In this document: piece after piece, positions 1 through 64,000 of the stretch
How the letters are laid out: every line of letters begins with the position of its first letter
Position numbering within the stretch: the first letter of the stretch is position 1
Source of the DNA: Lunularia cruciata
Lineage: Eukaryota > Streptophyta > Marchantiopsida > Lunulariales > Lunulariaceae
NCBI GenBank assembly: GCA_948567375.1
Contig: OX419758.1
Location: 66,865,965 to 66,929,964 of the forward strand
Reading direction: 5' to 3'
DNA: 64,000 bases
The notes under the pieces: generated by a model
Told to the model about the DNA's origin: nothing
The model's database searches: none
The model's input: the letters and a program-made list of their open reading frames with translations, nothing else
Program-made: the position numbers and the translations under genes

Positions 1-107
1 TAGCGGCGGGGGAATATGTAACAATATGGAGTTTAGCGATGAAGTCAATTGGGCTCACGAAGTAACACATAAGAAAAATTAGCCTCGAATATTCCGGAAG
101 TATCTAG

Positions 108-309
108 GAAGCTTCTTGGGAAGCTTCCCGGTTAGCTTAGCTTGCATCTTAAGTAAGTAGCTTCTAGAAGAAAGCTTCTAGAAGCTTCCAACTAGCTTAG
201 CTTGCATGCCAAGTAGGCGGCTTCTAGAAGGAAGCTTCTTGAGAAGCTTCCTAGTTAACTTGGCTTGCACTCTAAGAAAGCGGCTAAAGGAAGCTTCTTG
301 AGAAGCTTC
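108..309 (+). promoter_or_regulatory. Heat-shock-element-like cluster in LTR E
   Basis: GAAGCTTC or TTCTAGAA palindromes occur at 108-115, 120-127, 162-169, 222-229, 231-238, 243-250, 290-297 and 302-309. At 176-188 three units are in the phased form TTCnnGAAnnTTC, a perfect trimeric heat shock element. The cluster lies directly upstream of the TATA box. Heat-shock transcription factors bind alternating nGAAn units, so heat-inducible transcription of this LTR is a reasonable inference. The opposite-strand copy keeps the same kind of cluster. Confidence 0.65.
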
Positions 310-330
310 TCAAGGGCCTTGTATGCTACC

Positions 331-338
331 TATAAATA
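331..338 (+). promoter_or_regulatory. TATA box of LTR E
   Basis: TATAAATA lies 22 bp downstream of the last GAAGCTTC palindrome. The inverted copy has the same octamer at 58412-58419 on the minus strand, again just downstream of its palindrome cluster. This is the likely core promoter, placing U3 at about 17-365. Confidence 0.7.
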
Positions 339-494
339 CCAAAGCCAAAGCTCATGCTAGGCATTCGGAGTTTTCCCTCATTCAAGTGTCCCAATGTGAG
401 TTTCCATTCTCCTATTTCTCTCCTCGGATTCGGTCTTTTACACCCTCGAATAACTTTGCAAGGTAGCCCTTATAGAGCACCAAAAGCATCAAAC

Positions 495-1250
495 TGTAAT
501 ACTCTGAGGATAGGAGACCTGAAGAGAGACACACCATGAGAAACACACACTTTCACACTCAAACTCCGATGCCCCAAAGGAGCACCTTCTCTTTATTATT
601 TAGGCAAAGCGGATCTCCTTCAATGAAGCTCCACCATAAGATTAGGTACATAGATAGGTGACATGTCAGCAAGATCCACCCTTGGATTACTTACTTGGAT
701 GGATGACATGTTGGTCCTGGTCATATATGGTTGTTCAAACAAGCTTTGACCGGAGGGAATCTTTTAGGGAATCTTCTTGTAGGAATCTCAGAATCACGTG
801 GGTGAGGTACCATTGGAAAGCTCTCGATGAGAAAAATCAGGGGGGAGGAAAGGCGAGCCTTTCCTCTATTGGGGGGGGGGAATTGCACATTTTCAAGGCC
901 TAATTCATCCATTTAGGCCTCCGAAATTGCCTTCAAAGATTTCAGGCATATTTTGATTCCAACTCTATCAGTAGAAGTCGCCTTTTGGTGAAACCTCTTT
1001 CTGATCTATTTAGTCCATCCTATGTAAAATTCTTCCTGATGTTACCAACCCGATTCTCACCTTCAAATGATATGTCTAGCTATTGGTTCCAAGGTTTTCA
1101 AATCTATTTTGGTTTTTTGCCCTATAAGTAGAAGTACCCTTTTGGTGATACTTCTATCTGATCTATTTTGACCATCATGTGTAATATCATTCTAGATATT
1201 ACCAAACCAAATTTCACATCTAGATCATATGGCTAGCTCTTGGTATTACA
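495..1250 (-). repeat. 3' LTR of chromovirus 1
   Basis: A 756-bp direct repeat of 6343-7099, starting TGTAATACTC and ending GGTATTACA on the plus strand. The two copies differ by scattered substitutions and small indels. Each contains a run of G (about 870 and 6720), differing slightly in length. TSD base CAAAC abuts it on the left. Confidence 0.93.
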
Positions 1251-1265
1251 AACCTCCCTCCTTTT
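1251..1265 (-). other. Polypurine tract of chromovirus 1
   Basis: On the minus strand the 15 bases before the 3' LTR are almost all purines (AAAAGGAGGGAGG core). This is where plus-strand DNA synthesis is primed. Confidence 0.8.
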
Positions 1266-1347
1266 AAGACGCAATGTCCTCGTTGTGCAACTATTGCTCA
1301 AAAGCTTGCACCAACACCGGTGCATGTGTCAAATTGGCAGCGGGTTC

Positions 1348-1722
1348 CTAGGTTGCTTCAAAGAGGGGGTAACCATTCCACTGGACAAGATAATCCACCC
1401 ATGGATGACGAGTACGACGCATGCGTTTTTGGAGAATACACTCCACTTCATATTCCTCGTTGCTATCAACGAGTGTCAGGCAAGGTCGAATGTCTTGTGT
1501 GGAATGACCCAAGCCTGATCGGGGAGCATATCTACATAGGAGGGAAACATGGAACACTAGATGGATCTTCATGTGTGGTGGTAGCTCAAGGTGATAGGCC
1601 ACAGCGCTGACTCGACGGAGAATTGAGAAAGGCCCAATAAAACGAGGTTTGAGCTTACAAGGTCCCACTAATGTGAGGTTGGTTGTCGATAGCCACACCT
1701 GATCCCCAACATTGAACTCCAT
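1348..1722 (-). pseudogene. Integrase C-terminus with chromodomain, chromovirus 1
   Basis: A 124-codon open stretch. The first half has the GPF/Y-type module (RFIGPFSILRRV, then YHLELPPHMKIHLVFHVSLL). The last part is a chromodomain: EEYEVECIL at the start, then DYLVQWNGYP and ATWE, which match the conserved ExxxE-IL, YLVKWxGY and TWEP blocks. Chromodomains in these integrases read methylated histone H3 and steer integration to heterochromatin. The frame is lost just after TWE close to the polypurine tract, so the tail may be short or mutated. It continues the integrase region upstream at 1800-2600. Confidence 0.85.
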
Positions 1723-1799
1723 GTGTCTACGGTGTGCATCAGCATACTACTTTTGGCAATTTTGTGCAATCTATAATTTGTGCTTTGCGCTCTCCCCCC

Positions 1800-2600
1800 C
1801 GTGTTGGATTCTAGAAATAAATGTGTTGACTGTATCGACCTTGGTAGCCACCGGACGGATCTTCATCAAGCTGAAAGGTGTGAAGGGATGCTCCCCATAC
1901 ATGAGAAAGAACGGAGTGACCTAGGTGGATGCATTCACTGAATTTTTGTAAGCGAATTCCACCAACGGGAGTAGGGTGTCCCACCTCCCTTGCTCTTCTA
2001 AGGTGAAGCCGCGTAACATGTCTTCAATAGTGCGATTAGCCCGCTCTGTTTGTCCATCTGTTTGTGGGTGGTAAGCTGTGGACATGGCCAACTTGGTTTC
2101 AAAGAAACCAAAGAGGGTGTGCTAAAATAAATTGGTGAATTGAGTACCCCTATCGGTGATGAGTACTTGAGACAAGCCATGGTGAGAGAAGACTGCATCT
2201 AAGTATAATTGAGCAAGTTGTGGAGCAGTCACCTCCTTTGTGGTAGGGTGTACATGAAATCATTTTGCTGAGCCGGTCCACAAAGACCACGATGGAGTTG
2301 AATCTAGACGTGGTCTTGGGTAAATCACAGACAAGATCCATACACACCTATTCCCAACGTTGTGTAGGAGTGGGGAGAGGTTGCAAGAGAGTGGGGAGAG
2401 GAGCTTGATTAGAAGCTTTGTTTTGTTGACAAAGTAAGCAACTGCGCACATAGTCCATCACATTGTTGCTTATCTTGGGCTAATAGTAATGGCGCTGGAC
2501 TGCATCCAAGGTCTTGTCCACTCCAACATGACATGCAATGGCCAAATCATGACATTCCGGGAGAATGGTGGTGTGCAATTTTGGGACATTTGGAATTCAT
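1800..2600 (-). pseudogene. Integrase zinc-binding and catalytic core, chromovirus 1
   Basis: Translating the minus strand in mixed frames gives an HHCC zinc domain (CHDLAIACH followed by CLLCQ, about 2420-2560), then the core with the first Asp in MDLVCDLP, the second in ITDRGTQF, and the Glu in [12 protein letters not shown] after YHPQTDGQ. These are the D,D(35)E residues of retroviral-type integrases. Several stops and frame changes interrupt it (for example about 2120 and 2350), so no full protein can be made. The chromodomain tail follows at 1348-1722. Confidence 0.8.
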
Positions 2601-2839
2601 AATCTGCCATCACAAAAGGTGAGTCCTTGGGTGCTGGTGATGCCTTTGGATGATTGCCCTTCTACAATTTGTGGATCAGTTTTTGTAGCCGCCAAAATCT
2701 CTAGCCAGAATTAAGGGTTAATCTGAACCTCTACCACCAAGTTGTTTGCCATTAGCATGCGGGTGAATGCATCTGCAAGTTGCTTCTTACCTTCAACGTA
2801 GGTGATTGTCATGTTGAAGCGTTGTCGCCACTCTGCCCA

Positions 2840-4110
2840 TCAAATCTGGCAACGAGATAGATCCTTCTGCATCTTGAGGTAGACTAGGGATTTGTGGTCT
2901 ATCTCTACCACAAATGCCTTCTCGCTCAGATAGTGCTTCCAATGCTTGGTTGCTAGGATGATGGCCAACTCTTCTTGTTCTGTGGTGTGGTAGTTACGCT
3001 CTGCCGGTAACAACTTTCGGGAGAAATAGCAATGGGATGCCATCCATTATGCCACTCTTGTTGTAGGACTGCTTTGATTGCTATGCATGATGCATTTGTA
3101 GCCAACTTGATTGGACATTTTGGGTCATACCACTTCAAGATTGGTGCATGTAGCAAGGCGGCTTTCAATTCTTGAAAGGTCAACTCTTGTGCGGTTCTCC
3201 ATGTCCACTTCTTCCCCTTGCCAAGCAGTGCTGTTAAAGTCTGTGCAACCTTGGAGAAGTCCTTGAAAAATTGACGATAGAATCCCGTCAAACCCAAGAA
3301 GTTCTTGAGTTGAGTCTGATCTTCTGGGGCACTCCATTTTTGAATGACCTCTATTTTATCTGTCAATACTTGAATACCCTCTGCACTTACTCTATGCCCC
3401 AAGTAGTCTACTTCAGACTTGCCAAACTCACACTTTGAGATTTTGGCATACAATCGATTCTGTCTTAGAATCTAGAGGACTTCTTGTAGATGCTATTTGT
3501 GTTCCGTCATCATGCTATTGTATACTAAGATGTCATCAAGGAAGATGATGACAGAATTATCCAAATATGGACAAAATATGTCATTCACTAGACTCATGAA
3601 AGTGGCAGGTGCGTTGGTGAGACCAAAAGGCATCACGAGATACTCAAAGTGGCCATACTTGGTTCAAAAGGCAATCTTGTACACATCTTCCTCTGCAATT
3701 TGGATTTGATTGTAATTGCTCCGCAAATCTAGTTTGGTGAAGTGTCTTGCTCCATTGAGTTGATCAAATAGATCATCCATGCGAGGTAAGGGGTATTTGT
3801 TCTTCACTGTTTGTTGATTGAGACCCCGATAGTCAATGCACATGTGCATTGTACCGTCTTTCTTCTTCACAAACAAGACCGAAGCTCCATATGGTGATAC
3901 ACTAGGTTGGATGAACCCTTTTTGCAGCATATCCTCAATTTGATTCTTGCACTCCTCCAACTCATGAGGTGATAGGCAATATGGGGCCTTACAAGGAGGT
4001 GTCTTCCTCGGGAGTGTCTCAATTTTATGATCTACTCTCCTTTTTGGTGGTAGTCCTGAGGGTAGACCATCAGGAAAGACATCTTGAAACTCATTTATGA
4101 TATCCTTCAA
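2840..4110 (-). pseudogene. Reverse transcriptase and RNase H, chromovirus 1
   Basis: The segment 4110-3664 gives the RT N-terminal blocks: [33 protein letters not shown] and [13 protein letters not shown]. The catalytic box reads FLDDILVY at about 3520-3560. The stretch 3453-2953 holds the RT thumb (CEFGKSEVDYLGH, FLGLTGFYRQF) and the start of RNase H, where the catalytic Asp block reads LATNASCIA, that is, Asp replaced by Asn. RNase H continues to 2840 with EEELAI-like and DHKSL blocks. There are frameshifts at about 3650, 3460 and 3050. Confidence 0.85.
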
Positions 4111-4229
4111 TTTCTCAAGAATTTGTCCCTTGAGTTGTGCACTCTAGACTTCTCTTATTAGACCCATGAAACACCTATCAGTCTTATAGATAGTTGTTGT
4201 CCCTATGACATAGAGAGGCAATTCTTGCC

Positions 4230-4600
4230 TATGTGATTTTTCTTTAACCCCAATGATCTACCATTGGTGGGTTCTCCCTACTTTCTTCCTCCAATCTACC
4301 ATAAGGTTGTAATGCTCCATCCATGGCATACCTAAGATTGCATCATAATGAGCTAATTGTAATCACCACTCAATTGCTTCTTGATATTTTCCTATAGAGA
4401 GTGTTACCCGCCTGGGTAATGATTCAATCCTCTCTGTTTGTCCATTAGGTAACTCTACTTCTTCACTCTCATCTCTCTATAGATCCATTCCCAATCTTAT
4501 TGCAATAAAGCGAGATAGGAAATTCTCTATGGCTACCGGATCTATTAATACTCTCACTTGATTGCCTTCAATCAATTGTGTGGTTGCCTTTTGGTACCTT
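4230..4600 (-). pseudogene. Aspartic protease relic, chromovirus 1
   Basis: A minus-strand reading of about 4510-4560 gives VLIDPVAIENFLS, aligned with the usual VLIDSGATxNFIS of Gypsy proteases. The catalytic Asp is present, but the following Ser-Gly is Pro-Val. About 40 codons on, YDAILGMPWMEHYN matches the second conserved block (DVILGMDWL). It lies between gag and RT as expected. Stops at about 4480, 4370 and 4260. Confidence 0.65.
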
Positions 4601-4699
4601 TGTGCGCTTGTCTTCTTCCTTCCCTTGCTTTTTTGCTTCCTTATTGAGCCAATAAGGCTGCGGGGTACATTTAATGGCGATCTTTGTTTTTCAAAGTGA

Positions 4700-5690
4700 T
4701 TTCAACCACCTCCTCTTCAATGCGTCTCTCCATGTTGTTCAAAGATCACTTGTATGAAGGTCGAGGGCCTTTGGGAAGTCGATCACAATAGTTGGTAGAT
4801 ATATGCCCAATACGACCACAATTGTAATAACGGTGTTATTATCCTCAAGTTTCTTCTCCTCGTGGGACTCTATCTCTCCATTCTTCTACCCGTTCCCATT
4901 CTCCTTGAAGTGGTCATGCTCCTTGGTCTCAAAATCAAAGGTTACCCAGTTCCATTGGTACTAGTCCACCCATGGGTGGCATTTCTGAACAATAATGTTG
5001 AGGTGGAACTACTCCTTCACCTCCACCTAATGCTCTTGCTATTCTTTGCACACAAGCAATGGCTTCAAATATCGTGCGAGGATTTTGTACCATGACTTCT
5101 TGGTGAACCTGCTCCTTCAACCCTCATTTGAAATTGTCAAGAGCCTCTGTTGGACTCATGTCGGTTATTGCGACTTGTAGATCCAGAAATGCCTCCACAT
5201 ACTCTTGTATGTTGTTCTTGTGTTTTAATCCCCATAGTCGGATCCGGGCCATCTGCATAGAATCCACCAATTGGAAATTCTTTAGCAATCCTTCTTGCAT
5301 TACTGTCTATGTGACCTCTCTTCTCTTGGCCAACATGGATCATTCCCAAGCGTCATACCATGTGAGGGCTTTATCGGTCAAGTACCCACATGCAAACACG
5401 CATGCAGCATGCTCGGTGATCTTGGTTAAGAACAACCAAAAATATCGATTCATTCTCAAGATCCAATTCTCCACTACTCCCATCGTACACTGCTCCTTGT
5501 AAGACTCAATGTTGCAGGTCTTCTTCATTCGGAGTAGTAATGTGGCTTCATCATTGATAGGGTTTGTAGGCACGGGTGCCTCTCCAAGTACTTCAGTCGC
5601 AATTATTGGATTCTGATACGGCTCTTCTTCTTGCATTGCTTGATCATTCCTGAGGGTCTGCACTTGACTTTGTAACGACTCCATGGTCAT
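4700..5690 (-). pseudogene. gag, chromovirus 1
   Basis: An open stretch from 5690 reads MTMESLQSQVQTLRND and later WILRMNRYFWL and ALTWYDAWE, the retrotransposon gag core pattern. It continues in other frames with NIQEYVEAFLDLQ and LDNFKxGLKEQVHQEV (about 5300-5100). At about 4785-4835 there is a zinc knuckle with YNCGRIGHISTN, in which the first Cys of C-x2-C is Tyr. Frameshifts lie near 5340 and 5120. Gag forms the virus-like particle and binds RNA. Confidence 0.75.
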
Positions 5691-6329
5691 CTTAATCTCT
5701 CAAAATTTGTTCAACATCCCTTGCATTCCTTGCACTAACTCTTGCAACTACGGATCCATGGTTCTTGTAACACTCGATTGCTATACCCTAAAATTCAATA
5801 GAGAGTTAATATGATCACTCTGGAGGGTGCACAAACTATTGGAACTACCATTGGGACCTCAAAAGCTACCACTCATTGGTAATATTCCTCACCAAAATTC
5901 CTGACCACAAAATCCCTAAACATCACTTTTGGTCTCACTATATAACAAATTTCTACTTGAGTGTTAAAAGAGAAAGGATTTGGGACATTCAAATCCATCA
6001 CAACAAAACGTAAATTTTCAAATCCCACTCTCTATCGTAAATCACTACAAGTAAAATCATTGGGTTTGGCGAATTCATTATTGTATCCATGAACTCTACT
6101 CAGAAGTGAAAAACCAAATACACTCTCACTTGCTCGTGTTGAATTTACATAATCTTGATGTTGAATGGATTCAAGAATGGAAAGCGAGGCACTGCATATT
6201 GTCCTCATGGAGCATCTATTCTATCCTCCTAATCTACCAATTACATCATAATGTCTCTCCTCCAAATTACTTAGTCTTAGTAGCCCATGTTCTTCCAAGA
6301 GAGGTGATCCGCTCTCTTGGACAATACCA

Positions 6330-6341
6330 GCTCTGATACCA
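6330..6341 (-). other. Primer-binding site, tRNA-iMet type
   Basis: Minus strand TGGTATCAGAGC starts one base inside the end of the 5' LTR. This is the standard plant PBS complementary to the 3' end of initiator tRNA-Met. It sets the element's orientation. Confidence 0.95.
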
Positions 6342-6342
6342 T

Positions 6343-7099
6343 TGTAATACTCCGACAATAGGAGACCTGAAGAGAAACACACCATGAGAAACACACACTT
6401 TCACACTAAAACTCCGATGCCCAAAGGAGCACCTTCTCTTTATTATTTAGGCAAAGCGGATCTCCTTCAATGAAGCTCCACCATAGGATTAGGTACATAG
6501 ATAGGTGACATGTCAGCAATCTCCACCCTTGGATTACTTACTTGGATGGGTGACATGTTGGTCCTGGTCCTATCTGGTTGGTCAAACAAGCTTTGACCGG
6601 AGGGAATCTTTTAGGGAATCTTCTTGTAGGAATCTCAGAATCACGTGGGTGAGGTACCATTGGAAAGCTCTCAATGAGACAAAGCAAGGGGGAGGGAAGG
6701 TGAGCTTTTCTTCTGGTAAGGGGGGGGGGAATTTGCACATTTTTGAGGCCTAATTCATCCGTTTAGGCCTCCGAAATTGCCTTCAAAGATTTCAGGCATA
6801 TTTTGATTCCAACTCTATTTGTAGAAGTCACCTTTTGGTGAAACCTCTTTCTGATCTATTCAGTCCATCCTGTATAACATCCTTCTACATGTTACCAACC
6901 CAATTCTCACCTTCAAATGGTATGTCTAGCTATTGGTTCTAAGGTTTCAAATCTATTTTGGTTTGTTGCCCTATAAGTAGAAGTACCCTTTTGGTGATAC
7001 TTCTATCTGATCTATTTTGACCATCATGTGTAACATCATTCTAGATATTACCAAAACAAATTTCACATCTAGATCATATGGCTAGCTCTTGGTATTACA
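6343..7099 (-). repeat. 5' LTR of chromovirus 1
   Basis: A 757-bp copy of 495-1250. TSD base CAAAC follows it at 7100-7104. It joins the PBS at its left edge. Confidence 0.93.
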
Positions 7100-7104
7100 C
7101 AAAC

Positions 7105-7815
7105 ACTCTTGTTTAAAAAGCATCCTATAGTGCCTTACAGCAACCCAACAAATGAACTGATTCTCCCAAGCACTTGCACTCCCATAACTTCAACCTCACC
7201 TACAAGAAGCCCACAACTTACAAGTAAAAGAAAATTGCCGACTACAAGAAGACCTGAAACCTCTTTGATAAATGAGGTGATAGATGAGCATAAGGTGTTA
7301 TATATGAAGGTCCATGACTCTAATATTGCCATAACCATAGAAAGTAGTGTCATCCTAAATTTTCAAATCAACTTAGGCTCCTCTACCAATATAATGACAA
7401 AGGGAGTTATGCAAACATTAGGATTGTAAGGCATGACTAAAATTTTGACCCTCCTTGGAATGGCTGATAAAAGAAGACACTATCCTATTAGGATGTTAAC
7501 AAAGTACCAACACTCATTGGTTAGCAAAAATTTATAGTGGATTACTTGGTCATGGATACCCCTCCTCAGGCACATTTTCAACTGTTGTTGGGAGTCCTAT
7601 GGTTGGTAGATGCGGATGCAATTACTTCATGGAAAATTGTAAAGTTAACTTTTAGGAAGAAGTCAAATCACATTGCTCTTCAATGTACCCTACCAATCAG
7701 AATTCCAATTTGGATTAGGAAGGAAAACCAAGGTTTGAGATTGATGCATGGAACCCCACTTATACTAATAGTGATCAGTAGATTGTGGATATTATTGCTC
7801 ACTATCTATTTATAA
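7105..7815 (+). pseudogene. Element D: decayed Gypsy protease region
   Basis: The first part (7109-7429) is Ser/Thr/Pro-rich, then reads EVIDEHKVLYMKV and NLGSSTNIMTKGVMQTLGL. The latter matches the plant Gypsy protease block D-x-GSSxNxM...LGL, with the catalytic Asp lost (Asn-Leu precedes the Gly). A frame change follows, and 7537-7815 reads VMDTPPQAHFQLLLGVLWLVDADAI, the second protease block (LLLGRPWL). This protease type is like that of the Athila/Tat side of Gypsy. It is much more decayed than the elements around it. Chromovirus 1 sits just upstream. Confidence 0.6.
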
Positions 7816-8283
7816 TTGAGAAAGAGAGGAGTGGTTATGGTGCATCCAAGGTTAGAATGATGATAAACTCATCTGTTCCTCTCCCCACATCACCTACCAA
7901 ACTCATAGTTGTAGTTGATAAACTAGTTGTTGAGACATTTGCACCAATACTTCTCAACATCTTCAACACAAGTCTCAAAAATTCTCACTACAAATCCCAA
8001 GTTACAATATATGCTAGAACACGTGCATATTAACTTGTCCTCTTTCTACTTCTAGATCAAGGATAATATAAGCTTTCAAGATGATAGAACCAATGATGAA
8101 TGTTTCCACCTCACTGACAATCTTGCAAATGATACTATCATTCCCAAGGATTAAAAAATAGACTTCCTGTGGGATGACAAGACTTCCTAAGCAAGTTCTG
8201 GAGAGACATGCTTGTAGAATGCAATGTGTGGGATGCAAGGTATGAATGATGTGGGAAACTCTCCAAACCACACCATTGCTACC

Positions 8284-9461
8284 ACCACCAAAAAATCATC
8301 CCAAAGAGAAATACAAAAGAGTGTGAAGTTCATCAGACCATACCAATCCAAAATTGCCTCACTACTTTTGAGACAAACCTCCAAAACATGCAGCAGAGAC
8401 AATTTGTGTACAATTCTAGGTCATGGATAAAGTCAAGATCTAAATATCTCCCATGAAAAAGAGGCTCCTAAATATGTTTGGTTGAATACCAATGTGGACA
8501 TATGATACCTACATTTTTCATTTTTGACGAGTTTTGAAGAAAAAGTTCATTGTTGAAACAAAATTGAACCCAAGTGGAGAAGAAACTAAGAGAAACATGT
8601 GTTTTGATCCAACCCAAGGAAGTCAAATTTGCATCAAAGGAAGAAGAACTTGGATTGGGTTGAAGGATGGTAGATCCAAAGTAGGGTTACTTTGCATCGG
8701 AATGAAAGTTGTAGGTCAGGATTATTGTAGGGCATGTATCTCAATAACATGTCCAACATGTAATTGAGATAATCCAAATCATGCATGCTATATCTCGTTG
8801 GAAGCATCTCTTTCAAGGCTTATTTTTTTGCCACCAAAATTGCAGATTTTGGAGGTTTGTGACAGAAGTGACAAGCATTTGAAGTTTCTAGAGTATATAT
8901 ATAGAGTAGTTGAGTACTTTGGGTGTATAGACTTTGGGTATAGAGACTTTGGGTGTAGAGACTTTTGATGAGAAGCTACTTTACCTCAAGATAAAGGTGG
9001 CTCAATTTGATGTTGTCAGACATCCAATGTAGGTGACTTTAGGGGTGTTCCTAGAGTCATCCAAGGAAGTTTGAGTAGGGAAAGAAGAAAGTGTTAGGAT
9101 ACCTATGACCTTAATTTCAATTCAGACTCAAGATAGGATAGAAATAGAAGAGGAAATTGTAGTAGTGGATGAACCCAAAGTGTAGGAGACAAGGAAGAAG
9201 AAGGCAAAGGATAGAGAATTGAACAATCTTCCCAATCTTGCAACCACCAAGAAAATCATCCCAAAGAGAAATGCAAAAGAGTAAGAAGTCTATTAGACCA
9301 TACCCAATTCAAAATTGCCACACTACTTTCAAGACAAACCTCCAAAACACACAACAAACACAATCCATTTACAATTCCAGGTCATGGACAAAGTCAAAGA
9401 TGTAGATATCTCCCATGAAAACAAGGCTTTTAGTATGTCCGGTTGAATACCAATGTAGGCA
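8284..9461. repeat. Imperfect direct repeat of about 218 bp (8284-8501 and 9243-9461)
   Basis: Both copies begin ACCACCAA and share CATCCCAAAGAGAAAT, CAAACCTCCAAAACA and GGTTGAATACCAATGT in order. The second copy leads straight into an RT-like stretch, the first does not. The 740 bp between them have no recognisable coding sequence, but include ATATATATAG at about 8897 and short repeats of ACTTTGGGT at 8918-8968. This may be an insertion or a duplication within element D. Confidence 0.6.
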
Positions 9462-9900
9462 CTAGCAAGCATCCTATATATCAAGAACTCTTTCAAAAAT
9501 TTAGAGATGTCTTTGCCTATCATTATATAGAACTGATAAGATGTGAAACCTTAAACATGTTAGCATCACATATTGCTATGTATAGATGCTATTTCCGTTT
9601 GATCTAAACCATATAGATTGAACCCCATCTACTTCTGAAAGGTACAAGAGGAACTAAACAAATTGCTTAATTGTAGGTTCATCTATCTTGTAGGTGAAAT
9701 TGAGTGGGCATTGCCAATCCTAGTAGTCCCAAAATAGCTATGGGAAAAGTAAGGATTGGCATGGATTCCACAAACTGAATCCCTAGATTATACCTACCCT
9801 TTCCTAGAATTCTCGCCCCACATTTCAAACATTGGAATACAAGTGGTACTCATGAAAGACATATTCAAAAGCTTTTATAGGAGCTTTCTCTATCCAACAA
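9462..9900 (+). pseudogene. Element D: reverse transcriptase relic
   Basis: Read in mixed frames, the stretch gives YQELFQKFRDVFAYHYIEL (about 9475-9530), the pre-RT block of plant Gypsy polyproteins, then NKLLNCRFIYLVGEIEWALPILVVPK (about 9660-9730) and YTYPFLE-like residues before 9810. These match the FIxPV...SPIVVVPKK...YPLP order of RT. Frames change several times and the catalytic box is not seen. It belongs with the protease relic upstream. Confidence 0.5.
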
Positions 9901-11107
9901 CTCACAATGATAAGGATAGTTCCAAGAAATGATTGCCATTACAATTGTAACAAGACTCATTCAAGGAAAAGATGTCACCACACATGGGATGCTTTGGGTG
10001 CTAACATGAAATAGTACCAAGCAGAATATGACCCTTCATATCCAATTGACAGGCAACATGTTTTGCATGGAAAATTTAAATGATTTTAGGAAGGTGCGAC
10101 GTTTGACAAGGACCTGATTCCAACAAAACCCCCAAGGAACTCAAGTCACTACCATTTTGTTATTTACAAATCTTGAGTAGTGAAAATCTTGAATCTTGCA
10201 TGAGCTAGAATGTAAGAATTCAAATGTTTGAGAAAAGTCACTATGGGAAAGTAGACCAGACAAAGAAAATCAGTTGTAGGAACAAAGTTGTGAAAGGAGG
10301 AATTGGGAAATACATGCAAGAACTTGGGTTGAAAGTGATTGCAAGAGCTCTCTTAGACCAATAAGACCAAACAAGACAAGAAATTATTGCTACTCTTACT
10401 TGGGAACTGAGTTCCTTAGCCGACAACTAGCACAAGGATAGAGCAACATTGACTAACACCCTCAAAAGGGTTTACAAACAAAATTTTAGGATTAGAAAGC
10501 TATGCTAACCAAAAGCAAGTTAGAGAGAGGTTATTAGCAAGGGAAAGAGAAATCCTAAGAGACAACAACAACGTGGCACCACAAAAGAACACCAAACAAG
10601 AGATGCAAATCTACATTCAATCTGGCTACTTGTGCAACTTTAACAATGTAGATCTTGCAATAAAGGAGAATATGGAGGATTGAAAGCTTTAGAACTTTGT
10701 AGCCCATAAGTTCTCTTTGCCAATAGGAGAAGAGCTCCCAAGGATTTTAGCAATTGTAGAAAAAATCCAAGTAGAGTCCAAAGTAATACACATATACTTG
10801 TTCCCATACTAGGTGACTCCAAAAGTTTTGTTGCAATTCCTATCACAAAGGATATAATATGGGATGTATTCTCACAAGGAATGAGGGATGGACAATATTC
10901 TCTTAGCTTGGAGGGAATTTTGTCTAAGCCCACAACACTTATTAGGGCTTCTATTTCTAAACACTATTGATGGTCTTGCAAAAATCATGAATAAAATGGG
11001 TTCCCAATGGCTATAATCACACATCTACCTCTTTTCTATGCCATGAATAATTTTTATTGGCTCAAAGGTAGGCAAGAAAATTCATCCTTTTTGAGTGAAT
11101 CAATAGT
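9901..11107. other. No recognisable gene; old repeat-derived DNA
   Basis: Short open stretches occur on both strands but none shows a family motif. On the plus strand 10230-10640 gives a Lys/Arg-rich, possibly coiled reading with stops. It may be the decayed end of element D. The last bases (GGAC at 11108-11111) are the target site of A1. Confidence 0.4.
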
Positions 11108-11111
11108 GGAC

Positions 11112-11802
11112 TGTAATACCCATTTATGTATGTGTGTGGTATTGTGATATTTAGCTTGGTATTACAAGTACTTGAGAGATATTATTTATATAGAGATAAA
11201 GGATGATTCTACATTAGTCATGATAAGCTAAAGTTAGTCATAGCTAAGATAGAGGGGACCTTACTTTAGAGGAAGTAGAAAAGATGAGCACCACTATTTT
11301 GGATTTTAGTGTGTTGACTTGGTATTATTCTTAGGTGTTTGGCTTTGAGGAAAGAGTTGAGAACTCTTGGGCCCGCAAGCCTTTTTGTTTTGGATTCTTC
11401 TTTAGTCCAAGGATAGCCCATATGAAAGAATCCTTGACTTAGTGGTTGAGTCAAGATAAGACCACATGCTTAGGGGAATATGCCCATGTGAATGGATATT
11501 CCTTTATAATTTTTGACTTTACTTGACTTTTAGCCTAGTAACTTGAGTTACTCCAGTAATTAGTAACTTTGGTGCATAACTATTTCACAAGTATATAAAC
11601 AAGGGATGAGGAGGTACTCATCATCCTTTCATTTGCAACTATCTCTCTCTCATTGAGTTCTCTAGTGAGCAATGTCTTGAGTCTTGGAGTGTTAGCCTTG
11701 GAGGAGTATGATGGAGTTGGGGTTCCTTGCCTTCTAAGTCCATGGTGCACTACCATAATAGCCATTAGAGGTTCATCTTGAGTGAGAGACAGCAAACTCA
11801 CA
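11112..11802 (+). repeat. 5' LTR of A1 (LTR-A)
   Basis: A 691-bp LTR starting TGTAATACCC and ending ACTCACA. It matches the LTRs at 28237-28926, 34992-35683, 41389-42080, 48528-49219 and 61081-61772 and the pieces at 49220-49569 and 57988-58308. It shares the variant GATGATTCTACATTAGTC with only the 34992-35683 copy, evidence that these two are a pair. Confidence 0.92.
11513..11599 (+). promoter_or_regulatory. LTR-A core promoter: W-box cores, palindrome and TATA box
   Basis: TTGAC cores, the WRKY-factor W-box core, occur at 11513-11517 and 11523-11527. The perfect inverted repeat GTAACT-TG-AGTTAC lies at 11538-11551 and TATATAAA at 11592-11599. All are kept in most LTR-A copies (A3: TATA on the minus strand at 48732-48739). 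The spacing fits a promoter with transcription start near 11625. Confidence 0.55.
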
Positions 11803-11806
11803 TTTT

Positions 11807-11823
11807 TGGTTCCGTTGCCGGGA
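11807..11823 (+). other. Primer-binding site of A1, tRNA-Asp-like
   Basis: TGGTTCCGTTGCCGGGA begins four bases after the LTR. The CGTTGCCGGG core equals that of the tRNA-Asp PBS (TGGCGCCGTTGCCGGGG), while the first part differs. A3 has the same site with one change. Confidence 0.65.
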
Positions 11824-12657
11824 CCTCTCTAGAAGGCAAGATAATGTTCCGCATTCAATTGTACATTAGGCAAAAGGAGACTATGAGAGCTCACTTGGAG
11901 AGAACATTAGGAGAAGAGAGGGCTGAACTTATGTTAGAGAACCAAGATCTATTTGTATACCATGTAGTTCATTATGATGTCTTTGAGGTGATTTTGTACA
12001 TCTTATACACATGAGAGGAATTGGAGAGATTGTGTGAGGTGGATTGCAGATTTTGGGGATTAAGGTGATTTTGGGCAAAATCCAAGTTTGAGTTCTGGAC
12101 TTGAAATTTCTACACATGATAGCTTGGGTTATCTTTAAATTAGTACACTTCAAATTATTGTGAGACCTACTATGCGCACTATGGTAGAAATTTTGAAAGT
12201 TGATAGGGTAAAGTGCTCCTACATCTGCATGCTCTCTGGAAAATTGTACAGAGTCTTCCATTTCTTCAATTTTCTATGAATTGTCTTGAAAATTTCAAAA
12301 ACAATTCAATGCATTTTATCCTACCTGCTGCCACAAAAAGTAGAGAGAGATCGTTCTTGCACAAGGAGTTATGAGTTTTTGAAGTGAGGGGGGTGGTTTT
12401 CAGACCAGATCTGAAATATGTGTGCTGAATAGAAATGTGTCTAGGCTAAATGGCTAAATGAAAAGATCTGAAATTTTGCAAGGAGAAATGCCCTTGAGTT
12501 TTGATCAAGTCCAAAAAATTTCAAAGGACTTTCACATACTGGTTGGGAGATTTGAGTGACATTGTGAGGAAGGGTCAATGCAAAGTGGAGATCTTATGCA
12601 TGAGGAGTTTGAGAGCAGCAAAAAACATGTTTGAGTGTTTAGATTCATCTTGGGAAA

Positions 12658-13131
12658 ATGGAGGGTCATCAAGAGTGGAAATTGAGATTATGCAAGGTTC
12701 TCCAAGGGTTTAAGGTGATTGTAGGGGTGGATTTGAGGAAAAGAGAGTTTACAATAGAATTTGAATTGAGTGTTGAGAGGATCCAAAAACCTACACCACT
12801 TGGAGGAAAGAGTGAGTCTAAGTGCTTTCTATGTGGAGAGAAGGGACATAAGGCAAGTTCATGTACATTGACCTTTGAGAGCAAGAGAATGAGGGAAAGG
12901 AGAGGCTTACTTGACTTGGGTTTGCATGTTGGATCTTCTTCACCAAGATTAGGAGGGAGAAGATCTAAGACCAAGGAGTTGTGTGAGGTTTGTGGAGTGG
13001 AAGGACTTCCAAAAGGACATGAGTGTAGTGGAGTAAAAGCACTTTTGGAGACTTTGGTGAAGGATCTTGGAGAGAGTCTTAGTAAAGCCACAGAAATACT
13101 ACCACCTTCATCAGCTATTTCTCAAGATTAG
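12658..13131 (+). CDS. Family A leader ORF with two zinc-binding motifs (ORF0)
   Basis: 157 codons, open, placed between the leader and gag on the sense strand. It contains a zinc knuckle CFLCGEKGHKASSC (C-x2-C-x4-H-x4-C, residues about 57-70) and a second cluster CEVCGVEGLPKGHEC (C-x2-C-x8-H-x-C, about 108-122), with basic sequence between. Copies are at 47197-47670 (A3, open) and 56650-57128 (A2, decayed), so the frame and both motifs persist. It is separate from gag, which has its own knuckle. The ATG is at 12658. Open-looking sequence upstream in the same frame is broken by stops, so this may be the end of a longer spliced or decayed protein. Nucleic-acid binding is likely, further function unknown. 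Confidence 0.6.
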   Translation: MEGHQEWKLRLCKVLQGFKVIVGVDLRKREFTIEFELSVERIQKPTPLGGKSESKCFLCGEKGHKASSCTLTFESKRMRERRGLLDLGLHVGSSSPRLGGRRSKTKELCEVCGVEGLPKGHECSGVKALLETLVKDLGESLSKATEILPPSSAISQD

Positions 13132-13365
13132 TGATGGAGATAATCTTTCAACTTATGGATAAACTATCCATGAGGGTTCGATTAATATGCACTCTAGGAT
13201 TTGATGTTGCTATAGAAATCTTGGAGCAACCTGAACCTTTTGTGTTCCCTAGGGTGGATTACTATCAAATGGTGTTAGTCATGTACATACTCTATTAGTT
13301 ATAGAGTGAGAGAAAAGAAAAGAGAAAAAAAATTTGAGAGAAAAGAAAGATAGTGAGAGGTTAAG

Positions 13366-14965
13366 ATGGGGAAACTTCCGGTTTTCTTTGGCAAGGATGG
13401 AGAAGATGTGGAGGCCTTTGAGAGAGACTTCAAGAGAGCTTGCATAGGAAACAATGAGAGGAGGAAGAATGAGTGGGCCTCATTATTACCAGATTTCTTT
13501 GAGGATGCAGCACTTACATGGTATGAGTCAGAATACCCAAAGAGAGAGAGGAGAGATAGGCAAGAAGAGTCTTGGGAGACTTTGACTTCAGCACTCATTG
13601 AGAAATTTCTTCCTGATGAGAGTTATGAGAGATTGATGAGTGAGGTAACCTTTCTCAAGCAAGGAGATTGGAGAGAAAGTGAGGGTCTATGTGGAAAGAG
13701 TGGAAAAGTTAGAGTCCAGATTTTGCATAGTGTTGAGGAAGGGTTGGAATGATGTGAAGACTACTATGATTGGCATAGGGGCGATGCTCAACAAGAATTT
13801 TGTGGGAGAGTTGAGACCACAAATAAGAAGCAGGTGAGATATGAAAAACCTTCTTCCAAGGTTGAAGCTATCAAAATTGCAGTTCATATGGAGGAGAGTT
13901 TGGAAGGGGATGAGAGTGATTTGGTGGTGAAGGAGGTTGAGCATCCTCCTCAAGGATTTGAGTATGGTGGAACTTCTGATACTTTGGTAGCAAGAGTTGC
14001 ACCCCAAGTAGTAGTTGCTCCAGTTCTTGCACCTCCACCAAAGGATCAACTTCAAACCATCACAGAACAACTTGCGGATCTCAAGATCAATGTGGTGCAA
14101 CTATGGGAGAAGAGAGAGGTGGATCAGAATGTAGGGAGAAGGTCTAGGAGTTATGGACACTATCCATATAGAGGAGGTCAACCAGCCAAAAATTTCAATG
14201 ATAGAAATTGTTTTGGTTGTGGAAGAAGAGGCCAAATTGCCCAAATTCCACTTACCATGGAGGAAGGGGTTATGAAGGAGCCAATAGAGGGAAAGAGGGA
14301 GGTAGTGAAACCCAAGTGGCTCCTAATCCAAACAAAGGTAAGGGGATAGCATCCATAGATGTGGTGGAGAGCAAGTATGAGAAGGGAGAGTGCTCAAACT
14401 CCAAGAGTCTTAATTTGGAGCTTTTGGCTCAAGAGAAGAAGAGAGCTCGTTTTGTAGAGGATATTCACTCTTCTCAAGGATTTACTCCAAGCAAGGATAC
14501 TCCTATGTCTACTAGGAGCACTTGCACCTCAACACCATCAACAAGAAAGACTCCGAGGAAGAAGTTGGGGATGGAGGATTTCTTGATTTCAAAGCAACAA
14601 TAGAACTACAATGTGTTCGAGGATGTTGGAAGGCTAACATCACAGTGGGCCAATTGATTGCTTTGAACCCTACCTTGAGAAAGGAGCTTAGAGGTGGTTT
14701 GAGTGCTACAAGGAGCAAGAAGAAGAAGAAGGCAAAAGCTTGAGTATCAATGGGGGTGGTGGATGCCAAGCCAGTACCATGGGAGGCTTGTGAATATGCC
14801 TCCAAGATTGATGTGAGAGTGAATGGTCACAACATCAAGGATGCATTGGTTGATGGAGGATCAGCAGTAAATGCCATGTCAGAAAGGTTGATGAAGAAGT
14901 TGGGTATGATACCCTCAAGACCTTCAACATTTGTGGTGAGCATGGCAAACAAGCAACAAGTTTGA
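13366..14965 (+). pseudogene. gag-protease of A1
   Basis: The ATG at 13366 starts MGKLPVFFGKDGEDVEAF, followed by the gag core ALTWYESEYPKRERR. A frameshift at about 13660 moves the frame, which is regained near 13834. The gag zinc knuckle (CFGCG at about 14208) has lost its last part by a 12-bp deletion compared with A3. A Ser/Thr-rich linker follows, then the protease active site DALVDGGSAVNAMS at about 14850-14890, with catalytic Asp in the D-G-G-S form. The frame ends at a TGA (14963-14965) that A2 and A3 share. A full gag-protease would be about 545 codons, as in A3. Confidence 0.8.
14963..14965 (+). promoter_or_regulatory. Shared in-frame UGA between protease and RT, followed by CUA
   Basis: After MANKQQV the frame meets TGA CTA and then continues open in the same frame into pol. 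The same TGA is at 24471-24473 in A2 (TGA TTA) and at 45340-45338 in A3 (TGA CCA). UGA-CUA is a known context for translational readthrough in several RNA viruses. It could regulate the Gag-Pro to Pol ratio, or it may simply be an inherited nonsense codon. Confidence 0.45.
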
Positions 14966-17055
14966 CTAGTAGGGGTGATGGATAAAGTGGTAGTTTCAGT
15001 TATGGGAGTTCAAAATCTCATGACTTTCCAAGTCTTGAAGGATTCAAGTTATGACTTACTTCTTGGGAGGCCATAATTGAGAGCAGCACGCACAATTGAT
15101 CGATGGCACAAAGGGTACTTGAGGATTGGGCCATCAAACCATAGAGTCATAGTTCTTGTGACTAACACCACGAACACTTCACATTCAGATACACCATCTT
15201 CTGATTATTGAGAATCAGATTCTGAAGAAGGAGCTTCAGGTGTGGACACAAGCATGGAAGAGGAGACTTTCACAGAGGAGGATGAATCTGAATCTGATTC
15301 AGATGTATATCCTTTGTGTGCTATGGATTTTGCATCTAAGCCAGAGGTTTTGAAGGACCCAGATAAATCACCATTGACACTTGAGAAGGTAGAGAGAAGG
15401 TTAGCTACCCTCAAGTATGGCCAAAATGTTACCAAGGAGGAGAAGGTGAGATTTGAGGAGATTTTCTGCAAGTTCATCCATGTTTTTGCTTTTAGTTACA
15501 AGGATTTGAAGGAAGTCACCTTAGAGGAGCACAAGATAGAGGTGGAGTCACATGCAAGACCAATCCGCTAAAAATAACATTGCATTAGCCCACCAATATC
15601 TTTGGTTGTGAAGGAGGAGATTGATAAGCTCAAGGAGGCTAGATTTATCCTTGAGGTAGAGAATTCAGAATAGGTGTATCCAATTGTCATGGTGAAGAAA
15701 AGAATGGCAAGCTTCGGGTATGTGTGGATTACAAGAAGCTCAATGCTGTTACCAAGAAGGACTACTACCCATTGCCATTCATTGATGAGATCTTGGAGGA
15801 GGTTGCAAGTCATGAGAGGTATAGTTTTGGAGATGGTTATAATGGATATAACCAAATCAAGATTGCACCAGAGCATCAACAACTCACCACATTCACCACA
15901 CCTTGGGGAACTTATACTTTCAAGGTCATGCCTTTTGGGCTTTGCAATGCTCTAGCCACATTCCAACGGTTCATGGACAAGGTATTTGAACCTTTGATTG
16001 GGAAATTTGTGAGAGACTTCATTGATGACTTTTGTGTCTATGGGAGCAAGGAGGAGCACTTTGAGCACCTAATCAAAGTCTTGCAACGCTTGGATGAGGC
16101 AAATGCATCACTCAACCCAAAGAAGTGCATTTTTGGATGTAAAGAAGGTCTACTTTTGGGGCACATCATCTCCAAGGATGGAATAGTAGTTGATCCTGAG
16201 AAGGTGAGGAAAATCTCAAACCTTCCATTCCCTTCAAGCTTGAGAAACTTACGCCAATTCTTGGGGATGGTTGGATACTATAGGAGGTTCATCTTCTCAT
16301 TTTCCAACAAGGCTTATGCATTGACCATCTACATGAAGAAGGGTGTAGATTACATGGTGATTTTGGAGGACAAGGAGGCTCTCAAAGCTTTTGAGGAGCT
16401 CAAACAATCCCTTGTTGTAGCTCCAATTCTTGCTAAACCTGATTGGAGTAAGCCTTTCATCCTCTACATTGATGCTTCTAATGTAGCTGTAGGATGCACT
16501 CTTAGTCAATTAGACCAAGATGGGCATGATCATCCAATAGCTTATGCTAGTAGGCAGATGGTTTCAGTAGAGAAGAACTACTCTATCACGGAGAGAGAAG
16601 GGTTGGCAGTGATCTTTGGTCTCAAGAACTTTAGACACTACTTGATTGGAGGGAAAGCCACCATTGTCACAGATCACAAGGCTTTGAAGTACATCTTCAA
16701 CAAGCCTAATGTTGAAGGGAGACTAGCAAGGTGGATGATACTCTTGTCTGAGTATGACTACACCATTGAGGACAGGCCAAGAAAGAAACATGCAAATGCT
16801 AATTTGTTATCTAGAGCCTATGATCATGATGAAGATGAGCCAGTGGATGATTCCTTCCCAGATGAGGAGCTCATGACAATCTCAGTCACTCAAGAGGTTC
16901 CAATGAAGTACAAGGAGATTGTGGATTTTGTGACAAGAGGTAACTATCCAGAAGGGATGCATGCTAGGGAGAGGAAGGCCCTTGCAGCAAGATCTAGACC
17001 TTACACAATGGTGGAGGATATTCTTTTTCACCAAGGAGCAGATGGTCTACTTTGA
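14966..17055 (+). pseudogene. Reverse transcriptase-RNase H of A1
   Basis: Downstream of the TGA the frame reads MDKVVVSV, SSYDLLLGRP and an acidic linker, with stops near 15210, 15571 and 15670. From 15724 there are 443 open codons: VDYKKLNAVTKKDYYPLPF, GDGYNGYNQIKI, the RT catalytic box FIDDFCVYG (about 16018-16044), LGHIISKDGI, FLGMVGYYRRF, then RNase H with LYIDASNVAVG (catalytic Asp), ITEREGLAVIFGL, VTDHKALKYI and KHANANLLSRAYD. It ends at TGA 17053-17055 shortly before the integrase. Compared with A3 this is the better preserved RT-RNase H of the family. Confidence 0.88.
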
Positions 17056-17061
17056 AGAGCA

Positions 17062-17325
17062 ATGGGTAAGGAAGAGTCTATCCTACTCATAAAGGAGTTT
17101 CATGAAGGTTTAGTATGTGGAGGACACTTTACAGGAAAGGTGACTGCTTTCAAGATTCTAGATGTAGGTTACCATTGGAGAAGGACTTTTAAGGATTGTC
17201 TTGATTATTGCAAAACTTGTCATGTTTGTCAAGCTTTTGATAGAAAGTCTACATCCACTCCACCACTAAGATCAATTCTATTGCTAGTACCTTTTGAGAA
17301 GTGGTGAATTGATGTTGTAAGTCCT
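17062..17325 (+). pseudogene. Integrase N-terminus of A1, cut off at an LTR-B
   Basis: Reads MGKEESILLIKEFHEGLVCGG, with the HHCC zinc motif completed by CKTCHVCQAF, and then KW-stop-IDVVSP, where other copies have the first catalytic Asp of the core (GIDFVGP). It ends at GTCCT (17321-17325), replaced by the family B LTR. A4 resumes with CCTCGCACTAG at 36583. In uninterrupted copies GTCCTC and ATAGAACCCC are joined directly, so nothing but the overlap CCT is duplicated or lost. Confidence 0.85.
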
Positions 17326-17872
17326 TAGTCACGCCATTTGTAGTGCCGCATCTAGATGCTCGGACACTGGAGTTCCAGTGATAGTAGTTAGAGTTATTCT
17401 AGCAGTTTCTCAAAGACTACTTTTTGACGGTTAGATTTTGTGTTCGGGGTATTGACTTCATGGTGGGGCCCACCATCACTTTGCACCGTCGAGTGTGCCG
17501 TCAGCGGGACCGTTAGGGTTTCAGTGCTAGCTTGAGTCCAGGGGGTATAGTTACTAAGTGAGCTCTAGAGAGCTCACTTCTCTGATGTTGAGCCTTCGAG
17601 TTCTTGGCTATGGTGGACAGAGGCCGGTGAGCGTCACCTGGATTCTCTAAGCTTCAGTGGGTGTGGCTTGACTGTAATCAGTGCCCAGTTGTTGGTAGTT
17701 TATAGAGTGACAGATCAAGTACTTATCTGAGTTGAGTTAAGTTGAGTGTGGTAAGCAATATGATTATTGTGGCACTTTAGAGTCTATGTATGACTTATGT
17801 GTGAGTTGTGCTTCTATAGTGTATGATGTTGACAGCGATGTATGTTGTGTAGCAATGTATATACGCACAACA
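17326..17872 (+). repeat. LTR of family B, copy 1
   Basis: 547 bp, starting TAGTCACGCC (TGTC in other copies) and ending ATACGCACAACA. The last 105 bp (17768-17872, starting TGTGGCAC) form a module that also occurs separately at 36584-36688 and 37269-37373. Left flank is A1 integrase, right flank is family C RNase H, with no matching target duplication. It is probably the 5' LTR of the PHD element now at 36584-41388. Confidence 0.8.
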
Positions 17873-19336
17873 TTACAAGAATTCACATATATTGTACAAG
17901 TAAGGAAGGGAGCTTTGCATTCGAATGCGGACTTCCTGTCCAGGTTAGAAACTCAAGACCAAGTGTGGGAAATTGACGATTGGTTCCTTGATGAAGAGTT
18001 ATATCAATTATCAGCAATGCGAAGTACGAGGTATGCAGCAGAATATCATTATCTGCATACTCTCCATTGTCCTGACGGGATGGACCCAAAGCAGAGGGCA
18101 GTCTTTCTCAGGAAAATGGGGCCGTACCAGCTCAAACACAACATTTTATTCAAGATGTGCAAAGATGAAGTACTTTGACGATGTTTGGAGTCATACGAAG
18201 TAGGAGTGATGATTGAATCTTTACACTCCAAAGCATCGGGAGGACACTATGCTCTGAAGAATACTGTTAAGAAAATTCTCTCAGTAGGGTATTGGTGGCC
18301 TACAATGTATAAAGACGTGCACGCTCATATCAAAAGCTGTGATTCTTGTCAAAGAACGGGGAAGCCGATGACTACTTCTCAATGGCCTTTGAGACCAATT
18401 TTGCCTTTGGCCCCATTTGAGAAATGGGGGATTGATTTTGTAGGTCCCATTCAACCAGTGACTCGAGTCACAAGAAAGCAATACATTTTGGTTTGCATTG
18501 ACTATGCTACCAAGATGGTTGAACCTGAAGCAACTTGCAGAGATGATGCTGAAACTGTGGCGGAATTTTTCTTTTGGAACATCATCTCCCGATACGAGTG
18601 TCCTTTGGAATTGGTCATTGACCAAGGAACACGCCTTTTGAACTCGGTAATGGAGGAGTTAACCAAGTACTTTCACATTAAACATCATAAGATGACTCCT
18701 TATAACCCAAAAGCAAATGGCTTAATAGAAAAGGCAAATGGGTTACTTTGTAAAATTTTGAATAAGGTGACTGTCAATTATGCCTATGACTGGGATACAA
18801 AGTTACTTGCAGCATTGTGGGCATATCAAATGACAGAAAAGATTACAACCAAAAAAACTCCATACTTTTTGACATATGGCTTGCATCCCATACTGCCAGT
18901 TGAATTTGAAGTACTGACATATCGTATTCTTTGCAAAGAACGACTGTTGGAGGAAGAAAGTCAGGATCTTCGGATTCATCAACTGATGTGGTTAGAAGAG
19001 AGAAGAGATGATGCAATGCAAACCACAAAGGAAGTTCAAGCACAAAGGAAAGTCAGGCACGATAAGCATATCAGGCTTGTGGCTGTACGTGAAGGAGATT
19101 TGGTTCTATTATATGACAATCGCCAAATATTTTTTCCAGGCAAGTTGCATTTGAGGTGGATGGGTCCCTATCGAGTTCTTCATCTTTATGAAAATGGGTC
19201 CATGCAGCTTGTAGACCTAGAGGGTAATCCTTTTGCCACTCGAGTAAATGGGTGGAGAGTTCGGAGATATTGGACCATAGACTCGGAAGTCTCTATGACA
19301 CCCAAGGTCTATGTTTGCGAGGACGGTCACTTTTGA
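17873..19336 (+). pseudogene. RNase H tail and integrase of family C
   Basis: Starts inside RNase H with LQEFTYIVQVRKGALHSNADFLSR. One in-frame TGA (18176-18178) follows DEVL; the integrase beyond it is open for 383 codons. Zinc motif: H-x6-H in LHSKASGGHYA and CDSCQ. Core: first Asp in GIDFVGP, second in LVIDQGTRLL, Glu in NGLIEKANGLL. The C-terminal RWMGPYRV is the GPF/Y module, and there is no chromodomain or other added domain. It joins DNA ends to the target in the nucleus. A polypurine tract and the 3' LTR follow at once. The upstream RT is missing, and the frame begins exactly at the LTR-B end. Confidence 0.88.
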
Positions 19337-19347
19337 GGGAGGGGGTA
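19333..19347 (+). other. Polypurine tract of family C
   Basis: The purine run GAGGGAGGGGG overlaps the integrase stop and ends two bases before the LTR start TGTGGTGCCC. It primes plus-strand synthesis and fixes the LTR boundary. Confidence 0.85.
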
Positions 19348-19733
19348 TGTGGTGCCCACAATTTTTTTTTTGTTCAAAATAAAGGAGAAGAATTGTATAG
19401 AGAATTCGAATTGCACCTGTATGGCCAAAGAAGGTGAAGAAAAGAGTCTTCGGGATGAAACCTGAAGTAAAGTGACTTTGGGTCATAAGGCAAAGTACTC
19501 GGAAATGCCTTGTCAGCATACAACCCAAAGTAAGGAGTCTTCGTATCGGGGGGAGCTCAACCCAAGGCGAAGACAGTCTAACAACCTTTTGTCGGGGTGA
19601 GAAATTCAAGAAGGGACCATTCAAAATTGGCGGCCCATATGCATGAAGTATGATTGACAGTGACAGGTGCGTGCAAGAGGTGTGATTTCTTGATAGAAAC
19701 TCGAATTGAAGAGAGACGAAGAAAGTGCGACTC

Positions 19734-19741
19734 TATAAAAA
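19734..19741 (+). promoter_or_regulatory. TATA-like box upstream of the LTR-C reading frame
   Basis: TATAAAAA at 386 bp into the LTR, 157 bp before the ATG at 19898. The opposite copy has an A-rich variant without the second T at the same place. If used, it would start an mRNA with the LTR frame as its first ORF. Confidence 0.35.
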
Positions 19742-19897
19742 TTGGGCTAACAATGAAGCAATGTCAAGCAATTTTCCTTTGCCATTGAGAAGTCATCTTG
19801 TAGGTGATCATGGGAAGGGAAATAGAGTTGAAGACGCGCTAGTGTGTAAGGGAGAAGTCAAGAGAGTGAATCGAGAGATAGTGAGAAAGCAGGAGAG

Positions 19898-22331
19898 ATG
19901 GGAGGAGGAAAGAACAACTCCAAATTCACAGTGAGGAACCATGCAATTTGGAGATTAGACGTGATTGCAAGAATTGAAGTCTTGAGCTGACTTTGGATCA
20001 CATTCTTGGCGTGGAACTGGAATGTCAGTTTTCCAAGTTTCATGACCAAGATTATCGAGAGCAAGTGTCTCGATGGCCCCAAGGAAGAGGGGAAAAGAGG
20101 AAATCCGGCTCGTTGGACAAAGTCGGATTGGAGATTAGTGCTCGGGAGAGAAGCAGGCGCGGAGTAGGGTGCCATCTTCTTGGGTAAAGGAGAAGTAGCA
20201 GAAGAAACTCAAGAAGTGAGGGACGCTTTCTCTTTGAAGAGAACAAAGAACGGATACAAGGTCGAGAGTTACAAGGATCCAGTGAAGAGAGGGATTGTGA
20301 GTGCTCTTAGGGCAATCCTGAAGCCGGAGAGAACAACGCATGTAATGAAACACCAAGCGGTGTTCTTTCACAAACTGTTTGCAGGAGAACCAATCAATTG
20401 GGCGAGGTGCTTCCATGGAAGGACACAAAAAATGGTGTGGAATCTGTGGGATAAGTCGCCTCCACATTACATTGTGCCATTTGTAGCACATTTTTACCTC
20501 GGGTTAAATTTGCTCAACTTGGTGGAGCAAAATCAAATGGTGTCTCACTTCCATCTCGACTTGAGAAGAGAAGTTGACGTAGAGGAGCAGTAGTATATTC
20601 TTCAAATCCGGAGCATAGACAAGTACTATGCAAAGACGGGGAAGAGTGTAGAAGTAGAAGTGAGTACTCCGAAGATGAAGAAGCAAAGTTGGCAAGCTGA
20701 AGTGAAAGACAAGACAAGGCCTCGGAAGACCAAGAGAGGAAACCCGAGGAGAGGAATGGTGGTGATCGCGTTAGAAGACAAAGACTTGGAAGGTGAAGCC
20801 GAGTGCAAGTCCGACGACTCGGAACGCAATGAGGAACCAGAGCTAGCGCTGCAAAGTGGGGATATGAGTAGCGACAGCAATGAAGGTGGAGAAATGATGT
20901 CGGTACTAGCTGCTATGGAGGAGGAAGAAGAAGTTCAGGTGGAGCTTGAGCCAGAGGACAACACAAAGTTGGAGGACAAGATACCTGAGCCGGAAGAGAA
21001 GAAGATTGCAATTCAGAGGGGAGTTTGCTCAAGACACAAGGCAAAGTGTGAGGCAGGTCCAAGTAAGGCAAAGGAAGAAGTGAACATTTGCTCGTGAGGT
21101 GTCGATTCCGATACAAAGACTGCAGAGACAAAGGTGAGTATTGGGAGACCAAGAAGTGAGAAGGGAGATTGCTACGAAGGAAGAGGTAGTTGTGAGTGAT
21201 GGAGTGGAGTACCTACGGGAGATTGTGTGTCCATTGCTGGTGAAGTTGGAGCACATGAAGAAGGAGATGCAGTCGACATGTCCAAAGGTGAAGACTATTT
21301 TGCAGGTGTTGACAAGATTAGAAGAAGAGAATTTGGAGTTGAAGGCGATTATAACCCAAGGTAAGGAGGAAAAGGAAGTACTACGAGGAGAGGCAGTAAT
21401 GCAGAACCAAGTAATTGAAGACTTGAAGAGAGAGGTAATATATCAAGAAGATCTTGTCCGGAAGAGTGACATAGCAAGGGAGAGACAAGTAGCAGAGTAT
21501 GAGATTTTGAAGGAGCAGTTTGCTCATTCAAGATTAGAAATTATCCATGCTATGGCGAGGGTAGCAGAGAAGGAACAAGAGCTCGATAGAGTGATGGAGA
21601 GTGTAGAGGAGAAGAAGCAACTATGGAAAAGGGAGTTGACAATGCGATATAGAGAAGAGGGGAGATTACAAGAGTTACTTCATAATCAGGAGGAGAAGAT
21701 TGCACAGAATGAGAAGGAGAAAGAAACGGTGAAAGCCGAGTTCAAAGCGGCATTGGCGATGTACAAAGAGGATTGGCTTGCAGATCAAGAGCAAGAAAGA
21801 AAGATGCGATTGGAGCCATTGAAGGAGATTGTTCTCAGGATGAACGCAATACTAAGTACAGAGGCTAACATTTGGATTGAAGAGATGAGGCTGCACAACT
21901 TGAAGTTGTTGGTGCAGGAGATGAGGCAAAGATAGGCGAAAGACACAAATTTAAATGCCTTGTTGATCAGTTTAAGAACTTGTGTAGATAGGAAGATATT
22001 AGAAGTAGAAGATAATATCGTGATTAGATTAGACTTAGTAAAGTTGGAGATAGAGAAACTTTGGAAGGATGTCAGAGCCAAACCCAAAGTAGACAAAGTA
22101 GGAGTACAAATGACTTTGGAGTTAGAGATGGAGACATTAGAGAAGAGTGGGTCGGGAGATAAGGAGTTAGATAGATTACCCACTAGTGGAATTTCAGATC
22201 AGGAAAGAGAATTGTTGGATTTGGTAGAAGAATTAGAAGTTGTGAAACCCGAAGACAAAGTAGTAGGAAGTAAATTTACTTCGGGTTTGGGTTTGAAAGC
22301 CAATGACGAAGTAGACATCAGATCGGATTAG
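19898..22331 (+). pseudogene. LTR-encoded ORF of family C: conserved domain plus long coiled coil (copy 1)
   Basis: About 810 codons read from the ATG at 19898. Early part: GGGKNNSKF, then residues about 95-230 with VSALRAILKPERTTHV, GEPINWARCFHG and PFVAHFYLGLNLLN. This pattern recalls the plant-transposon-associated proteins found with Tat-type elements, a tentative match. An acidic linker with EEEEEVQVELE follows, then about 260 residues of charged heptad-like sequence (LEEENLELK, EKEQELDRVMES, EEKIAQNEKEKE), a strong coiled-coil candidate. Breaks: TGA 19988, TAG 20165, TAG 20591, a 5-bp deletion near 21090 and TAG 21933. The second and third stops are also in copy 2, so they predate this insertion. 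The others are new. I know no named homologue. Confidence 0.65.
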
Positions 22332-22447
22332 TAACAATTTTGAGATTTGAAGAGGCAGATATGAAGAGGTGCATTGTAATTTTGGATCTACAGGTTAGAA
22401 GAGTTGTTGTAGAATGGTATAGTTATTAGAACTGTCGAGTGCTTCAC

Positions 22448-22455
22448 TATTTAAG
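22448..22455 (+). promoter_or_regulatory. TATA-like box near the 3' end of LTR-C
   Basis: TATTTAAG, 660 bp before the LTR end and 117 bp after the stop of the LTR frame; it is conserved at 53075-53082 on the minus strand. If this is the main promoter, the LTR frame lies in U3. If the upstream TATA is the main one, the frame lies in R-U5. Confidence 0.4.
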
Positions 22456-23118
22456 AGTGGCATTCGCAGTATCATGTTGTTCAGTGCTCATAATTCTGAG
22501 AATAGATAAAGCAAAGTGCTATGAAGCAATGCTCCTCGCTTGAGCTTGATTCCAAGTATCAACTTTATACTTGTGAGTGTTTGGAGAAATTTGAAGTGCA
22601 AGTCAATGTGCTTGTTTGATGTTGGATTCCATAGCCCTGATCTTCATTCTGTGTGTTTGATCCTGAGTGAAGTGCAATCAAAGCAATGCCTTGACAGATC
22701 TGAGAGGAATTGTAGTGTTGGTAGTATTTTGCAGTTGTGAGTGCAATGCAAAGTTGATGTGAAGCAATTTTGATTAAGGAAGTTGTGCCTTCAGTGGAAG
22801 GGTGGAACACAATTCTGAAGCAAAGTCATTTTGTAGTGAAATGCCATTTTTGGGAGAGCCTGAATCATCACAATCAAGATTGTTTGGAAAGAATTGAAGG
22901 AGTTATGATTAAGAAGTGTGAACTCGTGACAAGTCTGCAAATAAGTGCTTGTTACTCTCTTCTGGGTGTGGTTTCTACCTGAGAGATTGAAGACACAACC
23001 AAGAAGAACTACATATTACTGTTTGACTTTGTATTTGACCAATTCTGAATCGTATCTCTACGAGAACAAACTTTACTTACCCGATTACCACAAAAGTGAT
23101 ATTTGCCGGGTTGTCACA

Positions 23119-24473
23119 AGTTATGAGTGAGGTTACCTTTCTCAAGCAAGAAGATGGAGAGAAAGTGAAAGTCTATGTGGAAAGAGTGAAAAAGTTAGAG
23201 TCCAAATTTTGCATAGTGTTGAGGAAGGGTGGAGATGATGTGGAGACTACTATGATTGGCATAAGAGCTATGATAACCAAGAATTTTGTGGGAGGGTTGA
23301 GACCACAAATCAAAAACAAGGTGAGATATAAGAAACCTTCTTCCAAGGTTGAACCTATCAAGATTGCAATTCGTATGGAGAAGAGTTTAGAAGGAGATGA
23401 GAGTGATTTGGTGGTGAAGGAGGTTGTGCATCCTCCTCAAGGCTACAAGTATGGTGGAACTTTTGATACTTTGGTGGTAAGGGTTGCACCACAAGTAGAA
23501 GTTGCTCCAGTTCATGCACCTCTACCAAAGGATCCATATCAAACCATCACATAAAAACTTGCAAATCTCAAGATCCATGTGGTGCAACTATGGGAGAAGA
23601 GAGAGGTGGATCAGAATTTTGGGAGGAGATCTAGGAGTTATAGAAGTTATTCATATAGAGGAGGCCAACCAACCAATAATTTTAATGAGAGAAATTGTTT
23701 TAATTGTGGAGGAAGAGGTCACATCCAAAGGAATTGCCCAAATTCTACTTACCATGGAGGAAGGGGTAATGAAAGAGCCAATCGAGAGAAAGGGGGAGGA
23801 ATCAAAACCCAAGTGCCTCCTAATCCAAAAAAGGTAAGGGGATAGCATCAATAGATGTGGTTGAGAGCAAGTATGAGAAGGGAGAGTGCTCAAAGTCCAA
23901 GGGCCTTGATTTGGATCTTTTGGCACAAGAGAAGAAGAGAGCTTGTTTTGTAGAGGATGTGCACTCTTCTCAAGGATTTACTCCTAGCCAAGATACTCCT
24001 ATGCCTACTAGGAGCACTTCCACAAGCACTTCAACATCATCAACAACAAAGACTCCAAGGAAGAAGTTGGGGATAGAGGACTTCTTGATCTCAAAGAAAC
24101 CATGGAACTACAATGTATTGGAGGATGTTGGTAGTCACAAGGCTAACATCAGAGTGGGCCAATTGATTGCTTTGAATCCTACTTTGAGAAAGGAGCTTAG
24201 AGGTGGTTTGAGTTCTACAATGAGCAAGAGGAAGAAGAAGGCAAAAGCTCCAGTATCAATAAGGGTGGTGGATGCTAAACCAACACCATGGGAGGCTGTG
24301 AATATGCCTCCAAGATTGATGTGAGAGTGAATGGTCACAACATCAGGGATGTATTGGTAGATGGAGGATCAATAGTGAATGCCACGTCAAAAAGATTGAT
24401 GAAGAAGTTGGGTATGATACCCTCTAGACCTTCAACATTTGTGGTCAGCATGGCAAACAAGCAACAAGTTTGA
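23119..24473 (+). pseudogene. gag C-terminal part and protease of A2
   Basis: Starts SYE-VTFLKQEDGEKVKVYVERV just after the LTR-C end. It keeps the gag knuckle CGGRGHIQRNC in a shifted frame (23579-23845), a Ser/Thr linker, and the protease block with DVLVDGGSIVNATS (catalytic Asp present, about 24352-24393). It ends at the shared TGA 24471-24473. Frame changes near 23560, 23845 and 24290. Confidence 0.8.
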
Positions 24474-25955
24474 TTAGTAGGGGTGATGGATAAGGTGGTA
24501 GTTCAATTATGGCAGTTCAAAATCTCATGACTTCCCAAATCTTGAAGGATCCAAGCTATGACTTACTTCTTGGGAGACCATGGTTGAAAGCAACATGCAC
24601 AATTGATCAATGGCACAAATAGTACTTGAGGATTGGGCCATCAAACCATAGAGTCACAATTCTTGTGACTAACAACACCACAATTCACATTCAGATACAC
24701 CATCTTCTGATATTGGGATGGGAATCAGATTCAGAAGAAGGAGCTTCAAGTGTGGGCTTCCATGGAGGAAGATGAATTTGAATATGATTCAAATGTGTAT
24801 CCCTTGGGTGCTATGGATTTTGCATCTAAGCCAAAGGTTTTGAAGGACCCAAATAAAGCACCATTGACATTTGAGGAGATAAAAAGGAGGTTATCTACTC
24901 TCAAGTTTGGTCCAAATGTTACCAAGGAAGAGAAGGTGAGATTTGATGAGATTTTATGCAAGTTCATCAATGTGTTTGCTTTCAATTACAAGGATCTAAA
25001 GAAAGTCACCTTGGAGGAGCACAAGATTGAGGTGGAGTCACATGCAAGACCAATCTGCCAAAAGCAATGTCGCATTAGCACACCAATATCTTTGGTGGTG
25101 AAGGAGGAGATTGATAAGCTCAAGGAGGCTGGATTTATCTTTGAGGTGGAGAATTTAGAATGGGTGTCTCCCATTGTGATTGTGAAGAACAAGAATGGCA
25201 AGCTTTGGGTATGTGTTGATAACAAGAAGCTTAATGCTATTACTAAGAAGGACTTTTACCCTTTGCCATTCATTGATGAGATCTTGGTTGTAGGTTCATG
25301 AGAGGTACAATTTTGGAGATGGTTATAGTGGGTATAACCAAATCAAGATTGCATTGGAGCATCAACAACTCACCACATTCACCACACCTTGGGGAACTTA
25401 TGATTTCAAGGTCATGCCTTCTGGTCTTTTCAATGCTCCAACCACATTCCAATGGTTCATGAACAAAGTATTTGAAGCTTTCATTGGGAAATTTTTGAAA
25501 GACTTCATTGATGACTTTTGTGTCTATGGGAGCAAGGAAGAGCACTTTGAGCACCTAATCAACGTCTTGAAATGATTGGATGAGGTGAGTGCATCACTCA
25601 ACCCATAGAAGTGCATTTTTGGATGTGAAGAATGTCTACTTTTGGGGCACATCATCTCCAAGGATTGAATAGTAGTTGATCCTAAGAAGGTGAGGAAAAT
25701 CTCAAACCTTCCATTCCCTTCAAGCTTGACAAAGTTATGCCAATTCTTGGGGATGATTGGGTACAAAGAAAGTTCATCTTCTTATTTTCCAACAAGGCTT
25801 AGGCATTGACTATCTACATGAAGAAGGGTGTAGATTACATGGTGATTTTGGAAGACAAGGAGGCTCTGAAAGCTTTTGAGGAGCTCAAGCAATCCCTTGT
25901 TGTAGCTCCAATTCTTGCTTAACCTGATTGGAGTAAGCCTTTCATCCTTTACATT
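24474..25955 (+). pseudogene. Reverse transcriptase and RNase H start of A2
   Basis: After an acidic linker, 24750-25301 reads KVRFDEILCKFINVFAF, ARPICQKQCRIS and WVCVDNKKLNAITKKDFYPLPF. A frameshift at about 25290 precedes the catalytic segment 25354-25575 with FIDDFCVYGSKEEH. The thumb and RNase H start follow with stops at 25575, 25606, 25667 and 25921. It is cut at 25955 by the solo LTR-B and resumes at 26492. Confidence 0.8.
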
Positions 25956-26491
25956 ATCATGTGTATATACATCACTGTCAACATCATACACTATAGAAGC
26001 ACAACTCACACATAAGTCATACATAGACTCTAAAGTGCCATAATAATCAGATTGTTTACAACTCTCAAATACACTCATGTCAGATCAGTACTTGATCTAT
26101 CACTCTATAAACTCCAAGAATTGGGCACTTATTATAGTCAAGCCACACCCTCTCTAGCTAAGAGAATCTAGGTGATGCTCACCAACCTCTATCCACCATA
26201 GCTAGGAACTCAAAGACTCAACATCAGAGAAGTGAGCTCTCTGGAGCTGCACTTTGAAAGTATACCCCTAGACTCAAGTTAGGTCTGAAACCCTAATGGT
26301 CCCGCTGATGGCACACTTGATGGTGCAAATAGTGCAAGGTGATGGTGTGCCCCATCAAGAAGTCAGTACCCCAAACATGAAACCTGACTATCTTAAGTAG
26401 TCTTTGAGAAACTACTGAAATAACTCAAACTATTATCATTGGAACTCCAATGTTTGAGCAATCTAGATGCGACACTACAAATTGCATGACA
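25956..26491 (-). repeat. Solo LTR of family B inside A2 RNase H
   Basis: 536 bp, minus-strand reading starts TGTCATGCAATTTG and ends TATACACATGAT. Flanks ACATT (25951-25955) and ATATT (26492-26496) are a near-perfect 5-bp target duplication, and the RNase H frame LYIDAS is continuous across it in other copies. This copy shows that the family B LTR unit is the full 540 bp, not only its 105-bp end module. Confidence 0.85.
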
Positions 26492-27107
26492 ATATTGATG
26501 CTTCTTATGTAGCTTTAAGATGCACTCTTAGTCAATTAGACCATGATGGGCATGATCATCCAATAGCTTATTCTAGTAGGCAGATGGCTTCAGCAAAAAA
26601 AGAACTACTTTGTCATAGAGAGAGAAGGATTGGCAGTGATCTTTGTTCTCAAGAAGTTTAGACTTGATTGGAGAGAAAGCCACAATTGTCACGGATCACA
26701 AGGCTTTGAAGTACATCTTCAACAAGCCTAATGTGGAAGAGAGGTTAGCAAGGTGGATGATACTCTTGTGTAAGTATGACTACACCATTGAGGATAGGCC
26801 AAGAAAGAAACATGCAAATGCTGATTTGTTATTTAGGGCCTATGATCATGATGGAGATGAGCTAGTGGATCATTCCTTCCCAGATGAGGAGCTCATGACA
26901 ATCTCAGTCACTCAAGAGGTTCCAATGGAGTATGAGGAGATTGTAAATTTTATGCCACGAGGTAACTATCCAAAAGGGATGCATGCTTGGGAGAGGAAGG
27001 CCCTTGCAGCAAGATCTAGACCTTATACAATGGTGGACGATTTCACCAAGGAGCAGATAGTCTACTTCAAAGAGCAGTGGGTAAGGAAGAGTCTATCCTA
27101 CTCATAA
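26492..27107 (+). pseudogene. RNase H rest of A2
   Basis: Resumes with IDASYVALRCTLSQLDHDGHDHP, then a frame change and VTDHKALKYIFNKPNVEERLARW, KKHANADLLFRAYDHDGDE and the acidic tail towards integrase. A short deletion near 26655 removes the KFRHYL block. Confidence 0.8.
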
Positions 27108-28190
27108 ATGAGTTTCATGAAGGTTTAGTTTGTGGAGGACACTTTGCAAGAAAGGTGATTGCTTTCAAGATTCTAGATGCAGGTTACCATTAGAGAAGGA
27201 TTTTCAAGGATTGTCTTGATTGTTGCAAAACTTGTCATGTTTGTCAAGCTTTTGCTAGAAAATCTACATCCACTCCACTACTTAGATCAATTCCATTGCT
27301 AGGACCTTTTGAGAAGTGGGGAATTGATTTTGTAGGTCCTCTCAATAGAACCCCAAGGAACACTCGGTACATTGTGGTAGTTACTAATTACCTTACCAAG
27401 TGGGTTGAGGCTAGACCATTGAGGGACAAGAATGAAGATGAACTGGGTAGATTTCTTTATGAACACATTATAACTAGGTTGGGATGCCCTTTGGAGTTGG
27501 TTTTTGATAGAGGAGGAGAGTTTACAGGAAGCATCACTACAGCCATGCTATGACATTTCTCTATCACACATAGAGTAACTACAACCTATAAGCCAAATTC
27601 CAATGGCTTGGCAGAGAGAACCAATCAGACCTTGTGCATGATGTTGGCCAAAGATGCAGAAATGGAGGGGGCTAAACATCATTGGAACAAGAGGATTCAT
27701 GCAGTTTTGTGGGAGTATAAGACAACCATGAAGACTTCCACCAAATATTCTCCATTTCAATTGGTATATTGTATTGAGTCTACCTTACCTATTCACTTTG
27801 ATCTTCCTACCTTCCAAAGCATTCAAATGAGATTGAAGAAAGCACAAGGAGGTGATGTAGAGAAGTCAAGGAAAGATCAACTCATGGAGTTGGAAGAGGC
27901 AAGAGTAGTTGCTATGGTTCAAGTAGAGCAAACCCAAAGGAAACAAAAGGAGAGCTATGACAAGAAGCAAGGCAAGAAGAAGGTGGAGCCTTTCAAAGAA
28001 GGTGATTGGTAATGATGTTTGATTCCTTTTGATTCAAGAGAGTGCAAAAGAAGTTTTTGCCTAAGTACTTTAGACCTTTCATAATGGAGAAGATGTGGGG
28101 AAATTACACCTATGATCTTAAGGAGTTTGGAGGAAGACACTTTGATAGGATTAACCATGATAAATTGTAAATGTATCATAGAAGGTAGAG
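27108..28190 (+). pseudogene. Integrase of A2
   Basis: The zinc motif has CKTCHVCQAF at about 27225-27255 and the core begins KWGIDFVGPLN with the first Asp. The second Asp is in LVFDRGGEF, the Glu in NGLAERTNQTL (about 27600-27632), with a stop at 27551. It then reads WEYKTTMKTSTKYSPFQLVY and a basic tail, with stops at 28010 and 28168. It lacks a chromodomain. The intact A3 copy shows 300 or more codons here. Confidence 0.85.
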
Positions 28191-28236
28191 GGACCTTCAC
28201 TTTGAGGACAAAGTGAAAACTTAGTCCAAGGGTAAA

Positions 28237-28926
28237 TGTAACATCCATTTGTGCATGTGTGTGATATTATGATATTTAGCTTAGTATAAAAAGTACTTGA
28301 GAGATATTATTCATATAGATAAAGGATAGTTCTACATTAATCATGATTAGCTAAAGTTACTCATAGCTAAGATAGAGGGGACTTTACTTTAGAGGAAGTG
28401 GAAAAGATGAGCACCACTATTTTGGATTTAAGTGTGTTGACTTGGTATTATTTTTTGGTGTTTGGCTTTGAGGAAAGAGTTGAGAACTCTTGGGCCTGCA
28501 AGCCTTTTTGTTTTGGATTCTTCTATAGTCCAAGGATAACCCATGCCAAAGAATCCTTGACTTAGTAGTTAGGTCAAGATAAGATCACATGCTTAGTAGA
28601 ATATGCCCATGTGGATGGATATTCCTTTATACTTTTGGACTGCACTTGACTTTTAGCATAGTAACTTGAGTTACTTTGGTAAATAGTAACTTTATTGCGT
28701 AACTATTTCACAATTTTATAAACAAGGGATGAGGAGGTATTCATCATCCTTTCATTTGCAACTATCTCTCTCTCATTGAGTTCTCTAGTGAGCAATGTCT
28801 TGAGTCTTGGAGTGTTAGCCTTGGAGGAGTATGATAGAGTTGGAGTTCTTTGTCTTCTTAGTCCATGGTGTGCTACCATAATAACCATCAGAGGTTTATC
28901 CTGAGTGAGAGAGAAGGCAGCTCATA
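28237..28926 (+). repeat. 3' LTR of A2 (LTR-A)
   Basis: 690 bp, TGTAACATCC to CTCATA, following a weakened polypurine tract (CCAAGGGTAAA). Homologous to the other LTR-A copies. Confidence 0.9.
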
Positions 28927-28949
28927 GGGCAGGTAAGCCTTGTCTCCAT

Positions 28950-30700
28950 GTTGGCACAAGTGAAAATGATTGGAGTAGGACCTTTATATCCTAGAGACAA
29001 CCAACACAACAAATTATTCTTTGGGATCATTAATCTGCCATGGTCTTGGAACCAAATAGATACATGTGGAACTCAGTCATGTCTAAGAACTTGGTAGAAA
29101 TCCTCATATACTGCAATGAGAAGCTTAGGACTCCTCCTGATTTTCCATTGTGGGTGTTAAGATAAGAAAAGTCCTCTTACTACAAGCCGGCTTGATTTTG
29201 TGATGTTCAAGATAGCCTCCCTATAGACTGATCCACTTGAATAATACTCCTCCTTATTGAGGTTTGCATCTTGCACTTTGTCATAACATTTGACCATGCA
29301 AGCGCTCAAGGCCTCATAAGTTAGAGAATATTTGAAGTCCCACCCTTGGGAAGTCTGGACTTGCTTCTCTAATGCTCTGATGGACATGCCCAACAAATGG
29401 GCAAATTTGGTGTAAGTCTTTTGCCTCAACTGGTCAAATATTGATCTCAATTCTTGCACCACTATATTGATATGCACATTTTATTATTTGGGATTGCTGT
29501 TGATAATATCCTTGTGTATAAGGGCAATTATTGCATTTGTTACCCAAACCACTTTGATCTATTCCCTCATTTGACATACATGTGGCTTCAAAGCAAAGCC
29601 TTGGTTAACCAACATGATGCAATCTATTAAGTATCTCAAGGTGAAGTAGAGTAGACACACTACTACATAGGTCAACTAGTGAGCATTTGCCAAACAGATG
29701 TCCCCTTGTAGGATAGCCAGCACATAAAAGTTTTCTAAAGTTCCTAAAATTCCATACCAAATCCCCATATTGAGTCAAAAATTTTTATCCCTCAAGTCAC
29801 GCAAAGAGACACATGATGGGTGATCACCACTCTTGTGATCAATAATTTTGAGATCAAATTTGTAGATTTGCTCTACCAAGATGGAGACTAATGTTTCCCA
29901 TTATAGTAGGCTAAATGCTACAAATATTTCCTTTTTCATATCCTAGGTAAGACTAGGTCAAGGAAGGAAGGGACACCAGGCTGATCATTTCTTTACCCAC
30001 CTTGTAGAATGCTTCTGTTGCTGCTTCTACTTGATTCATGTTAATAACTCGTGTAGGCTGAATTTTCATGAAGATGAGGAGTGCAATAACCACTTTTGGA
30101 TTATAGTTGAACCCGTGGTGGGGAGGAATGACCAAGGGTAGCCACTCTTGAAAGCATGGGGATTCTATGGAACTTGTTTAACATGGTTTGAGATAGCCTT
30201 TGGTGCCAATGCCACATGGCTCTTATGTGCCATGCACAATGTTCTAACTTCTTGATGTTCATCATCTGTGGGGTGATAACTACTTTCTCTACACATCTTT
30301 AGGTTTAGGGGTGTAGGAGATAGTCATGAAGTATGGGAACTCTTCCCCTAGAGTATGGTTCTTTCTACTACTTGATTCACCAATTCTACGGCTGTTGGGA
30401 GCAATCTAGTTTTTGAGGGTCCAGCTATCTTGGGATTCCAGAGGTCTTCATGGGGTAGCTCCCCCTCCTCTTTTGGTGTGGGGAGACATGGCTTAGAGGT
30501 GACATCTATTCCTTTGGATCTTGCAATTGGTCCCATAGTGCCATTGGGCCCTCAATCTTGTAAGAACTTAACTTGCTCATTTCTTCCTCCAGCAAATCCA
30601 GGATGGTGCTATCCTCCATGTGGTGTTGGTAAATCTTGTCCCTAACCAGACTGAGTATGTCCATGACATGGGTGGTATCCATTGTACTCACCATATTCTA
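28950..30700 (-). pseudogene. Decayed coding sequence of unknown family
   Basis: The minus strand has a run of low-stop reading broken into pieces: 30694-30506 (starts MVSTMDTTHVMDILSL), 30536-30348, 30135-29953 and 29477-29157 (QELRSIFDQLRQKTYTKF and ALSACMVKCYDK). The pieces are in more than one frame and share no catalytic or zinc motif that I recognise. It is probably an old transposon protein. It could also be chance, since each piece is under 110 codons. Confidence 0.3.
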
Positions 30701-31157
30701 GTACTCATTAATCACCAATCTTTCTTTGATTGATGTATCTACCATTTGTAATGTTCCTTCCTCCATGGGTGTGTTTTCTCTTCATGGGGAATCTCCACCT
30801 GCAGCCCACAAATATCTTTACTAAGGTAGTCACAATTGAGAAGCTCAAGCAATACATAGTTGTAGTTGGATTTCAAAGTCAAATTGTTTGTCATTAGAGT
30901 GACAAGTAATGTCATACTCTAAGTGGGAGATTGTTAAGTGTGGAGTCTGATTAATTATGTTCATGCACTATGGGAATGTTGAAGAGTCAATACAACATAG
31001 ATCTTTACATTAAAGGATTGCATTTATGGGAGTAATAGAAAGATAATTCTTATCAAAACCAATATATTTATAAATACACTTGCAAATGAGGCATGCCTTA
31101 TTTCATTGGAAGCATCTTCTCAAAGTGTTTCCATAGACCAACCAAGACCACCAAGAT
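30701..31157. other. No gene seen
   Basis: AT-rich DNA without open frames, LTR ends or repeats that I can identify. It leads into the R repeat. Confidence 0.4.
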
Positions 31158-31558
31158 GTGCTAGGAAGAGAGAGTTTGGAGAAAGTGAGGTCCATGAGAG
31201 AGAAGGAGCTCATTGAGAGTGGAGCATCTCCTAGCGAGCCTTATATGCTTTCTCAAGAGTTAGATTTACCAAAGAAAGAGCATAATTTTCATTTCAGAGA
31301 GACTACTTTGGTGCACCAAGAGACCACCTTGGCATGGAGGAAGGACTTCTTGAGGACAAACACTTCTTTTGGTACTTGATTCTTGAGAAAGAATGATTTA
31401 GATAGTGTTTTGGCAGAAAGTGCTAGAGTGATAGATGTTATTGAGAGAGAGCAAGAGCTCATTCTGAGATATGTAGAGGATAAAGAGCAAGTTTGAGAAA
31501 GGGAGAGCTTACTATTGGAGACTTGGAGAAGAGAGAGCACATAATATTGTGGACTTGG

Positions 31559-31598
<40 letters not shown>

Positions 31599-32857
31599 GG
31601 ATCATATAGAGAGAGAGGATTTGTATATGTTGTTTGTGATGGCAGAGGGAGGTAAACTTGATAGGATGGCTACATATGATGAGCTTGAGGTGGGAAGAGA
31701 GTTGTTGATTCAAGGTTATAGGGTTTAGTTAGATTCTTACCATAGATAGCATACTCTCTCCATGGGTGAGTTGGAGAGTACTTAGGTTGAGTATAAGAGA
31801 ACTTGGAGTTTATTAACCAAGGTAAGGATAGCTTTAGAGGAGGCTTATAAGGATGCAAGGATTATATTGGCACTACCCTTTGAGGTTAACCCTAAGAGAC
31901 TTTGCCCTGCATGAGGAGACTCAAAATAACTATTTTGATATAATTAGGTATACATACTTGAGAGTATCACTCATGGATCTCACACTAGTTTGTTAGAGAT
32001 GCATTTGGAGAGGATGCAGATAGACATTCATTTGCAAGGTGGCCTAGAGGAGAGCCTAGTATAATAATACCTAACATGGACATTGTTGCTTGGAGACCTT
32101 ACCATTAAGATGATCTTGCATCTCCACCTTGTTTCAACCATACTCCCAAGAAATTGAGTGGCTAGAGGGAGATACTCACCTATGAGCTTACTAGAATTTT
32201 GATGTTGAGATCAAGGATGAGTGAGACTAGAGAGTTTTTTCCTTGAGTTTTTAGTCTTGAATATTGGGTATTTGGTAGATATCATGTGGGATAGTATTTG
32301 TCTCTCTAACCATTGGTCCTTGTTCATGGAGTAGGGAGGATGGACCCCTTATAGGTCAACAAATAATTTCAGATATATACCTCATCCTTGAGTCAAGGAG
32401 TTCATGGAGTTTTTTGTTACACATCTTGAGATTATCATTTGAACTAATAGCATAAGATAGGTCTTAGAGTGTTTGTTGGAGGACATGTGAGGCCATGGTC
32501 TCTTAGTTGAGGGTGTACACATTGGTATATGTCTCATGGGAGTGTTAAATGAAATCAATGGGTATAGGGACTGATGTTGTGTAGTTCAATTTCCAACTTC
32601 CAAAAGACCAGTATCCTTGCTGAAAAGACCCAGGTCTATTTAGTTATAACTCCTAATTGAGTTTGACTATTGTTCAAAATCCAAACCAACCATTCAAAAA
32701 AGCACTAGAATTCCCATACTTCATAGATTTATTATATTTGAGATAAAGTCAAAGAATTTAAAAAGTATGGTGCTTGTTACTTCTATACAAGAGCTATCAT
32801 CCACTTCCATAGATCCTAACCATCTTTAATTCTTTTGCATATACTCATTCTCTTCCT
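31158..32857 (+). repeat. R repeat, left copy, with a decayed reading frame
   Basis: From about 31430 to 32857 this matches 62480-64000 in inverse orientation, including the GA/CT microsatellite and several protein-like stretches. The plus strand reads MLGRESLEKVRSMREKEL at 31158, then VIEREQELILRYVEDKEQV, then after the GA run MAEGGKLDRMATYDELEVG and VRIALEEAYKDARIILALP, all with intervening stops or frame shifts. It looks like one old charged, coiled protein of unknown family, perhaps a gag-like or transposon protein. No termini are clear. Confidence 0.5.
31563..31593 (+). repeat. (GA)n microsatellite
   Basis: About 15 GA units inside the R repeat. The inverted copy has a much longer CT tract at 63742-63838. 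Confidence 0.95.
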
Positions 32858-33234
32858 TCAATCTCCTTTCACTTTCATGCCCATTTTCTTAATCCATAGT
32901 CTTTTATCCAAGAATTCTGCTCACCATAATTAGAACCCCCTCCATTGTAAATCCCATAATACTCCAATGTTGTGTATAATTCTTCCTCTAGTTGAAATGC
33001 TTCAAAATGATCCCACTGTTTGAATCATGCTTTCCAAAGAAAAATTCAAGAACCAACAACAACAATTGAGTGCAAGCCATGCAAATCTTTCAATAAGGAG
33101 CCCCAAGAACTGCCAAGTGACATCCTAAAAGGCATGTAGATACCAAGTAACAAGCAAAGGGAAAACCCAAGTATTAGAAACAAAGACCATGAGAAACAAG
33201 TCCAAGAAGACAAGGACATTCAAATGGTGATAAA
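32858..33234. other. No gene seen
   Basis: AT-rich spacer between the R repeat and the tandem array. No motif, LTR end or open frame of note. Confidence 0.4.
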
Positions 33235-34540
33235 TTATTTTTCATAGCTTTATTTATTGCAATTTTGGTGTTTATGCAAAGGCTTTGAAAAGCCACTTCT
33301 AATAAGCTATCACAATCCCCAATTGGACAAATATCCATGGAAAATCAACCCTGATATGAATCATAGGATACCATGTCTTAGGCCTATGGGATTCCTTGTG
33401 AGATCCACTTCAAGAGTCTTTATATGGAAACCAACTCTAAGAAGACCAAAACCTTCAGCTAGCTATTACTTTTTTTTATAGATCTCTATTTTCCATAATT
33501 TGGTTTTTATAGATAGCCTTGGGAAGAGGCTGTTAACAAGATGTTAACATCCACATTTAAATCCTTTAGGATTTAAGTGCATATGCCTTGGACTACAAAA
33601 GATCCACTAGAGGACTTCTTCTATGAGAACCAAATTTTGGAAGACCAAAATGTTTAGCAAGCTATAAGTTCTTTTGTAGACTTTTGTTTGATACAAATTC
33701 TTTTTTTATGGATAGTCCTTGAGAAAATGCTTCTAACAAGATGAAGCCCATCACATTTGGACAACAAACTATGGAGAAATAAACCTTGACTTGAATTGTG
33801 AGATGCTCTACCTTGAATCTACCAGAATTGGCTGTGAGATGCCTTGTAAGGTCTCATATGGGACTCCTTCTATGAGAACTAGTTTTGGGAAGACCAGAAC
33901 CTTCAATTTGATGTAACTATTTGTACAAAGCTTTACTTGCTAAAATGTTGGTGTGTGTGGATAGCCCTTGAGAAGGTTATTCTAATGAAATGAAGCACAT
34001 TCTATTTGTACTACAAACCATAGAAAAATAAATCCCAACATACACCATGGAATGCCCTATCTTGAACTTACAAAATTTAGTTGCGGGATGTCTTGTAAGT
34101 TCCCTTTATGGACTCCATTTAAAGAAACCAGTTTGGGGAAGACCAAAACCTTCAACTTGCTGTAACTTCTTTTGTAGATTTTTGTTGGCCACAATTTTGT
34201 TTTCTATGGATAACCCTTGAGAAGACACTTCTAACAACATGAAGCACACCCTATTTAGATGACAAACATGGAGAGATCTATCTTAACAAGAATTGTGGGA
34301 TGTCTTACCTTGGACATGTAGGATTTGGCTATATAATGCCTTATAAGATCCCCCTCTGGGACTTCTTCTACTAGAACCTATACAAGGAAGACCAAAACCT
34401 TCAATTGGTTGTAACTTCTTTTACATGCCTCTATTTGTCACAATTTTGGTATTTATAGATAGCTCTTGAGAAGATGTTTATAACAAGATGAAGCACACTC
34501 CATTTGGACTACAAACCATGAAGAAATCAACACCATTGGG
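33235..34540. repeat. Tandem array, 249-bp period
   Basis: The marker GAAGACC recurs at 33441, 33640, 33889, 34138 and 34387, that is, spacings of 199, 249, 249 and 249 bp. Each unit also has a CTTGAGAAG block, AACAAGATGAAGC and CAAACCATGGAGAAAT in the same order. The first unit carries a 50-bp deletion, and the ends are partial. About five diverged units in all. Confidence 0.8.
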
Positions 34541-34684
34541 AATTACCTCTACCATTGAGCCCATTTTACCATCTATTTGTTGGTTTTCTTGAATATAGGT
34601 AACTACAAAGTTGGTTGCTTGCTTCGCTTATAATCACAAACATTTCATCCTTGTTAAAAAAATAATTGGGAAATAACCCTCCAA

Positions 34685-34755
34685 GCAAAAAAAGGGACTT
34701 GAACCCTCAATGTTAGCCTTGGCAAGGCTATACTCTCCTATTAAGCTATTTCTGC
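34685..34755 (-). pseudogene. Mitochondrial-type tRNA-Gly(GCC) relic
   Basis: Minus strand, 71 nt. The acceptor stem GCAGAAA pairs with TTTTTGC (one G-T). The A-box-like TAGCTTAATAGG is followed by an anticodon stem TAGCC/GGCTA around the loop TTGCCAA (anticodon GCC), and GGTTCAAGTCCC fits the T arm and B box. The body resembles the plant mitochondrial trnG-GCC rather than the nuclear tRNA-Gly. The T stem is weakened and the 3' stem is all T, so it is likely a nuclear copy of mitochondrial DNA and not a working gene. No longer mitochondrial flank is evident. Confidence 0.7.
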
Positions 34756-34991
34756 CATAAATTGAGATAACACTTCCTTGGTAAGGCTATCCTATATTTC
34801 AATGGATCTTGGAGCCACATGTTTGAGAATTGATATTAGCAGTGGTCCCATAAGGAAGGGCCTTCCTCCCTTTTGCCTACTCCATAAGGACCAGTTTCTG
34901 GAAGTTTGAATAGCATTCTTGTAGTTTGATGAACACCACTAGTGCATAATCCAACAACTATCCATATAACATGCTTTGATGTGTAATGTCC

Positions 34992-35683
34992 TATGAGCCG
35001 GCCTGTCTCTCACTCAAGATGAACCTCTAATGGCTATTATGGTAGCACACCATGGACTTAGAAGGCAAGGAACCCCAACTCCATCATACTCCTCCAAGGC
35101 TAACACTCCAAGACTCAAGACATTGCTCACTAGAGAACTCAATGAGAGAGAGATAGTTGCAAATGAAAGGATGATGAGTACCTCCTCATCCCTTGTTTAT
35201 ATACTTGTGCAATAGTTACGCACCAAAGTTACTAATTACTGGAGTAACTCAAGTTACTAGGCTAAAAGTCAAGTAAAGTCAAAAAATATCAAGGAATATC
35301 CATTCACATGGGCATATTCCCCTAAGCATGTGGTCTTATCTTGACCCAACCACCAAGTCAAGGATTCCTTCACATGGGCTATCCTTGGGCTAAAGAAGAA
35401 TCCAAAACAAAAAGGCTTGCGGGCCCAAGAGTTCTCAACTCTTTCCTCAAAGCCAAAACACCTAGGAATAATACAAGTCAACACACTAAAATCCAAAATA
35501 GTGGTGCTCATCTTTTCTACTTCCTCTAAAGTAAGGTCCCCTCTATCTTAGCATTGACTAACTTTAGCTAATCATGACTAATGTAGAATCATCCTTTATC
35601 TCTATACAACTGATATCTCTCAAGTACTTGTAATACCAAGCTAAATATCACAATACCACACACATGCATAAATGGGTCTTACA
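34992..35683 (-). repeat. 3' LTR of A4 (LTR-A)
   Basis: 692 bp; minus strand TGTAAGACCC to GGCTCATA. Preceded by the polypurine tract CCGGGGGTAAA at 35684-35694. Confidence 0.9.
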
Positions 35684-35699
35684 TTTACCCCCGGACTTA

Positions 35700-36583
35700 G
35701 TTTTTACTTTGTACTCAAAGTGAAGGTCTCTCTACCTTCTATGATACATCTTCAACTTATCATGGTTAATCCTATCAAAGTGTCTTCTTCCCAACTCCTT
35801 GAGATCATAGGTGTAATTGCCCCACACCTTCCCCACTATGAAAGTTCCAAAGTACTTAGGCAAAAACTTCTTTTGCACTCTCTTGAATCGAACAAAATCG
35901 AACAACATTACCCAATCACCTTCTTTGAAAGTCTCCACCTTCTTCTTGCCTTGCCGTTTGTCATAGCTCTCCTTTTGCTTCCTTTGGGCTTGCTCCACTC
36001 AAACCATAGCAACTGCTCTTGCCTCTTCCAACTCCATGAGTTGATCCTTCCTTGACTTCTCTTCATCACCCCCTTGTGCTTTCTTCAATCTCCTATGAAT
36101 GCTTTGGAAGGTAGGAAGATCAAAGTGAATAGGTAAGGTAGACTCAATACCATTTACCAATTGAAATGGAGAATATTCGGTGGAAGTCTTCATGGTTTTC
36201 CTATACTCCCACAAAAGTGCATGAATCCTCTTGTCCCAATGATGTTTAGCCCCCTTCATTTCTGCATCTTTGGCCAACATCATGCACAAGGTCTGATTGG
36301 TTCTCTCTGCCAAGCCATTGGAATTTGGCTTATAGGATGTAGTTACTCTATGTGTGATAGAGAAATGTCGTAGCATGGCTGTAGTGATGCTTCCTGTAAA
36401 CTCTCCTCCTCTATCAGAAACCAACTCCAAAGGGCACCCAAACCTAGTGATAATGCATTCATAAAGAAATCTCCCAACTTCATCTTCATTCTTGTCCCTC
36501 AATGGTCTAGCCTCAACCCACTTAGTAAGGTAATCAGTAACTACCACAATGTACCAATTGTTCCTTGGGGTTCTAGTGCGAGG
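35700..36583 (-). pseudogene. Integrase core to C-terminus of A4
   Basis: Reads TPRNNWYIVVVTDYLTKWVEARPL, the second Asp in LVSDRGGEF, Glu in NGLAERTNQTL, then STEYSPFQLVNGIESTLP, a stop near 36000, and a basic tail with EGDWVMLFDFVRFKRV and FGTFIV (GPF/Y-like). It has no chromodomain and ends at the polypurine tract. The first part of the core, with the first Asp, is at 17325 on the other strand. Confidence 0.88.
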
Positions 36584-37401
36584 TGTCGTGCGTATATACA
36601 TCGCTACACAACATACATCGTTGTCAACATCATACACTATAGAAGCACAACTCACACATAAGCCATACATAGACTCTAAAGTGCCACAATCGCCCCCCTA
36701 GTTGGCAGTTAGGCCCTGTCGTGCGTGTATACATCACTACACAATATAGATCGCTGTCAACATCAAACACTATAGAAACACAACTCACACATTAGTCATA
36801 CATAGACTCTAAAGTGCCACAATAATCAGATTGCTTAACACTCTCAACTCAACTCAACTCAGATCAATACTTGATCTGTCACTCTATAAACTACCAACAA
36901 CTAGGCACTGATTACAATCAAGCCACACCCACTCAAGCATAGAGAATCCAAGTGATGCTCCCCGGCCTCTGTCCATCATAGCCAGGAACTCAAAGGCTCA
37001 ACATTTTTTGAAGTGAGCTCTCTAGAGCTCACTTCAAAACTATACCCCCTGGACTTGAGGTAACACTGAAACCCTAACGGTCTCGCTGACGGCACACTTG
37101 ACGGTGCAAATGGTGCAAAGTGACGGTGGGCCCCACCGTGAAGTCAGTACCCCGAACACCAAATCTGACCGTCGGAAAGTAGTCTCTTAGATACTGCTGC
37201 TCTAACTACTATCACTGGAACTCCAGTGTCCAAGCATCTAGGTGTGGAACTACAAATGGCGTGATAGCTATCATGCGTATATACATTGCTACACAACATA
37301 CATCGCTGTCAACATCATACACTATAGAAACACAACTCACACATAAGTCATACATAGACTCTAAAGTGCCACAATCGCCCCCCAAGCTGGCGGTTAGGTC
37401 C
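36584..37401 (-). repeat. Compound family B LTR array
   Basis: Read on the minus strand: a 28-bp block P1 (37374-37401, with GGGGGGCGAT), 105-bp module X1 (37269-37373), GC, a full LTR-B (36717-37266, ending in X2), a second 28-bp block P2 (36689-36716, again with GGGGGGCGAT), and module X3 (36584-36688). Each X starts TGTGGCAC and ends GCACGACA or a variant. P looks like a polypurine tract, so P-X resembles a genuine internal/LTR junction, yet elsewhere the LTR unit is 540 bp and starts TGTC. The origin of this arrangement is not settled by the sequence. Confidence 0.7.
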
Positions 37402-37542
37402 CTCTAACTCCAGATAGCCATCTACTCTAAGTATATGGTATACCCTCTAATGGGCAAAGATCAGGAGGCCGGGTGCTATGGGGCCCCATTGTTAGTCGCC
37501 TGTCTGCAATCTATACCATGTAAAGAATGAACTAGCTATAGG

Positions 37543-38830
37543 TCAAGTACATCTAGGACATAACCACTGTCCCTGAGGAACCACCGTGAGGGGAGGAGTC
37601 ATACATGTCATATGCCATCCTCTCGAACAGCTATCACACACTAACATAGTAGTAGCTCCACCAGAAGAGCCACATAACATACACCTCAAGCCTGCATGTA
37701 CAAGTGCCAAGCTTGGGTCCATAGTACCATCAATGTTTGGGAGGTGGCATGGTGCACAATTGCGCACATTATCCTTCCAAACAACACCATCATGTCCTTC
37801 TAACACAAGGACTCCAGATGGCAAAACCTCACACACTCTCAAGATAGTGCGGCTTGTAGAAACATCAAGTGTCATCGGTGCTATCTGCTGTAGATATACA
37901 TAGTTGCCTGGATGAAATTGAGGGATCGAGGGTCTATAACCTCCTCCTTGAATGGTAGCATAGCATAAAGTATCTCTATGCTGAGCAATCGCCAAGTTCT
38001 CAAAGGCCATCGGCATCACTCTCCGAAAGATCTCTATCCGCTGAGAACATGCGCTCATCCATACATCAAGGTCATCCAAGTCCAAAACTACAGTAGCATC
38101 TTGACGAATGGCTGTAGGTAAATTTGGATCTCATCCATAGAGTAGAAAGTATGGAGAGAAGGATGCTAAGGAGGCGTGCCGGCTGAACTGATAGCCCATG
38201 GCCAACCAAGGTAACTGGAGATCCCAATCTCCCAAGTGGCCTCTCTGTAGACCATACTTTCGCAATCCTCTCTTCACCGTCTGAACCACTCTCTCTGCTA
38301 AGCCATCTGCCTCAAGGTGATCTCGGGATGTAGTACAATGATCAATCAAAGCCTTGTCACACAAGACCTGAAACTCCCCCAAGAACTTTGTACCCTGATC
38401 AGTCAAAACCTCAGTTGGTGCACCAAAATGACTAAGAACTCGATCCAGGAACAAGTAAGTTGTCCCTTCACTAGACTTGTTAGGAAGTGCCACCAACTCA
38501 ATCCACTTGGAGAAGTGCTCCACCATCACCAAAACGTACCAATGATGTGTCACAGTCAGCGGTAAAGATCCAACAAAGTCCAAACTCCAATGGTAACCCA
38601 ATCCCATGATATGTAATGGGTGTAACTGTGGCGTAGGAGCATTGAATGATGCTCTAACTCGGTCACAAACCACACATCTGGCAATAAACTACTATACCTC
38701 GGTCTGCATACCGTGCCACCAATAATGACTCTGGAGTAAGCTATACATACGCTTTACTCCAAAATGTCCTAACTCCTCATGAGCATGTCGGACCAACTGT
38801 GGTCTCTTTGATGGAAGTGGTACTACTTGC
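37543..38830 (-). pseudogene. Integrase fused to a C-terminal PHD finger
   Basis: Zinc motif: HAHEELGH near 38790 and CVVCDRV near 38670, with stops between. The core runs from 38673: first Asp in SLDFVGSLP, second in LTDQGTKFLG, Glu in ADGLAERVVQTVKRGL, and YQFSRHASLASFSPYFLLYG. One in-frame TGA (38133-38131) follows, and the same frame continues to 37543. After a linker it has a C4HC3 PHD finger at 37683-37546: Cys-x2-Cys-x11-Cys-x2-Cys-x4-His-x2-Cys-x14-Cys-x2-Cys, with the conserved Trp two residues before the seventh Cys, and it stops one residue after the last Cys. PHD fingers read histone H3 tails. In this position it takes the place of the chromodomain and may target integration. Confidence 0.9.
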
Positions 38831-39038
38831 ACTCTACCATACTCCCATACACACAAAAGGTGCTACCCTCCAATCTGAACCATCTGGCTCGCTGAAGAAC
38901 ACGTTCTCTCTCCTTGGTCCCAAGTGTGCCACCCACAACACCAGTGCAAAGATAGTCCATCACTAAGACATCATCATGAATGTCTCGCTGAACTGTACCA
39001 ATATCTTCACTCTCTGGATCTGTGACCACAATAACTCC

Positions 39039-40547
39039 TCATGTATGCGCTGAGAGAGATACCACCAAAGCCTCTGCAAATATACACAAAAAGGCCGATG
39101 CATGCCAACTTGGCACCATCTCCTCATCTGTCTCACCATGCCAACGTGCTCCGGTCTGATCCTGCTGGCTGGGACATGGGTTTCTACTCAACCCATCTGC
39201 ATCACGGTTCACCACTCCAGGTCTGTGAACAACCGTGAAATCATACTTTTGTAAAATCAGAGCCCATTGTGCAAGCTTCCCTGAAAGCTTGTCGGACTCC
39301 ATCAACCACTTCAGCGGCTGATGATCAGTGATGAGAGTGAAGGGGTTACCAAATAGGTAACATTTGAAATGTGCTATTGCCCAAACTGCTGCCAAGCACT
39401 CTCCCTCATATGAACTATACTTCGCCTCCACTGAATTATTGGAGCGACTAGCATAGGCCACCACAAACTCCTTCTCTTCATCATCATGTTGGGTGAGCAC
39501 CGCTCCAAGCCCTTACATACTCCAATCAGTGTGAACCTGAAATGGTCGTCCCCTGATTGGTCTCCTCAAAATAGGAGCAGATGTCAACCTCTCCTTGAGC
39601 TCTACAAAAGCTCTCTCCTACTCATCTCCCCAACACCACTCCTGTGTAAGCTTGGTCAGCTTCGTCAAGGCCTTGGCAATGGCACTAAATCCTCTAACAT
39701 AGCGACGATAGAAGTTTGCCAACCCAAGGAATGCTCGCACTCTGCTCACATCCGTAGGCCAAGGAATACGTGCAATAGCTTCCACCTTGGTCTACTGAAC
39801 ACCAAGTCCTCCGGGGTAGATAGTGTGACCCAAATACTCAACTTATTCGTGGAAGAACCTACACTTCTCAGGATGTAGTTTGAGTCCATGAGATCTCAAC
39901 CTTTCAAACACCTCCAACAACTAACTCTCATGCTCCTCCACAATAGTGCTATAAACCAAAATGTCATCAATATAGCACCGAGCAAAATCCAATCCAGCTA
40001 GGATCCTATCCATGACCCTCTGGAACTCAGCAAGAGCGTTCTTTAACCCAAATGGTAAGAACCTCCACTGATATAACACATCCTTGCCGTGAGGATCAAT
40101 AGCCCAAAATGTTGTCTTGGACTTATCCTCCTCCCTAATCAGCAATTGATGATATCCCGCTTGAAGATCCAAAGTATTGAAGACCTTTGCATGCCCAATC
40201 GCATCAAAAATCTCCTCCGGTGTAGGCATGGCATACCAATCAGCCCTGGTCTGTCGGTTGATAGGACGGTAATCTCCACATGTCCGCCTATCTGTATAGT
40301 TGCCATGCGTATCCTTCTTGGCTGACATCACTGTTGCTGATGCATACTCTCCATGTGAAATCTCCACCAAACTAGCCTCAAAAAGGTCACTACTCCGGCT
40401 CTGAATCAATGTCCTCTCCATATAACTATATCGATAAGGACATCGGAAAATTGGTGTGTCACTAGTCAGCTCAATCCGTATACCAAGTCCCTTCAGAGCA
40501 CCCAAATCCTTCATACTGAAGGCAAAACAACTCATGTGACTCCTCAA
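39039..40547 (-). pseudogene. Reverse transcriptase and RNase H of the PHD element
   Basis: From 40547: TCGDYRPINRQT, NTLDLQAGYHQL, FLPFGLKNALAEFQRVM, and the catalytic box CYIDDILVYS at about 39960-39990. Stops follow at about 39921, 39840 and 39800, with FLGLANFYRRYVRGF between them. RNase H: VHTDWSM with the first Asp, then VAYASRSNNSVEAKYSSYEGECLAAVW with the Glu, LITDHQPLKWLM, and RDADGLSRNP. The linker continues to 38823 towards integrase. Several of the stops are TAG or TAA at likely Gln positions. Confidence 0.87.
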
Positions 40548-41388
40548 GAACCTCCAAACCCTCCGTCTTTCCTCTCCAGTAAGCTTGGGTCCAAGATCTG
40601 GCTCCCAAGTATCCTCTGTAACTATAGTGGGAGTGGAAGACGTACTGACAGGCTGCTACACTGGGCCCTTGGGAGCAATAGTGTCATGCTTCTGACCACT
40701 AGAGGTCCCCACCTCTATGTGAAAAACTCCCTCCACTCTGGCTGCAATCTCCACACGTCCTCTAGCTGCATCCTATGTGGACCAAGGGTGTAATCCAAGT
40801 AGCCCACCTGGATGGACTCCAAGTAGATCACTCTCCCTAGTAGCTACTGGATGTGTCCCAAGAATACCATGTCCACTTGGTCCATCGCCCCCAGCATGTG
40901 CCTGAATCGTCTCGATAGGCACAGGGCTCACAAGTGTCCGAGTGGTGATGCCTATCAAGCGCATCCTACGCTGCTCTGCCAAGCCAAGGCTCACAATCCA
41001 GGTCAAACAGTTCAGGTCCATAGCCTGACCTAACACCTGACGCCTGGATGCCTTTGACACTATTGGAATAGCGGTAATACCGGTGCAAAAACCTATCGCC
41101 CGCTCTCTCTCATCAGCGTTGGGCTCCACCAACTGCTATAACTGTGAGTCCCAACAAGTCCAGGTCCTCTCTCTCAAAAAGCATGAGAGCCTTGGAAACT
41201 CATGAGTGTGGGAAATGCGGCTCTAGGCTGTCCAACTAGGTTCACCATTGCCATAGGTGACCTATCAGCCACTACCACTGTCTGAGACTGATGCCCAACA
41301 TCCAAGATATCCTCAACAACAATGTGGTCAAGTCGCTGAATCCCATCATAAGCACGCTGTAGAACCTCTCTGGGTAAGAGGTTCGTCC
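40548..41388 (-). pseudogene. Region upstream of RT in the PHD element, function not recognised
   Basis: The minus strand reads REVLQRAYDGIQRLDHIVVED at 41370, then MVEPNADERERAIGF and IPIVSKASRRQVLGQAMDLN (41132-40773). The last may be part of a protease domain, but I find no D-S/T-G motif. The gag and PBS are absent. The segment ends abruptly at the A3 LTR. Confidence 0.4.
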
Positions 41389-42080
41389 TGTGAGCCGGCC
41401 TGTCTCTCACTCAGGATGAACCTCTGATGGCTATTATGGTAGCGCACCATGGACTAAGAAGGCAAGGAACCCCAACTCCATCACACTCCTCCAAGGCTAA
41501 CACTCCAAGACTCAAGACATTGCTCACTAGCGAACTCAATGAGAGAGAGATAGTTGCAAATGAAAGGATGATGAGTACCTCCTCACCCCTTGTTTATATA
41601 CTTGTGAAATAGTTACGTACCAAAGTTACTAATTACCGTAATAACTCAAGTTACTAGACTAAAAGTCAAGTAAAGTCAAAAAGTAGAAAGGAATATCCAT
41701 TCACATGGGCATATTCCCCTAAGCATGTGGTTTTATCTTGACCCAACCACTAAGTCAAGGATTCCTTCACATGGACTATCCTTGGACTAAAGAAGAATCC
41801 AAAACAAAAAGGCTTGCAGGCCCAAGAGTTCTCAACTCTTTCCTCAAAGCCAAACACCTAGGAATAATACCAAGTCAACACACTAAAGTCCAAAATAGTG
41901 GTGCTCATCTTTTCTACTTCCTCTAAAGTAAGGTCCCCTCTATCTTAGCTATGACTAACTTTAGCTAACCATGACTAATATAGCACCATCCTTTATCTCT
42001 ATATAAAAAATATCTCTCAAGTACTTGTAATACCAAGTTAAATATCACAATACCACACACATGCACATATGGGTGTTACA
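41389..42080 (-). repeat. 3' LTR of A3
   Basis: 692 bp; shares with 48528-49219 variants absent from other LTR-A copies (ATTACCGTA, AAAGTAGAAAGG), so the two are a true pair. Confidence 0.95.
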
Positions 42081-42093
42081 TTTACCCCCGGAC
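42081..42093 (-). other. Polypurine tract of A3
   Basis: Minus strand GTCCGGGGGTAAA directly before the 3' LTR start TGTAACACCC. It overlaps the integrase stop. Confidence 0.85.
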
Positions 42094-43241
42094 TAAGTTT
42101 TCACTTTGTCCTCAAAGTGAAGGTCTCTCTACCTTCTATGGTACATCTTCAACTTATCATGGATGACTCTATCAAAGTGTCTTCCTCCCAACTCCTTGAG
42201 ATCATAGGTGTAATTGCCACACATCTTCTCCACTATGAAAGGTCCAAAGTACTTAAGCAAAAACTTCTTTTGCACTCTCTTGAATCAAACAAAATCAAAC
42301 AACATTACCCAATCACCTTCTTTGAAAGTCTCCACCTTCTTCTTGCCTTGCTTCTTGTCATAGCTCTCCTTTTGTTTCCTTTAGGCTTGCTCCACTCGAA
42401 CCATAGCAACTGCTCTTGCCTCTTCCAACTCCATGAGTTGATCCTTCCTTGACTTCTCTTCATCACCTCCTTGTGCTTTCTTCAATCTCCTATGAATGCT
42501 TTGGAAGGTAGGAAGATCAAAGTGAATAGGTAAGGTAGACTCAATACCATACACCAATTGAAATGGAGAATATCCGGTGGAAGTCTTCATGGTTGTCCTA
42601 TACTCCCACAAAAGTGCATGAATCCTCTTGTCCCAATGATGTTTAGCCCCCTCCATTTCTACATCTTTGGCCAACATCATGCACAAGGTCTGATTGGTTC
42701 TCTCTGCCAAGCCGTTGGAATTTGGCTTATAGGATGTAGTTACTCTATGTGTGATAGAGAAATGTCGTAGCATGGCTGTAGTAATGCTTCCTGTAAACTC
42801 TCCTCCTCTATCAGAAACCAACTCCAAAGGGCATCCAAACCTAGTGATAATGCATTCATAAAGAAATCTACCCACTTCATCTTCATTTTTGTCCCTCAAT
42901 GGTCTAGCCTCAACCCACTTAGTAAGGTTATCAATAACTACCACAATGTACCAATTGTTCCTTGGGGTTCTATTGAGAAGACCTACAAAATCAATTCTCC
43001 ACTTCTCAAAAGGTCCTAGTAATGGAATTGATCTAAGTGGTGGAGTGGATGTAGACTTTCTAGCAAAAGCTTGACAAACATGACAAGTTTTGCAATAATC
43101 AAGACAATCCTTGAAAATCCCTCTCCAATGGTAACCTACATCTAGAATCTTGAAAGCAATCACCTTTCTTGCAAAGTGTCCTCCACATACTAAACCTTCA
43201 TGAAACTCCTTTATGAGTAGGATAGACTCTTCCTTACCCAC
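42093..43241 (-). pseudogene. Integrase of A3, nearly intact
   Basis: Begins MGKEESILLIKEFHEGLVCGG with HHCC zinc motif completed by CKTCHVCQAF, core first Asp in RIDFVGLLN, second in LVSDRGGEF, Glu in NGLAERTNQTL, then WEYRTTMKTSTGYSPFQLVYG. A single stop at 42383-42381 follows VEQA; the basic tail then reads on through EGDWVMLFDFV and YFGPFIVEKM (GPF/Y module) to 42093. There is no chromodomain or PHD finger. It would act in the nucleus to join element DNA to the chromosome. The best copy of this gene in the window. Confidence 0.9.
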
Positions 43242-43247
43242 TGCTCT

Positions 43248-45337
43248 TCAAAGTAGACCATCTGCTCCTTGGTGAAAAAGAATATCCTCCACCATTGTGT
43301 AAGGTCTAGATCTTGCTGCAAGGGCCTTCCTCTCCCTAGCATGCATCCCTTCTAGATAGTTACCTCTTGTCACAAAATCCACAATCTCCTTGTACTCCAT
43401 TGGAACCTCTTGAGTGACTGAGATTGTCATGAGCTCCTCATCCGGGAAGGAATCATCCACTGGCTCATCTCCATCATGATCATAGGCTCTAGATAACAAA
43501 TCAGCATTTGCATGTTTCTTTCTTGGCCTATCCTCAATGGTGTAGTCATACTCAGACAAGAGTATCATCCACCTTGCTAGTCTTCCTTCAACATTAGGCT
43601 TGTTGAAGATGGACTTCAAAGCCTTGTGATCCATTACAATGTTGGCTTTCCCTCCAATCAAGTAGTGTCTAAACTTCTTGAGACCAAAGATCACTACCAA
43701 CCCTTCTCTCTCCGTGACAGAGTAGTTCTTCTCTGCTGAAACCATCTGCCTACTAGCATAAGCTATTAGATGATCATGCCCATCTTGGTCTAATTGACTA
43801 CAAGTGCATCCTATAGCTACATAAGAAGCATCAATGTAGAGGATGAAAGGCTAACTCCAATCAGGTTTAGCAAGAATTGGAGCTACAACAAGGGATTGCT
43901 TGAGCTCCTCAAAAGCTTTGAGAGCCTCCTTGTCTTCCAAAATAACCATGTAATCTACACCCTTCTTCATGTAGATGGTCAATGCATAAGCCTTGTTAGA
44001 AAATGAGAAGATGAACCTCCTATAGTATCCAACCATCCCCAAGAATTGGCGTAACTTTGTCAAGCTTGAAGGGAATGGAAGGTCTGAGATTTTCCTCACC
44101 TTCTCAGGATCAACTACTATTCCATCCTTGGAGATGATGTGCCCCAAAAGTAGACCTTCTTCACATCCAAAAATGCACTTCTCTGGTTGAGTGATGCATT
44201 TGCCTCATCCAAGCATTGCAAGACTTTGATTAGGTGCTCAAAGTGCTCCTCCTTCCTTCCATAAACACAAAAGTCATCAATGAAGTCTCTCACAAATTTC
44301 CCAATCAAAGGTTCAAATACCTTGTTCATGAACCGTTGGAATGTGGCTGGAGCATTGCAAAGTCCAAAAGGCATGACCTTGAAAGCGTAAGTTCTCCAAG
44401 GTGTGGTGAATGTGGTGAGTTATTGATGCTCTAGTGCAATCTTGATTTGGTTGTATCCACTATAACCATCTCCAAAACTGTACCTCTCATGACCTACAAC
44501 CTCCTCCAAGATCTCATCAATGAACGGCAATGGGTAGTAGTCCTTCTTGGTAACAGCATTGAGCTTCTTGTAATCCACACATACCCGAAGCTTGCCATTC
44601 TTTTTCTTCACAATGACAATTGGAGACATCCATTCTGAATTCTCCACCTCAAAGATAAATCCAGCCTCCTTGAGCTTATCAATCTCCTCCTTCACAACCA
44701 AAGATATTGGTGGGCTAATGCAAGGTTGCTTTTGGCGGATTGGTCTTGTATGTGACTCCACCTCTATCTTGTGCTCCTCCAAGGTGACTTCCTTCAAATC
44801 CTTGTGACTAAAAGCAAACACATGGATGAACTTGCGGAAAATCTCCTCAAATCTCACCTTCTCCTCCTTGGTAACATTTGCGCCATACTTGAGGGTAGCT
44901 AACCTTCTCTCTACCTCCTCAAGTGTCAATGGTGATTTGTCTGGGTCCTTCAAAACCTTTGGCTTTGGTGCAAAATCCATAGCACACAAGCGATACACAT
45001 CTGAATAAGATTCAGATTCATCCTCCTCCGTGGAAGTCTCTTCCTCCATGCTTGTGTCCATACCTAAAGCTCCTTCTTCAGAATCTGATTCCCAATAATC
45101 AGAAGATGGTGTATCTGAATATGAATTGTTGGTGGTGTTAGTCACAAGAATTGTGACTCTATGGTTTGATGGCCCAATCCTCAAGTACCCTTTGTGCCAT
45201 CTATCAGTTGTGCGTGCTGCTCTCAACCATGGCCTCCCAATAAGTAAGTCATAGCTTGAATCCTTCAAGACTTGGAAAGTCATGAGATTTTGAAATCCCA
45301 TAACTGAAACTACCACCTTATCCATCACTCCTATTGG
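43248..45337 (-). pseudogene. Reverse transcriptase-RNase H of A3
   Basis: Follows the shared UGA. 45328-44420 is open: SSYDLLIGRPWL, an acidic linker, VTKEEKVRFEEIFRKF, VDYKKLNAVTKKDYYPLPF and GDGYSGYNQIKI. A frame interruption at about 44415 precedes 44374-44117 with the catalytic FIDDFCVYG, then FLGMVGYYRRF (44147-43851) and, after a stop at 43851, RNase H (43745-43248) with VTEREGLVVIFGLKKFRHYL and KHANADLLSRAYD. The gene order and residues match A1. Confidence 0.88.
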
Positions 45338-46961
45338 TCAAACTTGTTGCTTGTTTGCCATGCTCACCACAAATGTTGAAGGTCTTGAGGGTATCATACC
45401 CCAACTTCTTCATCAACCTTTCTGACATGGCATTCACTGCTGATCCTCCATCAACCAATGCATCCTTGATGTTGTGACCATTCACTCTCACATCAATATT
45501 GGAGGCATATTCACAAGCCTCCCATGGTGTTGGCTTGGCATCCACCACCCCCATTGATATTGGAACTTTTGCCTTCTTCTTCTTCTTCTTCTTGCTCCTT
45601 GTAGAACTCAAACCACCTCTTAGCTCCTTTCTCAAGGTAGGGTTCAAAGCAATTAATTGGCCAACTGTGATGTTAGCCTTGTGACTACCAACATCCTCCA
45701 ACACATTGTAGTTCCATTGTTGCTTTGAGATCAAGAAGTCCTCCATCCCCAACTTCTTCCTTGGAGTCCTTGTTGTTGATGGTGTTGAGGGGCAAGTGCT
45801 CCTAGTAGACATAGGAGTATCCTTGCTTGAAGTAAATCCTTGAGAAGAGTGAACATCCTCTGCAAAACGAGCTCTCTTCTTCTCTTGTGCCAAAAGCTCC
45901 AAATTAAGACCCTTGGAGTTTGAGCACTCTCCCTTCTCATACTTGCTCTCAACCACATCTATGGATGCTATCCCCTTACCTTTGTTGGGGTTAGGAGCCA
46001 CTTAGGTTTCACTACCTCCCTCTTTCCCTCTATTGGCTCCCTCATAACCCCTTCCTCCATGGTAAGTGGAATTTGGGCAATTCCTTTGGATATGGCCTCT
46101 TCCTCCACAACCAAAACAATTTCTATCATTGAAATTGTTGGCTGGTTGGCCTCCTCTATATGGATAGTTTTCATAACTCCTAGGCCCTCTCTCTACATTT
46201 TGATCCACCTCTCTCTTCTCCCATAGTTGCACCACATTGATCTTGAGATCCGCAAGTTGTTCTGTGATGGTTTGGAGTGGATCTTTTGGTGGAGGTGCAA
46301 GAACTGGAGCAACTACTACTTGTGGTGCAACCCTTGTCACCAAAGTATCAGAAGTTCCACCATACTTGTAGCCTTGAGGAGGATGCACAACCTCCTTCAC
46401 CACCAAATCACTCTCATCCTCTTCCAAACTCTCCTCCATACGAATTGCGATCTTGAAAGCTTCAACCTTGGAAGAAGGTTTCTCATATCTCACCTTGCTT
46501 CTAATTTGTGGTCTCAACCCTCCCACAAAATTCTTGGTGAGCATGGCCCCTATGCCAATCATAGTAGTCTCCACATCATCCCCACCCTTCCTCAACACTA
46601 TGCAAAATCTGGACTCCAACTTTTCCACTCTTTCCACATAGACTCTCACTTTCTCTCCATCTCCTTGCTTGAGAAATGTAACCTCACTCATCAATCTCTC
46701 ATAACTCTCATCAGGAAGAAAGTTCTCAATGAGTGCTGAAGTCAAAGTCTCCCAAGACTCCTCTTCCCCATCTCTCCTCTCTCTCTTTTGGTATTCTGAC
46801 TCATACCATGTAAGTGCTGCATCCTCAAAGAAATCTGGTAATAATGAGGCCCACTCATTCTTCCTCCTCTCATTGTTTCCTATGCAAGCTCTCTTGAAGT
46901 CTCTCACAAAGGCCTCCACATCTTCTCCATCCTTGCCAAAGAAAACCGGAAGTTTCCCCAT
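45338..46961 (-). pseudogene. gag-protease of A3
   Basis: ATG at 46961, MGKLPVFFGKDGEDVEAF, gag core ALTWYESEYQKRERRD, and a complete zinc knuckle CFGCGGRGHIQRNC near residue 295. One in-frame TAA (46004-46002) follows GSET; A1 has CAA there. The same frame goes on with a Ser/Thr-rich linker and the protease block DALVDGGSAVNAMS. An extra G in the run near 45400 shifts the frame, and the family UGA is at 45340-45338. Gag plus protease without these breaks would be about 545 residues. Confidence 0.9.
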
Positions 46962-47196
46962 CTTAACCCCTCACTATCTTTCTTTTCTTTCAAATTTTTT
47001 TTTCTCTTTTCTTTTCTCTCACTCTATTACTAATAGAGTATATACATGACTAACACCATCTGAGAATAATCCACTCTAGGAAACACAAAAGGTTCAGGTT
47101 GCTCCAAGATTTCTATAGTAACATCAAATCCTAGAGTGCATATTAATCTAACTCTCGTGGATAGTTTATCCATAAGTTGAAAGATTATCTCCATCA

Positions 47197-47670
47197 CTAA
47201 TCTTGAGAACTAGTTGATGAAAGTGGCAGTATTTCTATAGCTGTACTAAGACTCTCTCCAAGATCCTTCACCAAAGTTTCCAAAAGTGCTTTTACTCCAT
47301 TACACTCATGTCCTTTTGGAAGTCCTTCAACTCCACAAACCTCACACAACTCCTTGGTCTTAGATCTTCTCCCTCCCAATCTTGGTGAAGAAGGTCCAAC
47401 ATGCAAACCCAAGTCAAGTAAGCCTCTCCTTTCCCTCAATCTCTTGCTCTCAAAGGTCAATGGACATGAACTTGCCTTATGTCTCTTCTCTCTACATAGA
47501 AAGCACTTAGATTCACTCTTTCCTCCAAGTGGTGTAGGTTTTTGGATCCTCTCAACACTCTCTTCAAATTCTATTGTAAACTCTCTTTTCCTCAAATCCA
47601 CCCCTACAATCACCTCAAACCCTTGGGGAAACTTGCATAATCTCAATTTCCACTCTTGATGACCCTCCAT
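47197..47670 (-). CDS. Family A leader ORF with two zinc-binding motifs (A3 copy of ORF0)
   Basis: 157 codons, open, same length as the A1 copy. First motif CFLCREKRHKASSC keeps Cys, Cys, His, Cys. Second motif CEVCGVEGLPKGHEC is identical to A1. Most differences from A1 are conservative (for example VLQGFK against FPQGFE), and the frame has survived in both. It lies 235 bp upstream of gag, so it is probably translated from the 5' part of the element RNA or from a spliced RNA. The role is unknown; the two zinc motifs point to nucleic-acid or protein binding. Confidence 0.6.
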   Translation of the reverse strand: MEGHQEWKLRLCKFPQGFEVIVGVDLRKREFTIEFEESVERIQKPTPLGGKSESKCFLCREKRHKASSCPLTFESKRLRERRGLLDLGLHVGPSSPRLGGRRSKTKELCEVCGVEGLPKGHECNGVKALLETLVKDLGESLSTAIEILPLSSTSSQD

Positions 47671-48506
47671 GTTCCCAAGATGAATCTAAACACTCAAACA
47701 TGCTTTTTGTTGATCTCAAACTCCTCATGCATGAGATCTCCACTCTGCAGAATTGACCCTTCCTCACACTATCACTCAAATCTCCCATTTAGTATATCAT
47801 TGTCCTCTGAACTTTTTTACACTTGATCACAACTTTAGGATATCACTCTCTGCAAAATTTCAGATCTTTTCATCAAGCCATTTGGCCTAGACATCTTTCT
47901 ATTCAGCACACAAATTTCAGATTTGGTCTGAAAACCATTCCCCTCACTTCAAAAACTCACAACGCCCTGCAAAAACACGATCTCTCTCTCATTTTTGTGG
48001 CAGCAGGTAGGATACAATGCACTAAATTTTCTTGGAAATTTTCATGACAATTCACTGAAAACCGAAGACATGGCAGACTCTGTACAATTTTCCAGAGAGC
48101 ATGCAATTGTAGGAGCACTTTACCCTATACTTTCAAAAATTCTGGCCCAGTGTGCATAGGAGCTCTCATAATAATTTCAAGTATGCTAACTGAAAGATAA
48201 CCCAAGCTATCATGTGTAGAAATTTCAAGTCCAGATCTCAAACTTGAGATTTTGCCCAAAATCACCTTAATCCCCAAAATCTGCAATCCACCTCACACAA
48301 TCTCTCCAATTCCTCTCATGTGTACAGGATATACAAAATCACCTCAAAGACATCATAATGAACTACAGGGTATACAAATGGATCTTGGTTGTCTAACATA
48401 AGTTCAGCCCTCTCCTTTCCTAATGTTCTCTCCAAGTGAGCTCTCATAGCATCCTTCTGCCTAATGTAGAATTGAACGCAGAACATTATCTTGCCTTCTA
48501 GAGAGG

Positions 48507-48523
48507 TCCCAGCAACGGAACCA
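48507..48523 (-). other. Primer-binding site of A3
   Basis: Minus strand TGGTTCCGTTGCTGGGA, four bases inside the 5' LTR end. One change from A1; tRNA-Asp-like core. Confidence 0.65.
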
Positions 48524-48527
48524 AGAA

Positions 48528-49219
48528 TGTGAGCCGGCCTGTCTCTCACTCAGGATGAACCTCTGATGGCTATTATGGTAGCACACCATGGACTTAGAAG
48601 GCAAAGAACCTGAACTCCATCATACTCCTCCAAGGCTAACACTCCAAGACTCAAGACATTGCTCACTAGAGAACTCAATGAGAGAGAGATAGTTGCAAAT
48701 GAAAGGATGATGAGTACCTCTTCACCCCTTGTTTATATACTTGTGAAATAGTTATGTACCAAAGTTACTAATTACCGTAGTAACTCAAGTTACTAAACTA
48801 AAAGTCAAGTAAAGTCAAAAAGTAGAAAGGAATATCCATTCACATGGGCATATTCCCCTAAGCATGTGGTCTTATCTTAACCCAACCACTAAGTCAAGGA
48901 TTCCTTCACATGGGCTATCCTTGGACTAAAGAAGAATCCAAAACAAAAAGGCTTGCGGGCCCAAGAGTTCTCAACTCTTTCCTCAAAGCCAAACACCTAG
49001 GAATAATACCAAGTCAACACACTAAAATCCAAAATAGTGGTGCTCATCTTTTCTACTTCCTCTAAAGTAAGGTCCTCTCTATCTTAGCTATGACTAACTT
49101 TAGCTAACCATGACTAATATAGAACCATCCTTTATCTCTATATAAATAATATCTCTTAAGTACTTGTAATACCAAGTTAAATATCACAATACCACACACA
49201 TGCACATATGGGTGTTACA
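48528..49219 (-). repeat. 5' LTR of A3
   Basis: 692 bp; TGTAACACCC to GGCTCACA on the minus strand. TATA at 48732-48739, inverted repeat and TTGAC cores conserved. It sits inside another LTR-A fragment. Confidence 0.95.
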
Positions 49220-49569
49220 GACCCAACCACTAAGTCAAGGATTCCTTCACATGGGCTATCCTTGGACTTAAGAAGAATCCAAAACAAAAAGGCTTGCGGG
49301 CCCAAGAGTTCTCAACTCTTTCCTGAAAGCCAAACACCTAGGAATAATACCAAGTCAACACACTCAAGTCCAAAATAGTGGTGCTCATCTTTTCTACTTC
49401 CTCTAAAGTAAGGTCCCCTCTATCTTAGCTATGACTAACTTTACCTAACCATGACTAATATAGAACCATCCTTTATCTCTATATAGATAATATCTCTTAA
49501 GTACTTGTAATACCAAGCTAAATATCATAATATCATAATATCACACACATGCACAAATGGGTGTTACAG
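49220..49569 (-). repeat. 5' half of another LTR-A, interrupted by A3
   Basis: 350 bp on the minus strand from TGTAACACCC at 49569 to GGTTGGGTC at 49220, where A3 begins. The remaining half of this LTR is not found after the A3 3' end. At 49569 it interrupts the family C protease (LKLSDL), so an A element had inserted there. Confidence 0.9.
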
Positions 49570-50166
49570 GTCTGATAATTTCAAAACTTGGGGTGTTGGC
49601 TCAAACGTATGATACCCGAGTCGATTTGTAGTATCTTTGGTCATGACATTCACACTTGACCCTGAATCAATGGGTATCGATGTGATCATGCACCCTGCAA
49701 TCTCCGCATCCACCTTGGGAGATCCTAAATCTTCTTGTTCAATATGATAGATAGCGGGCAGGTCCTTCTTTGACATTGACCTCACCTTCTTGAGTGCCGA
49801 ATTCAGCTGCTTCTTGTACAGCTTGTTATCTTCCCACAATTGCTTAAATGTAACGTTGGCATTTGTGGCTGCCAGATCTGCTACAATGTTGTAATTGGGT
49901 ACTCCTCCCAATTTGACCGTCTTTGCCTTCGGCTTCGGGTTTGAAGTCTCTCCATGTTCCATCTTGACTTTGGGATGCTTCAAAACGGTGACGGGATTGC
50001 TAGTGGCTTTAAGCCAAGGTTTCTCGGGTTGGTCCACCTCGGCTTGGATCAGACCCTTTACTTCAGATCCGATGTCCGCCGGAAAAATTGGAGACTTTGT
50101 TTTTGTCTCCTCTTCCAAACTCAGTTCATGAGTCCTGAGTAGTGCCTCCTTTAGTTCTTTTTGCAA
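49570..50166 (-). pseudogene. Protease of family C, truncated
   Basis: 200 open codons: a charged N-terminal part, VPNYNIVADLAATNANVTFKQL, then the active site PIDSGSSVNVMTKDTTNRLG with catalytic Asp in the D-S-G form. It is cut at 49570 by the LTR-A fragment before the second conserved block. It matures Gag-Pol. The C-terminal half and RT are lost. Confidence 0.85.
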
Positions 50167-50170
50167 GGCT

Positions 50171-52380
50171 TTAGCTTTGGCTTTTTGTGAGGATCTTTTC
50201 CTCCTTGGCAGAAAGAATTGCCTTTGGGCGCAATCTCTTTGCCTTTCTGGAAGACAACGAGGTCGTACTCAGTTCCTCAGGATCACGCTTCTTCTTACTG
50301 GAGCATGTCTCAACCTTCAAAATGTCAAGGTCCGGCCATTCTCCTTCCAAGGCCGGACTTCCTTCCTGAGGTCTCTCCTCAAGTGTGATACAATTTACAT
50401 TTGTATCCCCCTTTGCCTGAATTGCTACACGCTCAGCGGGGGTCTGTACATACTTTACAGGCGGCTTCAGGTTTGGTGGGTGAGGACATTGGTTGCCCGT
50501 ATGTCCCGATCCTTTACAATTTCTGCACAAGGGAAGATACCCGATTTTCCTTCTTGGTTCCGGACAGTTTGAAGACCAATGTCCCATTGAGCCACAATTG
50601 TAATAGGCTCCGGGTGCAACATTCTGAGGGCGATTCTGGTTGCTCATTGGTGGTCTTCATGGAGGAGCATTGGGCTTATACTCCCTTGGTCCAAACCTCG
50701 GACCTTGGTACGATGTGCTAGCCTGAGGCTATACTTCTTGCATTTGGTACATAGCCTCTTTGTCCTTGTCTTGGCTCCATCCCCGAACCCAATCAATTTG
50801 CTGCATTGGGAATGCATTACGAGTATTGCATTTGGTGTTTGCGTGGCCTGATTTGCCAACATGCGGTGCACCATACATTTGATCTTCCAAATGTTGGGGC
50901 CTTCCTTCTATCTTGGGCCCCAATCATCTGGATCTTGAAATCCAAAAACTCCTTGATGAGGGCATCCAGCTTGGTATCCGCCTTATTTACACTCTTTGCT
51001 GGAGGAGTCACAGATTTCTTACCCCCTTGTCTTCTTACTCGTCTTGGCTTTGATTCTTCTTCGGATTTTGAAGAAGAGCTCGAAGACGTGGAGGATTCTT
51101 CCAAAGAAGGAGATGTACTGTGCAAAGCTCTCCTTCTGGGCTTCTTGTCTTTCTTCTCCTAATTTCTCCGGTTGCCGGCAGAGTGAGAATGGGCCGCCCC
51201 GTAACGAGCGACATGTTTGAGTACTTTGTCAAGGGAAGTTACATTCCTCTCCCTTGCAAAGATTTGGATCTCTGCTGAAAGTCCCCCGAGGAACCAGGTA
51301 ATGGCTTGGGCATCGGAGTAACCCACCACCCCCGATTGCTTGGGAACTCGGTTCAAGAGTGCCATGAACCGCTCAGAGTAGTCTCTCAACTTCTCCTTCT
51401 TGCCTTGGTCTAAATCATTGAGTGCCGCAAAGACACTCGTGTTGTAATCAACCTCCCGGAATTGTTCTAGGAAGTTGTTTCTCAAGTCTGCCCAGTCCGC
51501 CAGTACAAACCCCTTCTGGGTCACATGGGTATACCAACTCTAAGCTTTCTTTTGGAGCAGACTTGGGAAAATTCTCAGTCGATCCGCTGAGTCATGCTCC
51601 TTGTTAGCAAAGGAGATGACTTCGAATTCTTTGAGGAATTCATCGGGGTCTTTGTCTTGTTTTGTCCTCTTGTACTTCTGATAGGCGTGTCGGGTGACAC
51701 GCAACAAATTCATCATTTGATGCACTGGAATTGGCTGAGGTAATGTTGAACTTGACGGAATTGAGAGATTGGCTGGTATGGACGTCGTGTTGTCAGCCCA
51801 GGGGTTCTAATTTGTCAAATTCAAGGTGGGGTCTTCTTTGACAATTTCTGCTATGAGGGGTGTTGACTTCAACCCGAGTGGAAGATTCAGGATCAACACC
51901 ACCAATTTGTTCTTCAAAATTCCTTCGGGACAACCAAGGAATTATCTGTAGAAGATGCTGACACTCTTCTTCCGTAAGTGTTTCTGTTGTCTTTTCTCAA
52001 ACAAAATTCTTTAAGGACGCGACTTCCTTTACAGCTCTAGGGGAAGTCAGTGTACTGGGCCGCAATGCATATGTTTGGCCACTCGAGTCTTTCTTCTACT
52101 TGGACGAAGAGGGAGATGCGAAGTAGCCTTGCCAACCGCCTTCGTGTTTCTTGTAATCAAGTTCTTGCAGGGCTTCCTGCACTTTGTGAAGAAGTTGAAA
52201 GTCCAACGCCTCTCGTTCAGTTTTATCAACAGTGGATGGGACGTTCAGGCGTTTGTCTTCTTCATGCTGCAATGCTCGTCTTCGAGCTCTCTCTTCCCGT
52301 TTCTCACGATGCAGACATTCATATTGTGCTGATACCCAGTTTTGAATTTGGCTTCATATTCTTCCACTTCCAAGATTTGT
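50171..52380 (-). pseudogene. gag of family C
   Basis: Starts near the PBS; pieces in several frames. The gag core is at 51725-51159 (VTRHAYQKYKRTKQDKDPDEF, WYTHVTQKGFVLADWADLRNNF, FAALNDLDQGKKEKLRDYSERF). A Ser-rich basic stretch with SSTSSSSSSKSEEESKPRR follows at 51125-51035. Two zinc knuckles are in 50647-50171: YNCGSMGHWSSNC, where the first Cys is Tyr, and a complete CRNCKGSGHTGNQC. Stops or frame changes lie near 51540, 51160, 50815 and 50650. A weaker N-terminal reading covers 52330-51750. Confidence 0.75.
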
Positions 52381-52382
52381 AT

Positions 52383-52399
52383 CCCCGGCAGTGGCGCCA
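52383..52399 (-). other. Primer-binding site of family C, tRNA-Asp type
   Basis: Minus strand TGGCGCCACTGCCGGGG, seven bases inside the LTR end. It matches the tRNA-Asp PBS except for two central bases. This type is usual in Athila/Tat-side Gypsy elements. Confidence 0.85.
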
Positions 52400-52406
52400 A
52401 AAATCA

Positions 52407-55400
52407 TGTGAAAACCCGGCAAATATCACTTTTGCGGTAATCGGGTAAGTAAATTTTGTTCCCGCAGAGATACGATTCAGAATTGGTCAAATACAAAGTC
52501 AAATAGTAACATGTAGTTCTTCTTGGTTGCGTCTTTAATCTCTCAGGTAGAAACCACACCCAAGAGAGAGTAACAAGCACTGATTTGTAGACTTGTCACG
52601 AATTCACACTCCTTAATCACAACTCCTTCAATTCTTTCCAAACAATCTTGATTGGGATGTTCAGGCTCTCCCAAAAATGGCACTTCACTGCAAAACTACT
52701 TTGCCCCAGAATCGTGTTCCACCTTTCCACTAAAGGCACAACTTCCTCGATCAAAATTGCTTCACATCAACTTTGCACTGCACTCATAACTACAAAATAC
52801 TACCAACACTACAATTCCTCTCAGATCTGTCAAGGCATTGCTTTGATTGCACGTCACTCAGGATCAAACACACAAAATGAAGATCAGGGCTGTGGAATCC
52901 AACATCCAACAAGCACACTGACTTGCACTTCAAATTTCTCCAAACACTCACAACCATAAGTACAAAGTTGATACTCAAAATCAAGCTCAAGCGATGAGCA
53001 CTGCTTCACAGCACTTCGCTTTATCTATTCTCAAAATTACGAGCACTGAACAACATGATACTACAAATGCCACTCTTAAATAGTGAAGCACTCGATAGTT
53101 CTAACAACTATACCATTCTACAACAACTCTTCTAACCTGCAGATCCAAAATGACAATGCATCTCTTCATATCTACCTCTTCAAATCTCAAAACTATTACT
53201 AATCCAATCTGATATCTACTTCGTCATCGGCTTTCAAACTCAAACCCAAAGTAAATTTACTTCCTACTACTTTGTCTTTGGGTTTCACAACTTCTAATTC
53301 TTCTACCAAATCCAATAATTCTCTTTCCTGATCTGAAATTCCACTAGTGGGTAATCTATCTAACTCCTTATCTCCCGACCCACTCTTCTCTAATATCTCC
53401 ATCTCTAACTCTGAGGTCATTTGTACTCCTACTTCATCTACTTCGGGTTTGGCTCTAACATCCTTCCAAAGTTTGTCTATCTCCGACTTTACTAAGTCTA
53501 ATCTAATCGCGATATTATCTTCTACTTCTAATATCTTCCTATCTCCACAAGTTCTTAAACTGATCAACAAGGCATTTAAATCTGTGTCTTTTGCCTGTCT
53601 TCGCCTCGTCTCATACACCAACAACTTCAACTTGTGCAGCCTCGTCTCTTCAATCCGAATGCTGGCCTCTATACTTAGCATTGCGTTCATCCTGAGGACA
53701 ATCTCCTTCAATGGCTCCAATTGCATCTTTCTTTCTCGCTCCCGATCTGCAAGCCAATCCTCTCTATACATTGCCAACTCCGCTACGAACTTGGCTTTCA
53801 TCGTTTCTTTCTCCTTCTCCTTCTGTGCAATCTTCTCCTCCTCATTACAAAGTAACTCTCGTAATCTCTCCTCTTCTCTATATTGCACTGTCAACTCCCT
53901 TTGCCATAGTTGCTTCTTCTCCTCTATACTCTCCATCACTCTATCGAGCTCTTGTTCCTTCTCTGCTACCCTCGCCATAGCATGGATAATTTCTAATCTT
54001 GAATCAGCAAACTGCTGCTTCAAAATTTCATACTCTGCTACTTGTCTCTCCCTTGCTATGTCACTCTTTCGGACAAGATCTTCTCGATACATTACCTCTC
54101 TCTTCAAGTTTTCAATTACTTGGTTCTGCATTACTGCCTCTCCTCATAGTACTTCCCTTTCCTCCTCACCTCGGGTTATAATCACCTTCAACTCCGAATT
54201 CTCTTCTTCTAATCTTGTCAACACTTGCAAAATAGTCTTCACCTCTGGACATGTTGACTGCATCTCCTTCTTCTTGTGCTCCAACTTCACCAGCAATGGA
54301 CACACAATCTCCGGCAAGTACTCCATTCCATCACTTGCAACTACCTCCTCCTTCATAGCAATGTCCCTTCTCACTTCTTGGTCTCTCGATACTCGCCTTT
54401 GTCTCTGCAGTCTTTGTATCGGAATCGACACCTCACTTCCCGAGCTAGCGTTCACTTCTTCCTTTGCCTTACTCGGACCTGCCTCACACTTTGCCTTGCG
54501 TCTTGAGCAAACTTCCCCTTGAATTGCGATCTTCTTCTCTTTGGGCTTAGGTATCTCGTCCTCCAACTTTGTGTTGTCCTCTAGCTCGAGCTCTACCTGA
54601 ACTTCTTCTTCCTCCTCCATAGCAGTTGGTACCGATGTCATTTCTCCACCTTCATTGCTATCGCTACTTGTATCCCCACTTTGCAGCGTTAGCTTTGGTT
54701 CCTCCTCGTGTTTTGAGTCGTCGGACTTGCACTCGGCTTCACCTTCCAAGTCTTTGTCTTCTAACACAATTGACACCATGCCTCTCCTCGGGTTTCCTCT
54801 CTTGGTCTTCCGAGCCCTTATCTTGTCTTTACCTTCACCTTGCCGACTTTGCTTCTTTGTCTTTGGAGTACTCACTTCTACTTCTACACTCTTCCTTGTC
54901 TTTGTGTAGTACTCGTCCATGCTCCAGATTTGAAGAATATACTACTGCTCCTCTACATCGACTTCTCTCCTCAAGTTGGGATGGAAGTGCGAAACCATTT
55001 GATTTTGCTCCACCGAGTTAAGCAAATTTAACCCAAGGTAAAAATGTGCTGCAAACGGCATGATGAAATGTGGAGGCGACTTATCTTGCAAATTCCACAC
55101 CATTTGTCACGTCCTTCCATGGAAGCACTTTGCCCAATTGATTGGTTCTCCTACAAACAATTTGTGAAAGAACACCGCTTGGTGTTTCATCACAACGTCG
55201 TTCTCTCCGGCTTCAGGATTGCCATGAGAGCACTCACAATCCCTCTCTTCACTAGATCCTTGTAACTCTTGACCTTGTATCCATTCTGCATTCTCTTCGA
55301 AGAGAAAGCATCCCTCACTTCTTGAGTTTCTTTTGCTACTTCTCCTTTACCCAAGAAGGTGGCACCCTAATCCACGCATGCTTCTCTCTTGAGCACTAAT

Positions 55401-56188
55401 CTCCAATCCGACTTTGTCTAGCAAGCTGGATTTCCTCTTTTCCCCTCTTCCTTGGGGCCATCAAGACACTTGCTCTTGATAATCTCGGTCATGAAACCTG
55501 GAAAATTGACATTCCAGTTCCATGCCAAGAACGTGATCAGAAGTCGGCTCAAGACTTTGATTCTTGCAATCATATCTAATCTCCAAATCACATGGTTCCT
55601 CACTATGAATTTGGAGTTCTTCTTTCCTCCTCCCATCTTTCCTGCTTTCTCACTATCTTTTGGTTTCACTCTCTTGATTTCTCCCTTACACACTAGCGCG
55701 TCTTCAACTCTATTTCCCTTCTCACGATCACCTATAGGACGACTTCTCAACAGCAAAGGAAAATTGCTCAACATTGCTTTGTTGTTAGCCCAATTTTTTT
55801 AGAGTCGCACTTTCTTTGTCTCTCTTCAATTTGAGTTTCTATCGAGAAATCGCACCTCTTGCATGCACCTGTCACTATCAATCATACTTCATGAGTATGG
55901 GCCGCCAGTTTTGAACGGTCCCTTCTTGAATTTCTCACCCTAACAAAAGGTTGTTAGACTGTTTTTGCCTCGGGTTGAGCTCCCCCCGATACAAAGACTC
56001 CTTACTTTGGGTTGTATGCTGACAGGGCATTTCCAAGTACTTCCCCTTATGATCCAAATTCACTTTACTTCGAGTTTCATCCCGAAGACTCTTTTCTTCA
56101 CCTTCTTTGGACATACAGGTGCAATTCTACTTCTCTATACACTTCTTCTCCTTTATTTTGAACAAAAACAAAAAATGTGGGCACCACA
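52407..56188 (-). repeat. 5' LTR of family C, 3.78 kb
   Basis: Minus strand TGTGGTGCCCACA to GTTTTCACA. Collinear with 19348-23118. AGTTA (56189-56193 on the minus strand) precedes it and lies inside an A-family gag. Confidence 0.93.
53199..55636 (-). pseudogene. LTR-encoded ORF of family C (copy 2)
   Basis: ATG at 55636, 552 bp into the LTR (550 in copy 1). 54920-53199 is one frame with a single TGA (54146-54144; copy 1 has CGA). It covers the acidic linker (EEEEEVQVELELED), a basic segment (RKTKRGNPRRG), an IPIQRLQRQRRV block lost in copy 1, and the coiled coil (RVAEKEQELDRVMES, EEKIAQKEKEKETMK) with the tail PTSGISDQERELLDLVEELE. The part before 54944 has more breaks: TAG 55369 and TAG 54944 are shared with copy 1; a TAG near 55420 and a 1-bp deletion near 55190 are private. 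Its coiled-coil half is the better preserved of the two. Confidence 0.65.
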
Positions 56189-56421
56189 TAACTCTCATCT
56201 GAAGTCAAACTCTCCCAAGACTCTTCTTGCCCATCTCTCCTCTCTTGTTTTTGGTATTTTAACTCATACCATGTAAGTGGTGCATCCTCAAAGAAATCTG
56301 GTAATAAATCCCACTCATTCTTCCTCCTCTCATTGTTTCATATGCAAGCTCTCTTGAAATCTCTCACAAAGGCCTCCACATCTTTTCCATCCTTGCCAAA
56401 GAGAAGCGGAAGTTTCTTCAT
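56189..56421 (-). pseudogene. gag N-terminus of A2
   Basis: ATG at 56421, reads MKKLPLLFGKDGKDVEAF, KNEWDLLPDFFEDAPLTWYEL and ESWESLTS, then ends at the family C LTR. Small indels shift the frame, and a 24-bp stretch present in A3 just before the insertion site is missing. Confidence 0.85.
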
Positions 56422-56649
56422 CTTAACCCTTGACTATCTTTCTTTTCTCTCAATTTTTTTTCTCTTTTCTTTTCTCTTACTCTATTACTAATAGAGTATA
56501 TACATGACTAACACCATTTGAGAATAATTCACCCTAGGGAACACCAAATTTTCATGTTACTCCAAGATTTCTAGAGCAACATCAAATCCTAGAGTGCATA
56601 TTAATCAAACTCTCATGGATAGTTTATCCATAAGTTGAAAGATTATCTC

Positions 56650-57128
56650 CATTAGTAATCTTGCAAACTAGCTGATGAAGGTGATAGCATTTCTATAGCT
56701 ATACTAAGACTCTCTGTAAGATCCTTCACCAAAGTCTCTAAAAGTACTTTTACTCCACTACATTCATGTTCTTATTGAAGTCCTTCCACTCCACAAACCT
56801 CACACAACTCCTTGGTCTTAGATCTTCTCTCTCCCAATCTTGGTGAAGAAGGTCCAACATGCAAACCCAGGTCAAGTAAACCTCTTCTTTCCCTCAATCT
56901 CTTGCTCTAAAAATTCAATGGACATGAACTTGCCTTATGTCACTTCTCTCCACATAGAAAGCACTTAGACTCACCTTTTCTTCCAAGTGGTGTATGTTTT
57001 TGGATCCTCTCAACACTCTCTTCAAATTCTATTCTGAACTTTCTTTTCCTCAAATCCACCTCTACAATCACTTCAAACCCTTGGGGAGCCTTGCATAGCC
57101 TCAATTTCCAATCTTGGTGATCCTCCAT
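56650..57128 (-). pseudogene. Decayed ORF0 of A2
   Basis: Starts MEDHQDWKLRLCKAPQGFEVIV with the first zinc motif CFLCGEK followed by a stop, and the second CEVCGVEGL-stop-EHEC. The frame otherwise matches the A1 and A3 copies, which are open. Confidence 0.75.
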
Positions 57129-57987
57129 GTTCCCAAGATGAGTCTAAACACTCAAATATGCCTTTTGTTGCTCTCACATTCCTCATGCATGAGATCTAAA
57201 CTCTGCAGAATTGACCCTTCCTCACAATGTCACTCAAATCTCTCAATTGGTATGTCACAATCCTTTGAAATTTTGCACACTTTACAAAGATCTAGGATGT
57301 TTTTGTACAAAGAATTTTAGATCTCTTCATTGAGCCATTTGGCCTCGGCACCTTACTATTCAGCACACATACTTCAAATTTGGTTTGAAAACTATCCCTC
57401 TCACTTTAAAAACTCATAACTCCTTGCTCAAGAATGATCTTTCTCTAATTTTTGTGTCAAAAGATAGAATAAAATGCATTGAATTTTCTTGGAAATTTGC
57501 AGAAAAATACACTAAAATTTTGAAGAAATGGTAGACTCTGAAAAATTTTCTAGAGAGCATGCAATTGAAGGAACAGTTTACCCTATCCACTTCCAAAAAT
57601 TCTAGTTCAATGCGCATAGTAGCTCTCACAATAACTTCTAGTGTGCTAACTGAAGGATAACCCAAACTATCATATGTGGAAATTTCAAGTCCAGATCTAA
57701 AACTTGAAATTCTGTCCAAAATCACCTTACTTCCTAAAATCTGCAATCCAACTCACACAATCTCTCCAAATCTTATCATGTATACAAGATATACAAAATC
57801 ACCTCAAAGACATCATAATGAATTACAAGTTATAAAAATAAATCTTGGTTCTCTAACATAAGTTCAGCCCTCTCCTCCCACAAAGTTCTTTCTGAGTGAG
57901 CTCTCATAGCCTCCTTTTGTCTAATATAGAATTGTATGAAGAACATTATCTTGCTTTCTAGAGAGGTCCCGATAATGGAACCAAAAA

Positions 57988-58308
57988 TGTGTGCCGGACT
58001 GTCTCTCACTCAAGATGAAAATTTGATGGCTATTATGGTAGTATACTATGGACTAAAAAGGCAAGGAACCTCAACTCCATCATACCCCTCCAAGGCTAAC
58101 ACTCCAAGACTCAAGACATTGCTCACTAGAGAACTCAATGAGAGAAAGATAGTTACAAGTGAAAGGATGATGAGTACCTCTTCACCCCTAATTATATACT
58201 TGTGAAATAGTTATACACCAAAGTTACTAATTACTAGAGTAACTCAAGTTACTAGGCTAAAATTCAAGTAAAGTCAAAAAACATAAAAGAATATCCATCT
58301 ATATGGGC
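57988..58308 (-). repeat. 3' half of the 5' LTR of A2
   Basis: 321 bp of LTR-A ending CACA next to the PBS. It stops at ATGGGC (58308), where the family E LTR begins, the same point at which other LTR-A copies read on into ATATTCCCC. So chromovirus E inserted into this LTR. Confidence 0.88.
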
Positions 58309-58732
58309 TATAAAAGATTGTGACCAAAGAGAGAATAGGAGAATGGAAGCTCACATTGGGACACTTGAATGAGGGAAAACTCCGAATGCCTAGCATGAGC
58401 TTTGGCTCTTGTATTTATAAGGATCATACAAGGCTCTTGAGAAGCTTCTCAAGAAGCTTCCTTGAGCCACTTTCTTGGAGTGCAAGTCAAGTTAATTGGG
58501 AAGCTTCTCAAGAAGCTTCCTGTTAGAAGTTGCTTACTTGACATGCAAGCTAAGCTAGTTGGAACCTTCTAGAAGCTACCCTCTAGAAGCTACTTACTTG
58601 AGGTGCAAGCTAAGCTAGTTGGAAAGCTTCCCAAGAAGATTCCTAGATACTTCTAGAAATTCTAGGCTAATTTGTCTTATTTGCTACTTCCTTAGCCCTA
58701 CTAAATTTGTCGTTAAACTCCATATTGTTACA
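58309..58732 (-). repeat. 3' LTR of chromovirus E
   Basis: 424 bp, minus strand TGTAACAATATGG to CTTTTATA, collinear with 17-442. The last CA is changed to TA. Confidence 0.9.
58412..58658 (-). promoter_or_regulatory. Heat-shock-element-like cluster and TATA box, right copy of LTR E
   Basis: TATAAATA on the minus strand at 58419-58412. Upstream of it GAAGCTTC occurs at 58441-58448, 58453-58460, 58500-58507 and 58512-58519, and a phased trimer GAAnnTTCnnGAA at 58562-58574; TTCTAGAA is at 58651-58658. Same order as in the left copy. Confidence 0.6.
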
Positions 58733-58782
58733 TATCTCCCACCACTAGTTGGTGACCTCGTTGCCATTGAAGCTTCAAACTC

Positions 58783-60190
58783 CTAGATGATCATCCGTGC
58801 ATTCAAGGAGTGAGAAAGAGGTTCCCATGTGGCATCATGAAGCGGAAACTCTTTCCAAAGGACCTTGTATTCCATATTTTGTTGGCGTTCTTGTTGAATG
58901 TGGTAACATGCAAGGATACGATCAACTTTGTACTCCTCATGATCATTGATAGGGATGGGAGGAGGAGGAGGTCGGACATGAGAGGAAAAAGAAGATGGAT
59001 TAGGAACAAAGGGTTTCAACTTGGAAATGTGAAAGACAAGGTAGATGCGCATATGACAAGGTAAGGCAAGTCAATAAGTAACATGAGAGATGATTTAGGT
59101 GACCTCAAATGGTCCTATCCAATTAGGGGCAAGTTTACAAACTTGGGTATCAAGTAGGAGGGGTAGGTTACTAGAGGATAGTATGACTTTATCATTGACT
59201 TAAAAGGTGAGATCACAACGATGGTGGTCTACATATTGTTTTTGACAATTCTAAGCAACAAGGAGGTGAGATTTGGCTTGTTGAAGAGATTGGGATATGG
59301 TGGTCAAGAATATGGAAGTATGAGGGACCTAAGATGGAGGAAGAGTAAGAAGAGAATTTGAAACAAGTGGATCTTGGCCAAATTTGAGAAAGAAGAGAGA
59401 AAATCCGGTGCTTGCTTGTTTGGGAATTATTGTAGGCAAATTTTGTAACTACAAGACATTCATCCCAATTGGTATGGTGGATGTTGACGAAGGCATGCAA
59501 CATATCCTCCAAGGTTTCATTTGCACGTTTGGTTTGTCCATCAGTTTGAGGATGATAGGCCGTGGAGAAAGCAAGCTTGGTGCTGAGTATTTGGAAGAGT
59601 GCTTGCCAAAACTTCTTGATGAATTGAGGATCACGGTCAGAGATAAGTACATGTGGCATCCCATGATGCTTGAAGACATTCTCAAATTAGATTTGCAAGA
59701 AGGTTGGAGCATCCACGATATCAAAGGTTGGTGCCAAGTGGATTTGCTTATTGCGCTTATCCACAAACACCACGATTGTTATGTGTCCTTGCTTTGTCTA
59801 GGGCAAGGATGTGATGAGATCCAACCTCATGTATTCCCATCAAGTAGGTGGAATGGGGAGCAATTGAAGGATTCCACTTGGCTTTTGGTTGTTGCCCTTG
59901 TTATGTTGGTAGCTCTCACACGATCGGACAAACTCCCAAACATCTTGTGTCATGTTGGGCCATCACCATTGGCATTGGAGGGTACCCAAGGTCTTGTCCA
60001 CACCTATGTGCCCAACTATTGGTAAATCATGGGCTTCTTGAAGGCATACAAGTCAGAGATCACCTTTGGTTGAAACATAGATCCGGTCCTCATGGAATAA
60101 AGGCCTTCCTTGAAGGAGAAGGTGTTGTATTCCTTGTCGCATGTTGTAAGACAACCATGTATCATTTGGAAGAAGGGATTTTGTTGTAGA
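58783..60190 (-). pseudogene. Integrase with chromodomain, chromovirus E
   Basis: Core pieces: LISDRDPQFIKKFW (second Asp, about 59640), [20 protein letters not shown] with Lys where Glu is usual, then frame shifts. The end (59052-58783) reads HISKLKPFVPNP, a proline stretch, and a chromodomain EEYKVDRILAC, MEYKVLWKEFPLHDATWEPLS, ending at a stop just before the polypurine tract. The chromodomain is complete, unlike that of element 1. The zinc domain region (about 59900-60190) is poorly preserved. Confidence 0.85.
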
Positions 60191-60339
60191 GCTGATCTAA
60201 ACTTGTTTTAGGCCTTGGAGTCAATTGACACCGTCATAATTGCTACCATGATGAGAAGAAAAGACTTCAAATTAGGTCACCGTGATAGAGCATCAGGGAT
60301 AACATGGAAACGACCTGGTTTGTACTCAAGTTTGATGTT

Positions 60340-61080
60340 AAAAAATTATAGTTGTTCCTCCCATTGAAGATGTTGACTCTTCATGTGTTCCAAGTGTAAG
60401 GTCTGCAACAATGGTTTATGATCAGTTTGCATGATCACTTGTTTCCCCAAGAGATAAAGCCTCCATACTTTGGTGGCATATATCATTGCAAGTTGTTCTT
60501 GGTCTCGAGCAAAGAAATTTCTTTCAGCTATATTTAATTGGCAAGACACAAAGGTAATGGGATGTAGTCCATCAAGGAATTCTTATTGCAACGTGGATCC
60601 AATTGCAAAGTTAGAAGCATCAAAATAACCACATAGGGTAGTTGAGGATCAAACGGTTGAAGGATGGGTCTTGAAGACACCGTATGTTTCAACTTTTGGA
60701 ATGCTTCTTTGTACTTGGTGGTCCATTGGAAGCTCAAGTTCTTTGCCAAGAGGTGAGTCAATGGTGCAGCCACATGAGCATTATAATGAATGAACCATTG
60801 GTAAAAACTGGCCAATCCATTAGATGCTCATACTTCTCTAGCATCCTTCGGAGTAGGCCAATCAGTAATAGCCTTGATTTTCTCCTCTTCCATCTTGATC
60901 CCCTCTGATGAGATCTTGTGACCCAAGAAGGTAACTTTCTTTTGCCAAAAGGCACACTTTGACTTCTTGCAATAAAATTTCCATTGTTGTAGTCATCTTA
61001 GGACTTTTTGTACATGATTCATGTGTTTTACCCCTATCTTACTATAGATTAAGATATCATCCAATAACACCACCACGTAC
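60340..61080 (-). pseudogene. Reverse transcriptase end and RNase H, chromovirus E
   Basis: Begins with the catalytic box LLDDILIYSK at about 61035-61070, immediately beside the A6 insertion. Then the RT thumb with MASFYQWFIHYNAHVAAPLTHLL (60815), an RNase H start with frame breaks, and ERNFFARDQEQLAMIYATKVWRLYL and QTDHKPLL (60549-60346). Typical chromovirus order. Confidence 0.8.
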
Positions 61081-62120
61081 TATAATACACATTTGTGCAT
61101 GTGTGTGGTATTATCATATCTAGCTTGGTATTACAAGTACTTAAGAGATATTATTTATATAGAGATAAAGGATGGTTCTATATTAGTCATGGTTAGCTAA
61201 AGTTAGTCAAAGCTAAGATAGAAGGGACCTTACTTTAGAGGATGTAGAAAAGATGAGCACCACTATTTTGGATTTTAGTGTGTTGACTTGGTATTATTCC
61301 TAGGTGTTTGGCTTTGAGGAAAGAGTTGAGAACTCTTGGGCCCGCAAGCCTTTTTGTTTTGGATTCTTCTTTAGTCCAAGGATAGCCCATGTGAAGGAAT
61401 CCTTGACTTAGGGGTTGGGTCAAGATAAGACCACATGCTTAGGGGAATATGCCCATGTGAATGGATATTCCTTCCTAATTTTTGACTTTACTTGACTTTT
61501 AGCCTAGTAACTTGAGTTACTCCAATAATTAGTAACTTTGGTGTGTAACTATTTCACAAGTATATAAACAAGAGATGAGGTGGTACTCATTATCCTTTCA
61601 TTTGCAACTATTTCTCTCTCATTGAGTTCTCTAGTGAGCAATGTCTTGAGTCTTGGAGTGTTAGCCTTGGAGGAGTATGATGGAGTTGGGGTTCCTTGCC
61701 TTCTTAGTCCATAGTGCGCTACCATAATAGCCATTAGAGGTTCATCCCAAGTGAGAGATAGGCCGGCTCACTTTTTGGTTTTGTTGTTGGGCCCTCTCTA
61801 GAAGGCAAGATAATGTTCTACGTTCAATTCTACATTAGGCAGAAGGAGGCTATGAGAGCTCACTTGGAGAGAACATTAGGAGAGGAGAGTGTTAAACTTA
61901 TGTTAGAGAACCAAGATCCATATTTATACCATGTAGTTCATTATGATGTCTTTGAGGTGATTTTGTACATCTTATACACATGAGAGGACTTGGAGAAATT
62001 ATGTGAGGTGAATTGCAGATTTTGGGGATTAAGGTGATTTTAGGCAAAATCTCAAGTTTTAGATCTGACTTAAAATTTCTACACATGATATCTTGGGTTA
62101 TCTTTTAGTTAGCACACTTG
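61081..62120 (+). mobile_element. Element A6, 5' end only
   Basis: Plus strand: LTR-A at 61081-61772 (TATAATACAC to GGCTCAC), a mutated PBS (TGGTTTTGTTGTTGGGC), and about 340 bp of leader matching A1 11803-12150. Similarity stops at about 62120. CGTAC precedes the LTR inside chromovirus E RT. No gene is included. Confidence 0.85.
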
Positions 62121-62479
62121 TTAGTTTGTGTTGAGAATCACACCTTAAACATGCATTACTCCTATCACTTTTGAATTATCCTCACATAAAGTAACCATTT
62201 TCATCAACTATACCTTCTTGGCAAGTACAGCCCAAGTCAAGGTTATTAAGGATCCTTGGATCAGGTTCTTCATTTTGATGCAAAGTGTCTTCACTTTGGG
62301 TCTTTTGTCCTTCCAAGTCCGATCCAAGTCTTCATCTTGGACTTGAATTCCTTGGGTTGGATTGGATCTCCAACTTTGGATCCAAACACACCAATTTGCT
62401 TCATCTAACCTGCTTTCCTACTTAATAATACAATTTCTATCCTAAAAACTATCAAAAACAAAAAAATAAATGTGGGTAC
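62121..62479. other. No gene seen
   Basis: Unique-looking DNA between the A6 break and the R repeat. Several CAAG/CTTGG-rich short repeats (TTCATCTTGGACTTG, CTTTGGGT), no open frame. Confidence 0.4.

Positions 62480-64000
<1,521 letters not shown>

Follow-up and report, generated by a model that had tools for sequence, protein, structure and literature searches.

A dead copy of a Ty3/Gypsy retroelement whose integrase ends in a PHD finger lies on the minus strand of a 64,000-nucleotide stretch of Lunularia cruciata DNA (the window, by which we mean the whole stretch analyzed). In our reading, to which we assign a probability of about 0.45, elements of this family would make their polymerase (pol) by readthrough of a UAG codon, their integrase would open an X-GC-A junction carried on a circle or end-abutted form, and the PHD finger would tether that integrase to nucleosomes, most likely ones unmodified at H3K4 (K4me0).

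Results

The window holds the 3′ half of a decaying element

The element copy occupies positions 36717 to 41388 (minus strand, as are all window coordinates below unless stated otherwise), running from the end of ORF1 to a terminal repeat, X2, with 94% identity to the genome copy L018 over 4686 columns. The 5′ half is absent, and no first A repeat joined to the copy was found in the window. The parts retained are, in element order, a C-terminal piece of a DNMT3-like methyltransferase ORF (40776 to 41135, within the stretch matching L018); a UAG at the boundary between this ORF and pol (40656 to 40658, followed by CAG CCT in the window copy); reverse transcriptase (39921 to 40655; PF00078, E = 3e-15); RNase H (39039 to 39512; PF17917, E = 8.2e-31); and the integrase core (38134 to 38688; PF00665, rve, E = 9e-13). 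By itself the methyltransferase piece gave no Pfam match; its counterpart in ORF1 of L018 matches PF00145 and the DNMT3A and DNMT3B chains. Alignment columns place the D, D, and E codons of the integrase at 38580-38578, 38400-38398, and 38295-38293, and of 94 aligned rows the first of these columns has D in 70 (21 gaps), the second D in 93, and the third E in 93.

On translation, a TGA at 38131 to 38133 parts the integrase core from an open frame of 195 amino acids plus a stop codon (37543 to 38130), which Pfam and protein matches identify as the integrase C-terminal domain (CTD) and PHD finger. The PHD finger itself (37549 to 37683) matches PF00628 (E = 1.3e-11; score 44.8 bits, cut-off 24), with the C4HC3 zinc ligands at Cys 150, 153, 165, 168, 176, 191, and 194 and His 173 of the 195-residue stretch. 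An earlier note on this DNA had described an integrase core and a PHD finger in one frame broken by a single TGA, naming no strand; that description is borne out on the minus strand. Its ligand placement also holds, the present numbers being the earlier ones plus 15, and the frame, said to end right after the last Cys, ends one residue beyond it. Translation reveals more stops upstream.

About 160 bases past the end of the frame lies a G-rich tract (GGGGGGCG, 37376 to 37383), a possible polypurine tract that has an equivalent place in the other element copies displayed. The sequence beyond it is no ordinary LTR. It consists of the repeats X1 (37271 to 37375; 96% identical to X of L018), A2 (36823 to 37264; 89% identical to A of L030), and X2 (36717 to 36823; 93% identical to X). 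Sequence matches identify an extra piece at 36581 to 36716 as the end of the internal region and another X, which abuts half of a Tat-like integrase ORF (35987-36574). Some 19 kb away and in the opposite orientation, a solo A-X (17328 to 17872, plus strand; 93% over 554 columns), at which no 4-bp target site duplication (TSD) was seen, adjoins the other half of an ORF like it (both within 17056-17872). The window also contains a solo A with a partial X (25967 to 26491; 85% over 528 columns). The abutting X, the solo A-X, and the split Tat-like ORF halves are probably a rearranged nest of insertions. Against open copies from the genome, the window copy has a dN/dS of 1.25 in the CTD and, from 4 synonymous differences, of 1.97 in the PHD finger, so it is decaying; truncated as well, the window copy is a fossil.

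Fuller copies encode a methyltransferase upstream of pol

In fuller copies the order is ORF1, ending in a DNMT3-like methyltransferase, then a UAG, reverse transcriptase, RNase H, integrase, and PHD finger. The pol ORF measures 1037 to 1043 amino acids in 12 copies, and ORF1 lies upstream of it in the same frame. In L018, ORF1 (L018:2380-4386) matches PF00145 (E = 7.3e-7) and aligns with a DNMT3A chain (E = 3.9e-10), the PC and ENV motifs of this C5 methyltransferase included; the domain is also found in L010 and L020 by Pfam and in L045 (L045:3-3488), a relative about 68% identical. The earlier note mentioned neither the methyltransferase nor the split repeats described below, both of which are present in the element family. 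L020 has a gag match below the cut-off (E = 0.044), and L045 presents, in order, a sub-cut-off protease match, methyltransferase, UAG, reverse transcriptase, RNase H, integrase, and PHD finger. The plus strand of the first 1.1 kb of the element in L018 contains no ORF of at least 80 amino acids. Precomputed Pfam annotation places a methyltransferase in proteins of Marchantia (P0243 and P0246) and Closterium (P0251) as well. In another methyltransferase-bearing relative, P0218, what may be another chromatin reader follows the PHD finger, a weak, sub-cut-off match to Tudor (PTM_DIR17, E = 8e-4).

The codons around the UAG are TAG CAG CCA in all 12 copies besides the window (L018:4387-4389 and equivalents) and TAG CAA TCA in L045 (L045:3489-3491), so that two elements about 68% identical both part ORF1 from pol by a UAG in a CAR-YYA context. 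Tobamoviruses use UAG-CAR-YYA as their readthrough signal, and we infer from this context that pol would be made by readthrough of the UAG. The order of reverse transcriptase, RNase H, and integrase (H2C2 and rve) in pol of L018 and L045 is that of Ty3/Gypsy elements. Pfam detected no chromodomain, the mark of chromoviruses, in the pol ORFs scanned, a PHD finger being found instead, and no tyrosine recombinase in the frames scanned.

The integrase-PHD module recurs in green plants

The search for relatives that the earlier note had named as a check was productive. In the genome (565.8 Mb in 74 contigs, window included), 150 integrase-PHD places were scored from 11,725 first-look candidates, and these are 88 to 92% identical, the window's own place excepted. 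With the 195-residue CTD and PHD piece as query, 171 proteins matched at E ≤ 1e-3; among the 120 listed, the best are 73 to 74% identical over the full length and come from Marchantia polymorpha, Calypogeia fissa, and Sphagnum fallax. Residues 440-695 of a 695-residue piece of an open copy, used as a second query, matched 198 proteins, and PF00628 appears in the precomputed Pfam column of 116 of the 120 listed, among which is a transcriptome ORF, P0129. Sources among the matches listed include Klebsormidium nitens, whose integrase-PHD proteins P0141 and P0154 are relatives, Tetrabaena socialis, Volvox reticuliferus, Pleodorina starrii, and the code Chrzof1, which we take to be Chromochloris zofingiensis. 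Under a strict pattern, the full set of C4HC3 ligands is present in 167 of 240 proteins (60/120 for the CTD and PHD query, 107/120 for the open-copy query), while the remaining 73 may be fragments, decayed copies, or true absences. The identity of the window piece to two Sphagnum fallax proteins (P0097 and P0098) and five liverwort proteins (P0001-P0005), 55 to 77%, is high for a retroelement.

A search of genome contigs yielded seven loci, of which L045 to L049 were used and L050 (31%) and L051 (27%) left out; viral contigs yielded 0 relatives. L045 to L049 sit in contigs filed as prokaryote genomes, that of L045 being labelled a cyanobacterial MAG, and we take them for eukaryotic contamination. 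Bursts of Ty3/Gypsy elements have been reported in the text of a study of Lunularia cruciata (PMC9985172).

Codon alignments of 12 copies, chosen for open pol frames, gave dN/dS values of 0.33 for the PHD finger (38 synonymous and 44 nonsynonymous differences, summed over pairs), 0.32 for reverse transcriptase-RNase H, 0.47 for the integrase core, and 0.47 for the CTD; the last 400 amino acids of ORF1 gave 0.52 (8 copies). Integrase and PHD distances are correlated (Mantel r = 0.43, n = 93), the highest value in 2000 shuffles being 0.14.

Reverse transcriptase comparison matched 4219 proteins (8000 candidates scored). Among the 120 nearest listed, PF00628 occurs in 45, PF00145 in 11, and both in 4; some of the 75 proteins lacking PF00628 are fragments. 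PHD-less yet integrase-bearing are a Closterium protein with methyltransferase, reverse transcriptase, and integrase and several animal and Tetstr1-coded entries. Conversely, L048 and L049 have reverse transcriptase, RNase H, integrase, and PHD finger with no methyltransferase match, as does L047, whose 5′ end is cut. Given these PHD-less and methyltransferase-less relatives, the two domains are overlapping, non-universal features of a larger group.

Nearly all PHD fingers lack the Trp of the K4me3 cage

The residue two before the ligand His, which we take to be the aromatic-cage Trp position of K4me3 readers, is Gly in 158, Ala in 6, and Trp in 1 of the 167 strict PHD fingers. This count weakens a reading of methylated H3K4, and the H3K4me3-reader class is rejected on it; the prevalence of Gly makes the unmodified-H3K4 type likelier. 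Acidic loop residues are typical of K4me0 readers; in the loop stretch inspected, 84/167 PHD fingers have no acidic residue and 62/167 have two or more. The best 60 of 77 solved chains comprise CHD4, KMT2, KDM5, DPF3, KAT6, PHF21A, UHRF1, and similar types, and no ING, BPTF, or TAF3 chain is among them. Chains of the CHD4, KMT2, KDM5, DPF3, and PHF21A type are, we assume, mostly readers of unmodified H3K4. From these sequence features we infer that the element's PHD finger may read histones.

Insertion surroundings were compared using the 20 flanks of 10 complete copies and the other sampled loci (~0.33 Mb). Seventeen of the 20 flanks matched other sampled loci; among 91 control tiles lying at distances above 3 kb, 33 did (Fisher P = 1e-4), and counted per insertion site, 9/10 matched (P = 7e-4). 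Matches to the family itself were found for 7/20 flanks (four copies) versus 6/91 control tiles. In a second control, 94 of 117 window tiles outside the window copy matched the sampled loci, near the flank rate, and the enrichment is therefore control dependent. An insertion preference for repeats is possible, and survivorship would give the identical picture.

Split repeats carry the element ends as an internal junction

In 10 of 12 copies the ends follow the order A-internal-X-GC-A-X, that is, split repeats of DIRS type, with A of 449 bp (TGTCACGCC...GATTA) and X of 107 bp (...CGCACGACA). A perfect 4-bp TSD lies just outside A1 and X2 in nine of the 10 complete copies (TAGT, CATA, TCAT, TATT, AGTT, CTTT, CTTG, GCAA, and CAGA); L017 has complete ends without one. 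Of the two others, L010 lacks A2-X2 and reads A-internal-X, flanked by ACAT left and right, and L015 breaks off within A2. Both flanks of L011 have their like in the right flank of L010, which would fit two insertions, at sites separated by a few bases, into copies of one host repeat.

The insertion ends defined in this way are TGTC... and ...GACA, and inside the element they abut with GC between them. Genome-wide, with at most one mismatch, X-GC-A was counted 1059 times, A-X 3150 times, and A-internal 2666 times; the same three patterns read backwards were found 0 times each. That A-X outnumbers X-GC-A points to many pieces of solo A-X, but X-GC-A, being rich in CpG, may be undercounted. By exact matching, X-GC-A-X occurs at 403 places versus 3 for X-GC-A-internal (C2:22744182, C2:30624146, and C12:22646586); internal sequence precedes each of the three, which are probably tandem recombinants formed by recombination at A. 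A1 and A2 diverge by 0.45 to 3.35%, with a mean of 7.4 differences within copies versus 10.1 between copies. Covariation of X1 and X2 is weak (3 shared variants against a permutation mean of 0.84; P = 0.023; 18 copies with a full-length X pair, of 22 right ends). An ordinary LTR structure is rejected on these layouts, in which identical LTRs are not found. The copies have the split direct repeats of DIRS elements and depart from them in showing no tyrosine recombinase in the frames scanned and in bearing 4-bp TSDs.

The junction core GACAGCTGTCACG also lies 3′ of the PHD finger in L045, L046, and L047 (46 to 68% identity), which are all the relatives with more than 2 kb there; its chance occurrence, by length, is <1e-4 in each. 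L048 and L049 retain 154 and 63 bases 3′ of the long ORF, too short for the junction. In L046 the core sits inside a perfect palindrome of 20 bp, where 60 shuffles gave at most 14, and in L047 inside one of 16 bp, a length that is not unusual since shuffles reach it too. Split repeats were not seen in the L045 to L047 contigs; that of L045 closes on itself (127 identical bases) and so contains each repeat once.

Discussion

In the mechanism that we favor, the internal X-GC-A would serve as template for completing the cDNA to a circle or an end-abutted form, whose junction the DDE integrase would open on both sides of the GC, inserting the A and X ends. A PHD finger without the K4me3 cage would tether the integrase to nucleosomes, most likely those unmodified at H3K4, and would thereby bring insertions into silent DNA rich in repeats, a setting in which the methyltransferase of the element could act too. 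A circular or end-abutted intermediate fits the pairing of a DDE integrase and TSDs with split repeats and internally abutted ends. Abutted ends a few bases apart are also what DDE enzymes handle in IS3-type minicircles and in foamy virus, whose integrase cleaves a palindromic 2-LTR junction; the likeness is an analogy of mechanism only.

The same integrated product would arise if the true LTR were X-GC-A, extending from the G-rich tract to the primer site, if ordinary reverse transcription yielded LTR-internal-LTR DNA, and if the 2-LTR circle closed from it were opened at the internal palindrome. X1 does begin right after the tract, and the A-X seam would then be joined LTR ends; however, the A2-X2 seam is constant in 21 of 22 right ends (L038 is without X2), which argues mildly against end joining, no tRNA-type TGG primer site directly follows A, and the ordinary order with internal sequence after X-GC-A is confined to the three places above. 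We consider this arrangement unlikely, at odds that keep it in view. The palindrome might instead be conserved as a transcription factor site, TGACAGCTGTCA, found in full in L046 and L047, resembling what we take to be TALE/KNOX-BELL sites. That explanation is very improbable: the TSDs fix the element ends precisely at GACA and TGTC, separated by GC, and the left half is CGACA rather than TGACA in L045 and in the L009-L020 copies displayed (CAACA in L017).

As for the PHD finger, it may extend the integrase for structural or protein-binding purposes, such as folding, multimerization, or import, instead of reading histones. Half of the PHD fingers lack the acidic loop residues, all but one of those scored lack the cage Trp, and binding is not readable from sequence alone; against this, the C4HC3 pattern is canonical, the best solved matches are histone-reader PHD fingers, and the position parallels that of the chromodomain. 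We judge such a role improbable while giving it some weight. The refuting outcome that the earlier note had set out, a host PHD gene joined by chance to a piece of retroelement or disrupted at this site, could draw on the stops that interrupt the frame in the window; it is contradicted by the 150 genome places and the homologues in many green plants, and its probability is negligible. The PHD finger is a recurrent C-terminal module of Gypsy integrase, neither an accident nor a broken host gene, and the earlier comparison with the chromodomain place of chromoviruses is upheld in this form. Extended to the whole group, our favored mechanism would describe a deep green-plant Gypsy lineage whose end-abutted circles are opened at GACA^GC^TGTC, whose PHD finger directs insertion to H3K4-unmethylated chromatin, and whose own DNMT3 places marks on the copy or the DNA around it, a proposition that we hold tentatively and at well short of even odds.

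The Lunularia element combines features of several known systems. DIRS, PAT, and Ngaro are tyrosine-recombinase retroelements. The repeat order described for DIRS, A-internal-B-A-B (text of PMC5890265), is like the A-internal-X-A-X of the Lunularia element, which differs in its DDE integrase and 4-bp TSDs. The closest described element is KnitGypsy-Dnmt3 of Klebsormidium nitens, which has a DNMT3 in the Pol ORF and for which Gypsy domains and DIRS-type repeats are given in the Fig. 4 legend (de Mendoza et al. 2018, PMC5890265), all features shared with the Lunularia element. The methyltransferase and split repeats are already published for this one alga (PMC5890265), and to that extent the type is not wholly undescribed, although the earlier note was not aware of a well-described plant group. 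The word "phd" occurs 0 times in the main text of that article, with which our comparison is by description only. Chromoviruses, as presented in PMC6317226, likewise join Gypsy pol to a C-terminal chromatin-reader-type domain on the integrase, and differ from the Lunularia element, which has a PHD finger for the chromodomain, split repeats, and a methyltransferase; PHD occurs 0 times in the main text of PMC6317226. Phygy and Selgy in the same text (PMC6317226) are also Gypsy elements without a chromodomain from seed-free plants; by target motif, identity with Phygy is rejected, its NCGN preference fitting 0 of 10 TSDs here. Ginger1-9_HM, as described in the text of PMC2836005, has a Gypsy-like integrase with a C-terminal PHD finger and differs in being a DNA transposon, which has terminal inverted repeats and Ulp1 but no reverse transcriptase. 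In the open-licence literature, searched by titles and abstract starts, we recognized no paper on the PHD finger of a plant Gypsy integrase, and in the open-licence literature we found no other paper on split-end TSDs or the junction in a Gypsy element with methyltransferase and split repeats.

The chromodomain is the textbook case of a retroelement choosing its landing site via a histone reader. If true, the presence of an unrelated reader-type domain in that position, in lineages ranging from chlorophyte algae to liverworts, would amount to an independent solution that can be tested. Split repeats usually pair with tyrosine recombinases; their combination with a DDE integrase breaks that pairing and offers one conserved junction for studying how an integrase substrate is formed. 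The element-borne methyltransferase, in turn, bears on what retroelements that carry DNMTs gain from them.
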